From Mesorhizobium sp. YM1C-6-2 (GTDB taxonomy: Bacteria; Pseudomonadota; Alphaproteobacteria; Rhizobiales; Rhizobiaceae): a stretch of 64,000 nt of DNA. The DNA lies in the NCBI RefSeq assembly GCF_003666685.1, contig NZ_RCIZ01000009.1:124001-188000 (forward strand). Reading direction: 5' to 3'. Made by a program: the position numbers and the translations under genes. Of the stretch, positions 1-64,000 are shown piece by piece (positions within the stretch are counted from its first letter, which is position 1; every line of letters starts with the position of its first letter). A model generated the notes under the pieces. It did no database searches, was not told where the DNA came from, and worked only from the letters and a program-made list of their open reading frames with translations.

Positions 1-1
1 C

Positions 2-1990
2 CGCGTTCCGGAAGGCGTCGAGGCAGGTGCGGTCGTCACGGGTCTCGTCCGGCTCATGCCGCCGTCAGGCCCCGTCCGGCCGGACAGCTACGACTTTTCC
101 TTCGAAAGCTATTTCGACGGCATTGGCGCCAGCGGGTTTTTCCTGCGCGGGCCGGAACTCGCAGCTTCGCCGGGGCCGCCGCCATTGGCCGCGCGGTTCG
201 ATGCAGCGGTGGAACGCGCCCGCCAGGCGATCGCCGACCGCATCCGCAGCCGGATCGGCGGGCCGGAAGGCGAGATCGCGGCAGCGCTGGTGGTGGGCGT
301 GCGGGCCGGTATCCCGGAGGATATCAACGAGGCGCTGCGGCGCTCCGGCATCTACCACGTCATTTCCATCTCGGGCCTGCACATGGCGCTGGTCGCGGGC
401 ACCATCATGGTCCTGCTGCGCTCGGGCTTCGCGCTGTTCCCGGATTTCTCCTCGCGCCATCCGGTCAAGAAATATGCGGCGGCGCTCGCCATCGCCGGGC
501 TTGCCGGCTACCTCTTCATCTCTGGCGCGGAGGTCGCCGCGCAACGCAGCTTCATCATGCTCGCCGTGATGCTGGCTGCCGTGCTCTTCGACCGTGCGGC
601 GCTGACGCTTCGCAACCTCGCCATCTCGGCGATCATCGTCATCGCGGTCTCGCCGCACGAGGTGGTCGGGCCGAGCTTCCAGATGTCGTTTGCCGCGACG
701 GCCGCTCTCGTCGGCGCCTACGCCGCCTGGTCGGACTGGCGCGCCGATCGGCCCGGCTCACCGCCGGTGGACCGCTCGCTGGCGGGCAGGGGGTTGCGCT
801 ATCTGCTCCTGGCGGCAGCAGGCCTCGCCATGACATCCATCGTCGCCGGCGGCGCGACGACCATCTACGCGGCCTGGCATTTCCAGCAGATGCCGTCGCT
901 CGGCCTCTTCACCAATCTCACTGCCATGCCTGTTGTCTCGGCGGTCGTCATGCCGTTTGCCGTGTTCGGCGCGCTGGCCATGCCGTTCGGCCTCGACGGG
1001 CCGTTCTTCCATGTCATGGGGCTTGGCCTTTCCGCCACCATCGCAGTCGCAAAATGGTTCTCCGAGCGCTCGCCGGCCGACATTGTCGGTCTCATTCCGC
1101 CGGCCGCTGTCGCGGTGCTGACCGTCGCGCTGCTCATAGCCACGATCTGCTCGACCTGGCTGCGCATCGCCGCGGTCCCCGTTGCGCTTGCCGGCCTCAT
1201 GCTCCTGGTCGACCGCCCGCGGCCCGATCTGTTCGTCTCAGAAGACGGCCGCCTCGTCGGGCTCGCCCTGGGCGACGGGCGCATCGCCGTCAACCGGGCG
1301 CGGCCGAACGAATTCACCATCGACAACTGGAAACGCGCCATTCGCGCGGACGAGATGGTGCGGCCGGAAGGAAAGCAGCAGCGAACAACTGCCGAGCCGG
1401 TCGAGGCTGGTGCCGAAGCCGGCAGGCAGGTGGGGGACGGTGCGAGCGCTGTGGGATTGAACCCGACGCAGGGCGGTGCGTCCTGGGATAACCAGCCGCA
1501 GCAACGTGCCCACAAGCCATCTTCGGCCGGCTTCGTCTGCGCCGAAGGGCTCTGCCTGGCGCGCCGTTCCTCGGGCGCTGTCGTGGCCCATGCGCTCGAC
1601 GCACAGGCAGCGCTCGACGCCTGCGCGGTTGCGAGCGTCATCGTCATCGACGATGCGACCGCCAGGAATGTCTGCCGCTGGAAGGACGTGCTCGTCGTCA
1701 CCAAACGCGATCTGGCGCTCAATGGAAGTGCTGCGATCGAACTGCCGAGCAATGATCGGGAAGGCGCGTCAGCCGCAATGGCAACGGCCGAATACGCGAT
1801 CAGCCGTCCTTTCCGCCCGTGGCACGAACAGCGACGTTTCTCACGCGAGGCGCGTGGCTTGCCAGCCTATCGGCGCAAGCCGAAAACCGAACCACCGCGG
1901 GACGCTCCGGACGCGCAGCCGGCATCGGAGGCTGCCGGCTCAAGCAGCCGGCAGAATGCATCCGCCGATGATCGGGAAACCGCTCAGTAG
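2..1990 (+). CDS. comEC: ComEC/Rec2-family DNA-uptake channel, 5' end outside the window
   Basis: The reading frame is open from the first bases of the window and ends with TAG, giving 662 visible residues, so the start lies upstream. The Competence-domain signature [12 protein letters not shown] appears near residue 120 and is followed by several hydrophobic segments. ComEC proteins form the inner-membrane channel that passes single-stranded DNA into the cell during transformation. After about residue 400 the protein is soluble and low in complexity. I see no HxHxDH metallo-beta-lactamase motif, the domain often found at the C-terminus of longer ComEC proteins. The last 7 bases overlap the end of the convergent lexA gene. 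Family assignment is firm; a working competence system is not shown by the sequence. Confidence 0.85.
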
Positions 1991-2703
1991 CGCCTTATGA
2001 GCCCGACCAGCTTACCCTGGACCTTGACCCGGTCGGGTCCGAAGATGCGTGTCTCGTAGGCGGGGTTCGCGGCTTCGAGCGCGATGGATGCGCCCTTGCG
2101 GCGGAAGCGCTTCAACGTCGCTTCCTCCTCGTCGACCAGGGCCACGACGATCTCGCCGGGATTGGCCGATGACGCGTTTTTGATGATGACCGTATCGCCG
2201 TCGAAAATCCCGGCCTCGATCATCGAATCGCCCTTCACCTCGAGCGCATAGTGCTCGCCGCCCGACAGCATCTCCGGCGGCACGGCGATCGAATGGGTCT
2301 TGTGCTGGATGGCGTCGATCGGCACACCCGCCGCGATGCGGCCCATGACCGGAATGGAAACCGACGCGCCCGCGTCGTCGTCATTGCTCGCTGCCCGGGA
2401 TCGTGGCGCTTCCACCTGGGGGCGCCCATGCCCGCCCTGGATGACGCTCGGCGAGAATTTTCGCGCTGCGTTCAGGCCGGGAGCGATCGAATCCGGCAGC
2501 CGCAGAACCTCCAGCGCGCGCGCCCGGTTGGGCAGGCGGCGAATGAAGCCGCGCTCCTCGAGCGCGGTGATCAGCCGATGGATGCCGGACTTCGACGCAA
2601 GGTCCAGCGCCTCCTTCATTTCGTCGAAGGAAGGCGGGATGCCGGACTCCTTCAGCCTCTCATGGATGAAGAGGAGAAGTTCGTGTTGCTTGCGGGTCAG
2701 CAT
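1984..2703 (-). CDS. lexA: LexA SOS-response repressor/autoprotease
   Basis: This 239-residue protein begins [10 protein letters not shown], the usual LexA N-terminus, with a winged-helix DNA-binding domain over residues 1-65 and an S24 peptidase domain from about 115 to 239. The self-cleavage site is Ala125-Gly126 in IAAGVPID. Ser160 (GDSM) and Lys198 (ATLKRF) form the catalytic dyad. LexA represses DNA-repair genes until RecA filaments trigger its cleavage. The frame continues 44 codons upstream, but the ATG at 2703 matches the family start, and an SOS box lies 53 bases before it, so the gene is probably self-regulated. It is the last gene of a leftward series after moeA and converges on comEC. 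Confidence 0.96.
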
Positions 2704-2755
2704 CCTGGATCTCCCCGGAATCACATGCCAAACAAAACCAGAACAAACACTATCT

Positions 2756-2770
2756 GTTCCAGTTGTGTTC
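2756..2770 (-). promoter_or_regulatory. LexA operator (alphaproteobacterial SOS box)
   Basis: The plus strand reads GTTC, seven bases, GTTC (GTTCCAGTTGTGTTC), a perfect match to the direct-repeat SOS box of alphaproteobacteria. It lies 53-67 bases upstream of the lexA start codon, in the gap between moeA and lexA. This position suits autoregulation of lexA separately from the upstream operon. An extra GAAC at 2741-2744 makes a looser inverted arrangement with the first half-site. Confidence 0.85.
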
Positions 2771-2810
2771 CGCAACTGTTTAAATTTTAATGAATTCGTT
2801 GATGATTTGT

Positions 2811-4019
2811 TCAGCGTAACAGAACGACGCGGCACGGATCGCCCGCCTTGGCGGTCGGCGCGTGAGGTTCGCGTATGATGAGTCCATCCGCGTCCGCAAA
2901 CAGTTTCAGCATGGACGAATCCTGGACGCCGAAGGGGGTGGCCACAAGGCCGCCGGCGGTGCGCGAGACGGTGCTGCGCACATAATCCCGGCGCACGTCA
3001 TTTTCGGTCATCGGCGCGCCGAGCACGGCATCGACGACATGGCTGTCGTGCGGCCGTCCACCAAGTCGCGCAAGCAGCGGCTTGATGAAGAGGTGCGAGC
3101 AGACAAGGCTCGCCACCGGATTGCCGGGCAGGCCGATGCAGCGCGTCGCGCCCAGCCGTCCCGACATCAGCGGCTTGCCCGGCCGCATGGCGATCTTCCA
3201 GAAATCCAGTTCCATGCCGAGCGAGGCCAGCGTCTGGCGCACGACGTCGTGGTCGCCGACCGATGCGCCGCCAAGCGTGACGATCACATCGGCATCGGCG
3301 GCGAGCGCCTTCTCCACCAGCGCCGAGATTGCTTCCACCCTGTCGGGCGCGATGCCGAGATCGAGCACGCGCGCGCCGGCCTCCCTGGCGATCGCCGCGA
3401 CGCCGTATGCGTTCGAGGCGATGATCTGGTCGGGGCCGGGCGTGCTGCCGGGCGGCAGCAGCTCGTCGCCGGTGGCGATGATCGCGACCAGAGGCTTGCC
3501 GATCACGGGCAGGGCAGGGTGGTTGGCCGCGGCCGCCAGCGAAAGGGCGGCGGCATCGAGCACGCGGCCTTTTTCCAGCAGCGGCTGGCCCTCGGCGAAG
3601 TCGAGCCCGACGGCGCGTATGTGCCGGCCTGCCGCGACCGTCTCGAGCACCTCGATCGTGTCGCCGGCAAGCTCCTTCACGTTCTCCTGGATGGCGATCG
3701 TATCGGCGCCGTCAGGCACCGGCGCGCCTGTGAAGATGCGCACCGCCTCGCCGCGGCCGACCGCGCCCGGAAACAGCCTTCCCGCCGCGGCAATGCCGGT
3801 GACGGTCAGTCGCGCCGGAACCTCGGCCACGTCGTCGGCCCGCACCGCATAGCCGTCCATGGCCGAAGCCGGGAAGGGCGGCTGCGTGCGCAGCGCTACC
3901 AGCGGTTCGGCCAGCACGCGGCCGGCGGCCTCGGCCAGCGGCACGGTTTCGGTTCCGACCGGCTCCGCGCCGGCGAGCAGGCGCGCAATCGCCTCGTCGA
4001 CCGGCAGCAGGCCGCTCAC
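2811..4019 (-). CDS. moeA: Molybdopterin molybdenumtransferase MoeA
   Basis: The 402-residue protein has the MoeA layout: an N-terminal region with [16 protein letters not shown], a central MoCF-binding domain with [11 protein letters not shown] and AMRPGKPL, and a C-terminal beta domain after GLPGNPVAS. MoeA inserts molybdate into adenylylated molybdopterin, the last common step of molybdenum cofactor synthesis in the cytoplasm. The start is GTG, and its bases overlap the moaC stop codon by 4 (GTGA), indicating translational coupling. moaC and trpC lie upstream in the same operon. Confidence 0.95.
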
Positions 4020-4507
4020 CCGGCGGCTCCGGGCTTGGCCTTGTAGTCGCCGGACTTGCCGCCGGTCTTCTCGACCAGCCTGATCCCGGAAATGACCATG
4101 CCCCGGTCGACCGCCTTCGCCATGTCGTAGATGGTGAGGCAGGCGACGGAGGCGGCCGTCAGCGCCTCCATCTCGACGCCGGTCTTTCCCGTCACGCGGG
4201 CGAGTGCGGTGACGCGCAGGCCGGGCAGGGTTTCGTCGGGCTCGATGTCGACGGCGACTTTGGTCAGCAGCAGCGGGTGGCAGAGCGGGATGAGATCATG
4301 CGTCTTCTTGGCCGCCATGATGCCGGCGATGCGCGCCGCGCCCAGCACGTCGCCCTTCTTGGCGTTGCCGTCGAGAATGATGCGCAAGGTTTCCGGCTGC
4401 ATGGTCACCGATCCCTCGGCGATCGCCGTGCGTTCCGTCTCGGCCTTGGTTCCGACATCGACCATGTCGGCCTTGCCGTCGGCGCCCAGATGGGTGAGAC
4501 GAGCCAT
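4016..4507 (-). CDS. moaC: Cyclic pyranopterin monophosphate synthase MoaC
   Basis: MoaC converts the GTP-derived intermediate made by MoaA into cyclic pyranopterin monophosphate. The protein contains [12 protein letters not shown] and [20 protein letters not shown], the active-site motifs of the family, and at 163 residues has the usual length. I chose the ATG at 4507 because an AGG lies about 10 bases upstream. An in-frame TTG at 4516 would overlap the trpC stop but has no usable ribosome-binding site. The 3' end overlaps moeA by 4 bases. moaA is not in this window. Confidence 0.94.
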
Positions 4508-4512
4508 ACGTT

Positions 4513-5325
4513 TCAAGCCTGCTGCGCGGCCAACGCGCCCTGGAGCAGCGTCCTGGTGGCGGCAGTCACGTCGGCCTGCCGCATCAGGCTCTCGCCGACC
4601 AGGAAGGTGCCGATGCCCGCCCGCTCCAGCCGCAGGCAGTCGTCATGCGTGAAGATGCCGCTCTCGCCGACCAGCAGCCGGTCGTCGGGCACCAGATTCG
4701 CCAGCCGCTCCGATGTTTCGAGCGTCGTCTCGAAGGTCCTGAGATTGCGATTGTTGATGCCGATCAGGCGCGAGGAGAGTTTCAGCGCGCGCTCGGTCTC
4801 TTCTTCGTCATGCACCTCGATCAGCGCGTCCATACAGAGTTCGTGCGCGGTGTTCTCCAGCGCCTTCGCCGTGTCGTCGTCGACACTCGCCATGATGATC
4901 AGGATGGCGTCGGCGCCCCAGGCGCGCGCCTCATGCACCTGATAGGCCTCGAACATGAAATCCTTGCGCAGCGCCGGCAGCTTCGTCGCCGCCCGTGCTT
5001 TGGTCAGGAATTCCGGCGCGCCCTGGAAGGAGGGGCTGTCGGTCAGCACCGACAGGCAGGCGGCGCCGCCTTTCTCATAGGCACGCGCCAGCGCCGGCGG
5101 ATCGAAATCGGCGCGGATCAGTCCCTTGGAGGGGCTGGCCTTCTTGACTTCGGCGATCAGCGCGAAATCGCCTGCCTTGCGCTTTGCTTCCAGCGCCGCA
5201 AGGAAGCCACGCGGACGGTCCGCGTCACGCGCCCTGGCCTTGATCTCGGCGAGCGGCACGCGCACCTTGGCTGCGGCGATCTCCTCGCGCTTATAGGTCT
5301 CGATCTTCTTGAGAATGTCGGCCAC
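4513..5325 (-). CDS. trpC: Indole-3-glycerol phosphate synthase TrpC
   Basis: This 270-residue TIM-barrel enzyme closes the indole ring of indole-3-glycerol phosphate in tryptophan synthesis. Diagnostic motifs are [26 protein letters not shown] and LLVGESGI, in the expected order. It is not fused to TrpF. The gene starts 3 bases after the trpD stop and is followed by moaC, so it is translated within the ppiD-trpD-trpC-moaC-moeA operon. trpE, trpG, trpF and trpBA are not in the window. Confidence 0.97.
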
Positions 5326-5328
5326 GGC

Positions 5329-6339
5329 TCACCCGTTCGATATGGTGACAAGCCGGTCGAGGGTCTTTGCGGCCTTGCCGCTGTCGATCGCCTCGGCTGC
5401 CTTGGCCACGCCATCCTCGATGGAGGCTGCCCTGCCGGCCACGACCAGTCCCGCGCCGGCGTTCATCAGCACCGTGTCGCGATAGGCGCCGGGGGCGCCG
5501 TCGAGCAGCATCCTCAGCGCCGCGGCGTTGTAGGCCGAATCGCCGCCGCGCAGGTCCTCCTTGCGGTAGCGCTTCAGGCCGACCGCTTCCGGCGTCAGCG
5601 TGAAGGTGCCGACCTTCCCGTCGAGCAGCTCCGCGATGCGCGTCTCGCCTGTCGTCGTGATCTCGTCGAGGCCGTCGCCATGCGCCACCCAGGCGCGTTC
5701 GGCGCCGAGCGCCTTCAGCGTTTCGGCCACCGGCTCCACCCATTCGGGTGCGAACACGCCGACCATCTGTCGCCTGACGCCAGCCGGGTTGGAAAGCGGC
5801 CCCAGCAGGTTGAAGATGGTGCGGGTACCCAGTTCGGCGCGTGTAGGCCCGACATGGCGCATCGCGGGATGGTGCGCCGGCGCGAACATGAAGCCGACGC
5901 CGGCTTCCGCCACGCAGTGCCCGATTTCCTCCGGGGGGAGGTCGATCTTGACGCCGAGCGCGGTGAGCACGTCGGCCGCGCCGGTCTGCGAAGACAGTCC
6001 GCGGTTGCCGTGCTTGGCGACCGGAACGCCGGCGCCGGCGATGACGAAGGCCGAGGCGGTCGAGATGTTCAGGCTGTGCGAGCCGTCGCCGCCGGTGCCG
6101 ACGATGTCGACAGCATCGGCCGGCGCCTCGACGCGCAGCATCTTGCCGCGCATCGTCGCCACCGCGCCGGAAATCTCGTCGACCGTCTCGCCGCGCACGC
6201 GCAGCGCCATCAGGAAGCCGCCGATCTGGCCGGGCGTCGCCTCGCCGGACATGATGATTTCGAACGCCTCGCGGGCCTCCTCGAAGGAGAGCGGCTTGCC
6301 CGCCGCGACTTTCGCGATGTGTTCCTTCAGCGTTGCCAT
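5329..6339 (-). CDS. trpD: Anthranilate phosphoribosyltransferase TrpD
   Basis: The 336-residue protein joins anthranilate to phosphoribosyl pyrophosphate in tryptophan synthesis. It shows the PRPP-binding GTGGDG near residue 82, the following NISTASAFV, the KHGNRGLSS loop and GAADVL, all typical of the family. It starts at an ATG 19 bases after the ppiD stop and is followed after 3 bases by trpC. The ppiD-trpD pairing is, to my knowledge, a common arrangement in Rhizobiales. Confidence 0.97.
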
Positions 6340-6358
6340 GGCCCCCGATCCACTCGCC

Positions 6359-8248
6359 TCAGAACGCCAGCGCCTGCTCGATCGCCGACCGGTTGACCGT
6401 CACGCCGTATTCGCTCTGCAGCTTTGCCACGAGCTGGTCGAGCAGGTCGTCGGCCATGCCGGACGCGAAGGATGCCTGGGCATCCTCGGGAACGGAGTTG
6501 GCGTCGGCGCCTGCCGGCTCGAACACTTCTGTCACCTTGAAGACGATCTGCGCGTCGCCGGTCGGCGCGGCGACCAGCCCGCTGCTGCCCTCGGCGCCGC
6601 CGAAGATCGCCGCGACGCCGGCGCGGCCGAAATCGGCATCGTCCGCCTCGCGCTTCAGGCCGCGCTTAATGTGCTTTTCCAGGCTCAGCTCAGTCGCCAG
6701 AGTGTCGAGCGACGTGCCGTCCTTCAGGCGCTTCTCGATTTCGCCGGCCTTGGCGGTCAAGCGGTTCTCGGCCTCGGCTTCCTTCCAGTCGGCGACGACC
6801 TTGTCCTTCACCTCGTCCAGCGTGCGCTCGCGGGCGGGGACGATGTCCTCGACCTCGAAGAACACGTAGCCCGTGCTGCCGACATTCACCGCCGGGTTCT
6901 CGATGCCGGCTTCGGTCTCGAAGGCCGCGGCGAGCAGTTCCTTCGACTGCGGCAGGTCGTTGACCACGGTGCCGTCCGGCCGCTGCGCCGCGCGGTCGAT
7001 CGCGTCGACGGTCATCACCTTGAGGCCGAGCTTGCCGGCGGCCTCGCGCAGCGATTCGCCGGCGGCGCGGCTGTCCTCGTAATTGTCGTGTACGTCGAGC
7101 AGGATGCGGTTCGCTTCAGCCAGCGCCAGATCCTTGCGGATCTCCGGCGTCGCTTCGGCGAGCGATTTGACCACGGCCGGCGCGATCGACGTCACCCGCA
7201 CCAGCACCGGCCCGAAGGCGCCGTCGACGATCTGGCTCACCTCGTTTGCCTGCAGCGCGAAGGCGGCTTCGGCGACCGCCGGGTCCGGAACCTTGTCCTT
7301 GGCGAAGGTGCCGAGCAGCGTGTCGGCCGCCGTCTTGCCCTGCGCCGTCACGATGGAATCGAAAGTGGCGCCAGCCCTGATGGAATCAAGCGCCGTCTGC
7401 GCCGCGTCCTTGCTCGGGAAGACGAGCTGCTCGATGGTGCGCGTCTCCGGCGTCGTGAAGCGATCGATGTTCTTTTCGTAGTCTTCCTTCACCTGCTCGT
7501 CGCTGACTGCCGATTCGTCGGTGATGTTTTCGGGCACCAGCGTGACGTAGGCGATCTTGCGGTATTCAGGCGCGGCGTAGATCTGCTTGTTCTCGTCGAA
7601 ATAGGTCGAGAGCACTGCGTCCGACGGCTCCTCGATCGGCTCGACCAGCGATTTCGGCAGCACGATGTATTCGGCGGTACGGTCTTCGCCGCGATAGAGC
7701 GCCACGGCGCGCAGGAAGGTGTCCGGCGCCTTCATCCCGTCCGACACCGCCTCGACGATCTGCTGGCGGATCGCGACCTGGCCGCGGTTCTGCAGATAGT
7801 CTTCCGGCCGCATGCCGATCTGGCGAAGCACATATTCGAACTGCTGGCGGCTGAAGCGCCCGTCCGGGCCCTGGAAGGCCGGATCAGACATGGTGAGCTG
7901 CGCCAGCTTGTCCTGCGAGAGCCCGAGGCCGAGTTCGCTCGCCTGCTCGTCGAGCACGGCGCCGGCGACGAGCTGCGCCAGCACCTGGTCCTCGACGCCC
8001 AGGCCCCGGGCCTGTTCGCGCGTCAGCCTTGTGCCGAACTGCTGCGACAGCACCGCGATCTGCCGGTCGTAGGCGAGGCGATACTCGATCGGCGTCACCG
8101 AGGTGCCGCCGGCCGCCACCACCGAATTGCCGCCAAAGCCGGTCGCCACCTGGCCGGAGATGCCCCAGACCGCGAAGCTCACGACGAGCAGCAGGAGAAG
8201 CAGCTTGGCCACCCAGGTCCCGGCGGCGTTTCGGAGCGCAGAAAGCAT
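6359..8248 (-). CDS. ppiD: Membrane-anchored periplasmic peptidyl-prolyl isomerase/chaperone (PpiD/SurA type)
   Basis: The protein has 629 residues. The ATG at 8248 starts [15 protein letters not shown]; one transmembrane helix follows at about residues 16-34 and the rest would be periplasmic. A SurA_N-like chaperone region is followed by a parvulin-like segment (TRTIEQLVF onward) and a C-terminal helical part, matching the PpiD layout. PpiD helps secreted proteins fold as they leave the Sec channel. The frame is open another 158 codons upstream, but that part is compositional shadow of tpiA. It heads the operon with trpDC and moaC-moeA; two alternative hairpins lie in its leader. Confidence 0.9.
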
Positions 8249-8265
8249 GAATAGTCCCGGTTTTG

Positions 8266-8304
8266 GCGCTTCGTCAGGAAGCGCATTCAGTCGCAACGAA
8301 GCGC
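8266..8304 (-). promoter_or_regulatory. Mutually exclusive inverted repeats in the ppiD-trpDC leader
   Basis: Arm GCGCTTCGT at 8266-8274 is fully complementary to ACGAAGCGC at 8296-8304. Its first 7 bases are also complementary to GAAGCGC at 8278-8284. The two hairpins cannot form together. They lie 18-56 bases before the ppiD start, on the transcribed leader. I see no T-run that would make a terminator and no leader peptide rich in tryptophan codons, so a regulatory role is only a guess. Confidence 0.35.
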
Positions 8305-8411
8305 AATAGCGTCCTTCCGCCACAGTGTCGATTGCTTTGTGACCTGATTTTGGTAGGGAAAGCGCTCGATGGCCGGCAGTCGGTCGAGGCGTTCTAGCAG
8401 GAGTTCGATCG

Positions 8412-9176
8412 ATGACCCCAGGAATCCGCCCTCTGGTCGCCGGCAACTGGAAGATGAACGGCACCGCCGCCTCGCTCGGCGAACTGCGCGCCATCGGCCA
8501 TGGCTTCATGGCTGGGCTCGACGCCGAAACCGAGGCGCTGATCTGCCCGCCCGCGACGCTGATCACCCGCGCGGTGGATGTGCTGAACTCGACGCCGGTC
8601 AAAGTCGGCGGCCAGGACTGCCATGCCAAGGAAAGCGGCGCGCATACGGGCGACATCTCGGCCGAGATGCTGAAGGACGCAGGCGCCTCGCACGTGATTG
8701 TCGGCCATTCCGAACGCCGCACCGATCATGGCGAGACCGACGCGATCGTCCGCGCCAAGGCCGAGGCCGCCTGGCGCGCCGGCATCGTGGCCATCATCTG
8801 CATCGGCGAGACCAAGGCCGAGCGCGAACTCGGCGCGACCCTCGACATACTGTCGCGCCAGATCATCGGCTCGGTGCCGTCGACCGCGACCTCTCACAAT
8901 ACGGTGATCGCCTATGAGCCGGTCTGGGCGATCGGCACCGGGCTGACGCCGACGGTCGGCGACGTTGCCGAGGCACACGCCCATATCCGCGCCGAGCTCA
9001 AGCAGCTGCTGAGCGCGGAATCGGCGCGGACGCGTATCCTCTATGGCGGCTCCGTGAAACCCGCCAACGCCGTCGAGCTTCTTTCCGTGGACAATGTCGA
9101 CGGGGCGCTGGTCGGCGGCGCCAGCCTCAAGGCAGCCGACTTCCTGGGCATCGCCGAGGCCTATCGTTCGATCTGA
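8412..9176 (+). CDS. tpiA: Triosephosphate isomerase
   Basis: This 254-residue TIM-barrel enzyme interconverts dihydroxyacetone phosphate and glyceraldehyde 3-phosphate in glycolysis. It shows GNWKMNG near residue 11, the catalytic histidine in GHSERR, the catalytic glutamate in [11 protein letters not shown], and the phosphate-binding YGGSVKP. Length is normal. It is transcribed away from ppiD across a 163-base gap and followed by a weak hairpin before the arsC-like gene. Confidence 0.98.
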
Positions 9177-9182
9177 GGCGGG

Positions 9183-9201
9183 CGGTCCGGCAGACCGTTT
9201 T
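9183..9201 (+). terminator. Short hairpin with T-run after tpiA
   Basis: CGGTC at 9183-9187 pairs with GACCG at 9193-9197 around a five-base loop, followed by TTTT. The stem is only 5 bp, so termination after tpiA would be partial at best. Confidence 0.4.
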
Positions 9202-9224
9202 CCTCCACGTCAGGACGCAAGATC

Positions 9225-9635
9225 ATGACGATCACGATCTACCACAATCCCGCCTGCGGCACGTCGCGCAACACGCTTGCGATAATCCGGGCAAGCGGAG
9301 AGGAGCCGGTGGTCGTCGAATATCTGAAGAATCCGCCGAGCCGTGAGAAACTCGAATCGCTGATCGAGGCGATGGGCATTTCCGCGCGCGACCTGCTCAG
9401 GCAGAAGGGGACGCCCTACGAGGAACTCGCCCTCGACGATGTTTCGTGGAGCGATTCCGACCTGGTCGACTTCATGATGGCGCATCCGATCCTGATCAAC
9501 AGGCCGATCGTCGAAACGCCTGGGGGTACGCGGCTTTGCCGTCCGTCCGAACTGGTGCTCGATCTGCTTGACCGCCCGGTCGCGAGCTTCACCAAGGAAG
9601 ATGGCGAGGTCGTGGTCTACAAGGGCAGGGTATAG
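9225..9635 (+). CDS. arsC: ArsC-type arsenate reductase (glutaredoxin-dependent)
   Basis: The 136-residue protein has the ArsC thioredoxin-like fold signature: HNPACGTSRNTL with the catalytic Cys11, then LLRQKGTPY, HPILINRPIV and LCRPSE. These supply the arginines that hold arsenate in E. coli ArsC. Such enzymes reduce arsenate to arsenite with glutathione and glutaredoxin. No arsenite pump or ArsR is nearby, so the gene is not part of an ars operon here. Some relatives (Spx/YffB) do other redox jobs, but the three arginine motifs favour arsenate reductase. Confidence 0.85.
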   Translation: MTITIYHNPACGTSRNTLAIIRASGEEPVVVEYLKNPPSREKLESLIEAMGISARDLLRQKGTPYEELALDDVSWSDSDLVDFMMAHPILINRPIVETPGGTRLCRPSELVLDLLDRPVASFTKEDGEVVVYKGRV

Positions 9636-9644
9636 CCGGCCCTT

Positions 9645-10532
9645 CTAGGCCACTATGGTCAGCCGTCTCCGGCGCTCGTCGAGCATCACGATCGCCAGCC
9701 CGCTCGCCACCACCAGCGCACTGCCGGCCAGCGCCAGCATGTTCGGCAGTTCGGCGAACACGAGCAGTCCCGAGATCACGGCCCACACGGTGAAGCTGTA
9801 GTAGAAGGGCGCGACGACGCCGGTCGGGCCGACACGGTAGGCCATGAAGATGAAGAAATGGCCGAAGATCAGGAAAAGCCCGGCACCGGCCAGCAGCGCC
9901 AGGTGGCGCGGGTCCGGCGTCACCCATTCCTCCACCAGCACATGCGCGACACCTGCGCCGACAAGCACCACGATCACCGCCGAAATCGCTACGATCATGC
10001 CGGGGACGTGGCCGGCAACCCGCCGTCCGGCGACGTCGCGCGCGGCCGAGAAGACGGCGTTGGCGAGCGCCAGGACCGCATAGACCGAGATGCCCTCCAT
10101 GGTCGGCTGCGCCACCAACAGCGCGCCGGCGAAACCGAGCGAGATCAGCGCCATGCGTACTCCGCCGATTCTCTCGCGGAAGAGGATGGAGGCACCGAGT
10201 AGGATCAGGAGCGGCGTGATCTGGCCGAGCGCCACCACGTCGGCTATCGGCATGTTGGCGAGCGCGACCACATAGGAAAGGATGGCGAAGAGCTCGAACA
10301 GGTTCCTGGTCAGCACCCGAGGCTCGAACATCAGAGGCATTTCCCTGCGATAACCGAGCAGGAGCAGCATCGGGATGCCCCACGCCAAGGCCACCAGGCC
10401 ACGCAGGAACAGCACTTCGTAGGGCGGCAGGCCGGCGGTCGCCAGCTTCATCAGCGTGTCGTTGACGACGTAGGCGCCGGTGGCGGCAAGCATCAGGAAC
10501 GGGCCGCGGGCAGCGGCAGGAATGAAATGCAT
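9645..10532 (-). CDS. EamA/DMT-superfamily membrane transporter
   Basis: From the ATG at 10532 the protein has 295 residues, about ten hydrophobic segments and two EamA repeats, each with the pattern of the drug/metabolite transporter superfamily (for example LPPYEVLFLRGLVAL and PTGVVAPFYYS). The substrate cannot be told from sequence; relatives export metabolites or amino acids. The frame is open 70 codons further upstream, but that extension is charged and lies in the secG promoter region. The gene converges on arsC with a 9-base gap. Confidence 0.85.
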   Translation of the reverse strand: MHFIPAAARGPFLMLAATGAYVVNDTLMKLATAGLPPYEVLFLRGLVALAWGIPMLLLLGYRREMPLMFEPRVLTRNLFELFAILSYVVALANMPIADVVALGQITPLLILLGASILFRERIGGVRMALISLGFAGALLVAQPTMEGISVYAVLALANAVFSAARDVAGRRVAGHVPGMIVAISAVIVVLVGAGVAHVLVEEWVTPDPRHLALLAGAGLFLIFGHFFIFMAYRVGPTGVVAPFYYSFTVWAVISGLLVFAELPNMLALAGSALVVASGLAIVMLDERRRRLTIVA

Positions 10533-10602
10533 GGCAGGGGCATTCGCTAGGGCGGGCGCCGGAAAGGACGGCAATGAGTAGAAGATTGCGCGGTTTTGGC
10601 AA

Positions 10603-10628
10603 GCGGAAAGGCTTTTTCTCCTTTCCGC
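10603..10628. repeat. Inverted repeat in the transporter-secG divergent gap
   Basis: GCGGAAAG at 10603-10610 is repeated in inverted form as CTTTCCGC at 10621-10628 with a 10-base pyrimidine-rich spacer. It sits 71 bases upstream of the transporter gene and about 150 before secG. It could be an operator or an RNA hairpin. Nothing else was recognised in this 242-base gap. Confidence 0.35.
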
Positions 10629-10774
10629 GCATTGCAAGCCGCACCGCGTTCCCCATATTCCGGCACGGGCTTGGAAATGCCACGAAAGCATTGTATTGAG
10701 CCGCCTTCCTTCAGGGGCAGCGCCCGCGTGGAGCGCGCCCATGTCCGCCCGTATGACCGTCTGGTGAAGTCTTC

Positions 10775-11293
10775 ATGGAAACCGTTATCATCGTCATTCA
10801 TCTGATGGTCGTGCTTGCGCTCGTCGGCGTAGTGCTTCTGCAGCGCTCCGAGGGCGGCGGGCTCGGTATCGGCGGCGGTTCCGGCTTCATGACCGCGCGC
10901 GGTGCGGCCAATGCGCTGACCCGCGCCACCGCGATCCTCGCGGCCGCGTTCTTCATCACCTCGCTCGGCCTTTCCCTGCTTGCCCGCTATGGCGCGCAGC
11001 CGATCGACATCCTCGACCGCGTGCCGGCCGGACAGACTCAGGGACAAGGGCAGGGCGGCGTGCTCGACCAGCTCGGCGGCTCCGACGTTCCGGCAGCGCC
11101 GTCCGCCGATGGCGCCGCAACGCCTCCGGCCGACGGTGCGGCGACGCCTCCGGCCGACACCGCAGCGCCTGCAGCGCCCGACGCTGCTCCGGCCAGCCCG
11201 CCTGCGGCTCCGTCCGCCGCGCCGGCGACGGATGCGCCCGTTGCACCCGAGGCGCCTGCCCAGCCGGCCGAGCCGCAGGTTCCGAACCAGTAG
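10775..11293 (+). CDS. secG: Preprotein translocase subunit SecG with long Ala/Pro tail
   Basis: SecG is the small subunit of the SecYEG channel in the inner membrane. The first 80 residues are typical: METVIIVIHLMVVLALVGVV as helix one, the glycine-rich loop EGGGLGIGGGSGFM, and a second helix near residues 48-68. The tail from about residue 90 to 172 is almost all Ala, Pro and Asp, with GAATPPAD repeated in tandem. The protein is therefore about 80-100 residues longer than most SecG proteins; long low-complexity tails do occur in alphaproteobacteria. A strong terminator follows and pyrG is close by. Confidence 0.95.
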   Translation: METVIIVIHLMVVLALVGVVLLQRSEGGGLGIGGGSGFMTARGAANALTRATAILAAAFFITSLGLSLLARYGAQPIDILDRVPAGQTQGQGQGGVLDQLGGSDVPAAPSADGAATPPADGAATPPADTAAPAAPDAAPASPPAAPSAAPATDAPVAPEAPAQPAEPQVPNQ

Positions 11294-11315
11294 CAGTCCA
11301 GGTTTCCGTAAGGTC

Positions 11316-11346
11316 AAGGGCCGGCTTCGTCCGGCCCTTTGTCTTT
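11316..11346 (+). terminator. Rho-independent terminator after secG
   Basis: AAGGGCCGG at 11316-11324 pairs perfectly with CCGGCCCTT at 11331-11339 around the loop CTTCGT, followed by a T-rich stretch. It starts 23 bases after the secG stop. Confidence 0.85.
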
Positions 11347-11359
11347 GCGCCGCCGCGAT

Positions 11360-11379
11360 CTGTGTTCGTTTGAACACAG
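11360..11379. promoter_or_regulatory. Perfect 20-base palindrome, possible operator
   Basis: CTGTGTTC (11360-11367), spacer GTTT, GAACACAG (11372-11379) form a perfect 8+4+8 palindrome. It is 176 bases before the L,D-transpeptidase start and just after the secG terminator. The symmetry and size fit a binding site for a dimeric regulator. It does not match the GTTC-N7-GTTC SOS box. No regulator gene is adjacent. Confidence 0.45.
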
Positions 11380-11554
11380 TGGCGGCAAATGCTGCACTCA
11401 TCACGAAGATTCGACTGGCGGCTCTGTCCGGCCCAGCTTGAGAGGCGCGACATTAATGCCTTATAAAGCGGCCGGCGGCACTCTCGGCACACGTGAGGCA
11501 CAGCCTCCGCCCGCTGCGGGCCGGTTTGGGTACACATTTTTCGGGATCGTCGAC

Positions 11555-12919
11555 ATGCAGTTTCGTAGCCTTCTCCTTCTGGGCTTCGGCGCAAGCCTTG
11601 CCATGAGCGTATCGGCATATGCCGCGCCGCCTGTTCCGGCAGCTCCGGCCGTGGTGGAAACCCCGGTCGTCAACGTCGCCACGAAGGCGGAAGAGCTCAA
11701 GAAAAAGAAGGCTGCCGCGCAGGCCAAGGCGGCTGCCGAAAAGGAAAAGGCGACGTCGAAATCCGCTGCCAACGCGAAGGCCGACAAGGCCAAGCAGGCT
11801 GCCGCCAAGGCGAAGGCTGACAAGGAAAAGCTGGCGCAGGCCAAGGCGGAGAAGGACAAGCTGGCCAAGGCCAAGGCCGCCAAGGAGAAGGAACTCGCAA
11901 AGGCCCAGGCCGCGCGGGAAAAGCAACTCGCCGCCGCCAAGGCCGAAAAAGAGAAGCAGGCTGCCAGGGCCAAGGCCGAGCGCGAGAAGATGTTGGCCGA
12001 GAAGGCGAAGGCCGCCGAGGAGCGCAAGATACGGCTCGCCAAGGAAGCGGAGATCCGCAAGGTCGCCCGCGAGAAGGCCGCCGAGGAGCGCCAGATGGCA
12101 AGGGCCAAGGCTGCCGAGGAGCGCCGGCTCATGCAGGAGGCCCGGGTCAAGGCCACCGAGGAAAAGCGTCTCGCCAAGATCCGCGCCGAGCAGGAACGCC
12201 AGACGCAGATCGCCGCGGCGGCCGAAGCCGCACGCCAGGCCGAGATTTCCAGGCTCGTCTCCATGGACGTCGTCCAGTCGGGCAACAACAGCGAACTGCG
12301 CAGCGAGGCGGCCGTGCAGGTGGCGCCGCAGCAAACCGGCCTCTTCGCCGGCCTGTTCGGCGGCCAACAGGTGCAGAAGCAGTCGATGCTGCCGGAGACG
12401 CGCGCGCTCGATGCGGCCATGCAGCAGCGGGCCGCGAAGAAGCCGTTCAAGGTCCGGCCGGAATTCGAGCCCGTCGTGGTCCAGTTCCCCGGCTATCCGC
12501 GCGGCACGATCGTGATCGATACCGCAGCCCATTACCTCTATCTGGTGGAAGGCACGAACAAGGCGCGCCGCTATGCGATCGCCGTCGGCAAGGACGGCCT
12601 GCAGTACAAGGGCACCGTCAGGGTCGGCGACAAGCAGGAATGGCCGCGCTGGATTCCGACAAAGGAGATGCAGGCGCGCGAGCCGGCCAAGTATGCCCGT
12701 TATGCCGACGGCATGCCCGGCGGCGGCGCCAATCCGCTCGGCGCCCGCGCCATCTACCTCTACCAGAACGGCCGCGACACGCATCTGCGCATCCACGGGA
12801 CGGTCGCACCGGAGACCATCGGCACCAATTCGTCGAACGGCTGCTTCCGCATGATCAACGAGCACGTCATCGACCTCTACCGCCGCGTACCGGTCGGCGC
12901 CGAGGTCATCGTCCTCTAG
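11555..12919 (+). CDS. L,D-transpeptidase (YkuD) with long Lys/Ala/Glu coiled-coil region
   Basis: The ATG at 11555 opens a signal peptide (MQFRSLLLLGFGASLAM, ending near AYA at residue 22), giving 454 residues. Residues about 45-240 are an almost uninterrupted Lys/Ala/Glu/Arg-rich helix resembling the TolA stalk. A YkuD catalytic domain fills roughly 305-454, with His414, Cys430 and Arg432 in HGTV...SNGCFRM. YkuD enzymes make 3-3 peptidoglycan cross-links or attach proteins to peptidoglycan. The helix could let the enzyme span the periplasm. An upstream ATG at 11459 would add a stretch that hides the signal peptide, so I reject it. A strong terminator follows. Confidence 0.88.
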   Translation: MQFRSLLLLGFGASLAMSVSAYAAPPVPAAPAVVETPVVNVATKAEELKKKKAAAQAKAAAEKEKATSKSAANAKADKAKQAAAKAKADKEKLAQAKAEKDKLAKAKAAKEKELAKAQAAREKQLAAAKAEKEKQAARAKAEREKMLAEKAKAAEERKIRLAKEAEIRKVAREKAAEERQMARAKAAEERRLMQEARVKATEEKRLAKIRAEQERQTQIAAAAEAARQAEISRLVSMDVVQSGNNSELRSEAAVQVAPQQTGLFAGLFGGQQVQKQSMLPETRALDAAMQQRAAKKPFKVRPEFEPVVVQFPGYPRGTIVIDTAAHYLYLVEGTNKARRYAIAVGKDGLQYKGTVRVGDKQEWPRWIPTKEMQAREPAKYARYADGMPGGGANPLGARAIYLYQNGRDTHLRIHGTVAPETIGTNSSNGCFRMINEHVIDLYRRVPVGAEVIVL

Positions 12920-12943
12920 GAAAACTCCTCCAGGAAAACCAAG

Positions 12944-12970
12944 AAGGCCGGCCACGCGCCGGCCTTTTCT
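12944..12970 (+). terminator. Rho-independent terminator after the L,D-transpeptidase gene
   Basis: AAGGCCGGC at 12944-12952 pairs with GCCGGCCTT at 12958-12966 around a 5-base loop, followed by TTCT. The 9-bp GC-rich stem lies 25 bases after the stop codon. Confidence 0.85.
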
Positions 12971-13072
12971 GTTGCGGCTTCCCCCTGCGTTGCCTCCGGC
13001 GGCGTGGAAAAGCGAAGGCCGGCGAAGTTTTCTCTGGCGGAATCAAACTGGCGGCGCTAAGCACCGACTCCC

Positions 13073-14701
<1,629 letters not shown>

Positions 14702-14750
14702 TACTGTCCGGAGCGGTTGGGGCATCCACGACGTTGCCGAAGGGTTTGCC

Positions 14751-15320
14751 ATGAAGGGTGCAGCCCAAACTGCCCGACCGTCGATTCTTGAGGAGACGCT
14801 CGCCGCTGCCGTCCAGGACCAGAGGACAGTCGACGAGCAGCGCCGGAGCACCGCCCCATTGCTCGACGGGATGTCGTTCTACGACAGCATCCGCCATAAC
14901 GATGACCGGGGAAGCGTCACTGAGATCTACGATCCGCGCTGGGGCTGGCATCCCGATCCGCTCGTCTTTTCCTACATCTTCACGATCCGTCCCGGCATCG
15001 TGAAGGGCTGGGGCCTGCACAAGCTTCACGAGGACCGCTATTTCGTGGTCCGGGGCGAAATGGAACTCGTAACCTACGATCCACGCTCGGAATCCTCCAC
15101 ATACGGCAAGATCTGCAAGGTCTATCTTTCCGCGGCGCAGCCACGCCTCGTGAACGTGCCGCGCAACGTCTGGCACGCCGACCACAACATCGGCGTTGAA
15201 GACGTGATAGTCGTCAATCTTCCCACCATCCAGTACGACCACTCGAGCCCAGACAAATACCGGCTTCCTATCGATACGGACCTGATCCCGTACGATTTCG
15301 GGCCCGTGCGAGGATGGTAG
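14751..15320 (+). CDS. RmlC-like cupin, dTDP-4-dehydrorhamnose 3,5-epimerase family
   Basis: The 189-residue protein has a cupin core with GWGLHKLHEDRYFVVRGEME and a C-terminal part (PTIQYDHSSPDKYRLP, DLIPYDF) that matches the RmlC epimerase family. RmlC enzymes epimerise a nucleotide-linked keto sugar. The family histidine is kept, but the surrounding residues differ from housekeeping RmlC, and no rmlA, rmlB or rmlD is present. A related sugar or a non-enzymatic cupin role remains possible. Its stop codon overlaps the start of the glycosyltransferase gene by 7 bases, so the two are translated together. Confidence 0.75.
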   Translation: MKGAAQTARPSILEETLAAAVQDQRTVDEQRRSTAPLLDGMSFYDSIRHNDDRGSVTEIYDPRWGWHPDPLVFSYIFTIRPGIVKGWGLHKLHEDRYFVVRGEMELVTYDPRSESSTYGKICKVYLSAAQPRLVNVPRNVWHADHNIGVEDVIVVNLPTIQYDHSSPDKYRLPIDTDLIPYDFGPVRGW

Positions 15321-16432
15321 CCGGCCCTCGTTTCTCCATCCTGATGCCTACGCATAGCCGTGTGGATGTCATCGGCCATGCCATTCAGTCGGTGCTCGAC
15401 CAGAGTGAAACCGACTTCGAATTGCTTGTCGTGGGCGATGGCTGCGTATCCGGCACAGCGGATGTCGTGGCCGGCTTCCGCGACCCTCGCATCCGCTTCT
15501 TCGACCTGCCGAAGGCACCGCATTTCGGCTACGCCAACCGTAACACGGCGCTGCGCGAGGCGAGGGGTGAACTGATCGCCTTCGCGGCTGACGACGACCT
15601 TTGGTTTCCCGATCATCTGGAGAGGCTGGGACAGGCACTGTCCGGCGGCGCCGCGCTTGCCTACAGCCAGGCGCTATGGGTCTCCTCCGACGGTGTCCTC
15701 GCGCCGTTCCTGACCAATCTCGAATTCGACGACGAGCGGCAGGTTTTCTTCTCCTACCAGAACACGCTTTGCGCCGACTGCGTCGTCTACCGGGCGGATG
15801 CCTTGCCGCATCTCGATGCCTGGCCTGAAGAAGTGCCTGCCGGCGGCGACTGGAAGCTCTGGCAGCGGATCATGAACGAGAATGAGGACCGCCCGTTCGC
15901 TTATTGCCGCACGCCGACCGTGCTGCACTTCAGTGCGCGCAGGATGCAGTCGCGCTACGCGAACATGCCCTATTTCGCCACCATGCTTGAGATCGCAGAC
16001 AATGGCGGCTGGTGGCCGGCTGCGTTGCGCGCCTCGATCCCGGCTGGCGCGACGGAGCAGTCCGTCGTCGCCGGCATGATGCGGGCCGACCCGCCCGGCT
16101 GGACGCACGCCGCTCGCCTGGCCTCTGCCGACCTGACCGCGCGGCTGGCCTGGGATTTCGTCAAGACGGTGCATCCCTCCTGCAAACAGATCGACCGCGA
16201 GTTGGCTGCCGCCAGGCACGAGATCGAAGCGCCGACTGCACGGATGGCCGAGACCGAACGAGCCGCAAGCGAAATGGCGGCCCGGCAGGCCCAAGACCTC
16301 GACGCGATGCGGCTGGAGCGTGACGCAAGCCGAAAAGAGGCCGAGGCGATACGGAAATCGACAAGCTGGCGGATCACCCATCCGCTACGCTCGGCGGTCA
16401 CTGCGCTGAGGCGCGTAGGAGGAAGTCGATGA
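15314..16432 (+). CDS. Family 2 glycosyltransferase
   Basis: This 372-residue protein starts with a GT-A fold: FSILMPTHSRVDV, then LLVVGDGCVSGTADV, and the metal-binding acidic motif AADDDLWFP. Enzymes of this family move a sugar from a nucleotide donor to a glycan or lipid. Residues about 290-350 are strongly charged and predicted coiled coil, followed by a basic TSWRITHPLRS end that often marks glycosyltransferases of surface polysaccharides. It overlaps the epimerase-like gene upstream and the glyoxalase-like gene downstream. Donor and acceptor are unknown. Confidence 0.85.
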   Translation: MVAGPRFSILMPTHSRVDVIGHAIQSVLDQSETDFELLVVGDGCVSGTADVVAGFRDPRIRFFDLPKAPHFGYANRNTALREARGELIAFAADDDLWFPDHLERLGQALSGGAALAYSQALWVSSDGVLAPFLTNLEFDDERQVFFSYQNTLCADCVVYRADALPHLDAWPEEVPAGGDWKLWQRIMNENEDRPFAYCRTPTVLHFSARRMQSRYANMPYFATMLEIADNGGWWPAALRASIPAGATEQSVVAGMMRADPPGWTHAARLASADLTARLAWDFVKTVHPSCKQIDRELAAARHEIEAPTARMAETERAASEMAARQAQDLDAMRLERDASRKEAEAIRKSTSWRITHPLRSAVTALRRVGGSR

Positions 16433-17298
16433 TGCCAGGACGCCAAATCGACCATTGCGTGCTGCCGACCGCCGGTCTCGATGTCGCGCGCAAGCGGCTG
16501 ACCGCGCTTGGCTTCACCGTCGCGCCGCGAGGGCTGCATCCGTTCGGCACGGAGAACTGCTGCGTCTATTTCGCGGACGGCACGTTCCTCGAGCCGCTCG
16601 CCGTCGCCGACCAGGTCAAGGCAGGCATCGCCTCGATGCGCGGCAACATGTTCACCGCCCGCGACGCCGCCTTTCGCTATCGCCTCGGCGATGAAGGCTT
16701 TTCCGCCCTGGTGCTCGGCACAGAGGATGCAGCCGGCGACCACCGCGACTTCAGCCGCGCCGGCATCTCCGCAGGGCGGATCCTGAATTTCTCGCGGCCC
16801 TTCGTCGATGCCGCCGGCCGCAGCGACACGGCTTCCTTCAAGCTCGCCTTTGCGGCCGACCTCAGGGCGCCCGATGCCTTCTTCTTCACCTGCCAGCGCG
16901 TCAACGCACCGGCCGTCGACCGCTCGGCGCTGCAGCGGCACGCCAATGGCGCCAGGCGCATCAAGGCGATCGTGCTCGAAGCGCCCGAGCCCGAGGATTT
17001 CGCCGCTTTCCTGCGGCATGTCGTGCGCGCAATGCCTGAGCAGACGCCGGACGGGCTGCGTTTCGGCGCGGCCAATGGCAATGTGCTCGTTCGCCGGTCG
17101 GCAAAGCCGCGCGGTTTGCCCAGACCCGGCCTGCGGCTCGCCGAAATCGTCTTCGGCGTCGAATCGCTTGCCAAAGTCCGGTCGGCCTTCGCCGCCGCCG
17201 CCATCCGCCGCGAGGCGCAGCCCGGCCGCCTGACGGTCGCGCCGGCTGCCGGGCAGGGCGCCGCCTTCGCCTTCGAGGCGCTTTCCTCCCGCGGTTGA
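16429..17298 (+). CDS. VOC/glyoxalase-like domain protein
   Basis: The 289-residue protein begins RQIDHCVLPTAGLDVARKRL, the start of a Glyoxalase_3-type vicinal-oxygen-chelate domain, with the metal-ligand histidine in place. A second similar half appears from about residue 140. These proteins use a divalent metal for dioxygenase, isomerase or lyase chemistry on small molecules; the reaction here is unknown. A perfect AGGAGG precedes the start, and the ATG overlaps the glycosyltransferase stop by 4 bases. The 16432 ATG is an equally possible start. Confidence 0.7.
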   Translation: MMPGRQIDHCVLPTAGLDVARKRLTALGFTVAPRGLHPFGTENCCVYFADGTFLEPLAVADQVKAGIASMRGNMFTARDAAFRYRLGDEGFSALVLGTEDAAGDHRDFSRAGISAGRILNFSRPFVDAAGRSDTASFKLAFAADLRAPDAFFFTCQRVNAPAVDRSALQRHANGARRIKAIVLEAPEPEDFAAFLRHVVRAMPEQTPDGLRFGAANGNVLVRRSAKPRGLPRPGLRLAEIVFGVESLAKVRSAFAAAAIRREAQPGRLTVAPAAGQGAAFAFEALSSRG

Positions 17299-17335
17299 AT
17301 GGCAGTCTTAACGCTCGCGCCAAAGCGGCACTTCC

Positions 17336-19435
17336 ATGCTATGCAGCACCGGGAACCGTTGCGAGGGGTCGATAACGTTGAGTTCCGAACTTGATGCCGA
17401 AAAATCCGGCCGGCGGCCGGATGCCGCTGCGCGGCCGCAGCCACGCTGGGCGAAGCCGTTGCGCGTGCATCTCAGCGTCATCATCGTGATGCTGCTCGTG
17501 GCGATCTCGGTGCCTCTCATCTGGCTGACCTACCAGGAGGGCCGGCAGGCGGCGCTGGCGTCGGCCGAGCAGCAGATGCGGCTGCTCTCGCGCAACACGA
17601 TAGACCTCTACGCAAGCGTCTTTCACGACGGCAACGCCGTCGTCGCCATGGGCTCCGTGCTGCCCTCGCTGACGGCCGAGCCGCCGGCCTATCTCGACGC
17701 CAAGCGCGAATATTTCATTCGCGTGCTGAAGAGTTCGCCCCACCTCGACGCCGTCTATGTCGGCTATCCCAGCGGCGCCTTCTTCCAGGTCATGCGCGCC
17801 ACGCACAGCCCGCGCTGGCATGCGGCCGTATCGGCGCCCGACGAGGCGGTGTTCGCCATGCGGGTCGTGACGCGGGCGCCCGAGGGTCCCGCACTGGCCA
17901 GATGGCATTTCCTCGACGCCGACGGGATGATCATCGGCGCCGGACCCGAGCGCGAGGTGCAGTTCGATCCGCGACGCCGTCCGTGGTACCGCGACGCGGT
18001 CGCGCAGACCGGGAGCGTCGCCACCACTGGCCCCTACGTTTCCGCAAGCACCGAGACGCTGACGCTGACGCTTGCCCATACCATGGCCACCGAACCGCGT
18101 GCGGCGATCGGCGCCGACGTCATGCTGGAGACCATCAGCCGCATGCTCATGGACCAGGCCGTGTCGGAGCATTCGGTGGGCTATGTGTTCGACGACGACG
18201 GCAAGCTGATAGTGCATTCCGATCCGGTCGTCATGGCCAGCATCGTCGACAGTCTTTCGACCCGCTCGGTCAGCAACAGGGCGCTCGCCGCGAATGACCC
18301 GGCGCTCGTCGCCGAGATCGTCGCGCGCGGTCGGGACGAGGGCACGCCTGTCGCCAACGATCCGCTGTTTCTTGCCGTCCAGGGGCTGCTCGCCAGCGGC
18401 CGCGACGCAAAGGATGACGGGCTGGTCGAGTTCCGTGTTGGCAAGGAACCCTGGCTTGCAAGGATGGCCTCGGTGGGCACCGGGGCGTCGAGCCTGCTCG
18501 AGGGCGACACGATCGTCATTGCGGCCCCGATAAGCGATTTCACCGCTGCGAACGAAGCGCTGCTGCGGCAGAAATTGATGATTGCCGGCGTTCTGCTGCT
18601 GATCGGCGTGCTCATCGCGCTGCTCATCTCGCGGCGCATCAGCCGCGCGCTCGTCGCGCTCGCCGTCGACGCCAATCAGATCGGCAATCTCGATTTCAAC
18701 AGCTGGAAGATCACCCATTCGCTGATCAGCGAGATCAACATGCTGGCCCGCGCGCTCTCTTCGGCGCGTGGGGCGATCAGGACCTTCGCCGTCTACGTGC
18801 CGCGCGAACTGGTGCGCAAGATCGTGGCCTCCGGCCAGGACGAAGCCGGCGCCGCCATCCGTCGCGAGGTGACGGTGCTGTTCACTGACATACGCGACTT
18901 CACTACCATTTCCGAAGAGCATTCTCCGGAAGCCGTGGTCGAGATGCTTTCCATCTATTTCCAGGCTATGAACGCCGTCGTCGAGCGCCACAACGGCGTC
19001 ATCGTCCAGTATCTCGGCGATTCCATCTATGCGATGTGGAATGCGCCGGCCGAGAATCCCGATCATGTCGGCGACGGTTGCCGCTGCACGCTGGCGCTGA
19101 AGGCCGAGATCGACAGACTGAACGCCGAGAACATCAAGGCAGGACGGCCGGAACTGGTCACCCGCTTCGGGCTCCACACCGGCATCGCGGTGGTCGGCAG
19201 CGTCGGGGCGGAAGAGCGGCGACAATACACCGCCATGGGCGACACGGTAAACGTCGCTTCGAGGCTCGAAGGCATCAACAAGCAGTTCGGCACGACCATC
19301 CTGGCGAGCGAGGCCGTCAGGGAGCGCGCCGGAAACCTGCCCGGCGTCAGTTTCCGCCCGCTGGGTGCAGCCAGCGCCAAGGGCCGCCACGAGCAGATCC
19401 AGATCTACGAACTGGTGGAGGGGCCGCAGGTCTGA
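17336..19435 (+). CDS. Membrane class III adenylate/guanylate cyclase with Cache sensor domain
   Basis: The 699-residue protein has a transmembrane helix near residues 43-63, a large periplasmic Cache-type sensor (FDPRRRPWYRDA is typical), a second helix at about 415-435, a HAMP-like linker and a class III cyclase domain from about 505. Metal ligands are Asp518 (FTDIRDFT) and Asp562 (YLGDS); Asn639 and Arg643 lie in DTVNVASRLE. Gln558 occupies the place where adenylate cyclases usually have the adenine-selecting lysine. The product is probably cyclic AMP, but this residue leaves doubt. A TTG at 17378 has a better ribosome-binding site (GAGGGG) and would shorten the protein by 14 residues. Confidence 0.87.
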   Translation: MLCSTGNRCEGSITLSSELDAEKSGRRPDAAARPQPRWAKPLRVHLSVIIVMLLVAISVPLIWLTYQEGRQAALASAEQQMRLLSRNTIDLYASVFHDGNAVVAMGSVLPSLTAEPPAYLDAKREYFIRVLKSSPHLDAVYVGYPSGAFFQVMRATHSPRWHAAVSAPDEAVFAMRVVTRAPEGPALARWHFLDADGMIIGAGPEREVQFDPRRRPWYRDAVAQTGSVATTGPYVSASTETLTLTLAHTMATEPRAAIGADVMLETISRMLMDQAVSEHSVGYVFDDDGKLIVHSDPVVMASIVDSLSTRSVSNRALAANDPALVAEIVARGRDEGTPVANDPLFLAVQGLLASGRDAKDDGLVEFRVGKEPWLARMASVGTGASSLLEGDTIVIAAPISDFTAANEALLRQKLMIAGVLLLIGVLIALLISRRISRALVALAVDANQIGNLDFNSWKITHSLISEINMLARALSSARGAIRTFAVYVPRELVRKIVASGQDEAGAAIRREVTVLFTDIRDFTTISEEHSPEAVVEMLSIYFQAMNAVVERHNGVIVQYLGDSIYAMWNAPAENPDHVGDGCRCTLALKAEIDRLNAENIKAGRPELVTRFGLHTGIAVVGSVGAEERRQYTAMGDTVNVASRLEGINKQFGTTILASEAVRERAGNLPGVSFRPLGAASAKGRHEQIQIYELVEGPQV

Positions 19436-19462
19436 AGCGGCCGAGTCGAGCGTGCAGCGGGA

Positions 19463-21217
19463 TCACACCGCCCGGGCGTGGGTCAGTTCCGCGACCTTCC
19501 TGATGTGGGAAACCGCCTCGCGGGCGCCTGATGTCTTGGTCAGAAGGTCGAGCGTCTCGTCCTCGTCGTCGCCGACGGGCGTCAGCGCCTGATCCATGTA
19601 GCTGCGCGCATCGGGGCTGTACCTGATGGCGGTCTGCCAGGCCAGCATCCTCAGGATCGCGCCGGCCAGCACCATGTGCTTGGAAAATGTCTCCCAGCCG
19701 AAGCGCGGCCAGAAGAGCCAGGGATTTTCGGGCGACAGGCCGGGCCTGCGCTCCGACGGATGCTTGAGGCGGAATATCCCGCCCTGCAGGGGGTGGACCT
19801 TCTCGAGGCGGTCCGTCGTCGAGAAGGTAAGCAGGTATTTTGCCAGATTGCCGACCGGCACGCCGGTCGCCACGGCGCGCCGCAGCAGCGTCTTCATGTG
19901 CGCCGGCGTGTAATAGAGCAGCCACGCCTCGTGGTAGATCGCCTGCCATTCGGCCAGGCTCATCCTCGGGTGGGCGGTGCAGGCGTGTTCGACGTCGTAT
20001 TTGTTGAGATCGGCGTCCATCGGTACGCCGCTCCTCCAGAGTGACTGGTGATCCTCGGAACCGGGCAGCGGCGTCAGGCAGAAGAATTCCAGGAGGTCGA
20101 TCGGCAGTTCCTCCTTGATGATCTCGATGTCGCGCCTGATCGTCTCCGGCGTATCCGCCGGAAAACCGAGTATGTATCCCGCAATCGTCAGGATGCCCTG
20201 TTCCTTCCAGGCGAGCAGCATCTTGCGGTATTCGGTGATCTTGTTCTGCCGCTTCTTCGCCGCCGCCAGATTGTCTGGGTTGATGTTCTCCAGCCCGATG
20301 AAGACCTTGTTGACGCCGGCTCGCTTCGCCTTCTCCATGAAGTTCGGGATCTTGTGGCAGAGCGTGTCGACCTGGATCATCAGGCCGAGCGGAATGCCTT
20401 CCTTTTCGCGCAGCTCGATCAGCCGGTCGAAGGTCGATTCCCACTCCCGGTTGCGGGCGAAATTGTCGTCGGTGATGAAGAATTTCCGGATGCCCTGCGC
20501 CCAGTTGAGGCGGACGATCCGCTCGACGTCGTCGGCGGAGCGGTAGCGGGACTTGCGGCCCTGCACGTTGATGATCGTGCAGAACGAGCACTGGTACGGG
20601 CAGCCGCGGCCGGCATCGAAACTCGAGCTGGCGCCCAGCGTGCGCTCGACATGTTTCTTTGGCAGGAAGGGGACCGGCGTGCCCTCCATGCCGGGCAGAT
20701 CCTTCATGTAGTTGTAGACCGGCTGGGCGCGTCCGGCAGCCACCTCGGCGATAAACGAATCGAGCCGCCCCTCGGCTTCGCCGGCAAAGATCGTCACGCC
20801 CATGTCCCGGCAGGCGTCGAGATCGACCGCGTGGCCATCGAGCATCGACAGGCACCCCGAGACATGGAAGCCGCCGATCGCCACGGCGATCCCGGCCGCC
20901 CGGAACGGACGCGCGATGTCCAATGCGCGCGGATACTGGTTCGACTGGACGCCGACCAGCGCGACGCATCCGAAGTTGCCGTGACGCCTGAAGCGGGCGA
21001 GCAGGGCAGGGACGTCGACGCGTGTGTTGGTCTCGTCGATCACCTGGATCTCGATCGCCACGTCCGCACCGAGAACCCGCCGCTCGGCGCAGTCGGTTGC
21101 GATGCCGTAGACGGCAGCGAGCGAATTCGAGGGCGTCATGGCGCGCCACCACCGGATCACGTAGCCGTCGTCGTCGTAGTGGGACGGTTTGATCAGGACC
21201 AGTTGAAAAGCTTTCAT
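19463..21217 (-). CDS. B12-binding-type radical SAM protein
   Basis: Starting at the ATG at 21217, behind a strong AAGGGGAG, the protein has 584 residues. The first 170 resemble a cobalamin-binding Rossmann domain (VALVGVQSNQYPRALD, GGFHVSG). A radical SAM core follows with the iron-sulphur motif CPYQCSFC in GRGCPYQCSFCTI, then a C-terminal helical region. Members methylate or rearrange unreactive carbon centres in lipids, cofactors or natural products. The gene stands alone, transcribed convergently with the cyclase gene, so context gives no substrate. An upstream extension of 49 codons lies in the intergenic region and is not supported. Confidence 0.85.
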   Translation of the reverse strand: MKAFQLVLIKPSHYDDDGYVIRWWRAMTPSNSLAAVYGIATDCAERRVLGADVAIEIQVIDETNTRVDVPALLARFRRHGNFGCVALVGVQSNQYPRALDIARPFRAAGIAVAIGGFHVSGCLSMLDGHAVDLDACRDMGVTIFAGEAEGRLDSFIAEVAAGRAQPVYNYMKDLPGMEGTPVPFLPKKHVERTLGASSSFDAGRGCPYQCSFCTIINVQGRKSRYRSADDVERIVRLNWAQGIRKFFITDDNFARNREWESTFDRLIELREKEGIPLGLMIQVDTLCHKIPNFMEKAKRAGVNKVFIGLENINPDNLAAAKKRQNKITEYRKMLLAWKEQGILTIAGYILGFPADTPETIRRDIEIIKEELPIDLLEFFCLTPLPGSEDHQSLWRSGVPMDADLNKYDVEHACTAHPRMSLAEWQAIYHEAWLLYYTPAHMKTLLRRAVATGVPVGNLAKYLLTFSTTDRLEKVHPLQGGIFRLKHPSERRPGLSPENPWLFWPRFGWETFSKHMVLAGAILRMLAWQTAIRYSPDARSYMDQALTPVGDDEDETLDLLTKTSGAREAVSHIRKVAELTHARAV

Positions 21218-21314
21218 GGCTCCCCTTGCACGGCCGTCAGCCCCTGGCGCCGGTGAGCCTAGCATCTGAGCAAGACTTTGTCGCCCGGCGCGTATCTGTG
21301 CCGGTTTCCAATCC

Positions 21315-21965
21315 TCAGCCGGTCGATGCGGCGGTGAAAACCGCCAATTGAGCGGCGAAGGCACGCTGATAGGCAGGCCGCGCTTTGCCGCGGGCCACGT
21401 AGGCGGAGAGGCTGGGATATTCCTCCAGCATCCCGATCCCCTCCAGCCTGCGAAGCACCATCACCATCAAGAGGTCGCCGGCGCTGAAGGCGCCATCGAG
21501 CCATTCGGCGTCGCCCAGGCGAGCGGAAAGGTCGTCCAGCCTGACGCGGATGCGATCCTCCAGGATCGGCAGGCGATCTGCGTACCAGGGCTTGTCGCCC
21601 TCCGCATACCGGACCTGCTCGCGCTCCACGATCGGCGGCTCGATCGTGCTGACCGCGGCGAACATCCAGGCGGTCGCGCGCGCCCGCGCATGCGGATCGT
21701 CCGGCAACAGGCCGGCATGGCTTTCCGCGATATGGAACACGATCGCGCCCGACTCGAACAGAGCGAGGTCGCCTTCCTCATAGGTCGGGATCTGTCCAAA
21801 CGGCTGAACCGCGCGATGCGCGGGCTCCTTCATCTCGCGGAACGAAACGAGACGGACGTCGTAGGGCTGCCCCACTTCTTCAAGCGCCCAGCGAACGCGC
21901 ATGTCGCGCGCCTGGCCCTTGCCGCGGTCGGGCGACTGTTCGAAGGCGGTGATGATGGGGATCAT
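21315..21965 (-). CDS. Glutathione S-transferase family protein
   Basis: The 216-residue protein has a thioredoxin-like N-terminal domain with FGQIPTYEEGDLALFESGAI, which supplies the cis-proline and the glutathione-binding glutamate-serine pair. An all-helical C-terminal domain follows, with the SAGDLLMVMVL N-capping region. Such enzymes conjugate or reduce substrates with glutathione; the substrate is not predictable. The N-terminus is a few residues longer than usual (EQSPDRGKGQARDMRVRWAL), possibly an insertion in the first loop. It lies 97 bases before the radical SAM gene on the same strand and is probably separately transcribed. Confidence 0.85.
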   Translation of the reverse strand: MIPIITAFEQSPDRGKGQARDMRVRWALEEVGQPYDVRLVSFREMKEPAHRAVQPFGQIPTYEEGDLALFESGAIVFHIAESHAGLLPDDPHARARATAWMFAAVSTIEPPIVEREQVRYAEGDKPWYADRLPILEDRIRVRLDDLSARLGDAEWLDGAFSAGDLLMVMVLRRLEGIGMLEEYPSLSAYVARGKARPAYQRAFAAQLAVFTAASTG

Positions 21966-22234
21966 TGGCAGGCTCCGGGTGATTGCGGAACGCCGTCGAG
22001 AGCGAGAGGCGCGATCTTTCGCATCGGTCGCGCCGGGTTCTTGCGGGTTCCATTCCTAGGACGAACGGGCGGCCCGGCTGCCGACACCTTACCCGGTTCT
22101 CTGCCTGGCTGGTGCTCGATTCCGATGATGCCGGGACGCCTCGGAGCAGGGCGGCCGTCCGACCCACAGGGCGCTGCGGCTTGAACGCTTCCCGGAATTG
22201 AGGCACATGGCCCGCCAGCAACCGTGAGAAACTC
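21966..22234. other. Longest intergenic stretch, no recognised element
   Basis: This 269-base gap separates the divergent glutathione transferase and kdsA genes. Short open frames cross it, but none has a ribosome-binding site or a familiar product. I recognise no riboswitch, tRNA or terminator. It presumably holds the two promoters. Confidence 0.5.
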
Positions 22235-23086
22235 ATGTCCGCTTCCAGCAAGACCGCTCCCAATTCGACCGTCACTATAGGCGAGGCCGTGTTCGCCAAC
22301 GATGCGCCGCTGGCGCTGATCGCCGGTCCCTGCCAGCTCGAATCGCGCGACCATGCCTTCGACATGGCCGGCCGGCTCAAGGAATTGACGCAGAAACTCG
22401 GCCTCGGCTTCGTCTACAAGTCGAGCTTCGACAAGGCGAACCGCTCTTCGCTCGGATCGACCCGCGGCGCTGGGCTGGAAGCGGCGCTGCCGGTCTTCGC
22501 GGATCTTCGCAAGGAACTCGGGGTGCCGGTGCTGACCGATGTCCATACCGAGGAGCAATGCGCCATCGTCGCGGAAGTCGTCGACGTTCTGCAGATCCCG
22601 GCCTTCCTCTCGCGCCAGACCGATCTCCTCATCGCCGCCGCGAAGACCGGCAAGGTCGTCAACGTGAAGAAGGGCCAGTTCCTCGCGCCCTGGGACATGA
22701 AGAACGTCGTCGCCAAGGTGACGGGCTCGGGCAATGCCAACGTGCTGGTCACCGAGCGCGGCGCCTCGTTCGGCTACAACACGCTGGTCTCCGACATGCG
22801 CGCTTTGCCGATCATGGAAGAGATCGGCGCGCCGGTGATCTTCGACGCCACGCACTCGGTCCAGCAGCCCGGCGGGCAGGGCGCGACCTCCGGCGGCGAG
22901 CGGCGCTTCGTCGCCACGCTGGCGCGGGCGGCGGTGGCGGTCGGCGTCGCCGGTGTGTTCATCGAGACGCATGAAGATCCTGACAACTCGACCTCCTCTG
23001 ACGGCCCCAACATGGTGCCCTTCAAGGATATGCCGGCGTTGCTCGAGAAGCTCATCGCGCTCGACCGCGTCGCCAAATCGGGCTGA
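22235..23086 (+). CDS. kdsA: KDO-8-phosphate synthase, metal-dependent class
   Basis: The 283-residue enzyme condenses arabinose 5-phosphate with phosphoenolpyruvate to make KDO 8-phosphate, the precursor of the inner core of lipopolysaccharide. Motifs include [26 protein letters not shown]-like STRGAGLE and [12 protein letters not shown]. The cysteine in IAGPC is the metal ligand of class II (Aquifex-type) enzymes; the metal-free E. coli enzyme has asparagine there. The neighbourhood with pyrG upstream and eno downstream is conserved in related bacteria. Confidence 0.97.
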
Positions 23087-23174
23087 CCAACAAATCTCCG
23101 CAGGGGTCGGAACCTTCGCGCTTGAGAGCCATTTTCCTCGTACTTCCAAAACGATCTGCGAGGAGAATTTGGCC

Positions 23175-23552
23175 ATGCAAACCCATACCGGTACTACCCC
23201 CAGCGGGCACACCAACGCCATCACCGCGTCGCGCGTCATCGGCACCGCCGTCTACAACACAGCAGGGGACCGCATCGGCTCGATCGAGGACGTCATGCTG
23301 GAGAAGATGTCGAACGGCATCATGTTCGCCGTCATAGGCTTTGGCGGCTTCCTGGGCATCGGCGAGAAGTACCATGCCGTTCCGTGGTCGGCGCTCGACT
23401 ACGACGAGGACCAGGACGGCTATGTCGTGCCCTTCACCAAGGAGCAGCTCGAGGCGGCGCCCTCCTATTCGATCAACGACCTGACCAAGGGCGACGGCAC
23501 GATGGCCCGTGACGCCTCCTACGAATACTACAAGGTCGACCCGTACTGGTGA
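23175..23552 (+). CDS. PRC-barrel domain protein
   Basis: The 125-residue protein starts at an ATG preceded by GAGGAG. A PRC-barrel runs from about residue 14 to 85 (VIGTAVYNTAGDRIGSIEDV, AVPWSALDYDED). PRC-barrels are found in the ribosome-maturation protein RimM and in photosynthetic reaction-centre H subunits, and in many small stress or envelope proteins of unknown job in Rhizobiales. The frame is open upstream into kdsA but without a start or composition that fits. It is followed by a bidirectional-looking terminator shared with the small gene on the other strand. Confidence 0.85.
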   Translation: MQTHTGTTPSGHTNAITASRVIGTAVYNTAGDRIGSIEDVMLEKMSNGIMFAVIGFGGFLGIGEKYHAVPWSALDYDEDQDGYVVPFTKEQLEAAPSYSINDLTKGDGTMARDASYEYYKVDPYW

Positions 23553-23606
23553 GGCCTTCAGCGTAGCGCTGGCAAGAACCTGTTCATTCGGGCCTCTTGC
23601 CGGACC

Positions 23607-23644
23607 AAAGCCCCGCCGGCCTGGCCGGTGGGGCTTTGATTTGC
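23607..23644. terminator. Strong bidirectional terminator
   Basis: AAAGCCCC at 23607-23614 pairs with GGGGCTTT at 23630-23637, extended inward by CCGGC/GCCGG to a stem of about 13-14 bp with one G-T pair. A-rich and T-rich flanks on both sides suit termination from either strand. It sits between the convergent PRC-barrel gene and the 39-residue gene. Confidence 0.85.
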
Positions 23645-23646
23645 CG

Positions 23647-23766
23647 TTACTTCGAGAAAAGGGGCGCGACCGGCGCCATGTCGCCCTGCGTCGGCTGCGG
23701 ATTGCACGACGTCATGAACGCTGCGACGATAAGAACCAAACTCAGGATACCGGGGAACTCGGACAT
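23647..23766 (-). CDS. Tiny putative lipoprotein (39 residues)
   Basis: On the minus strand a GAGGGAG lies 7 bases before an ATG at 23766, opening a 39-codon frame that stops at 23647. The product has an uncharged hydrophobic stretch (ILSLVLIVAAFMTSC) ending in a lipobox-like sequence with Cys21, then a short Pro/Gln-rich tail. This is the layout of a small bacterial lipoprotein, though the N-terminus lacks the usual positive charge. A strong terminator lies directly downstream and eno is divergent. I do not recognise a family; the ribosome-binding site and terminator argue for a real gene. Confidence 0.6.
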   Translation of the reverse strand: MSEFPGILSLVLIVAAFMTSCNPQPTQGDMAPVAPLFSK

Positions 23767-23841
23767 GGCGAAACTCCCTCTGTTTCGCCCCGCGCATGAG
23801 CAGATTTATCCCAAATCCCGGCTCTCGACTCCTCTCGAGTT

Positions 23842-23870
23842 TTGACAATTCGTAACAGCCTGTCGGATTT
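23842..23870 (+). promoter_or_regulatory. Possible eno promoter
   Basis: TTGACA at 23842-23847 is a perfect -35 hexamer, with a weak -10 (GGATTT) after 17 bases. It lies about 110 bases before the eno start. The -10 match is poor, so this is tentative. Confidence 0.3.
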
Positions 23871-23936
23871 CGTGAAGCTGTCGCATTAAACCGATAAATC
23901 GGCCCTTCGGATTGAATTTTGCCCGGCTTCGACTAA

Positions 23937-25253
<1,317 letters not shown>

Positions 25254-25335
25254 ACTCCAGGCGGCTCCCGCGTCCTTCGCTAACCGTCCATTAAGCACAA
25301 TCGGGCGAGATAGGCGGATGGAACGGGAGCCGACC

Positions 25336-25662
25336 ATGTGGACGCGTCAGCACAAGCAGAGAAATACCGGCCGCCTGATCGTGCCGGGGATCTCAGCCTT
25401 GTTCCTCGCCTATTTCGGCTTCCACGCCTATCACGGCGAGTTCGGCATCTGGTCCAAGTACCGCTACGAGACGGCAGCTGCCGAACTGCAGACCGAGCTC
25501 GACACCATCCAGGCAAAACGTATCGAGCTGGAGCGCCGGGTCCAGCTCTTGCATGACGGCACGCTGGAAAAGGACATGCTCGACGAGCAGGCCCGCCGCG
25601 CCCTCAATCTCTCGCAGGCCGATGAGATCGTCATCATGCGCAAGTCTCTGTCAGTGAATTAA
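25336..25662 (+). CDS. ftsB: Septum-formation initiator family protein (FtsB/DivIC type)
   Basis: The protein of 108 residues has a single transmembrane helix (LIVPGISALFLAYFGF, about residues 14-30) and then a coiled coil (ELQTELDTIQAKRIELERRV), the layout of FtsB/DivIC. FtsB joins FtsL and FtsQ in the divisome. I chose the ATG at 25336 because GGGAG lies 6 bases upstream; an ATG at 25318 would add six residues. The position between eno and pdhA is conserved in alphaproteobacteria. Confidence 0.88.
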   Translation: MWTRQHKQRNTGRLIVPGISALFLAYFGFHAYHGEFGIWSKYRYETAAAELQTELDTIQAKRIELERRVQLLHDGTLEKDMLDEQARRALNLSQADEIVIMRKSLSVN

Positions 25663-25831
25663 CCGGTATTTGGTTATTCGTCGAGTTTTTCAACGATTTT
25701 AGGCGTTTAACCCGCATGCCTGCCATGCATTTTTCCGCATGGCTCGACGGGAACGACCGTGCTAGCGTCGGGGAAACTCGGGGATTTCCATCCCCGGTAT
25801 GTCCGCAAAGAGACAGCACAGGGAGTGATGA

Positions 25832-26875
25832 ATGGCCGTTGCCGCCAAGAAGGCATCCGCGAAATCGAAAGCGGATGCGAAAGCCCAAGCCGGACCAGTA
25901 GCCCCCAAGCCGGCGAACTTCACCAAGGAACAGGACCTTTCGGCATATCGCGACATGCTGTTGATCCGCCGCTTCGAGGAAAAGGCGGGCCAACTCTACG
26001 GCATGGGTTTCATCGGCGGTTTCTGCCATCTCTACATCGGCCAGGAGGCCGTCGTCACCGGCATGAAGATGTCGCTCAAGGACGGTGACCAGATGATCAC
26101 CGCCTATCGCGACCATGGCCACATGCTGGCGATGGACATGAGCCCGCGCGGCGTGATGGCCGAGCTGACGGGCCGCCGCGGAGGATACTCCAAGGGCAAG
26201 GGCGGCTCGATGCACATGTTCTCCAAGGAGAAGAATTTCTACGGCGGCCACGGCATCGTCGGCGCGCAGGTATCGCTCGGCACCGGGCTTGCCTTTGCCA
26301 ACCGCTACCGCGGCAACAAGAACGTCTGCCTGACCTATTTCGGAGACGGCGCCGCCAACCAGGGCCAGGTCTACGAGAGCTTCAACATGGCCTCGCTGTG
26401 GAAGCTGCCGGTCGTCTACGTGATCGAGAACAACCGCTACGCCATGGGCACGTCGGTGTCGCGCTCCTCGGCCGAGACCGATTTCTCGCAGCGCGGCCTT
26501 TCCTTCCGCATCCCTGGCCTGCAGGTCGACGGCATGGACGTGCGCGCGGTGAAGTCGGCGAGCGATCTCGCCGTCGACTGGTGCCGCTCCGGCAAGGGTC
26601 CGATCATCCTGGAGATGCAGACCTACCGCTACCGCGGCCACTCCATGTCCGACCCGGCCAAATACCGCTCGAAGGACGAAGTGCAGAAGATGCGCTCGGA
26701 GCACGATCCCATCGAGCAGGTGAAAGCACGCCTGACGGCCAAGAAATGGGCTGGCGAGGACGAGCTCAAGGCCATCGACAAGGAAGTCCGCGACATCGTC
26801 GCCGACGCCGCCGAATTCGCGCAGACCGATCCCGAGCCGGATGCTTCCGAGCTCTGGACCGACATCGTTCACTGA
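25832..26875 (+). CDS. pdhA: Pyruvate dehydrogenase E1 component, alpha subunit
   Basis: E1 decarboxylates pyruvate with thiamine diphosphate and passes the acetyl group to E2. The 347-residue alpha subunit shows GFCHLYIGQEAVVTG, the thiamine-binding GDGAANQGQVYE...ENNRYAMGTS, and the phosphorylation-loop-like RYRGHSMSDP. The first 30 residues are Ala/Lys-rich, typical of rhizobial PdhA. It starts a run of pdhA, pdhB and pdhC with 12- and 18-base gaps. Confidence 0.97.
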   Translation: MAVAAKKASAKSKADAKAQAGPVAPKPANFTKEQDLSAYRDMLLIRRFEEKAGQLYGMGFIGGFCHLYIGQEAVVTGMKMSLKDGDQMITAYRDHGHMLAMDMSPRGVMAELTGRRGGYSKGKGGSMHMFSKEKNFYGGHGIVGAQVSLGTGLAFANRYRGNKNVCLTYFGDGAANQGQVYESFNMASLWKLPVVYVIENNRYAMGTSVSRSSAETDFSQRGLSFRIPGLQVDGMDVRAVKSASDLAVDWCRSGKGPIILEMQTYRYRGHSMSDPAKYRSKDEVQKMRSEHDPIEQVKARLTAKKWAGEDELKAIDKEVRDIVADAAEFAQTDPEPDASELWTDIVH

Positions 26876-26887
26876 GGGAGCGCGACA

Positions 26888-28330
26888 ATGCCGATCGAAA
26901 TCCTGATGCCCGCGCTTTCCCCGACGATGGAGGAAGGCAACGTCTCCAAATGGCTGAAGAAGGAAGGCGACAAGATAAGCGCCGGCGACGTGATCGCCGA
27001 GATCGAGACCGACAAAGCGACGATGGAAGTAGAGGCGGTCGATGAAGGCACGCTCGCCAAGATCGTCGTGCCGGAAGGCACCGAGGGCGTGAAGGTCAAC
27101 ACGCCGATCGCTATCCTGGCCGTCGAAGGCGAAGACATCGACAAGGCAGGCGAGGGCGTCGGCGAGGAGGAAGCCAAGCCGGCCAAATCCGCCGAAGCCG
27201 AGAAGACGGCGGAAGCGCCTGCCGAGGATGCCGGCGGCAAGGCGCGTGAAGCGTCCGCCGAGCCGGGCGCCCAGAAGAAGGCCGCCAAGGCTCCCGCTGC
27301 ACCCAAGATCGAGATCGCAGCCGACCCCGACATTCCCGCCGGCACCGAGATGGTGTCGATGACGGTGCGCGAGGCGCTGCGCGACGCAATGGCGGAAGAG
27401 ATGCGCCGCGACGAGGACGTCTTCGTCATGGGCGAGGAGGTCGCCGAGTACCAGGGCGCCTACAAGATCACGCAAGGGCTGCTGCAGGAGTTCGGCCCGC
27501 GCCGCGTGGTCGACACACCGATCACCGAGCACGGCTTTGCCGGCGTCGGCGTCGGCGCCGCGATGGCCGGCCTGAAGCCGATCGTCGAGTTCATGACCTT
27601 CAATTTCGCCATGCAGGCGATCGACCAGATCGTCAACTCGGCGGCGAAGACGCTCTACATGTCGGGCGGCCAGATGGGCGCGCCGATCGTCTTCCGCGGA
27701 CCGAACGGTGCGGCGGCGCGCGTCGCCGCCCAGCACAGCCAGGACTATGCCGCCTGGTACAGCCACATCCCCGGCCTGAGGGTCATTCAGCCCTACACGG
27801 CTGCGGACGCGAAGGGCCTGCTCAAGGCGGCTATCCGCGATCCGAATCCGGTGATCTTCCTCGAGAACGAGATCCTCTACGGCCAGCATTTCGACGTGCC
27901 GAAGCTCGACGATTTCGTGCTGCCGATCGGCAAGGCCCGCGTGCACAAATCCGGCAAGGACGTGACCATCGTCTCCTGGGGCATCGGCATGACCTATGTC
28001 GTGAAGGCCGAAGCCGAGCTGCGTAGCCTCGGCATCGATACCGAGATCATCGACCTCAGGACGATCCGGCCGATGGACCTCGACACGGTGATCGCATCGG
28101 TCCGCAAGACCAACCGGCTGGTGGTGGTCGAAGAAGGCTTCCCGCAATCGTCGGTCGGAGACTTCATCGCCAACCAGGTGTCGCAGCGCGCCTTCGATCA
28201 TCTCGACGCGCCGGTCATCACCATCGCCGGCAAGGACGTGCCGATGCCTTACGCGGCCAATCTCGAGAAGCTGGCGCTGCCGAATGTCGGCGAGGTCGTC
28301 GAGGCGGTGAAAGCCGTCACCTATCGCTGA
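26888..28330 (+). CDS. pdhB: Pyruvate dehydrogenase E1 beta subunit with N-terminal lipoyl domain
   Basis: The 480-residue protein has a lipoyl domain at residues 1-80 with the modified lysine Lys43 in [11 protein letters not shown]. An Ala/Glu-rich linker follows, and then a complete E1-beta domain from about residue 150 ([34 protein letters not shown]). Most bacterial E1-beta proteins lack the lipoyl domain; its presence is known from rhizobia and some other alphaproteobacteria. The extra domain may carry acetyl groups beside that of E2. GAGGGAG precedes the start. Confidence 0.97.
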
Positions 28331-28348
28331 GCCGGTTGGGAGGACACG

Positions 28349-29704
28349 ATGCCGATCAACATCACAATGCCGGCCCTCTCGCCCACGATGGAAGAGGGCA
28401 ATCTCGCCAAGTGGCTGGTCAAGGAGGGCGACAAGGTTTCGCCGGGCGACGTGATCGCCGAGATCGAGACCGACAAGGCGACGATGGAAGTCGAGGCGGT
28501 CGACGAGGGCACCGTCGCCAAGATCGTCGTGCCTGAAGGCACCGAGGGCGTGAAGGTCAATGCGCTAATCGCGGTGCTCGCCGGCGAAGGCGAGGATGCG
28601 GGCGCGGCTGCCAAGTCCGGCGGCGCTCCCGAGAAGAAGGCCGAAGCCCCCAAGGCCGCCGAAGCGCCGAAAGCGGAGGTGAAGGCCGAAGCGCCGAAAG
28701 CCGAGCCTGCCAAGGCGGAAAAGGCGCCGGCAGCCGCTCCCGCGGCGAACGGCCATGCGGCCGGCGATCGCGTCTTCGCCTCGCCGCTGGCGCGGCGCAT
28801 CGCCAAGGATGCCGGCATCGACATCGCCGCCGTCAAAGGTACCGGCCCGCATGGGCGCATCGTGCGGGCGGACGTCGACGCCGCGGTCGCCGGCGGCGGC
28901 ACGAAGGCTGCGCCTGCCGCCAAGGCAGGAACTCCCGCGCCGGCCGGCAAGCCGATGTCGGACGACGCGGTACTGAAGCTCTTCGAGGAAGGCTCCTACG
29001 AGCTCGTCCCGCACGACAACATGCGCAAGACCATCGCAAGGCGGCTGGTCGAGGCGAAGTCGACCATCCCGCACTTTTATCTCACGCTCGACTGCGAGAT
29101 TGACGCGCTCCTGGCGCTGCGGACCCAGATCAACGCGGCCGCCCCGGTGAAGAAGACCGACAAGGGCGAGACGCCGGCCTACAAGGTCTCGGTCAACGAC
29201 ATGGTCATCAAGGCGATGGCGCTGGCGCTGCGCGATGTGCCCACCGCCAACGTGTCGTGGACCGAAACCGCCATGGTGCAGCACAAGCATGCCGATGTCG
29301 GCGTCGCCGTCTCCATCCCTGGCGGGCTGATCACGCCGATCATCCGGCGCGCCGACGAAAAGACGCTGTCGGTGATCGCCAACGAGATGAAGGATCTTGC
29401 CGCGCGGGCCAGGACCAAGAAGCTGAAGCCGGAGGAATACCAGGGCGGCACCACGGCGGTGTCCAACCTCGGCATGTTCGGCATCAAGGATTTTTCGGCG
29501 GTCATCAACCCGCCGCACGCGACGATCCTGGCGGTCGGGGCCGGCGACGAGCGGGCGGTGGTGAAGAACGGCGAGATCAAGGTCGCCACCATCATGTCGG
29601 TGACGCTGTCGACCGACCACCGCGCCGTGGACGGCGCGCTAGGCGCCGAGCTTCTCGTCGCCTTCAAGCGCCATATCGAGAACCCGATCGGGATGCTGGT
29701 GTAG
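28349..29704 (+). CDS. pdhC: Dihydrolipoamide acetyltransferase, E2 of pyruvate dehydrogenase
   Basis: The 451-residue E2 protein takes the acetyl group from E1 and moves it to coenzyme A, forming the core of the complex. It has one lipoyl domain (residues 1-80, Lys43), an Ala/Pro/Lys linker, a peripheral-subunit-binding domain ([14 protein letters not shown] to [10 protein letters not shown]), and the catalytic domain from about 215 to 451 with [16 protein letters not shown] near the end. The lipoyl domain is almost the same as that of PdhB. It is followed after one base by the GDSL hydrolase gene. Confidence 0.97.
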
Positions 29705-29705
29705 C

Positions 29706-30347
29706 ATGACGAAAACCATTCTTGCCTATGGCGACTCGCTGACCTGGGGCTACAGCGCAGAGGGTACCGGGCGGCATGCCTATGAAGACCGCTGGCCGAG
29801 CGTGCTGGAGGCCGAATTGGCCGGCGCTGCTCGCGTCATCCCCGATGGCCTCAACGGACGCACCACGGCCTTCGACGACCATCTCTCGGCCGCCGAACGC
29901 AACGCCGCCAAGACCCTGGCGACGGCGCTGCTGACGCATGCGCCGCTAGACCTCGTCATCATTCTGCTCGGCGCCAACGACATGAAGCCGTGGATCCACG
30001 GCAGCCCGTTCACGGCCAAGTACGGCCTGCTCAGGCTGGTCGAGATCGTGCGAGGCACCGACTACGGCTTCGGCTGGGCAGCCCCGAAAATCCTGCTCGT
30101 TTCGCCACCGCCGATCACCCGCACGGATCATGTCGAGTTCAAGGAATTCTTCGCCGGCGGCGAGGCCGCCTCGCAGCATCTGCCGCGGCTCTATGCCGAG
30201 CTTGCCGAGATGACAGGCTGCAGCTTTTTCGATGCAGGCAGCGTCGCAAAGACCTCGCCGCTCGACGGCATCCATCTCGACGCCGAAAACACGCGCGCGA
30301 TCGGGCGCGGGATTGCGCCCGTGGTGCGCAAGATGCTCGAACTCTGA
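29706..30347 (+). CDS. SGNH/GDSL-family esterase inside the pyruvate dehydrogenase operon
   Basis: The 213-residue protein has the SGNH blocks in order: AYGDSLTWGY with the nucleophile serine near residue 11, the glycine in DGLNGRT, GANDMK, and DGIHLD with the catalytic Asp-His pair. It lacks a signal peptide, so it should act in the cytoplasm. Relatives are arylesterases, lipases or acyl-CoA thioesterases. It begins one base after pdhC and ends 11 bases before lpdA, so it is transcribed with the complex. The natural substrate is unknown; an acyl thioester or acylated sugar would make sense. Confidence 0.88.
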   Translation: MTKTILAYGDSLTWGYSAEGTGRHAYEDRWPSVLEAELAGAARVIPDGLNGRTTAFDDHLSAAERNAAKTLATALLTHAPLDLVIILLGANDMKPWIHGSPFTAKYGLLRLVEIVRGTDYGFGWAAPKILLVSPPPITRTDHVEFKEFFAGGEAASQHLPRLYAELAEMTGCSFFDAGSVAKTSPLDGIHLDAENTRAIGRGIAPVVRKMLEL

Positions 30348-30358
30348 GGAGAGATGCC

Positions 30359-31804
30359 GTGGCCAACGCTTACGACGTGATCATCATCGGCTCGGGCCCC
30401 GGCGGCTACATCGCGGCGATCCGCGCCGCGCAGCTCGGGCTGAAGACGGCGGTCGTCGAGCGCGAGCATCTCGCCGGCATCTGCTCCAACTGGGGCTGCA
30501 TCCCGACCAAGGCGCTGCTGCGCACGGCCGAGGTGTTTCATTATGCCGAGCACGCCAAGAACTACGGCTTCACGATCGAAGGCAAGGTGACGCCCGACGT
30601 GAAGGCGATCGTCGAGCGTTCGCGCGGCATCGCGCAGCGCATGAACAACGGCGTCGGCTTCCTGATGAAGAAGAACAAGGTCGACGTCATCTGGGGCGAG
30701 GCGAAGCTCACCAAACCCAATGAGATCGTCGTCGCCAAGACGTCCAAGAAGCCGATGGAGCCGATGGGCCCGGTGCCGAAGAACACGCTGGGCGAGGGCA
30801 CCTACACCGCCAAGCACATCATCATCGCCACCGGCGCTAGGCCGCGCGCGCTGCCCGGCATCGAGCCCGACGGCAAGCTGATCTGGACCTATTTCGAGGC
30901 GATGGTGCCCAAGGAGATGCCGAAGTCGCTGCTGGTCATGGGGTCGGGCGCGATCGGCATCGAATTCGCCTCCTTCTACCGCACCATGGGCGTAGACGTG
31001 ACCGTGGTCGAGATCATGCCGCAGGTGATGCCGGTCGAGGACACCGAGATCGCGACCTTCGCGAAGAAGCAGTTCGAGAAGCAGGGCATGAAGATCCTGC
31101 TCGAGGCCAAGGTGGCCAAGGTCGAGAAGGGCAAGGATTCTGTCACCGCCCATGTCGAGACGAAGGGCGGCAAGGTCGAGAAGCTCACCGCCGACCGGAT
31201 GATCTCGGCGGTCGGCGTGCAGGGCAATGTCGAGAACATCGGCCTGGAGGCGCTCGGCGTGAAGACGGAGCGTGGCACCATCGTCATCGACGGCTACGGC
31301 CGGACCAACGTGCCGGGCGTCTACGCGATCGGCGATGTCGCGGGACCGCCGATGCTCGCCCACAAGGCGGAGCACGAGGCGGTGATCTGCGTCGAGAAGA
31401 TCGCCGGCCTGCCCAATGTGCACCCGATGGACAAGCTGAAGATCCCCGGCTGCACCTATTGCAGTCCGCAGGTTGCGTCGGTCGGCCTTACGGAAGCCAA
31501 GGCCAAGGAAGCAGGCTACGACATCCGCGTCGGCCGCTTCCCCTTCGTCGCCAACGGCAAGGCCATCGCGCTCGGCGAGGACCAGGGCATGGTCAAGACG
31601 ATCTTCGACAAGAAGACCGGCCAGCTGCTCGGCGCGCACATGGTCGGGGCGGAAGTCACCGAGCTCATCCAGGGTTTTGTCGTGGCCATGAATCTGGAGA
31701 CCACCGAGGAAGAGCTCTTCCACACGATCTTCCCGCACCCGACCCTGTCGGAAACCATGAAGGAAAGCGTGCTCGACGCCTATGGCCGCGTGCTCAACGC
31801 ATAG
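30359..31804 (+). CDS. lpdA: Dihydrolipoamide dehydrogenase (E3)
   Basis: E3 reoxidises the dihydrolipoyl groups with NAD. I chose the GTG at 30359 because GAGGAGAG lies 5-6 bases upstream and the product begins with the FAD-binding YDVIIIGSGPGGYIAA; it gives 481 residues. The redox-active disulphide is in CSNWGCIPTK, and the His-Glu pair is in HPTLSETM. The second GxGxxG (VMGSGAIGIEFAS) binds NAD. It belongs to the pdh operon, so it is probably the pyruvate-complex E3. Confidence 0.97.
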   Translation: MANAYDVIIIGSGPGGYIAAIRAAQLGLKTAVVEREHLAGICSNWGCIPTKALLRTAEVFHYAEHAKNYGFTIEGKVTPDVKAIVERSRGIAQRMNNGVGFLMKKNKVDVIWGEAKLTKPNEIVVAKTSKKPMEPMGPVPKNTLGEGTYTAKHIIIATGARPRALPGIEPDGKLIWTYFEAMVPKEMPKSLLVMGSGAIGIEFASFYRTMGVDVTVVEIMPQVMPVEDTEIATFAKKQFEKQGMKILLEAKVAKVEKGKDSVTAHVETKGGKVEKLTADRMISAVGVQGNVENIGLEALGVKTERGTIVIDGYGRTNVPGVYAIGDVAGPPMLAHKAEHEAVICVEKIAGLPNVHPMDKLKIPGCTYCSPQVASVGLTEAKAKEAGYDIRVGRFPFVANGKAIALGEDQGMVKTIFDKKTGQLLGAHMVGAEVTELIQGFVVAMNLETTEEELFHTIFPHPTLSETMKESVLDAYGRVLNA

Positions 31805-31889
31805 GAGCCGTGTCGTCCCGCATCTGTTGGCGCGCGGCGTTGCGGCCTATATGACGGTTTGCAACTAGCCTCTGAGAGGAGACTCGGGG

Positions 31890-32174
31890 ATGGAACAGAG
31901 CGTCGGAATCATGGGAATGCCGGGCGTCGGCTTTTTCGGCATGCTCGTCATCGGCTTCATCGCCGGCTACGTCGCCGAGAAGGCGATGAACCGCGAGCAC
32001 GGCCTGTTCACCAACATTCTGGTCGGCATTGCCGGCTCCTTCGTCGGCGGCACGCTGGCCGGCGTTCTCGGCCTGAACTACCAGGGCTTCCTCGGCAACC
32101 TGATCGTGGCGGTTGCCGGCGCAGTGGTCATCCTGTGGATCTTCGGGCGTGTCAGGCAAAGCGGAGTGAACTGA
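31890..32174 (+). CDS. GlsB/YeaQ/YmgE-family small membrane protein
   Basis: The 94-residue protein consists of three hydrophobic segments with glycine-rich turns ([35 protein letters not shown]), matching the transglycosylase-associated/GlsB family. These small inner-membrane proteins are often induced by stress; no molecular activity is established. A GAGGAG precedes the ATG. It lies between lpdA and lipA, with only 5 bases to lipA. Confidence 0.88.
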
Positions 32175-32179
32175 GAAAC

Positions 32180-33145
32180 ATGGTCACCGTCCTCGATCGT
32201 ATTACCGACGCGCCGCGCGCCAGGCATCCCGAGAAGGCCCACCGGCCCGACCAGGAAGTGCTGCGCAAGCCCGACTGGATCAGGGTCAAGGCTCCGACCT
32301 CGAAGGGCTACGCTGATACGCGCGCGATCGTGAAGGCGAACAAGCTGGTCACGGTGTGCGAGGAGGCCGGCTGCCCGAACATCGGCGAGTGCTGGGACAA
32401 GAAGCACGCCACCTTCATGATCATGGGTGAGATCTGTACGCGGGCATGCGCCTTCTGCAACGTCGCCACCGGCATACCGACCGCGCTCGACCCGGAAGAG
32501 CCGGCGCGGGTGGCTGATGCCGTCCACCAGATGGGGCTGACCCATGTCGTCATCACCTCGGTCGATCGCGACGATCTTGACGACGGTGGCGCCCAGCATT
32601 TCGCCGAGGTGATCCATGCAATCCGCGCGCGCACGCCTAGCACCACGATCGAAATCCTGACGCCGGACTTCCTGCGCAAGGATGGCGCGCTGGAGGTCGT
32701 CGTCGCGGCCAGGCCCGACGTGTTCAACCACAATCTGGAAACCGTGCCCTCGAACTATCTGACCGTTCGTCCGGGCGCCCGCTACTTCCATTCGATCCGA
32801 CTTCTGCAGCGGGTGAAGGAACTCGATCCGTCGATCTTCACCAAGTCCGGTATCATGGTCGGCCTCGGCGAGGAGCGGAACGAGATCCTGCAGCTAATGG
32901 ACGATCTCAGATCGGCCAATGTCGACTTCATGACGATCGGCCAGTATCTGCAGCCGACGAAGAAGCACCACCCGGTGAAGCGCTTCGTCACGCCCGACGA
33001 GTTCAAGTCCTACGAGACGGTCGGCAAGACCAAGGGCTTCCTGCTCGTCGCGGCGAGCCCGCTGACGCGCTCGTCGCACCACGCCGGCGAGGACTTCGCC
33101 AGGTTGCGCGCGGCGCGGGAGAAGCTGCTTTCGCATACGGCCTGA
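32180..33145 (+). CDS. lipA: Lipoyl synthase
   Basis: LipA is a radical SAM enzyme that inserts two sulphur atoms into octanoyl chains bound to lipoyl domains. Both iron-sulphur clusters are visible: [12 protein letters not shown] for the auxiliary cluster and CTRACAFC for the SAM cluster. The ATG at 32180 gives a normal 321 residues; the frame is open further upstream but that part overlaps the GlsB-like gene. Its place directly after the lipoate-dependent complex fits its job. lipB is not in the window. Confidence 0.97.
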
Positions 33146-33189
33146 ATGATCTCTCAGCCTGCGCCGATCGTCTTGGCTCGGCCGGTCGC

Positions 33190-33705
33190 GTGCTGGTCAT
33201 CGGCTGCTCTGGCAGCGGCAAGTCGACGCTTGCGCAGAGACTTTCCGCCCGGCTCGGCCTGCCATACGTTTCGATGGACCGCGCCTTCTTCTGGCTTCCG
33301 GGATGGAGGTCGCGGGAGCGTGGAGAAATCCGCGCGATGATTGCGCGGGCCGTTGCCCAGGAACGGTGGATCATGGATGGCACCAGCCCCGGCACGATGG
33401 ATCTGCGCCTGCCGCGCGCCGACTTGGTGCTGTGGCTGCGCCTGCCACGGCTGCTTTGCATCGCACGGGTGGTCCTGAGGCGCATCCGCTATGCGGGAAG
33501 GTCGCGGCCCGAGATGGCCGACGACTGCCCGGAAAAGATCGACCTCGAATTCCTGCGCTACATCTGGAATTTCGAAAAGGATGAGGTGCCGGAGGTTCTC
33601 GAAGGCATCGTGAAGCACGGCCCCGACGTGCCGGTTTTCGTTCTCGATTCGCGTCGTGATGCCGGCGCGCTGCTTGCTCTGCTCGAAAGGCGTGATACGG
33701 ACTGA
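33190..33705 (+). CDS. P-loop AAA/adenylate-kinase-like protein (topology-modulation type)
   Basis: The 171-residue protein has a Walker A at its very start (LVIGCSGSGKSTLAQRL) and a later basic segment (RVVLRRIRYAGRSRPEM) typical of small kinases once called DNA topology modulation proteins. They are P-loop phosphotransferases of uncertain substrate. The only start seen is GTG at 33190; sequence upstream back to the lipA stop is open and could code for about 15 more residues if a CTG at 33142 were used. The gene precedes the COQ10-like gene by 3 bases. Confidence 0.78.
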   Translation: MLVIGCSGSGKSTLAQRLSARLGLPYVSMDRAFFWLPGWRSRERGEIRAMIARAVAQERWIMDGTSPGTMDLRLPRADLVLWLRLPRLLCIARVVLRRIRYAGRSRPEMADDCPEKIDLEFLRYIWNFEKDEVPEVLEGIVKHGPDVPVFVLDSRRDAGALLALLERRDTD

Positions 33706-33708
33706 TCC

Positions 33709-34170
33709 ATGCCGCAGTTCGAAACGATCAAGCACGTCACCCATCCGCCGCACGAGATGTTCGCGCTGGTCGCCGACGTGGAGAAGTATCCCGAATTCCT
33801 GCCGCTTTGCGAGGCGCTGACGGTGCGCTCGCGCAAGGAGCGCGAAGGCCGCACGGTTCTGGTCGCCGACATGACCGTGGGCTACAAGGCGATCCGCGAG
33901 ACGTTCACCAGCCAGGTGCATCTGAAGCCCGACGAGAACGCCATCGACGTCAAATATCTCGACGGCCCGTTTCGCTATCTGAGCAACATCTGGCGTTTCG
34001 ACACGGCGGCGGACGGTGGCACCGACATCCACTTCTTCATCGACTATGAATTCAAGAGCCGTATCCTCGGCGCCATGATGGGTGCGATGTTCGACCGCGC
34101 CTTCCGCATGTTCACGAGCGCCTTCGAAAAACGGGCAGACGCGGTTTACGGATCGACGGGCGCGGCCTGA
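33709..34170 (+). CDS. COQ10/RatA-like START-domain protein
   Basis: The 153-residue protein matches the COQ10 family: HVTHPPHEMFALVADVEKYPEFLPLCE at the N-terminus and the long C-terminal helix GAMMGAMFDRAFRMFTSAFEKRA. In mitochondria COQ10 binds coenzyme Q and helps respiration; the E. coli relative RatA was reported to affect ribosome association. The lipA-COQ10 order is common in alphaproteobacteria, which favours a quinone role. The end overlaps the convergent cinA gene by 25 bases. Confidence 0.88.
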   Translation: MPQFETIKHVTHPPHEMFALVADVEKYPEFLPLCEALTVRSRKEREGRTVLVADMTVGYKAIRETFTSQVHLKPDENAIDVKYLDGPFRYLSNIWRFDTAADGGTDIHFFIDYEFKSRILGAMMGAMFDRAFRMFTSAFEKRADAVYGSTGAA

Positions 34171-34655
34171 TCCGCCATTGCCCTGAGACCCATGCCGAGG
34201 GCGTGCTTGACCGTCTCGCGGCGGATGAAATCGCGGCCGCGGTTCTCGAAGATGCGCTTTTCCGTGATCACCGGCTTGCCCGAAAGCGCAAGCCCAAACC
34301 AGACCAGCCCGACCGGCTTCTCCGCCGAGCCGCCGTCGGGGCCGGCGATACCCGTCACCGCAAGGGTTATGCCGGCGCGTGAGTTCTCCAGGGCGCCGGC
34401 CGCCATTTCATGGGCCGTTTCGGAGGAGACCGCGCCATGCTTCTCCAGCGTTTCGGGCGAAACGCCGATCATCTCGGTCTTGGCCTCGTTGGAATAGGTG
34501 ACGAAGCCGCGGTCGACCATCGACGACGATCCGGGGATGTCGGTGAGCAGCGAGATGATCATGCCGCCGGTGCAGGATTCGGCCGTCGCCACCAGTATCT
34601 TGCGATGCGCGCAGGCCTTCAGGAAGCTGTCCGCCAGGTCGCCCCAATCATTCAT
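34146..34655 (-). CDS. cinA: CinA-family nicotinamide-nucleotide amidohydrolase (PncC)
   Basis: The 169-residue protein is the single C-terminal CinA domain: [33 protein letters not shown], and [11 protein letters not shown] are all family motifs. PncC deamidates nicotinamide mononucleotide to nicotinic acid mononucleotide, recycling NAD breakdown products. The N-terminal MoaB-like half of full CinA is absent, as in E. coli PncC. Its ATG overlaps the ispDF stop by 4 bases, so the two are coupled. Confidence 0.92.
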
Positions 34656-35872
34656 TCCGGAACCTCTCCCGGGAAAATCACGCTGGCCGTGGCAATCGCC
34701 GCTATCCCTTCTTCACGGCCTATGAAACCCAGACGCTCGTTTGTGGTTGCCTTGATCGAGATGCGACCGGCCGAAATGTTCAGCATGGAGGCGATCGCCT
34801 CGACCATGGCCTCGCGGTGCGGGCCGATGCGTGGCGCCTCGCAGATCAGCGTGATGTCGGCATTGGCGATGCGGCCCCCCCGGGAACGCACGATCGCCGC
34901 GGCGTGTTCCGCGAAGATGTGCGACGCCGCGTCCTTCCATTGCGGGTCGGACGGCGGAAAATGCGTGCCTATGTCGCCGGCGCCGCAGGTGGCGAGCAGC
35001 GCATCGGTCAGCGCATGCAGGCCGACATCGGCATCGGAGTGGCCAGACAGCTTCTTGTCGTGTGGGATCTTCACACCGCAGAGCGTGACGTGGTCGCCCG
35101 ATGTGAAGGAATGCACGTCATAGCCGTTGCCGGTGCGCACATCCGGAAAAGCCTGCCTGCGGTTTCCGAGGCGCTGGTCGGCCACCACCATGTCCCTTGC
35201 CCAGGTGAGTTTCATGTTGTCCGGCGAGCCGGTGACGATACGGACGGGGATCTTGGCCCATTCGGCGACGGCCGCGTCGTCGGTAAAATCCTGCTTGCCG
35301 AGCTGGAACGCCTTTTCATGCGCCGCGAGGATCGGCCAGAACGGAAAGCCCTGCGGGGTCTGGGCGGCGTGCAGGCCGGCGCGCGGCACCGTCTCGCCGA
35401 CATTGCCGTCGCCGTTCATACGTTTCAGCGTGTCGGCCACCTGCATCGCCGGCAGCGCGCCCTGCCTTTCGTCGATCGCGTCTATCGTGCGATCGATGAG
35501 GCCGGGATCGACGAAGGGACGCACGCCGTCGTGGATGAGCACCATGTTGGGCGCGTCGTCGCGAAGCGCGCGCAGCGCAAGCCGCGTCGATTCCTGCCTG
35601 GTGGCGCCGCCATGGATGGCGGTGACTCGCCCGTCGGCGAACTCCGAAGTGGACGTCCGGAACAGCTCGTCGTCATCAGGATGGATGGCGACGACGATCC
35701 GCCCGATCCTGGGATGACTGAGAAAAGCCTGTATCGTATGGGAAACGACGGGCCGCCCGCCGATATGGCGATACTGTTTGGGCCCGTCGGCCTTGCCGGC
35801 CCGTTCACCACGTCCGGCGGCGACAATGACCACGGCCGCCTGACCCGGCTGCGTTTCCGATCCATCCTGCAT
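34652..35872 (-). CDS. ispDF: Bifunctional IspD/IspF isoprenoid enzyme
   Basis: This 406-residue fusion performs two steps of the MEP pathway. IspD (about residues 15-235; [21 protein letters not shown]) makes CDP-methylerythritol. IspF (about 245-406; [33 protein letters not shown]) makes the cyclic diphosphate. The fusion is known from alphaproteobacteria and Campylobacter. The ATG at 35872 matches the family start. A run of seven C on the plus strand around 34875 lies inside the gene, but the frame is intact there. Confidence 0.96.
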
Positions 35873-36013
35873 GGGGCAGACGCATAGTCGGGCCGCATCC
35901 GGAAGACCAGAGGATTCCGGCCCGCGACGCAATTTCGCGCCCGTTGACGGTTGCGCGCCCAAAAGAAACTGTCTATCGCTTAGGCATATAGAGAAAGTGC
36001 TTGGTTTTTATGC

Positions 36014-37042
36014 ATGGCTGAATTCGAAAAGCTCGCCGAGCCCATCGAGATAGGCGGCACGTCGATACGTAACCGGGTTTTCCTGGCGCCGATGTCGGGC
36101 GTCACCGACGAAGCCTTCCGCCGCCGTGCCTATGGTCATGGCGCCGGGCTCGTCGTGTCGGAGATGATCGCTTCGGGCGAACTCGCCAAGGGCCGCCTCG
36201 ATACCGGCCGCCGCGTGCGGCATTCCGGCCTGCCGGTCCATATGGTGCAACTCGCCGGCCGGGAAGCGCACCACATGGCGGAGGCCGCAACGATCGCCGA
36301 GGCGGAAGGCGCCGACATCATCGACATCAACATGGGATGTCCGGCGAAGAAGGTGACCGGCGGCTATTCCGGCTCCGCGCTGATGCGCGATCTCGATCAT
36401 GCGCTCACGCTGATCGATGCGACCGTCGGAGCGGTGAAGGTTCCGGTGACGGTGAAGATGCGGCTCGGCTGGGACGAGACGGCCCTCAATGCGCCCGTAC
36501 TGGCGCGGCGCGCCGAGGAGGCGGGGGTGAAGATGGTCACCGTCCATGGGCGCACGCGCTGCCAGTTCTATCAGGGCAAGGCCGACTGGCGGGCGATCGC
36601 CCGCGTCAAGGCCACGGTTTCGATCCCCGTCGTCGCGAACGGCGATGTCGGTTCGCCTGCCGAGGCCATGTCCGTGCTCGAACAGTCCGGTGCCGACGCG
36701 GTTATGGTCGGCCGCGCCAGCTACGGCGCGCCCTGGATCGTCGGGCAGATCGCGCATGCGGCCGGCAGCAATGATGCCGCCAGCAACGCCCCCGCGGGCG
36801 GGCAGGCGATGGCAGACTACGTCGCCGGGCACTACGAAGACATGCTCGCCCTTTACGGCGTCGAAAGCGGCCTGCGGCAGGCGCGAAAACATCTCGGCTG
36901 GTATCTTGACCGGCATGCTCCGGGCCTTGGTGCCTTGCGCAGCGCCATCATGACATCGTTCGACCCGGCCGAGGTGATCCGCGGCCTGCGTGCTGCATTC
37001 CTGGCGTCATCGGACATCGAGCCAGCCAGGACGGCAGCATGA
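36014..37042 (+). CDS. dusB: tRNA-dihydrouridine synthase DusB (NifR3)
   Basis: The 342-residue flavoprotein reduces uridines to dihydrouridine in the D-loop of tRNA. It has [13 protein letters not shown] for FMN binding, the catalytic cysteine in [20 protein letters not shown], and the later [11 protein letters not shown]. As in many alphaproteobacteria (where it is called nifR3) it is the first gene before ntrB, overlapping it by 4 bases, so its promoter should also drive ntrBC. Confidence 0.96.
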
Positions 37043-38177
37043 GCGCGCAGGCATATCCCGCGGCGGCCGAAGCCGACGCCGCCCAGATCGTGCTCAATAC
37101 GATCCGCCGGCCGGTGATCATGATCGGGCCGGAAGGCAACATCACCTTCGCCAATGCCGACGCCGAGGATTTTTTCCGGTCGAGCGCCGCGGCTCTTTCC
37201 CGCAAGACGCTCGCTCACTTCATGCCCTTCGGTAGCCCGATCCTGGCGCTGGTCGATCAGGTGCGGGCGCGAAAGGCGCCGGTGAACGAATACCGTGTCG
37301 ACGTTTCCTCGCCGCGCGTCGGCATCGAGAAGATCGTCGACCTCTACGTTGCTCCCGTGCCGGAGTTTCCGGGCTCGGTTGTCGTGATGTTCCAGGAACG
37401 GTCGATGGCCGACAAGATCGACCGTCAGATGACGCACCGCAGCGCCGCCCGCTCGGTGACCGGCCTGGCGGCGATGCTGGCGCATGAGATCAAGAATCCG
37501 CTGTCGGGCATCCGCGGCGCCGCGCAGCTCCTGGAAACAGCGGTCTCCGATGAGGACAGGGCGCTGACGCGCCTCATCACCGACGAGACGGACCGCATCG
37601 TGTCGCTGGTCGACCGCATGGAGATCTTTTCCGACGAGCGGCCGATCGACCGCTATCCGGTCAACATCCACGTCGTCCTCGACCATGTGAAGGCGATCGC
37701 CGGGAACGGTTTTGCCAGCCAGATCAGGATCGTCGAGGATTACGATCCGTCGCTTCCGCCGGTCTATGCCAATCGCGACCAGCTCATCCAGGTGTTCCTC
37801 AACCTCGTGAAGAACGCTGCCGAGGCGGTCGGCAACAATCCGGAAGGCGAGATCACGCTGTCGACGGCGTTTCGTCCGGGCATTCGCGTTTCTTTTCCGG
37901 GCACGCAGGACCGCGTTTCGCTGCCGCTCGAATTCTGCGTGCGCGACAACGGCCCGGGCGTGTCGGAGGACATCCTACCTATCCTCTTCGATCCCTTCAT
38001 CACCACCAAGCCGAACGGTTCCGGGCTGGGGCTTGCCCTTGTCGCGAAAATCGTCGGCGACCACGGCGGCATCATCGAGTGCGACGCGACACCGCGCGGC
38101 ACGACCTTCCGCGTGCTGATGCCGGCCTGGAAAGAGGTTTCGGCTGCCCCTGGAGGCGAGACCGAAGGAGACAGCGA

Positions 38178-38181
<4 letters not shown>
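37039..38181 (+). CDS. ntrB: Nitrogen-regulation sensor kinase NtrB
   Basis: NtrB phosphorylates NtrC when nitrogen is scarce, under control of PII. The 380-residue cytoplasmic protein has a PAS domain (about 15-125; [21 protein letters not shown]), the phosphoacceptor histidine in [20 protein letters not shown], and a HATPase domain with [12 protein letters not shown] and [12 protein letters not shown]. It overlaps dusB upstream and ntrC downstream by 4 bases each. Confidence 0.96.
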
Positions 38182-39638
<1,457 letters not shown>

Positions 39639-39720
39639 GGCCGCTTTGAAGCAATCCTGCGGTTGCCAGCCCTAGGTGTTGCCCTAAAAACACGTTGATA
39701 GTGTCTCTGATGCCACGCTT

Positions 39721-39761
39721 GTTGCAGAATCGCCACAATGCGCTGCATAGATCGCCACAAT
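39721..39761 (+). promoter_or_regulatory. Direct repeat ahead of ntrY, two helical turns apart
   Basis: ATCGCCACAAT occurs at 39729-39739 and again at 39751-39761, exactly 22 bases apart. Similarity extends to the left (GTTGCAGA and GCTGCATAG), making imperfect units of about 20 bases. The second copy ends 22 bases before the likely ntrY ATG. Two identical half-sites on the same face of the helix are typical of an activator or response-regulator site. The binding protein is unknown. Confidence 0.5.
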
Positions 39762-39783
39762 TCACGTGCAACCGAAGCGGGCA

Positions 39784-42054
39784 ATGTCAGTCCAGGCACC
39801 GGCGATTCCAGACAGGTATTTCGACAGCGCTGCAACTGCCGATGGCCGGCGGCTGTTGGCGCTGCCGGGCGTTGTCGCGGTCATCGGAGCGCTGGTCACC
39901 GCGGCGATCTCCTTTGCGATCCTCGTCGGCGCCACGCCGATCGCCCCGGACGAAGCCACGACGATCGCGCTCATCATCATCAATGCGCTCTTCGTCGTCG
40001 TCCTGATCGCGCTCATCGGCCGGGAGGTCCATCGCATCGCCATGGCGCGGCGGCGCGGCAAGGCCGCCTCGCGCCTGCATGTGCGCATCGTCGCCATGTT
40101 CTCGTTGATCGCAGTGCTGCCGGCGCTGCTGGTGGCGATAATCGCATCGATCACGCTCGACATCGGCCTCGACCGCTGGTTCGAGATCCGCACCAAGACG
40201 ATCATCAACTCGTCGCTGTCCATCGCCGAAGCCTATGTGCGCGAGAATGCGCGTAACCTGCAGGGCACGACGCTGTCGATGGCGAACGACCTCGACAATG
40301 CGCGTTCGCTTTACGGCCTCGATCGCACCGGTTTTCGCGAATTCCTGAGCAAGCAGGCCGTCGGTAGGGCGCTTGCGCATGCGGCGCTCATCCGCGTCGA
40401 CGGCTCCTTCATCATGAACGCGCAGACGCGGTCGGACTTCGATATGCCGGAGCCGCCCGCCGAGGCCGTCGCCGAAGCCGCTGACGGCCAGCCCGTGCTG
40501 ATCGAGCCGCGCACCAGCAACATCGTCGGCGCGATCATCAAGCTGCGCCAGATCGAGGACGCCTACCTCTACACGATCCGCCTTGTAGACCCCGAGGTGA
40601 TCCGGGCGCGCCAGATCGTCACCGCCAACACCAACGAATATCGCGGGCTCGAGGCCAACCGCCGGACCACGCAGATCGCCTTCGGACTGCTCTATCTCGG
40701 CCTGACGCTGATCATCGTCCTGTCGGCGATCTGGACCGGCATCGCGGTCGCCGACCGGCTGGTCCGGCCGATCCGCCAGCTGATCGGCGCAGCCGACGAG
40801 GTGGCGACGGGCAATCTCGACGTATCCGTGCCGGTACGCCCGTCGGACGGAGACGTCGCCTCGCTCGGCGATACTTTCAATAAGATGCTTCTGCAACTGA
40901 AGTCGCAACGCGACGAAATCCTGCGCGCGAAGGATCTCGTCGATGAACGCCGACGGTTCTCCGAGGCGGTGCTCGCCGGCGTGACAGCGGGCGTCATTGG
41001 CGTCGATCCCGATGGCACGATCACCATCGTCAACCGTTCGGCCGAGACGATGCTCGCGCTGCCGGCCGAGGAGTCCCTCGGACAGAATCTGTCGACGCTG
41101 CTGCCGCATGTCGGCCGCGTCTTCGAGATCGGCCGCAAGTCGGGGCGGCCGGTCTATCGCGAACAGGTGACGTTCTACCGTGCTGGGGCCGAGCGGACCT
41201 TCAACGTCCAGGTGACGATCGAGGGCGGCGACGACCCGCAAGGCGACATGTCCTATGTCGTCACCGTCGACGACATCACCGATCTCGTGCAGGCGCAGCG
41301 GTCGTCGGCCTGGGCCGACGTCGCGCGGCGCATCGCCCACGAGATCAAGAACCCGCTGACGCCGATTCAGCTCTCGGCGGAACGCATCCGCCGCCGCTAC
41401 GGTAAGGTCATCACCGAGGATCGCGAGGTCTTCGACCAGTGCACCGACACTATCATCCGCCAGGTCGAAGATATCGGCCGCATGGTGGACGAGTTCTCGG
41501 CTTTTGCGCGCATGCCGAAGCCGGAGATGAAGGTGATCGACATCCGCGAAGCGCTGCGGGAGGCGTCGTTCCTCATCGAGGTCAGCCGCACCGACATCAA
41601 GTTCGAGCGCGAGTTCGGCAACGAGCCGCTGAAGGGCACCTTCGACAGCCGCCTGATGGCGCAAGCATTCGGCAACGTCATCAAGAACGCCGCGGAGGCG
41701 ATCGAGGCGGTCAACAAGGAAATCGGCGATACGGGCGCAATCCGCATCCGCGCGGACATGGCCGACGGCATGATCCGTGTCGACGTCATCGACAACGGAA
41801 AGGGCCTGCCTCGGGAGAACCGGCAAAGGCTGCTCGAACCTTACATGACGACGCGCGAGAAGGGCACCGGACTCGGCCTCGCAATCGTCAAGAAGATCGT
41901 CGAGGACCATGGCGGCCGGCTGGAACTGCATGACGCTCCGCCGGATTTCCATGGCGGGCGCGGCGCAATGGTCACCATGTTCCTGCCCGCTGCCGCAGCG
42001 GGCGCCTCGGCGGGAAACGATAGAGAAATCGAGAAGGTAAGTGATGGCATCTGA
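39784..42054 (+). CDS. ntrY: Membrane sensor kinase NtrY
   Basis: NtrY is the membrane kinase of the NtrYX pair, linked to nitrogen and redox or envelope control in alphaproteobacteria. From the ATG at 39784 it has 756 residues: three or four N-terminal transmembrane segments, a periplasmic region, a HAMP domain near residues 320-370, a PAS domain, the phosphoacceptor histidine in [21 protein letters not shown], and a HATPase domain ending GTGLGLAIVKKI. A GTG at 39766 is an alternative start but lies next to the upstream direct repeats and has no ribosome-binding site. It overlaps ntrX. Confidence 0.94.
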   Translation: MSVQAPAIPDRYFDSAATADGRRLLALPGVVAVIGALVTAAISFAILVGATPIAPDEATTIALIIINALFVVVLIALIGREVHRIAMARRRGKAASRLHVRIVAMFSLIAVLPALLVAIIASITLDIGLDRWFEIRTKTIINSSLSIAEAYVRENARNLQGTTLSMANDLDNARSLYGLDRTGFREFLSKQAVGRALAHAALIRVDGSFIMNAQTRSDFDMPEPPAEAVAEAADGQPVLIEPRTSNIVGAIIKLRQIEDAYLYTIRLVDPEVIRARQIVTANTNEYRGLEANRRTTQIAFGLLYLGLTLIIVLSAIWTGIAVADRLVRPIRQLIGAADEVATGNLDVSVPVRPSDGDVASLGDTFNKMLLQLKSQRDEILRAKDLVDERRRFSEAVLAGVTAGVIGVDPDGTITIVNRSAETMLALPAEESLGQNLSTLLPHVGRVFEIGRKSGRPVYREQVTFYRAGAERTFNVQVTIEGGDDPQGDMSYVVTVDDITDLVQAQRSSAWADVARRIAHEIKNPLTPIQLSAERIRRRYGKVITEDREVFDQCTDTIIRQVEDIGRMVDEFSAFARMPKPEMKVIDIREALREASFLIEVSRTDIKFEREFGNEPLKGTFDSRLMAQAFGNVIKNAAEAIEAVNKEIGDTGAIRIRADMADGMIRVDVIDNGKGLPRENRQRLLEPYMTTREKGTGLGLAIVKKIVEDHGGRLELHDAPPDFHGGRGAMVTMFLPAAAAGASAGNDREIEKVSDGI

Positions 42055-43405
42055 CATTCTTATCGTCGACGACGAAGAGGACATCCGCGAACTCGTCGCG
42101 GGCATTCTGAGCGACGAGGGCCATGAGACGCGCACCGCGCACGATGCCGATAGCGCGCTGGCGGCGATCGCCGACCGCGTTCCGCGGCTGGTCTTCCTGG
42201 ACATCTGGCTGCAGGGATCGCGCCTCGACGGGCTTGCCCTGCTCGACCAGATCAAGACCATGCATCCCAACCTGCCGGTGGTGATGATCTCGGGTCACGG
42301 CAATATAGAGACGGCCGTCTCCGCGATCCGGCGCGGCGCCTACGACTTCATCGAGAAGCCGTTCAAGGCCGACCGCCTGATCCTGATCGCCGAACGCGCG
42401 CTGGAGACCTCGAAGCTCAAGCGCGAGGTTTCCGATCTCAAGCTGAGGAGCGGCGAGACCTTCGACCTGATCGGCATGTCGTCGGCGATGAGCCAGCTCA
42501 GGCAGACCATCGAGCGCGTTGCGCCGACCAACAGCCGCATCATGATCGTCGGTCCTTCCGGGTCGGGCAAGGAACTGGCGGCGCGGGCGATCCATGCGCT
42601 GTCGTCGCGCAAGGGTGGCCCGTTCGTCACGGTCAACGCGGCGACGATCACGCCGGAGCGCATGGAGATTGAGCTCTTCGGCACCGAATCGAACGGCGGC
42701 GAACGCAAGGTCGGCGCGCTTGAGGAGGCGCATCGCGGCATCCTCTATCTCGACGAGGTGGCCGACATGCCGCGCGAGACGCAGAGCAAGATCCTGCGCG
42801 TTCTGGTCGATCAGCAGTTCGAGCGGGTAGGAGGCACCAAGCGGGTCAAGGTCGACGTCCGCATCATCTCCTCCACGGCGCAGAATCTCGAGGGCATGAT
42901 CGCCGAGGGCCGCTTCAGGGAAGACCTCTATCACAGGCTTGCCGTCGTTCCCGTCATGGTGCCGGGGTTGGCCGAACGCCGCGAGGACATTCCCTATCTG
43001 GTCGACCATTTCATGAAGCAGGTGGCGCGCCAGGCCGGCATCAGGCCGCGCCGCATAGGCGACGATGCGCTAGCCGTGCTGCAGGCACACAACTGGCCGG
43101 GCAACGTCCGACAGCTCCGCAACAACATCGAGCGGCTGATGATCCTCGTCCGCGGCGACGATGTCGAGGCGCCGATCACCGCCGACCTGCTGCCGGCCGA
43201 AATCGGCGACGTGATGCCGCGGGCGCCCAGCCAGTCCGACCAGCACATCATGGCGCTGCCGCTGCGCGAGGCACGCGAAATGTTCGAGAAGGAATATCTG
43301 ATCGCGCAGATCAACCGTTTCGGCGGCAACATCTCGCGCACGGCCGAGTTCATCGGCATGGAGCGCTCGGCGCTGCACCGCAAGCTGAAGTCCTTGGGAG
43401 TGTGA
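42044..43405 (+). CDS. ntrX: Response regulator NtrX
   Basis: The 453-residue partner of NtrY has a receiver domain (ILIVDDEEDIREL; acceptor aspartate in VFLDIWLQG), an AAA+ domain (Walker A GPSGSGKELAAR, Walker B GILYLDEVAD) and a C-terminal helix-turn-helix. Where NtrC has GAFTGA, the sequence reads FGTESNGGERKVGALEEA, so it should not drive sigma-54 polymerase as NtrC does. Relatives act as direct DNA-binding regulators. The ATG at 42044, behind GAAGG, overlaps ntrY by 11 bases. Confidence 0.95.
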   Translation: MASDILIVDDEEDIRELVAGILSDEGHETRTAHDADSALAAIADRVPRLVFLDIWLQGSRLDGLALLDQIKTMHPNLPVVMISGHGNIETAVSAIRRGAYDFIEKPFKADRLILIAERALETSKLKREVSDLKLRSGETFDLIGMSSAMSQLRQTIERVAPTNSRIMIVGPSGSGKELAARAIHALSSRKGGPFVTVNAATITPERMEIELFGTESNGGERKVGALEEAHRGILYLDEVADMPRETQSKILRVLVDQQFERVGGTKRVKVDVRIISSTAQNLEGMIAEGRFREDLYHRLAVVPVMVPGLAERREDIPYLVDHFMKQVARQAGIRPRRIGDDALAVLQAHNWPGNVRQLRNNIERLMILVRGDDVEAPITADLLPAEIGDVMPRAPSQSDQHIMALPLREAREMFEKEYLIAQINRFGGNISRTAEFIGMERSALHRKLKSLGV

Positions 43406-43406
43406 A

Positions 43407-43505
43407 GAGCGAATGGGGAGTAGCGAATAGGGGGAACGGCTTGTCGCCCTCGTCCCTGTTCACTATTCCCGATTTGCCCTATTCGCTACTCCCTATCCGC
43501 TGCTC
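43407..43505. repeat. Intergenic inverted-repeat element between ntrX and dat
   Basis: GGGAGTAGCGAATAGGG at 43416-43432 is repeated in perfect inverted form at 43477-43493; imperfect pairing extends both arms to 43407 and 43505. The enclosed 44 bases contain a further ACTATTCCC partial copy. The composition (GAATAG/CTATTC, GAGTAG/CTACTC) differs from the flanking genes. It looks like a REP- or MITE-like dispersed palindrome rather than a terminator, as no T-run follows. It fills most of the 118-base gap. Confidence 0.7.
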
Positions 43506-43523
43506 ACTTTTCCGAGGGGATCC

Positions 43524-44384
43524 ATGCCGCGCATAGCCTTTGTGAACGGACGCTACGTTCCGCACGCCGACGCTTGCGTGCATGTCGAGGATCGAGGCTA
43601 CCAGTTCGCAGACGGCGTCTACGAGGTATGCGAGGTCGCGCGCGGCTATATCATGGACATGCCGCGGCATCTTGGCCGGCTCGACCGCTCGCTGAAGGAA
43701 CTGCAGATGGCCGCGCCGATGTCCCGCGGAGCCCTGGAGATCGTCATTGCCGAAGTGGTGCGGCGCAACGGCGTCAGGAACGGTCTGGTCTATCTGCAGG
43801 TGACGCGGGGCGTGGCGCGCCGCGACTTCCTGTTCCCGGCCGACACCAAACCGTCGCTCGTGATCATCTCCAAGAAGATCGACCCGGCCATCAACGCAAG
43901 GCGTGCTGAACAGGGCATCAAGGTCATCACGGTGCCGGAGAACCGCTGGGAGCGGGTCGACATCAAGTCGGTCGGCCTGTTGCCGAACGTGCTTGCCAAG
44001 GAGAAGGCGAGGGCCGCCGGCGCGCAGGAGGCCTGGTTCGTCGATACCGAGGGCTATGTGAAGGAAGGCGGGTCCTCGAACGCATGGATCGTCACCGCCG
44101 ATGGCGTGCTGGTCACCCGGCCGGCCGAGCACGGCATCCTGCGCGGCATCACGCGCACCAGCTTGTTCGAGGTTGCCGCCAGTCTCGGCCTGAAGATTGA
44201 GGAACGGGGCTTCTCCGTCTCCGAAGCCAAGGCGGCGCGCGAGGCGTTCATCACATCGGCCACCACCGTCGTCCTGCCGGTGGTGGAGATCGATGGCGCA
44301 CCGGTCGCCAACGGCCATCCGGGAACCGTCGCACTTTCCTTGCGGGGGGCCTTTTTTGACGTTGCGGAAAAAAGGCTGGCCTGA
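43524..44384 (+). CDS. dat: D-amino-acid aminotransferase, fold-type IV
   Basis: The 286-residue PLP enzyme has VEDRGYQFADGVYEV at the N-terminus, the Schiff-base Lys148 in RVDIKSVGLLPNVLAK, and KEGGSSNAWIV, the pattern of D-alanine aminotransferase in the branched-chain/D-amino acid family. It would interconvert D-alanine and D-glutamate for peptidoglycan. Placement between ntrX and hfq is conserved in Rhizobiales. GAGGGG precedes the ATG. Confidence 0.9.
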   Translation: MPRIAFVNGRYVPHADACVHVEDRGYQFADGVYEVCEVARGYIMDMPRHLGRLDRSLKELQMAAPMSRGALEIVIAEVVRRNGVRNGLVYLQVTRGVARRDFLFPADTKPSLVIISKKIDPAINARRAEQGIKVITVPENRWERVDIKSVGLLPNVLAKEKARAAGAQEAWFVDTEGYVKEGGSSNAWIVTADGVLVTRPAEHGILRGITRTSLFEVAASLGLKIEERGFSVSEAKAAREAFITSATTVVLPVVEIDGAPVANGHPGTVALSLRGAFFDVAEKRLA

Positions 44385-44458
44385 TAACCGCAGGCGACGG
44401 AAAATATTGATGTCACGTCTGCCTGCCGTTGTTGACGGCAAGTGGGCGGTTTGTGTGC

Positions 44459-44488
44459 TTGACAGGCTCGGTTAAATTTGGCGCATTA
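44459..44488 (+). promoter_or_regulatory. Possible hfq promoter
   Basis: TTGACA at 44459-44464 is a consensus -35 hexamer, followed after 18 bases by GCATTA, a weak -10. It lies about 40-65 bases before the hfq start. A second TTGACG lies 28 bases upstream. Promoter identity is tentative. Confidence 0.35.
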
Positions 44489-44525
44489 GCTGCGCATTCT
44501 CGGGGATCGGCGAAAGATAAGAAAA

Positions 44526-44774
44526 ATGGCGGAACGCTCGCAAAATCTGCAGGATCTATTCCTGAACTCGGTCCGAAAGACCAAGAATCCACTGACGATC
44601 TTCCTCATCAACGGCGTCAAACTGACGGGCGTGGTCACCTCGTTCGACAATTTTTGCGTGCTCTTGCGCCGCGACGGGCACTCGCAGCTTGTCTACAAGC
44701 ACGCCATCTCCACCATCATGCCGAGCCAGCCGGTTCAGATGTTTGATGGCGAGGAAGCCAGCCAGAGCGCCTGA
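44526..44774 (+). CDS. hfq: RNA chaperone Hfq
   Basis: The 82-residue Sm-like protein pairs small RNAs with their mRNA targets and forms a hexameric ring. It begins [17 protein letters not shown], with Sm1 [15 protein letters not shown] and Sm2 [10 protein letters not shown], nearly the consensus for rhizobial Hfq (NfrA-type regulator of nif genes). Its C-terminal tail is short. hflX begins right after its stop codon. Confidence 0.98.
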
Positions 44775-46175
44775 TTGGCACGGCAGAAGAACCCGGGCCC
44801 GGGGGCAAGCGAAGAATCAACCGCCAAGGCCGGTATAGACCGCGCCAAGGCGCCGACTCGCGCGGCCGTCATCGTCCCGGTTCTGCCTCGATCCTTCCGT
44901 GCGGATGACGAAACCGCCCAGAACCGGCCGCGGCTGACCCGGTCGGCCGATGCGCGGCACGAAGAAGCCGTCGGCCTCGCGCGCGCAATCGCTCTCAATA
45001 TCGTCTACAGCGCCGTCGTCGTCGTCAACGATCCGCGTCCGGCGACCTTGCTCGGCTCCGGCAAGGTCGAAGAGATCGCCGCGATCGTTGAGGAGGAGAA
45101 AATCGAGGTGGTCATCTTCGACCATCCGTTGACGCCGGTTCAGCAGCGTAACCTCGAAAAGGGCCTGGACGCCAAGGTACTGGACCGGACGGCGTTGATT
45201 CTGGAGATCTTCGGCGAACGGGCCCGGACCAAGGAAGGCACGCTGCAGGTCGAGCTCGCCCACCTCAACTACCAGAAGGGCCGTCTGGTCAGAAGCTGGA
45301 CCCACCTTGAGCGGCAGAGGGGCGGCGGCGGCTTTCTCGGCGGCCCCGGCGAAACGCAGATAGAAGCCGACCGGCGCGTCCTGCAGGACAAGATCGTCAA
45401 GCTGAAGCGCGAGCTGGAGACGGTGCGGCGGACACGCGACCTGCACCGCGCCAAGCGCAAGAAGGTGCCGTTTCCGGTGGTCGCGATCGTCGGCTACACC
45501 AATGCCGGAAAGTCCACACTTTTCAACCGCTTGACCGGCGCCGGCGTGCTTGCCGAGGACATGCTGTTCGCGACGCTCGATCCGACGCTGCGCCGCGTGC
45601 GGCTGCCGCACGGCACGCCGATCATCCTGTCGGACACGGTGGGGTTCATTTCCGACCTGCCGACGCATCTGGTGGCGGCGTTCCGCGCCACGCTGGAAGA
45701 GGTGGTCGAGGCCGATCTGGTCATCCACCTCAGGGATATAGCCGATCCCGACACCGCCGCGCAGGCGGAGGACGTCGAACGCATCCTCGGCGATCTCGGC
45801 GTCGATGCGGGCGACCGCAAGCGGGTGATCGAGGTCTGGAACAAGATCGACCTGCTCGACGAGGGCAACCGGGCAAGGCTGCTTGCCGGGAAGGACACCG
45901 ACAAGGCCGAACCGCCGATCGCGATTTCGGCGGTGACCGGCGAGGGGCTCGACGCGCTCGCAGCGCTCATCGAGCAGCGCGTTTCGGGCGATCTCCGGGA
46001 GATCACGGTCACGCTCCGTCCACACCAGCTCGGGCTGGTCGACTGGCTCTATCGCAACGGTGACATCGTCTCCCGCGAGGACAACGAGGACGGCAGCGTG
46101 TCGATCTCGATCAGGACGACTGAGGCTACGCGCGAAGAGATCGACAGCCGGTTACGCAACAAAAACAAAGCGTAG
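44775..46175 (+). CDS. hflX: GTPase HflX
   Basis: The 466-residue protein is a ribosome-associated GTPase that splits stalled or heat-damaged ribosomes. It has the N-terminal HflX domain (DHPLTPVQQRNLEKGL, RARTKEGTLQVELAHLNYQ), the glycine-rich RGGGGFLGGPGETQIE, and a G domain with GYTNAGKST, DTVGFISDLP and NKID. The start I give is a TTG directly abutting the hfq stop; a later start is possible because residues 1-40 are poorly conserved. The hfq-hflX pair is conserved. Confidence 0.94.
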   Translation: MARQKNPGPGASEESTAKAGIDRAKAPTRAAVIVPVLPRSFRADDETAQNRPRLTRSADARHEEAVGLARAIALNIVYSAVVVVNDPRPATLLGSGKVEEIAAIVEEEKIEVVIFDHPLTPVQQRNLEKGLDAKVLDRTALILEIFGERARTKEGTLQVELAHLNYQKGRLVRSWTHLERQRGGGGFLGGPGETQIEADRRVLQDKIVKLKRELETVRRTRDLHRAKRKKVPFPVVAIVGYTNAGKSTLFNRLTGAGVLAEDMLFATLDPTLRRVRLPHGTPIILSDTVGFISDLPTHLVAAFRATLEEVVEADLVIHLRDIADPDTAAQAEDVERILGDLGVDAGDRKRVIEVWNKIDLLDEGNRARLLAGKDTDKAEPPIAISAVTGEGLDALAALIEQRVSGDLREITVTLRPHQLGLVDWLYRNGDIVSREDNEDGSVSISIRTTEATREEIDSRLRNKNKA

Positions 46176-46181
46176 TCGGCT

Positions 46182-47006
46182 TCAGCTCACCTTTTTCGCC
46201 TGCTGCCAGAGCACCTCCATCTCGTCGAGCGAGGAAGCATCGAGGGTCCGGCCCGACGCTTCAAGCGCGCGTTCGACGTGATGGAAGCGGCTGCGGAATT
46301 TTTCATTGGTGCCCGACAGCGCCGCCTCTGAATCGACCTTCAGATGACGGCCGAGATTGACCAGCGCGAAGAGCACGTCGCCGAACTCGTCCTTGATGGA
46401 GGCCTGGTCGCCCTTCGCCATCGCCTCGCGCAATTCGCCGATCTCTTCCTCGATCTTGTCGAGGATGGGGCCCGGCTCGGTCCAGTCGAAGCCGACGCGG
46501 GCGGCCTTTTCCTGCAGTTTCAGGGCTCGGGTGAGGGCGGGCAAGGCAACCGGGACGCCGTCGAGGAAACCTTTGCCATGGTCTTCCGGGTCGAGGCCTC
46601 GGGCGACGCGCGCCTCGCGTTTCAGCGCCTTTTCCTCGGCCTTGATCTTTTCCCACATGCCCTTGGCCATGCCGGCGCTGCGGGCTTCCTCGTCGCCGAA
46701 GACGTGCGGATGGCGGCGGATCATCTTCTCCGTGATCGCCTGGACCACATCGCCGAAGGAGAATTCGCCGGCCTCCTCGGCCATCTGCGCGTGGTAGACG
46801 ACCTGGAGAAGCAGGTCGCCGAGTTCCTCCCGCAGATCGTCCATTTCCCCGCGCGCGATGGCGTCGGCGACCTCGTAGGCTTCCTCGATCGTGTAGGGGG
46901 CGATGGATGAGAAGTCCTGTTCGATGTCCCAGGGACAGCCGGTCCTGGGGTCGCGCAGGGCGGCCATGATTTCGATGAGGCGGGAAATGTCGCGGGAGGG
47001 CTTCAT
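46182..47006 (-). CDS. mazG: Nucleoside triphosphate pyrophosphohydrolase MazG
   Basis: The 274-residue enzyme hydrolyses nucleoside triphosphates to monophosphates, cleaning the pool of aberrant nucleotides and influencing ppGpp. Two MazG domains are visible, each with the EExxE...D metal motif: EEAYEVADAI with LREELGDLLLQV, and EEIGELREAM with IKDEFGDVLFAL. CPWDIEQDF near the N-terminus is also typical. It converges on hflX with a 6-base gap. Confidence 0.96.
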   Translation of the reverse strand: MKPSRDISRLIEIMAALRDPRTGCPWDIEQDFSSIAPYTIEEAYEVADAIARGEMDDLREELGDLLLQVVYHAQMAEEAGEFSFGDVVQAITEKMIRRHPHVFGDEEARSAGMAKGMWEKIKAEEKALKREARVARGLDPEDHGKGFLDGVPVALPALTRALKLQEKAARVGFDWTEPGPILDKIEEEIGELREAMAKGDQASIKDEFGDVLFALVNLGRHLKVDSEAALSGTNEKFRSRFHHVERALEASGRTLDASSLDEMEVLWQQAKKVS

Positions 47007-47146
47007 GGGGTGATGCTAGCCTTGTTGTGCAGTGCCGCGAAATGCGTTTTGCACGGATGCAAGATTTTCCACAATTCCACTGTCATGTCCTTGTCGGGCC
47101 GCCACGGCGTTCCTATTCATGACTGATCCGAGCGCGGCAAGCGGGA

Positions 47147-47482
47147 ATGTTGCAGATGCTGATGGAAGGCACCGGAGCGGCTGCGCCGCTTGCGTTCTTC
47201 GTCCGCCGCTGGCGCCGGCAGGTGCCGCTCGGAATGCTGTTCTGGCGCGACATGGTCGTCGTCGGGACGGCGCTGAACCTCGCCACGGCCTTCGCCGGCC
47301 TCATGGCACTGGGCTTCAAGGCCGATCTCGCAGTCGCGATCCTCATCTTCCACGCGCCGCTTCCCTACAATTTCTTCATCGTCGGGGCGATCTGGCGAAC
47401 CGCCGATCTCGCGGACAGGGCGAAGGCATCGTCGGCACGGCTGGGCGCCCTGGCATGGCTGGTGGCCGCAACCATCCTTTGA
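47147..47482 (+). CDS. Small membrane protein of unknown function
   Basis: The 111-residue protein has about three hydrophobic segments (near residues 38-58, 62-86 and 95-111) separated by short charged loops, and a basic N-terminal patch (FVRRWRRQVPLG). I do not recognise a family. There is no clear ribosome-binding site; later ATGs at 47156 and 47162 are possible starts. Codon use and absence of a competing frame support it as a gene. It ends 65 bases before the acetamidase gene. Confidence 0.6.
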   Translation: MLQMLMEGTGAAAPLAFFVRRWRRQVPLGMLFWRDMVVVGTALNLATAFAGLMALGFKADLAVAILIFHAPLPYNFFIVGAIWRTADLADRAKASSARLGALAWLVAATIL

Positions 47483-47547
47483 GTGCGGCGGCACGAGGCG
47501 CCAGCGCAACTTGCCGCCACCAGCCGAGTCGGGCTACGCCGTCAAAC

Positions 47548-48459
47548 ATGACAACACACAGCTTCACCGCCACTGCCTGGCACAATGTGCTCGGCACCTT
47601 TCCTCCCGCTCTCACCGTGGCTTCCGGCGATACGGTGATCACCGAAACGATCGACGCGCACGGCATCGACAAGGACGGCGTGCAGCGCGCCCCTGAGCCG
47701 AATCCGATGAACGGGCCGATCTTCGTGACCGGGGCCGAGCCGGGCGACGCACTCAAGGTCGAGATCCTGCGCATGACGCCGATCCGGGCCACCGGCTGGA
47801 CGCGCGCGTCGCTCGCCGGCAACGTCGTCGAGCCGGAAGTCGTGCGCGGCCTGCCGCCGAGGGACAAGACGAACTGGCGGATCGATCGCCAGGGGCTGAC
47901 CGTGACGCCGGAGCCTGCCGTGCCCGGCCTCGAGCATTTCGTCCTGCCGCTCGAACCGATGATCGGCTGTTTCGGCGTGGCGCCAGCCCTGGGACAGGCT
48001 TTCTCCACCGCGACCAGTGCCGAGAATGGCGGCAACATGGACTACCGCGGTTTTGGTCCGGGCGCGACGGTCTGGTTCCCCGTCGCGGTGCCGGGGGCGC
48101 TGTTCTTCCTCGGCGACTGCCATGCGGCGCAGGGCGACGGCGAGATCGTCGGTACCGGCATCGAGACCTGCTTCGAGGTGGAAGTACGCCTGACCGTCGA
48201 GAAGGGCCGCAATCTGGTCTGGCCGCGCGGCGAAAGCGCCACCGACATCTTTTCGGTCGGCAATGCGAGGCCGCTCGACCAGGCTCTGCAGCACGCGACG
48301 ACCGACATGTTCAACTGGCTGACCGGCGATTACGGCCTCAGCCCGGCGGCAGCGAGCCACCTCATGGGGCAGGTCGTCCGCTATGACGTCGGCAACGTCT
48401 TCGATCCGGCCTACACGATGGTCTGCCGCATCGAGAAGAAATGGCTGCCGAAGCTGTAG
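47548..48459 (+). CDS. Acetamidase/formamidase family protein
   Basis: The 303-residue protein matches the FmdA/AmdA family: GPIFVTGAEPGDALKVEIL, the metal-binding FLGDCHAAQGDGEIVGTGIE, and the C-terminal helix region. These zinc-dependent amidases release ammonia from formamide or acetamide, or act on longer amides. The ATG at 47548 (MTTHSFTA) gives the family N-terminus. No amide transporter is adjacent, so the substrate remains open. Confidence 0.87.
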   Translation: MTTHSFTATAWHNVLGTFPPALTVASGDTVITETIDAHGIDKDGVQRAPEPNPMNGPIFVTGAEPGDALKVEILRMTPIRATGWTRASLAGNVVEPEVVRGLPPRDKTNWRIDRQGLTVTPEPAVPGLEHFVLPLEPMIGCFGVAPALGQAFSTATSAENGGNMDYRGFGPGATVWFPVAVPGALFFLGDCHAAQGDGEIVGTGIETCFEVEVRLTVEKGRNLVWPRGESATDIFSVGNARPLDQALQHATTDMFNWLTGDYGLSPAAASHLMGQVVRYDVGNVFDPAYTMVCRIEKKWLPKL

Positions 48460-48477
48460 TTCTGCGGACGCCCCGGC

Positions 48478-49548
48478 TCAGGCCGACACCGGCAGTGCTT
48501 CCGGAGACGGCTCGCTGTGCTCGTTGAGCGGCAGCACGAGCGTTGATTCGACCGGAGCCGCCAGCGACCATTTGACATGGCCTGGCGAGCGCTCGACGGC
48601 GGCAATGCCGCTCAGCGACTGGGGGGTGACTCGCTGGAGCACGACACTCCCGAACCCCTTCCTCTCGGAGGCTTCCGCGTCCTCGCCGGGCGGTGCGGAA
48701 AAGCTTTCCTCCCACACCACCTGGAACTCGCGGCCGCCTTCGGCAGCGGCGACGATCTGCCAGTTGATCGTTATGCGGCCGACATCGGTGGCCAATGCGC
48801 CGTATTTCGACGAGTTGGTTCCGAGTTCGTGGAAGGCCATGCCGAGATGCTGGACGGCGTTCGCCTGCAAGGTGACGAGCGGCCCCGAAAGGGAGATCTG
48901 CTCGTCGTGCCCGAACGGCTTCAGATGTTCCTGCAGCAGGTCAAGCAGGCTGGCGCCGACCCATTCCGAACTGACCAGTAGGTCGTGCGAGCGGGATAGC
49001 GCCATGATGCGATCGCGTATCTGCTCCTCGAACTCGCGCGGATCGGCGGCGCGCCTGCTGGTCTCGCGCACCACCGACAGGATCACCGCGAACTGGTTCT
49101 TCACGCGATGGTTGACCTCGCGCATCAGCATGCGGATACGGCGCTCGTTCTCCTTCGCCAGCGTGATGTCGCGCGCGATCTTGGAGGCGCCGATTATCTT
49201 GCCTTCCTCGTCCCTGATCGGCGAGATGGTCAGCGAGACGGCAAGGTAAGTGCCGTCTTTGCGGCGCCGCGTCGTCTCGTAGCTCGCGACCCGCTCGCCC
49301 CGCCGCACCCGGTCGATGATCTCGGCCTCTTCGTGATGCAGGCCTTCGGGGATGAGGATCAGCACCGACTGCCCGATGGCTTCGTCGGCGGTGTAGCCAA
49401 ACAGCTTCTCCGCCGCCTGGTTCCAGTCGGTGATGATGCTGTTCAGATCCTTGCCGATGATGGCGTCGTAGGAAGAATCGACGATGGCCGCCAGGCGCGC
49501 GATCGCTCGGCGTCCAGCGGCGTTGTCGGGGAGTTCGATCTTGCTCAC
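48478..49548 (-). CDS. PAS-domain sensor histidine kinase, HWE/HisKA_2 type
   Basis: The protein has a PAS/PAC domain (residues about 15-140; VDSSYDAIIGKDLNSIITDWN), then the phosphoacceptor histidine in MREVNHRVKNQFAVILSV and a short HATPase with AFHELGTNSSKYGAL and VVWEE, the pattern of HWE kinases. It has no transmembrane helix. No response regulator is next to it, so it is an orphan. Such kinases in alphaproteobacteria often feed the general stress response. The GTG at 49548 gives 356 residues; a TTG at 49584 is possible. Neither has a good ribosome-binding site. Confidence 0.87.
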   Translation of the reverse strand: MSKIELPDNAAGRRAIARLAAIVDSSYDAIIGKDLNSIITDWNQAAEKLFGYTADEAIGQSVLILIPEGLHHEEAEIIDRVRRGERVASYETTRRRKDGTYLAVSLTISPIRDEEGKIIGASKIARDITLAKENERRIRMLMREVNHRVKNQFAVILSVVRETSRRAADPREFEEQIRDRIMALSRSHDLLVSSEWVGASLLDLLQEHLKPFGHDEQISLSGPLVTLQANAVQHLGMAFHELGTNSSKYGALATDVGRITINWQIVAAAEGGREFQVVWEESFSAPPGEDAEASERKGFGSVVLQRVTPQSLSGIAAVERSPGHVKWSLAAPVESTLVLPLNEHSEPSPEALPVSA

Positions 49549-49648
49549 GGCGATATAGCTAACAGCGGCTTGGACCTTGGGCAATCACTGGCATTTCCAC
49601 ATGGTTGAGGCATTGCGACACCGACCCGCATGGCCGGCATCCAACCGA

Positions 49649-50497
49649 TCAGGCTGCCGATTTCCTGCGGGATGCGGCGGCCGACTTTCTCGACTTCGAT
49701 TTGGCTGCCGGCTTGATGCCTTCCTTCTCCAGGCTCTTGCGCAGCACGTCGGCCAGGTTGACGACGTTCTCCTTCGGCGGCGCGGCGGGTTTCGGCAGCT
49801 TCCTGCCGGCCTTCTTGGCGTTGATCATCTCGATCAGCGCGTTCTCGTAGCGATCCTCGAAACCGGAGGGGTCGAACTTCGCCACCTTCTTGTCGATGAG
49901 CAGTGAAGCGATCTCGATCATCTCCGGATCGGCGTTCGGCGCCTTGATGTCCTCGAAGATGGATTTTTCGGAAACCACCTCGTTGGCGTTGCGTAGCGTC
50001 GTCATCATGAGGCCGCTGTCGCCGTAGGGCCGGATGACGACCTCGCGGCCCCGCTGATAGAGCACGATGCTGGCGCGGGCGGCGGCCTTCTTCTTCGCCA
50101 GCGCCTCGCGGATCACCGCGAAGGGCTCGCGCGACATGGCGTCGGCCGGCACGACGTAATAGGGCTTGTCCAGATAGCGCTGGTCGATCGAGGCAAGCGG
50201 CACCGTCTCGTCGACGTCCAGCGTATGCTCGGTCGCCTGCTTCAGCTTCTTCACCTCTTCCGGCTCGATGAGCAGATAGTCGCCATCCTCGAGCTGGTAG
50301 CCCTTCATCTGATCCTCGGTTTCGACCACTTCACCGGTGATCTCGTCGACATAGGTCGATTTCACCGGCAGCCGGTCCTTGCGGTTGAGGATGCGGAAAT
50401 GGATCTTTTCGGATTCGCTTGCGGCGTTGACCAGCTTGATGCCGCAGGAGACCGACCCGAACTTCAGAAATCCCTTCCAGATCGCGCGCAACGCCAT
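49649..50497 (-). CDS. ku: Ku protein for DNA non-homologous end joining
   Basis: The 282-residue bacterial Ku binds DNA ends and recruits a LigD ligase. The ATG at 50497, behind GGGAG, starts ALRAIWKGFLKFGSVSCGIKL, the family N-terminus, and the core beta-barrel motifs (HFRILNRKD, YLLIEPEEV) follow. A Lys/Ser/Ala-rich tail from about residue 260 is typical and aids DNA binding. ligD is not in the window. A 73-residue gene lies 61 bases upstream on the same strand. Confidence 0.95.
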   Translation of the reverse strand: MALRAIWKGFLKFGSVSCGIKLVNAASESEKIHFRILNRKDRLPVKSTYVDEITGEVVETEDQMKGYQLEDGDYLLIEPEEVKKLKQATEHTLDVDETVPLASIDQRYLDKPYYVVPADAMSREPFAVIREALAKKKAAARASIVLYQRGREVVIRPYGDSGLMMTTLRNANEVVSEKSIFEDIKAPNADPEMIEIASLLIDKKVAKFDPSGFEDRYENALIEMINAKKAGRKLPKPAAPPKENVVNLADVLRKSLEKEGIKPAAKSKSRKSAAASRRKSAA

Positions 50498-50558
50498 TTT
50501 CAGAACTCCCGGCGGGCTTCGCCCAAGCCTGCGCAGCCGTCTCTCGCCGACATCGCGC

Positions 50559-50780
50559 TCATCCTCCGGCCCGCGCGGCTTCACGCATCAGGCGGATGAC
50601 TTCGTCGGTGCCGACGATAGCCTTGCTGCGCCCGGCGATCAAAGTGGACACGACCGATATCGGGTCGCTCGCAGGGAACGTGTCCTCGAGCCCTTCGCTC
50701 AGTTGCTCCTCAAGCGTCTCGCGGTCCTCCGCGCGGCCCGGGGTGCGTCGTCGACGGCTGCCTTTTCCGTTCAATGCCAT
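50559..50780 (-). CDS. Small protein with FPASDP motif, upstream of ku
   Basis: This 73-residue protein has a basic start (NGKGSRRRRTPGRAEDR), an acidic helix ending in LEDTFPASDPISV, and a helical end. The (L/E)xxFPASDP motif is widespread in small alphaproteobacterial proteins of unknown function. The ATG at 50780 fits the motif-bearing family; the frame is open further upstream but the composition there is different. Cotranscription with ku is likely from the 61-base gap, though a role in end joining is only inferred. Confidence 0.6.
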   Translation of the reverse strand: MALNGKGSRRRRTPGRAEDRETLEEQLSEGLEDTFPASDPISVVSTLIAGRSKAIVGTDEVIRLMREAARAGG

Positions 50781-50924
50781 GATGCGTCGCCTGTTTTGCC
50801 TCGCAAGGAAACTCGGCAGGAGGCGCCTGGTTCCAACTCGCAGGATCGCGAGGCGCCCGACGGCGGATTGTCGGGAGCAAAAAGCATCTGCTACGATCCC
50901 GCCGTGCCGGGGAGGGACCGACGC

Positions 50925-51233
50925 GTGAGGAAATTCGCTTTTGCAGTGATCTTGGCGCTTGTGCCCGTGGAGGCATCGGCGATCGTCCGCTACATGGTGC
51001 AGGGCATGACATGCGCCGAGGTGCAGAACTCGGTGGACCGCGACGGCGTGGCGATCCTCTACAGGCAGGCAAGCAAGAGCGGCGTTCCGCTCTACGACCG
51101 CTATGTCGCGAACGGATCCTTCTGCCAGGCCGGCCAGGATACGATCAAGGAAAGCGTCCCGACCGCCGATACGCAAAACTGCCGCGTGAGCAAATGCCTG
51201 GATGGAACCCGGTTCGGCGGCAACAACCGGTAG
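50925..51233 (+). CDS. Small secreted protein with four cysteines
   Basis: A GGGAGGGA lies 7 bases before a GTG that opens a 102-residue frame. The product has a clear signal peptide (MRKFAFAVILALVPVEASA, cleavage near residue 19) and then about 83 residues with cysteines at 30, 67, 86 and 91, which could form two disulphides in the periplasm. I do not recognise the function. A perfect 11-bp terminator follows, so it is an independent transcription unit divergent from the ku pair. Confidence 0.7.
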   Translation: MRKFAFAVILALVPVEASAIVRYMVQGMTCAEVQNSVDRDGVAILYRQASKSGVPLYDRYVANGSFCQAGQDTIKESVPTADTQNCRVSKCLDGTRFGGNNR

Positions 51234-51251
51234 GACGGCACCGCAGGCGGC

Positions 51252-51280
51252 AGGAGCGGAGCCTGGGCTCCGCTCCTTTT
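51252..51280 (+). terminator. Strong rho-independent terminator
   Basis: AGGAGCGGAGC at 51252-51262 pairs perfectly with GCTCCGCTCCT at 51267-51277 around a 4-base loop, followed by TTT. It ends the four-cysteine secreted protein gene 19 bases after its stop. Confidence 0.9.
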
Positions 51281-51302
51281 CGTGTTAGCTGCGCATTCCT
51301 GT

Positions 51303-51479
51303 TCAGCTTCGAGTGGAATCGAGTTGCTCGTTCTTGGTGACGACCTCCTGGGCCTTGAGATAGCTTTCGATGAGCAGCGCGTAGGACGGGAAGATCTTGG
51401 TGTAGACTTCCGCCCATTCCTGCGCGTCCGGCCGGTTCCAGGTCTTCTGGAGTTCGGAGGCCACCGCCGCCGTATCCAT
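51303..51479 (-). CDS. Short hypothetical protein
   Basis: From the ATG at 51479 the product has 58 residues, starting MDTAAVASELQKTWNRPDAQ, largely helical, with a hydrophobic middle (YALLIESYLKAQEVV). The frame extends to 51587, but that would overlap the aminotransferase gene and has poorer composition. I see no strong ribosome-binding site. It lies at the 3' end of the catabolic arm and may not be part of it. No family recognised. Confidence 0.4.
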   Translation of the reverse strand: MDTAAVASELQKTWNRPDAQEWAEVYTKIFPSYALLIESYLKAQEVVTKNEQLDSTRS

Positions 51480-51522
51480 CGGACAAACGTAAGTGGAAGT
51501 GTGGCTTTTCAGTTCGCTGGCC

Positions 51523-52938
51523 TCAGGTTCCGGCGAGCGCGCGGAGTTCGCCTGTGATCGAGAACAGTGCGCTGGCGTAACCGTCAACGGCGCGATCGAT
51601 CTCCGATCGGGTGATCGTCAGCGGCGGCGAGAATGAGTTCGCGTCGAGGAAGGGCAGCGCGCGCGTCAGCACCCCGTTCGCCTCCGCCGCCTTGGCCGTG
51701 AGCCGGTGCGGATTGCTGCCGGTCGGGAACGGCAGGCGGCTGGCCTTGTCGGCGGTGAACTCAACGCCGATCATCAGCCCGCGCCCGCGGACTTGGCCGA
51801 CGAAAGGATGGTCGGCGAGCGCGGCGCGCAGGCGGTCGAGCATGTAGGGCCCGTTGGCGGCGCTCTGCTCCACGAGGCCCTCGCGCTGGATGATGTCGAG
51901 GTTGGCGAGCGCGATAGCGCTGCCGACGGGATGTCCGGAATAGGTGAAGCCGTGCATCACCGGTCCGGCCTTGGGCGATGCCTCCTCAAGCGCGGTCCAG
52001 ATCCTGTCGGAGACGATGGTGGCGGACATCGGGAAGTAGGCGCTGGTGATGCCCTTGGCGGTGGTGAGGATGTCCGGCTTGAGGTTGAAGGTGCCAGTCC
52101 CGAACCAGTTGCCGGTCCGGCCGAATCCGGTGATCACCTCGTCGACCACGAAAAGGATATCGTGTTTGGCCAACAGTGCCTGCACTTTCTCGAAATAGCC
52201 GGCTGGCGGGATGAGCACGCCGCCCGTGCCCAGGATCGGCTCCGAGATGAAGGCCGCGATCGTTTCAGCACCTTCCCGCTCGATGGTCGCGGTTAGGCCC
52301 GCGACCAGCCGCTCGCAGAACGCTGTCTCGCTCTCGCCCGGTCGCGCGAAGCGGAAATAGTGCGGCGACTGCGCATGCAGCACGCCGTCGATCGGCAGGT
52401 CGAAGGCCATGTGATAGGCCGGGATGCCCGTCAGGCTCGCGCTTGCATAGGTCAGGCCGTGATAGCCGCCGAGCTGTGCGATCACCTTCTTCTTCTGCGG
52501 GCGACCCAGCAGATTGTTGTAGTGGCGGATGAGCTTGTAGGCCGTGTCGTTCGCGTCGGAGCCGGACGAGCCGAAGAACACGCGCGCCATCTGCGGCGCG
52601 CCGGAATGCTCCCGCAGCAGGCCGAGCAGCCGGTCGGCCACCCGGATGGTGGCCTCGTTGGAGCGACCGGCGAACAGATGCGCATAGCTGAGCTGGCGGA
52701 TCGCATTGGCCGCCGTTTCGGCGATTTCCGGACGGCCGTAGCCGATGTTGACGCACCAGAGCCCGGCGGTAGCGTCGATGAAGGTCTTTCCGTCGCGGTT
52801 GCGCACCGTCGCGCCCTCGGCGTTGCTGACGATGGTCGGGCCATTCGCGGTCACGTCCGCGATCGAGGAGACCGGGTGAAAGACGCTGAGGCGGTCCATA
52901 TCCTCGAGCGAGAAGTTGCCGTGGGTTTCCATGTTCAT
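51523..52938 (-). CDS. Class III aminotransferase (omega-amino acid/polyamine:pyruvate type)
   Basis: The 471-residue PLP enzyme begins at an ATG behind AGGGGAACGG. It has the cofactor motif [15 protein letters not shown] with Asp266, the Schiff-base Lys295 in [11 protein letters not shown], and [19 protein letters not shown]. It resembles putrescine-, beta-alanine- or GABA-pyruvate transaminases, which move a terminal amino group to pyruvate. The gene overlaps the racemase-like gene by 4 bases and ends the leftward arm of the catabolic cluster. The real amine donor is unknown. Confidence 0.88.
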
Positions 52939-53657
52939 CCGTTCCCCTGTTCTTGTTTCGGATTGGCTTTGGCGGCCACGAGCCGCCGAAGTTCGCGCAC
53001 CGCGCTGTCCGGCGTGGTGATGACCGGCAGGCCGCCGACGGACGCCTCGACCGTGGCTCGGGCACGCGCCATGGAGAATTGACCGAGCAGGATCGCGTCC
53101 GGCGACCCGCAATGCGCGCGGACCGCCTCGGCGACCAGCCCGTCATGGCTAGCGCCGTCGCCCGCCCGCAGCGCGTCGAGCGCGCCACGCGCGACCACGC
53201 AGTCCACCGAAACGGCGCTGCCCTTGTCATCGGCCATGGCACGTAGTTCCTGTTCCAGCACTGCGGCGGAGGGCTCGAAACTGACCACGATGAGGAAGCG
53301 AGCGCCGAGTTCCAGCGCGGCCGAAAACGCGGCCTCGTTCGGCCGCAGGATCGGAATCGGGCTGCCCCGCTTTGTGGCGTCGATCGCATCGCCGAAGGCG
53401 GAGCAGGTGAACAGGATGCCGGCCGTGCGGCCGCCAACGCCTGCGCTGTCGCGCGCATAGTCGGCGAGCACCGCGATGCGGCCATTAATGGCGGCCAGAT
53501 TCCCCGCCGCTTGGGCGCGATCGGCGGACAGCGACGTGTCCAGGAGATCGAAGCACCAGGCCTCGGGCCACAGCCGCGCGAAGGCCTCCTGCGCCGGCCT
53601 GACGGACTCGTCGAGCGCGTGGACAAGCGCGATGCGTGAGTCGGATGGTGGGATCAC
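52935..53657 (-). CDS. Asp/Glu-racemase-family protein with one catalytic cysteine replaced
   Basis: The 240-residue protein follows the two-lobed layout of aspartate/glutamate/hydantoin racemases: [15 protein letters not shown] with Cys85 in the place of the first catalytic cysteine, and [11 protein letters not shown] with Gln193 where the second cysteine normally sits. Two-cysteine members racemise; one-cysteine relatives include arylmalonate decarboxylase and some isomerases. Start and stop overlap both neighbours by 4 bases (GTG start), so it is coupled to the dehydrogenase and the aminotransferase. Racemisation is not supported by the residues seen. Confidence 0.75.
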
Positions 53658-54592
53658 TGGCCTGCCCCCCGATGCGCGCGCAGGATGCGCATCAGGGCCG
53701 CGTCCCGCTCGCTTTCGAGATCGGAGACCGAGCGGCCTGCGGCCTCGTCTTCGATGCCCTGCACCAGGCGTCGGCACAAGGCCTCCGTGAGGTCCGGCGT
53801 GCCGAGGGTCGCCCAGCGCCGGACCTGGCTGGGACCGAGGTGGCGCAGATAGGCGTCGAGGCCGCCCGGGCCGCCGCCCAGATGATAGGCCATGTGTGCG
53901 CCCTGCACCGACCAGCGCAGGCCCGGCCCATGAACGAGCGCGGCATCAACATCCGCCACGCTGGCGATGCCCTGGTCGACGATGTGGACCGCCTCCCGCC
54001 ACAGCGCCGAAGCGAGCCGGTTGGCGATGTGGCCGACGGCCTCCTTTTCGAGGAAGACGGGCCGTCGTTCGAGGCCGGTGAAGAACCGGTGCGCCGCGTC
54101 GCGGGTCCGGGCGTCCGGCGCGAAGATCTCCACCAGCGGCATCAGATGCGGCGGATTGAACGGATGCGCTGTCACGAAACGCTCCTTGAGGGCGAGCGGC
54201 TCCGACAGGACCGACCAGGTCAGCGAGGATGTGCTGGAGGCGATGATCGTCTCGGGACCGATCGCGGCTTCAACCCGGGCGTAGAGCTCATGCTTGAGCG
54301 GAACCGATTCCGGCGCGTTTTCCTGCACCCACGACGCGGAGGCGACGGCCTCCTCGATCGTGGGCGTACAGCGGATGGTTCCTTCAAGGATATCGCCGGA
54401 TTCGAGCGCGCGTATCTGGCGCAAAGCACGGTCGACGAAGGCATGAAACCCGGGAGTCCAGTCATCCGCCGGATCCCAGACGATCACGTCATGGCCATAC
54501 GCGGCGAACAGTGCTGACCAGCTCTGGCCGATTAAGCCGGCGCCGAGGACGGCCACCGTGCGCCGCCCCACGTTTCCACCGTGATCTGTCAT
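53654..54592 (-). CDS. 3-hydroxyacyl-CoA dehydrogenase-family enzyme (carnitine/gulonate dehydrogenase-like)
   Basis: The 312-residue enzyme has an NAD-binding Rossmann domain with GAGLIG at residues 17-22 and the ribose-binding Asp40, the substrate domain motif TAHPFNPPHLMPLVEI with the catalytic histidine, and a helical C-terminus. It is closest in layout to L-carnitine dehydrogenase and lambda-crystallin/gulonate 3-dehydrogenase, which oxidise a 3-hydroxy acid to a 3-keto acid. That product class suits the beta-keto acid cleavage enzyme encoded just across the divergent gap. The ATG at 54592 gives the normal N-terminus. Confidence 0.87.
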   Translation of the reverse strand: MTDHGGNVGRRTVAVLGAGLIGQSWSALFAAYGHDVIVWDPADDWTPGFHAFVDRALRQIRALESGDILEGTIRCTPTIEEAVASASWVQENAPESVPLKHELYARVEAAIGPETIIASSTSSLTWSVLSEPLALKERFVTAHPFNPPHLMPLVEIFAPDARTRDAAHRFFTGLERRPVFLEKEAVGHIANRLASALWREAVHIVDQGIASVADVDAALVHGPGLRWSVQGAHMAYHLGGGPGGLDAYLRHLGPSQVRRWATLGTPDLTEALCRRLVQGIEDEAAGRSVSDLESERDAALMRILRAHRGAGQ

Positions 54593-54621
54593 CGTTCGGA
54601 CGATGTCATCTGCGCGACTCC

Positions 54622-54667
54622 ATGTCACTCCGAGTCAAGCCCGCGAACATCAGAAAATGAGTGACAT
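54622..54667. promoter_or_regulatory. Inverted repeat in the divergent gap of the catabolic cluster
   Basis: ATGTCACTC at 54622-54630 is repeated in perfect inverted form as GAGTGACAT at 54659-54667, with 28 bases between. The right arm covers the start codon of the truncated dehydrogenase gene. The site lies between the two oppositely transcribed arms and could bind a regulator that controls both, or form an RNA hairpin over the start. No regulator gene is in the window. Confidence 0.45.
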
Positions 54668-55505
54668 AACATTACATCAGAGGTCCCCGGCGAGTGCCGC
54701 GGCAGCGCGGGCTTGGTTGGAGCGTGAACTACCGGCCGAGGCGATGCGCCTGATCTCCGTCGTTTCCTCGCTGGAGGAAGCGCTAGAGGGCGCGGACTAC
54801 GTGCAGGAGTCCGCATCCGAGCAGCTTCCCCTGAAGCGTGACCTGTTCGTGCGGCTAGCCGAAGCCGCGCCAGCGTACTGCCTCTTCGCCTCATCAACCT
54901 CCGCACTGCTGCCTGATGCAATCTTCGGCGCGTTGCCGGCGGCCAATCGCTGCCTGATCGCGCATCCGGCCAACCCGCCACACGTGCTTCCCATCGTGGA
55001 GCTGGTGGGCGGCAGCGCGACATCGCAGACGACGCTCGACCGCGCGGCCGACCTGATGGCGTCGTTGGGACAGGACGTGGTGCGCGTGAAGCGCGCCGCG
55101 CCGGGATTTGTGCTGAACCGCCTGCAGGCGGCCCTAGTCGAGGAAGCGCTCGCGCTGGTCGCCAGTGGCATCGCCGATCCGGATGACGTCGACCGCACGG
55201 TCCGCTCCGGGCTGGGGCTGCGTTGGGCCTTTGCCGGCCCGTTCGAGACGATGGACCTCAACGCATCCGGCGGGTTCGCCGCCTATGCCAAGACACTTGG
55301 TCCAGCGCTGGCGGCATCCGCGCCCGGCGGTCCGGAAAGCAGCAACTGGAACGGCGAGGCGCCGTCGATGGTGGTGAACCACCGGCGGAAGTTGCTCGAC
55401 ATCAACGAGATTCCGACCCGGCAGCAATGGCTCGTCGGGCGGTTGAGGGCGCTGCGCGCGCTCAAGGAAGAAAAAAACGGCATACCTGGGCAGGAGACGT
55501 CATGA
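54657..55505 (+). pseudogene. 3-hydroxyacyl-CoA dehydrogenase paralogue lacking its NAD-binding N-terminus
   Basis: The 282-residue frame starts at an ATG at 54657 and aligns with the intact dehydrogenase at 53654-54592 from its second beta strand onward (ITLHQRSP against VIVWDP). It keeps FASSTSALLPDAI, IAHPANPPHVLPIVEL with the catalytic histidine, and GLGLRWAFAGPFE. About 30 residues, including the whole GxGxxG strand-turn-helix, are missing, and the 64-base gap upstream cannot hold them. No frame in that gap contains the motif, so this is a deletion and not a frameshift. It overlaps the next gene by 4 bases. Dead remnant is likeliest; a binding protein without NAD is possible. Confidence 0.7.
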
Positions 55506-56449
55506 GCGAGACAGTCAAGAAGAACCGCAAAGTCATCATCACCTGCGCGGTGACGGGCTCGATCCACACCCCAACCATGTCGGAACATCTGCCGATCACA
55601 CCGGCGGAAATCGCGGATGGCGCGATTGGCGCCGCAGAAGCCGGCGCGGCGATCCTGCACCTTCATGCCCGCGACCCGAATGACGGCAGCCCGACTCCCT
55701 CGCCGGAGGTTTTCCAGGAGTTCCTGCCGCGCATCGCGTCGGAGACCGATGCCGTGCTGAACATCACGACGGGCGGCGGCCACAACATGACCGTTCAGGA
55801 TCGGCTCGCGGCGCCGCTGCGCTTCAAGCCGGAAATGTGCTCACTCAACATGGGCTCAATGAACTTCGGCCTGTTCCCGATGCTCTCCCGCTATCCCAAC
55901 TGGCGGCACGACTGGGAACCGAAGTACTTGGAGAATTCCCGCGATTTCATCTTCCGGAACACGTTCAAGGATATCGAATACATCCTCAAGCATCTCGGCG
56001 AGGACTGCGGAACGCGGTTCGAGTTCGAGTGCTACGATATCGGCCATCTATATACTCTCGCGCACTTTCTCGACCGGGGTCTGGTGAAGGCGCCGCTGTT
56101 CGTGCAGTCGATCTTCGGCATCCTGGGTGGCATCGGCGCCACACCCGCGGACGTGATGCACATGCGCGCCACGGCGGACCGGCTGTTCGGCTCGCACTAC
56201 GAGTGGTCGATCCTCGCCGCCGGCCGGCACCAGATGAGCCTTTGCACCATGGGCGCGATCCTGGGTGGAAACGTGCGTGTCGGGCTGGAGGACAGCCTGT
56301 ACCTCGGCAAGGGCCAGCTCGCTCGCTCCAACGCCGAACAAGTCGCGAAGATCAAGCGGATCCTGGGCGAGCTGTCGCTCGAAGTCGCTACGCCGGCGGA
56401 AGCGCGGGCGATGCTCGACCTCAAGGGTTCATCTGAGACCGCCATCTGA
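55502..56449 (+). CDS. Beta-keto acid cleavage enzyme (BKACE, DUF849)
   Basis: BKACE enzymes react a beta-keto acid with acetyl-CoA to give acetoacetate and a new acyl-CoA. The 315-residue TIM-barrel protein has the metal-binding His53 and His55 in ILHLHARDP, NITTGGG, and the C-terminal RVGLEDSLYLGKGQLARSNAEQV, all family motifs. The N-terminus KVIITCAVTGS is typical. The family uses different keto acids, among them 3-keto-5-aminohexanoate and dehydrocarnitine; the substrate here is not known. Its start overlaps the truncated dehydrogenase frame. Confidence 0.92.
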   Translation: MSETVKKNRKVIITCAVTGSIHTPTMSEHLPITPAEIADGAIGAAEAGAAILHLHARDPNDGSPTPSPEVFQEFLPRIASETDAVLNITTGGGHNMTVQDRLAAPLRFKPEMCSLNMGSMNFGLFPMLSRYPNWRHDWEPKYLENSRDFIFRNTFKDIEYILKHLGEDCGTRFEFECYDIGHLYTLAHFLDRGLVKAPLFVQSIFGILGGIGATPADVMHMRATADRLFGSHYEWSILAAGRHQMSLCTMGAILGGNVRVGLEDSLYLGKGQLARSNAEQVAKIKRILGELSLEVATPAEARAMLDLKGSSETAI

Positions 56450-56515
56450 AGCCATCCGATCGAGTTCGGCTCTCGCTAGGGCCGCAGACAGCTGAAAGCA
56501 GGGAGAAGAGCGTTC

Positions 56516-58591
56516 ATGCGTTTTGCCACTGACACCGGAGGAACGTTCACCGACCTCGTCGTCGAAGGAGACGACGGCCATGTGCGCATGTTCAAGGCCT
56601 CGACCACCCCGGGCGATCCGATCCGCGGCGTCCTTGACGTGCTGCAGGTCGCAGCCGATGCGTACGGTCTGGACCGCGCAGAGATGCTGCGCAAGGGCGA
56701 CCTCTTCATTCACGGCACCACCCGCGCGATCAACGCGATCGTCACCAACACAGTCGCCAAGACCGCGCTGCTAACGACCTGGGGTAACTCCGAAGTTCTG
56801 GTGCTGCGCGAGGGGGGGCGCATCGAGCCGTTCAACTTCACCGTTCCCTATCCGAAGCCGTACATTCCGCGCGCCCTGACCTTCGAGATTCCGGAACGGG
56901 TGCTGTTCGACGGCTCGGTGGATGTCGCGCTCGACGAGGAGGCGGTGCTGGAGATCATCGAGCGGCTGAAGGCCGAGAAGGTTGAGGCGGTCGCCGTCAG
57001 CCTTCTGTGGTCGGTCGTCAATCCGGCGCATGAGGAGCGCGTCGGCGAATTGCTCGCCAAGCATCTGCCCGGCGTTCCGGTCACGCTGTCGCATGAGGTG
57101 AACCCGATCCTGCGCGAATACCGCCGGACCTCGGCAGCCGCGATCGACGCTTCGCTCAAGCCGTTGATGACCGCCTACATGGAGACGCTTGAATCGCGTC
57201 TGCGGGATGCGGGTTTCGAGGGGCGCGTGCTCGTGCTGACCTCTCAGGGCGGCGTGCTCGATGCCGCCGACGTTGCCAAGCAGCCGATCCACTCCATCAA
57301 TTCGGGACCATCCATGGCGCCAGTCGCAGGCCGCTACTTCGCGCTCAGCGACGCGTCGACCTCCGACGCGATCGTGGCGGATACCGGCGGCACGACCTAC
57401 GACGTCAGCCTCATTCGCGGCGGGACGATTCCGTGGGCGAGGGAGACCTGGATCGGACAACCGTTCCGCGGCCACATGACCGGCTTCCCGTCGATCGACG
57501 TGAAGAGCGTCGGCGCCGGCGGCGGCTCCATCGCTTCGGTGGACGAAGGCGGCCTGCTGACGGTCGGCCCGCGAAGCGCGGGGTCGGTACCCGGACCGGT
57601 GTGCTACGGCAATGGGGGAACCGAACCCACCGTGACGGATGCGGCGCTGGTTCTGGGCTATCTGAACCCTGGAAACTTCCTGGGCGGCGCGATTACGCTC
57701 GATCTCGACGCGGCCAAGCGCGCGGTCGAGGAGAAGGTCGCGAAGCCGCTCGGCCTGTCAATCGAGGAAGCGGCGGCGTCGATCCTCGACGTGGTGACCG
57801 AGAACATGGTCCATGCGATCGACGATATCACGGTCGCGCAGGGCTTTGACCCGGCGCAGGCGGTGCTGGTGGGCGGCGGCGGCGCGGCAGGCTTCAACAG
57901 CGTGCTGATCGCGCGGCGGCTCGGCTGCCGCAAGCTGATCATGCCGCAGGTGGGCGCGGCGCTTTCGGCCGGCGGCGGCCTGATCTCGGAGCTGACCAAC
58001 AACTTCCGCGTCATCGCGGCGACGCGGACCGACCACTTCGATTTCGACCTTGCCCGCAACGCCATCGCGGAGCTGAACCGGAAGGCCAGGACCTTCCTCA
58101 ACAACACCGGCGAACAGGCGATCGAGACCAAGGTCTCGTTCAGCATCGAGGGACACTATCCGTCGCAGGTCTGGGACATCGAAGTGCCGCTGGATGCGGA
58201 CCGGCTGAGCACCGCCGAAGATGTGGTGGCGCTGGAGGAAGCCTTCCACCAGGTCCACGACAAGCTGTTCGCGGTGCGCGACGAGGGTTCACCCGTCGAG
58301 ATCGTCGGGTGGCGCGTCGACATCGCGATCAAGATCCGCTCCGGCGAGATCGGCCAGATGCACAACATCGCCTCGGACGACACCGCCACGACCCGGCGCT
58401 GCTACTTCCGTGAGACCGAAACGGCGGACGTGCCACTGGTGAGCTTCGCCGCCATGTCGGAACACCTCAAGGTCGCCGGCCCGGCGATTGTGGAATCCCC
58501 CTTCACGACCATCGTCGTGTTCCCTGGCTCCGTCGCCTCGCGCGCCGCGTCCGGTTCGGTCGTCATCGATATCCCTGGAGAAAACGCATGA
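56516..58591 (+). CDS. hyuA: HyuA-family hydantoinase/oxoprolinase/acetone-carboxylase subunit
   Basis: The 691-residue protein has the actin-like ATP-binding fold of HyuA: FATDTGGTFTDLVVE at the N-terminus, HGTTRAINAI, ADTGGTTYDVSLI in the middle and VGGGGAAGFNSVLIARRLG. HyuA with HyuB opens lactam or imide rings (N-methylhydantoin, 5-oxoproline) using ATP, or activates ketones for carboxylation. Length is normal. A GGGAGAAGAG precedes the ATG. hyuB follows with a 4-base overlap. A run of seven G near 56812 is in frame. Confidence 0.92.
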   Translation: MRFATDTGGTFTDLVVEGDDGHVRMFKASTTPGDPIRGVLDVLQVAADAYGLDRAEMLRKGDLFIHGTTRAINAIVTNTVAKTALLTTWGNSEVLVLREGGRIEPFNFTVPYPKPYIPRALTFEIPERVLFDGSVDVALDEEAVLEIIERLKAEKVEAVAVSLLWSVVNPAHEERVGELLAKHLPGVPVTLSHEVNPILREYRRTSAAAIDASLKPLMTAYMETLESRLRDAGFEGRVLVLTSQGGVLDAADVAKQPIHSINSGPSMAPVAGRYFALSDASTSDAIVADTGGTTYDVSLIRGGTIPWARETWIGQPFRGHMTGFPSIDVKSVGAGGGSIASVDEGGLLTVGPRSAGSVPGPVCYGNGGTEPTVTDAALVLGYLNPGNFLGGAITLDLDAAKRAVEEKVAKPLGLSIEEAAASILDVVTENMVHAIDDITVAQGFDPAQAVLVGGGGAAGFNSVLIARRLGCRKLIMPQVGAALSAGGGLISELTNNFRVIAATRTDHFDFDLARNAIAELNRKARTFLNNTGEQAIETKVSFSIEGHYPSQVWDIEVPLDADRLSTAEDVVALEEAFHQVHDKLFAVRDEGSPVEIVGWRVDIAIKIRSGEIGQMHNIASDDTATTRRCYFRETETADVPLVSFAAMSEHLKVAGPAIVESPFTTIVVFPGSVASRAASGSVVIDIPGENA

Positions 58592-60369
58592 GCACCTCGG
58601 CCAATCGCGCGCCTTCGAGCGGCTCCATCGACGGCGTCAAGCTGGCGATCCTCAACAACCGGTGGGAGGCGGTCGCCCGCAAGATGGCGAACACCCTGCT
58701 GCGGACCGGCCGCTCCGGCGTGCTGGCGACCGCCCGCGACTTCTCCTGCTGCATTGTGACCGCAGACAACCGGCTGCTTGCGACGGCGGAGAGCATTCCG
58801 ATCCACGTTCTGGTTGGGCCGGACATGATGGCGCAATCCATGTGCGACCTTCACCCCAATCTGCGCCCGGGTGACGCCTTCCTGCACAACTCGCCCTATC
58901 ATGGCTGTTCGCACGCGGCGGACCTGTCCGTGCTCGTGCCCGTATTCGACCAGGCGGGTCGGCACCGCTACACTGCGATCGTGAAGGCCCACCAGGCCGA
59001 CATCGGCAACTCGATCCCGACGACCTATTTCGGGCACGCCCGCGACGTCTACAACGAGGGCGCGCTGATCTTCCCGGCCGTGCAGGTCCAGCGTGACTAC
59101 AAGGACATCGATGACATCATCCGGATGTGCAAGATGCGCATCCGCGTGCCGCAGCAATGGTGGGGCGACTATCTCGGCATGATGGGCGCCGGCCGTATCG
59201 CCGAGCGCGAAATCCACGCCATGGGCGAGGAGTTCTGCTGGGACGAGCTGGCCGGTTTCGGTGAGCAGTGGTTCTCCTACAGCGCCGAGCGCATGCGCAC
59301 CGCCATCGCTCAGCTTCCGAAGAAGACGGCGACCGCCTCCAGCACGCATGACGCGCTGCCCGGCACGCCGGAGGAAGGAGTGAAGATCAACGCCACCGTC
59401 GCGGTCGATTCCGAGAACGGCTACATCGATATCGATCTCACCGACAACATCGACGCACTCGAGCTCGGCATCAACGTGTCCGAGGCCTGCACGCGCACCG
59501 CGGCGCTGATCGGGGTGTTCAACTCGATCGACCATCGCGTCCCGCGCAATGCCGGCTCGTTCAGCCGCGTCCGCGTGAAGCTTCGCGAAGGCGCGGTGGT
59601 CGGCATCCCGCAACATCCAACCAGTTGCTCGGTGGCGACGACCAACGTCGCGGACCGCATCAGCAACTCCGTGCAGACCGCGATCGCCTCGATGGACAGC
59701 CGCTTCGGCCAGGCTGAGACGGGCGCGCTCAGCCCTGCCACCATGGCGGTGATCTCCGGCAAGGATCCGCGCAAGGGCCGACCCTTCGTCAACCAGATCT
59801 TCCTGGGCGCGACCGGCGGTGCCGGCACGCCGACGCAGGATTCCTGGATGACCATCGCCCACGCTGGCAATGCGGGCATGCTCTACATCGACAGCATCGA
59901 AATCCTCGAGCTCGCCTATCCGATCCGCTGCTACCAGCGCCGTCTCGTGACCGACTCCGAGGGAGCCGGCGAGTTCACCGGCGCGCCGAGCCTGATGGGT
60001 GAATACGGGCCGCACGGCTGCAGCATGACGGTAAACGCCGTCAGCGATGGCACCGTGAACGCCGCCAAGGGCGCGGCCGGCGGCGGCGCGGCGCAAGGCG
60101 CCCGCCAGTTCCGCAAGCGCGCGGACGGCTCCCTGGAAGAACTGCCAGTTGTCGTGTCGGTGACCATCGCTCCGGATGAGCGGGTCGTCTCCTACTCGTG
60201 CGGCGGCGGCGGGTTCGGCGATCCTAAGAGCCGGGCCATGGAGAAGGTCGTCGCTGACCTTCGCGAAGGGCTCATCAGCGAGCAGCGCGCTCGCGATGTC
60301 TACGGGGTCACCGTGAAAGGTGACTTCGCCGTTGACCTGGCCGCGACGGAGGAACTCCGCTCGGCCTGA
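58588..60369 (+). CDS. hyuB: HyuB-family hydantoinase/oxoprolinase/acetone-carboxylase subunit
   Basis: The 593-residue protein shows the HyuB pattern: NRWEAVARKMANTLLRTGRS, the metal-region HNSPYHGCSHAADLSVLVPVF, and the glycine-rich C-terminal SYSCGGGGFGDPKSR. It pairs with the HyuA product to form the ATP-dependent hydrolase or carboxylase. The start overlaps hyuA by 4 bases, and the ABC transporter genes follow on the same strand. Which of the family reactions it performs cannot be told from sequence. Confidence 0.92.
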   Translation: MSTSANRAPSSGSIDGVKLAILNNRWEAVARKMANTLLRTGRSGVLATARDFSCCIVTADNRLLATAESIPIHVLVGPDMMAQSMCDLHPNLRPGDAFLHNSPYHGCSHAADLSVLVPVFDQAGRHRYTAIVKAHQADIGNSIPTTYFGHARDVYNEGALIFPAVQVQRDYKDIDDIIRMCKMRIRVPQQWWGDYLGMMGAGRIAEREIHAMGEEFCWDELAGFGEQWFSYSAERMRTAIAQLPKKTATASSTHDALPGTPEEGVKINATVAVDSENGYIDIDLTDNIDALELGINVSEACTRTAALIGVFNSIDHRVPRNAGSFSRVRVKLREGAVVGIPQHPTSCSVATTNVADRISNSVQTAIASMDSRFGQAETGALSPATMAVISGKDPRKGRPFVNQIFLGATGGAGTPTQDSWMTIAHAGNAGMLYIDSIEILELAYPIRCYQRRLVTDSEGAGEFTGAPSLMGEYGPHGCSMTVNAVSDGTVNAAKGAAGGGAAQGARQFRKRADGSLEELPVVVSVTIAPDERVVSYSCGGGGFGDPKSRAMEKVVADLREGLISEQRARDVYGVTVKGDFAVDLAATEELRSA

Positions 60370-60412
60370 TCGAAGAAGAAGAGTGGGAATAGACAACAGA
60401 GGAGAACTACGC

Positions 60413-61594
60413 ATGAAACATCTTCTTGCAGCGGTGGGAGCCGCGGCACTGTCGATCGCTCTCGCGGGCAGTGCTGTCGCTGAAGGCGATCCGATCGTGA
60501 TCGGCGTCGCATCCGGTCAGACCGGCACGCTCGCTCCGTGGGACCAGGGCGCGGCGCGCGGTGCCGAGCTCGCTGTCGACGACATCAACGCCAAGGGCGG
60601 ACTGCTCGGACGCCCCCTCAAGCTGGTCGTGCGCGACACCAAATCCGATCCGTCGCTCGGCCCGACGGCCGCGCTGGAAGTGCTCGACGAGGGCGCCGAG
60701 ATGGTGCTGGTTGCCTGCGACTATGACTTCGGCGCGCCGGCCGCGCTGGCCACGATCTCGGCTGGAAAGATCGCCATGGCGAGCTGCGCCGCCGACCCCA
60801 AGTTCGGCGTCCAGGGCGTCGGTCCGCTCGCCTTCACAATGGCGCTGGCGACCAACGGCCAGGGCGCGCTTCTGGCGGAGTTCGCCGCGGAGCAGGCCGG
60901 ATGGGACAAGGTCTACATTATGCAGGACACGGCCATCGAGTACACCAAGTCGCTCTGCGAGAACTTCCGCAAGCGCTGGGTGGATTTGAAAGGTGAAGAC
61001 AGCATCGTCGGCGAAGACACTTGGAACGGCCTCAACGACAACGCGATTTCCGGCCAGATCTCGCGCATGAAGTCGGCCGGCGGCGACGCCAAGTTCGTCA
61101 TGTGGTGCGGCTTTACAAACAATGGCTCGATGATGCGGCAGGTGCGTTCGGCCGGCATCGACCTGCCGATCCTGGCCTCGGAATCGATGGACGGCTCGCA
61201 CTGGATCGAGGCGGTTCCGGACCTTTCCGATTTCTACATCGCGGTCTACGCTTCGATCTGGGGCAATGACCCCGAGCCCAGAATCCAGACCTTCATGGAG
61301 CGCTACAAGGAAAAGTTCAACGAGCCCGCCAAGATGGGCCACGTCGTCACCGGCTACACCGCTGTTGAAGCCTGGGCGCATGGCGTCGAGAAGGCCGGCA
61401 GCCTGGATGCCGAGGCGATCAAGGCTGCCATGGAGACGTTCAACAACGAGCCGTTGCTGACTGGTGGCGCCACCTTCACGCCCGAGCTTCACATCAACCT
61501 GACCAGCCCCATGCTGATGATGAAGGCGACTGGCGGCAAGTTCGAGTCGATCGGACGCCGCGCGGCCCAGACGGTCTATCCGCCACAGTTCTGA
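60413..61594 (+). CDS. LIV-type ABC transporter periplasmic substrate-binding protein
   Basis: The 393-residue protein has a signal peptide (MKHLLAAVGAAALSIALAGS, cleavage after AVA near residue 23) and the type I periplasmic-binding fold used for branched-chain amino acids (IVIGVASGQTGTLAPWDQGAARGAELAVDDIN). Members bind amino acids, amides or aromatic acids; here the ligand is probably the compound broken down by the cluster. AGAGGAGA precedes the ATG. A strong hairpin follows the gene and may let it be expressed at a higher level than the membrane parts. Confidence 0.9.
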   Translation: MKHLLAAVGAAALSIALAGSAVAEGDPIVIGVASGQTGTLAPWDQGAARGAELAVDDINAKGGLLGRPLKLVVRDTKSDPSLGPTAALEVLDEGAEMVLVACDYDFGAPAALATISAGKIAMASCAADPKFGVQGVGPLAFTMALATNGQGALLAEFAAEQAGWDKVYIMQDTAIEYTKSLCENFRKRWVDLKGEDSIVGEDTWNGLNDNAISGQISRMKSAGGDAKFVMWCGFTNNGSMMRQVRSAGIDLPILASESMDGSHWIEAVPDLSDFYIAVYASIWGNDPEPRIQTFMERYKEKFNEPAKMGHVVTGYTAVEAWAHGVEKAGSLDAEAIKAAMETFNNEPLLTGGATFTPELHINLTSPMLMMKATGGKFESIGRRAAQTVYPPQF

Positions 61595-61606
61595 CCGCAG
61601 CCCACT

Positions 61607-61636
61607 GCTGCCGCGGGAAACCCGCGGCAGCCCTTT
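61607..61636 (+). terminator. Intercistronic hairpin after the binding-protein gene
   Basis: GCTGCCGCGGG at 61607-61617 pairs perfectly with CCCGCGGCAGC at 61621-61631 across a 3-base AAA loop, followed by CCTTTC. The 11-bp stem without a long T-run suits partial termination or protection of the upstream mRNA, a known way to make extra binding protein in ABC operons. Confidence 0.7.
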
Positions 61637-61653
61637 CAACCGGAGGCAGCCGC

Positions 61654-62373
61654 ATGAACCGTACTCTTGCCGCGACCAACATCACCGTTCGGTTCGGCGG
61701 GCTGACCGTCATCCACGAGGTGGACCTGCACATCCGCCCGGCCGAGGTGCTGGGCCTGATCGGTCCGAACGGGGCGGGAAAGACCACCTTCGTCAACGTC
61801 CTCACGGGGTTCCAGAAGCCGAAATCCGGCTCCGTCCGTATCGGCGACACGGACATCACCTTCACCAAGCCGGAACATCGCGCCCGCTCGGGCCTCGTCC
61901 GCACCTTTCAGGCGGTCCGGCTGTTCTCGGCCATGACCGTTTCCGAAAACATCGCTGCCGCCGGGCTCGCCATCGGCCTTTCGCGGGCCGAGGTCCGCAA
62001 CCGCGAACGCAGCCTGGTCGAACTGCTCGATCTCGGCGACTGGGTAGACGTCAAAGCCCGCGCACTGCCCTACGGCATCGAGCGCCGAGTCGGCATCGCC
62101 CGCGCCATGGTCTCCAACCCCGCCTTCATCATGCTCGACGAGCCGGCCGCAGGCATGAACGAGGAAGAGGCCATGGCCTTCCTCGCGGTCGTCCGCGCCA
62201 TCCGCGAGACCGGCGCCGGCGTGCTGCTGATCGAGCACAACATGGGTGTCGTGTTCCGGCTCTGCGACCGCGTCCAGGTGCTGCAGAGCGGCCGGACCCT
62301 TGCTGTTGGCACCCCCGACGAAATCCGCAGCCACTCGATGGTGCGCGAAGCTTATCTGGGGAGCTCGGCGTGA
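61654..62373 (+). CDS. LivG-type ABC transporter ATPase
   Basis: The 239-residue ATPase has Walker A GPNGAGKTTFVNVLTG, the LivG version of the signature (LPYGIERRVGIARAM), Walker B FIMLDEPAAGMN and the switch histidine in LLIEHNMG. LivG and LivF form the paired motor of branched-chain-type importers. CGGAGGC precedes the ATG. The gene overlaps the LivF-type gene by 4 bases. Confidence 0.93.
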   Translation: MNRTLAATNITVRFGGLTVIHEVDLHIRPAEVLGLIGPNGAGKTTFVNVLTGFQKPKSGSVRIGDTDITFTKPEHRARSGLVRTFQAVRLFSAMTVSENIAAAGLAIGLSRAEVRNRERSLVELLDLGDWVDVKARALPYGIERRVGIARAMVSNPAFIMLDEPAAGMNEEEAMAFLAVVRAIRETGAGVLLIEHNMGVVFRLCDRVQVLQSGRTLAVGTPDEIRSHSMVREAYLGSSA

Positions 62374-63128
62374 ACCATCTCCAGATCGACAACCTCACCG
62401 TCGTCTACGGCGCTGTCCGCGCTATCGCCGGCATCTCCATCCATGTCCGCCAGGGCGAGACGGTCGCGCTCATCGGCCCGAACGGCGCGGGCAAGACATC
62501 GCTGCTGTTCACGGTCGCCGGTGTGGTCGCGCCACGATCCGGAACGATTAAGGTCAATGACCGGGACCTCGCTGGCATGAGCGCCGAGGCGCGTGTCGCC
62601 AATGGTATCTCGGTGGTGCCGGAGAACCGCGAGGTCTTCACGAAGCTCAACGTTCACGAGAACCTCCTGGTCGGCGCCAGCCTGCGCAAGGACCGGGCCG
62701 CGATCCAGGCCGACACCGATCGCATGTACACGCTGTTTCCTCGCCTCGCGGAGCGGCGGCAGCACATGGCGGGTTTCCTCTCCGGCGGCGAACAGCAGAT
62801 GCTGGCCATCGCCCGCGCGCTGATGGCCCATCCGAAACTCCTCATGCTCGACGAGCCGTCGCTCGGTCTTGCCCCGGTGGTCACCGACAAGGTTTACGAG
62901 GCGATCGGCGAACTGAAGAAGGGCGGCACCTCGATCCTGCTGGTCGAGCAGAATTCAGAACGCGCCTTTGCCGTCAGTGACCGCGCCTACCTGATGCAGG
63001 CCGGCCGTCTGGTCGCAGAGGGCGCGCCGGCGCAACTCGCCCAGGACGGAATTGTCGAGCAGACGCTGTTCGGACGCGCCGCAGCGCGCATCGTCGGAAC
63101 CCCGAACAATATACAGGTGACCCCATGA
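62370..63128 (+). CDS. LivF-type ABC transporter ATPase
   Basis: The 252-residue second ATPase has Walker A GPNGAGKTSLLFTVAG, a canonical signature LSGGEQQMLAIARALM and Walker B LLMLDEPSLGLAP. Its GTG start overlaps the LivG-type stop (GTGA), and its end overlaps the permease start by 4 bases. The SVVPENREVF segment is typical of LivF. Confidence 0.94.
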   Translation: MNHLQIDNLTVVYGAVRAIAGISIHVRQGETVALIGPNGAGKTSLLFTVAGVVAPRSGTIKVNDRDLAGMSAEARVANGISVVPENREVFTKLNVHENLLVGASLRKDRAAIQADTDRMYTLFPRLAERRQHMAGFLSGGEQQMLAIARALMAHPKLLMLDEPSLGLAPVVTDKVYEAIGELKKGGTSILLVEQNSERAFAVSDRAYLMQAGRLVAEGAPAQLAQDGIVEQTLFGRAAARIVGTPNNIQVTP

Positions 63129-64000
63129 ACGCCTTGCAGATGCTGATCGACGCCGCCAGCGTCGGCGGGCTCTACGCGCTGACCGCGCTTGGTCTCGGGC
63201 TGATCTTCGGCGTCATCGGCCTCGTGAACTTCGCCTATGGCGAGTACATTATGGTGGGTGCCTACGTGCTGCTGCTGACCGCGGGCGTGCACTGGCCGTT
63301 CGCGATCCTGGCGGTGCTGATCTTCGTCATCCTGTTTGCGCTGGCGAGCGACTGGCTCGTGTTCCGCCAGGTTCGGCGTGCCCAGCCGGAAACGTTGATG
63401 ATCGTTTCCTTCGGGCTGAGCTTCATGATCCAGCACTTGTACGTGGTGCTTTTCGGCTCGCTGACCCGGACGGTGAACTTCCTGCCCGAGATCAACCGCA
63501 GCATCGAGATCGGTGGCCTGCGCGTGGCGGGCGTCAGCATCCTGCAGATCGCCGCCACGATCATCTTGACGACGGCGCTGGCGCTGGTGATCAACTACAC
63601 GAAGATCGGCTACCAGATGCGCGCCGTGTCGGAGAACCCGCGCATGGCACGGCTGGTGGGCGTGAACAGCAACCGGATCGTCGCGGCCGCCTTCGCGATC
63701 AGCGCGGTGCTGGCGGTGACGGTGACCGTGCTGTTCGTCGCGCAGACCGGATCGATGACGCCGTTCTTCGGCGTGTCGCTGACGATGATCGGTTTCGTCG
63801 CGACGGTCATCGGCGGGCTCGGAAGCCTGCCGGGCTGCGCACTGGGCGGCTTCCTGGTCGGGGCGCTGACGACGCTCCTTCAGATGATGCTGCCGTCTCA
63901 CCTGCAGCCTTTCCGGGAAGCCTTCGTCTTCGCCGCCGTGATCATCGTGCTTTTGGTTCGGCCGCAGGGCCTGATCGCCGTCCGGTCCGCATGGGAGCGT
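63125..64000 (+). CDS. LivH-type ABC transporter permease, 3' end outside the window
   Basis: From the ATG at 63125 the frame stays open to the last base, giving 292 residues with no stop. It has about eight hydrophobic segments and the LivH motifs IFGVIGLVNFAYGEYIMVGA, MRAVSENPRMARLVGVN and VIGGLGSLPGCALGG, ending near the usual length. A LivM-type permease should follow beyond the window. In this operon the ATPases precede the permease, unlike the classical livK-H-M-G-F order. Confidence 0.9.
   Translation, partial: MNALQMLIDAASVGGLYALTALGLGLIFGVIGLVNFAYGEYIMVGAYVLLLTAGVHWPFAILAVLIFVILFALASDWLVFRQVRRAQPETLMIVSFGLSFMIQHLYVVLFGSLTRTVNFLPEINRSIEIGGLRVAGVSILQIAATIILTTALALVINYTKIGYQMRAVSENPRMARLVGVNSNRIVAAAFAISAVLAVTVTVLFVAQTGSMTPFFGVSLTMIGFVATVIGGLGSLPGCALGGFLVGALTTLLQMMLPSHLQPFREAFVFAAVIIVLLVRPQGLIAVRSAWER

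Follow-up and report, generated by a model that had tools for sequence, protein, structure and literature searches.

Organization of the locus

Within the window, by which we mean the whole 64-kb stretch of DNA that was analysed, a 5'-truncated dehydrogenase frame heads a rightward set of genes comprising a BKACE gene, two hydantoinase-like subunits, and branched-chain-type transporter genes (Table 1). As the initial annotation had stated, the frame overlaps the BKACE gene by 4 bases, its TGA sharing an ATGA with the BKACE ATG at 55502. BKACE scores above the cut-off of NF053538, the model for 3,5-dioxohexanoate:acetyl-CoA acetone transferase, while the hydantoinase-like subunits, at 571 and 254 bits against caprolactamase CapA and CapB, fall well short of the curated cut-offs of 1000. 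Past the window edge, the transporter genes are followed by two short-chain dehydrogenases and then, at 2660-5545 of L118, by genes for a GntR-type regulator and an acetoacetate-CoA ligase (985 bits against a cut-off of 521). A beta-hydroxyacid dehydrogenase yields a beta-keto acid, which BKACE cleaves with acetyl-CoA to give acetoacetate, and the ligase activates acetoacetate; the presence of the ligase nearby fits with acetoacetate release by BKACE.

The divergent arm consists of an intact dehydrogenase, a racemase-like gene, and a class III aminotransferase. The intact dehydrogenase covers positions 1-177 of the Pfam 3HCDH_N profile and probably begins at GTG 54571, over ATG 54592 or GTG 54628; this is the start position in Mesorhizobium denitrificans and has a ribosome-binding site (-6.2). 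Given this start, the gap between the two dehydrogenases, originally put at 64 bases, is more likely 85. The top-scoring model for the intact dehydrogenase is L-carnitine dehydrogenase (NF005471; 232.8 bits, short of the curated cut-off of 414), a model that is less close to the truncated gene, which is nearer PRK06129. Carnitine pathways likewise pair such a dehydrogenase with BKACE.

Table 1. Coordinates of genes and sequence features at the dehydrogenase-BKACE locus (window positions)
Feature	Position	Strand	Remarks
Intact divergent dehydrogenase, nearest carnitine dehydrogenase models	53654..54571	-	likely start GTG 54571
Beta-hydroxyacid dehydrogenase frame, 5'-truncated	54657..55505	+	282 aa
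New start of the frame, codons 1-12, former non-coding DNA	54657..54692	+	codon usage and codon-model test
Imperfect palindrome TGACATAACATTACATCA, operator-like	54662..54679	.	suggestive only
BKACE gene, own ribosome-binding site	55502..56449	+	538 bits against NF053538 cut-off of 430
Hydantoinase/oxoprolinase-like subunit A (hydA), nearest caprolactamase alpha (below cut-off)	56516..58591	+	
Hydantoinase/oxoprolinase-like subunit B (hydB), nearest caprolactamase beta (below cut-off)	58588..60369	+	

The truncated frame lacks its nucleotide-binding start

In the truncated frame, Pfam aligned 3HCDH_N over profile positions 49-178 of 180 only, followed by 3HCDH. Strand 1, the GxGxxG motif and helix 1 of a lambda-crystallin-type beta-hydroxyacid dehydrogenase are absent, leaving the frame without the nucleotide-binding start that characterizes NAD-dependent 3-hydroxyacid dehydrogenases. 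The same reading frame is open further 5' to ATG 54603, which would give 300 aa, with the motif still absent. The rest of the Rossmann domain and the C-terminal domain are present with their conserved His, Glu, Ser, and Asn positions; H103, E115, S80, S82, and N154, in columns that we take to have catalytic roles, are invariant or nearly invariant in the alignment and are all kept, as is the conserved R155. The nearest NCBIfam model is PRK06129 (NF004783), at 268.8 bits against a curated cut-off of 347 that two intact orthologues (301.6 and 314.9 bits) miss as well. The closest solved structures by sequence are of the lambda-crystallin / L-gulonate 3-dehydrogenase kind (PDB 3ado and 3f3s; 5.6e-47), and in a fold comparison the truncated protein also matched this kind best (E 4.9e-22, 35% identity, TM 0.74, though with an rmsd of 12.8). 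The SxS, HPANPP, and NR-type motifs of these proteins are retained, but the nucleotide-binding start is gone: alignment to 3ado begins at its residue 65, compared to residue 7 for the M. denitrificans orthologue.

The closest orthologues found are those of M. denitrificans LA-28 (172/261 residues, 65.9%), Gemmobacter caeni (168/275, 61.1%), and Xinfangfangia pollutisoli (159/269, 59.1%). All three are 308 aa long and contain GxGxxG, and at each of these loci BKACE and the two hydantoinase-like subunits come next; the LA-28 locus additionally has the divergent dehydrogenase and racemase. The proposed loss of the NAD-binding start, an essential part relative to these orthologues, is thus supported, but its size had been underestimated: about 34-41 residues rather than 30 are missing, because dehydrogenase sequence begins only after the ATG and some 8-11 further codons (see below).

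A scan of genome contigs yielded 66 related loci, 65 of which have an aligned GxGxxG, the exception (L087) ending at its contig edge. A relative with the same short form, which would have counted against the initial annotation, appeared at none of the 66 (searched by exact short peptide patterns, which may miss relatives). Close orthologues were sought among 397 genomes of the order (E <= 1e-60) and 385 of the class (1e-62), returning the window's own gene only, and in genome G574 with 60 relatives (1e-58), returning G574 itself only; G574 adds nothing, since its gene encodes the same protein as that of LA-28 (L026). For the three remaining genomes of the genus, the top matches among those listed share 33-35% identity, and every one of the 765 plasmid records matched was below 60% identity. 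Searching 394 genomes of the family with BKACE gave 125 with a match at 1e-130, the best besides the window's own being G574 at 88% and the next at 71%. A literature search found nothing on the present locus.

The truncated gene had also been described as a dying duplicate. While the evidence presented here favors a dying gene, it is not a recent copy of the gene across the gap. The two are 38% identical (70/186 columns; 38.5% in a second comparison), their best NCBIfam models differ, and LA-28 carries a separate orthologue of each (65.9% for the truncated and 63.2% for the divergent gene, compared to 35-38% for the crossed pairs). We therefore rejected recent duplication; judging from these sequences, the split between the genes predates that of the species, and both are old.

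The missing start was not found in the assembly

The missing start was sought with the N-termini of the three orthologues. Within the window, only the start of the divergent gene was found (E 2e-8 or better), with nothing else better than E 0.09, in agreement with the earlier statement that no other frame in the gap contains the motif. Across the 5.5-Mb genome, the divergent gene again ranked first (2e-6) among 21 matches at E <= 1, the next reaching 0.0027, and no closer intact copy of the dehydrogenase was found in the genome, the next best match being 38% identical. Relocation of the missing start to another frame or elsewhere in the genome was rejected, as neither search found it.

Here, 134 bases separate the likely divergent start from the first codon that is securely shared, compared to 462 in LA-28, and the size difference measured from palindromic elements in Gemmobacter (see below) is about 150 or 250 bases. 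These spacing differences imply that roughly 150-330 bases are missing, if a single deletion is responsible. The genome is in 53 contigs, and it might be supposed that the deletion is an assembly error and that the true chromosome carries an intact gene. However, the junction lies inside a long, 214,527-base contig (C53), its sequence occurs once in the assembly, no direct repeat of at least 9 bases was found around it, and the missing piece was found on no contig; we therefore regard misassembly as unlikely.

Two inverted-repeat pairs, perfect over 9 and 10 bases (54622/54659 and 54636/54706), interleave over the junction at 54622-54715. An arrangement of this kind arose in 6/2000 shuffles of 54593-54760, but two such pairs are likewise held by 9/760 ordinary 168-base stretches of the window, and for this reason a repair scar is not claimed. 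A bacterial Ku gene, of the non-homologous end joining type, lies 4 kb off at 49652-50584 (255.7 bits, cut-off 150).

Selection and expression signals

An in-house implementation of a two-ratio codon model, run on 261 codons of four sequences with long synonymous branches, gave an omega of 0.050 for the window branch against 0.121 for the others; the two values do not differ significantly (2dlnL 2.7). When the window branch is set to 1.0, 0.5, 0.3, 0.2, or 0.15, the cost in 2dlnL is 16.7, 13.9, 10.6, 7.5, or 5.2, respectively, so that neutrality is rejected, as are values of 0.15 and above, while an omega of 0.1 costs 2.3. On the same branch, omega is 0.016 for BKACE, 0.048 for hydA, and 0.026 for hydB. 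The low value indicates that the gene was constrained through most of the branch, but it fits a recent break and a retained, constrained remnant alike and does not separate them.

Pairing with the 16S tail before ATG 54657 is +0.1 kcal/mol, compared to -6.2 kcal/mol for each of the three orthologues, -7.1 for BKACE, -7.1 for hydA, and -6.4 for hydB, and to a median of -3.0 over 500 random places. The ribosome-binding site of the orthologues is thus absent from the truncated gene, and none is present at its first two starts. Of 15 in-frame starts scored between 54603 and 55086, stronger pairing precedes GTG 55086 (-7.2, 139 aa), GTG 54801 (-6.3, 234 aa), GTG 55005 (-5.6), and ATG 54744 (-5.3), in the latter two cases just 2 bases from the start. 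The initial annotation had also raised the possibility that the deletion fused the downstream genes to the divergent promoter. This received no support, as consensus scans detected no sigma-70-like site on the + strand over the junction. One + strand candidate each was detected in M. denitrificans and Gemmobacter, although such sites exceed chance only slightly (3 seen for a mean of 1.0, and 1 for 0.5, counting both strands). In these scans, ribosome-binding site and promoter-like site are therefore both lacking, a loss of expression signals of the sort that marks pseudogenes.

These data bear on whether the cell still produces the short protein and employs it as a pseudoenzyme without NAD, which might for instance bind the beta-keto acid or partner the divergent dehydrogenase or BKACE. 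Such a role would be consistent with the low omega, with the conserved positions still present (H103, E115, S80, R155, and others), and with AlphaFold2 models of the short protein that are confident (mean pLDDT 95.4 and 92.7). However, the first two starts have no ribosome-binding site, the short form is shared by none of the related loci, and a recent break would equally give a low omega, and we accordingly consider a working pseudoenzyme rather improbable.

The new start of the frame derives from non-coding DNA

Codons 2-12, AGT, ATA, ACA, TTA, and AGG among them, average -7.36 in log2 codon frequency, and not one of 3982 eleven-codon stretches from 11 neighbouring genes is as poor. When a codon model is fitted to the orthologues, continuation of the gene through residues 2-12 scores 19.3 log units below intergenic DNA; none of 212 other stretches of the truncated gene is as low (lowest, -2.6), and residue by residue the signal becomes mixed at residue 10 and is positive for the most part from residue 17 on. 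GC content is 30% at 54650-54679 compared to 68% in codons 13-281. Together, codon usage, the codon model, and GC content place the join near 54684-54705, corresponding to orthologue codon 35-42. Codons 2-12 are of non-coding origin and hold no dehydrogenase remains, a result that is new here. Probably, a single deletion of roughly 150-330 bases fused upstream DNA in frame to codon 35-42.

It could be argued instead that a shorter deletion broke the gene and that residues 3-12 represent what is left of Rossmann strand 2 after decay, rather than control DNA. MAFFT places DITLHQRS on EVRLCDMS gaplessly and adjoining the homologous part, residue shuffling gave p = 0.03, and AlphaFold2 predicted a strand at residues 4-7 whether alignment rows covered this part (pLDDT 92 for residues 1-10) or not (78). 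Set against this are the codon-model deficit relative to the intergenic null and a codon usage below that of every neighbouring stretch. We judged the codon evidence stronger than the alignment, shuffle, and AlphaFold2 support, and a strand-2 remnant to be very unlikely.

The palindrome within the new start is suggestive of an operator. Even with up to 2 mismatches allowed, it matches nowhere else in the genome, and similar elements lie 5' of the Gemmobacter and Xinfangfangia genes, M. denitrificans having none. In Gemmobacter (L027, 5754) and Xinfangfangia (L028, 5747), the element TGATATATCGTTA(T/G)ATC stands ~170 bases before the intact gene, with the surrounding DNA less alike. Among 28 upstream regions (the window and 27 of 65 starts), the pattern, which was derived from the window and Gemmobacter sequences themselves, is exact in the window, has 1 mismatch upstream of two orthologues, and at least 4 in the other 25. 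The observed junction alignment score was reached by 16/300 shuffles for Gemmobacter, 14/300 for Xinfangfangia, and 272/300 for M. denitrificans, and since this support is weak we hold the operator reading as suggestive only. The 100 bases at 54593-54692 hold five TGAYRT half-sites, the densest in the window, although these were sought after the fact; the cluster may represent regulator half-sites. A MAFFT alignment of the upstream DNA was uninformative.

Interpretation

Based on the data presented above, it is likely that the frame is a recent 5'-deleted pseudogene of the lambda-crystallin / L-gulonate-3-dehydrogenase type, heading an otherwise intact conserved operon. An ancestral full-length dehydrogenase would have headed the conserved set of dehydrogenase, BKACE, and two hydantoinase-like subunits, and late on the present branch a deletion of the size given above would have linked codon 35-42 in frame to the DNA lying upstream. 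Any product would be predicted to be unable to bind NAD in the usual way, and with this lost, the step from beta-hydroxy acid to BKACE substrate would either be missing from the arm or fall to the divergent dehydrogenase. Provided that they are transcribed, BKACE and the later genes could be translated from their own ribosome-binding sites.

Several observations run against a pseudogene: the frame is open and in register, omega is low, the AlphaFold2 models are confident, and a later start, GTG 54801, has fair pairing. A more elaborate proposal, in which control DNA made coding by the deletion supplies a new N-terminus replacing Rossmann strand 2 in a still-selected NAD-less pseudoenzyme, with the old operator inside the frame, strikes us as highly improbable.

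Bacterial pseudogenes truncated at the 5' end are a known general kind, in which the promoter side, the ribosome-binding site, and the first codons are lost and the operon is otherwise intact. In contrast with the usual case, the join here is in frame, and since upstream DNA supplies an ATG, the remnant resembles a complete gene. As a 5'-deleted pseudogene, the frame would represent gene decay of an ordinary kind. It also serves as a warning for annotation, given that it would be taken for a complete 282-aa dehydrogenase starting at an ATG and that first residues derived from non-coding DNA align and model plausibly. For the organism, the finding predicts a metabolic gap, in that the BKACE operon would be without its partner dehydrogenase and perhaps also without a promoter.
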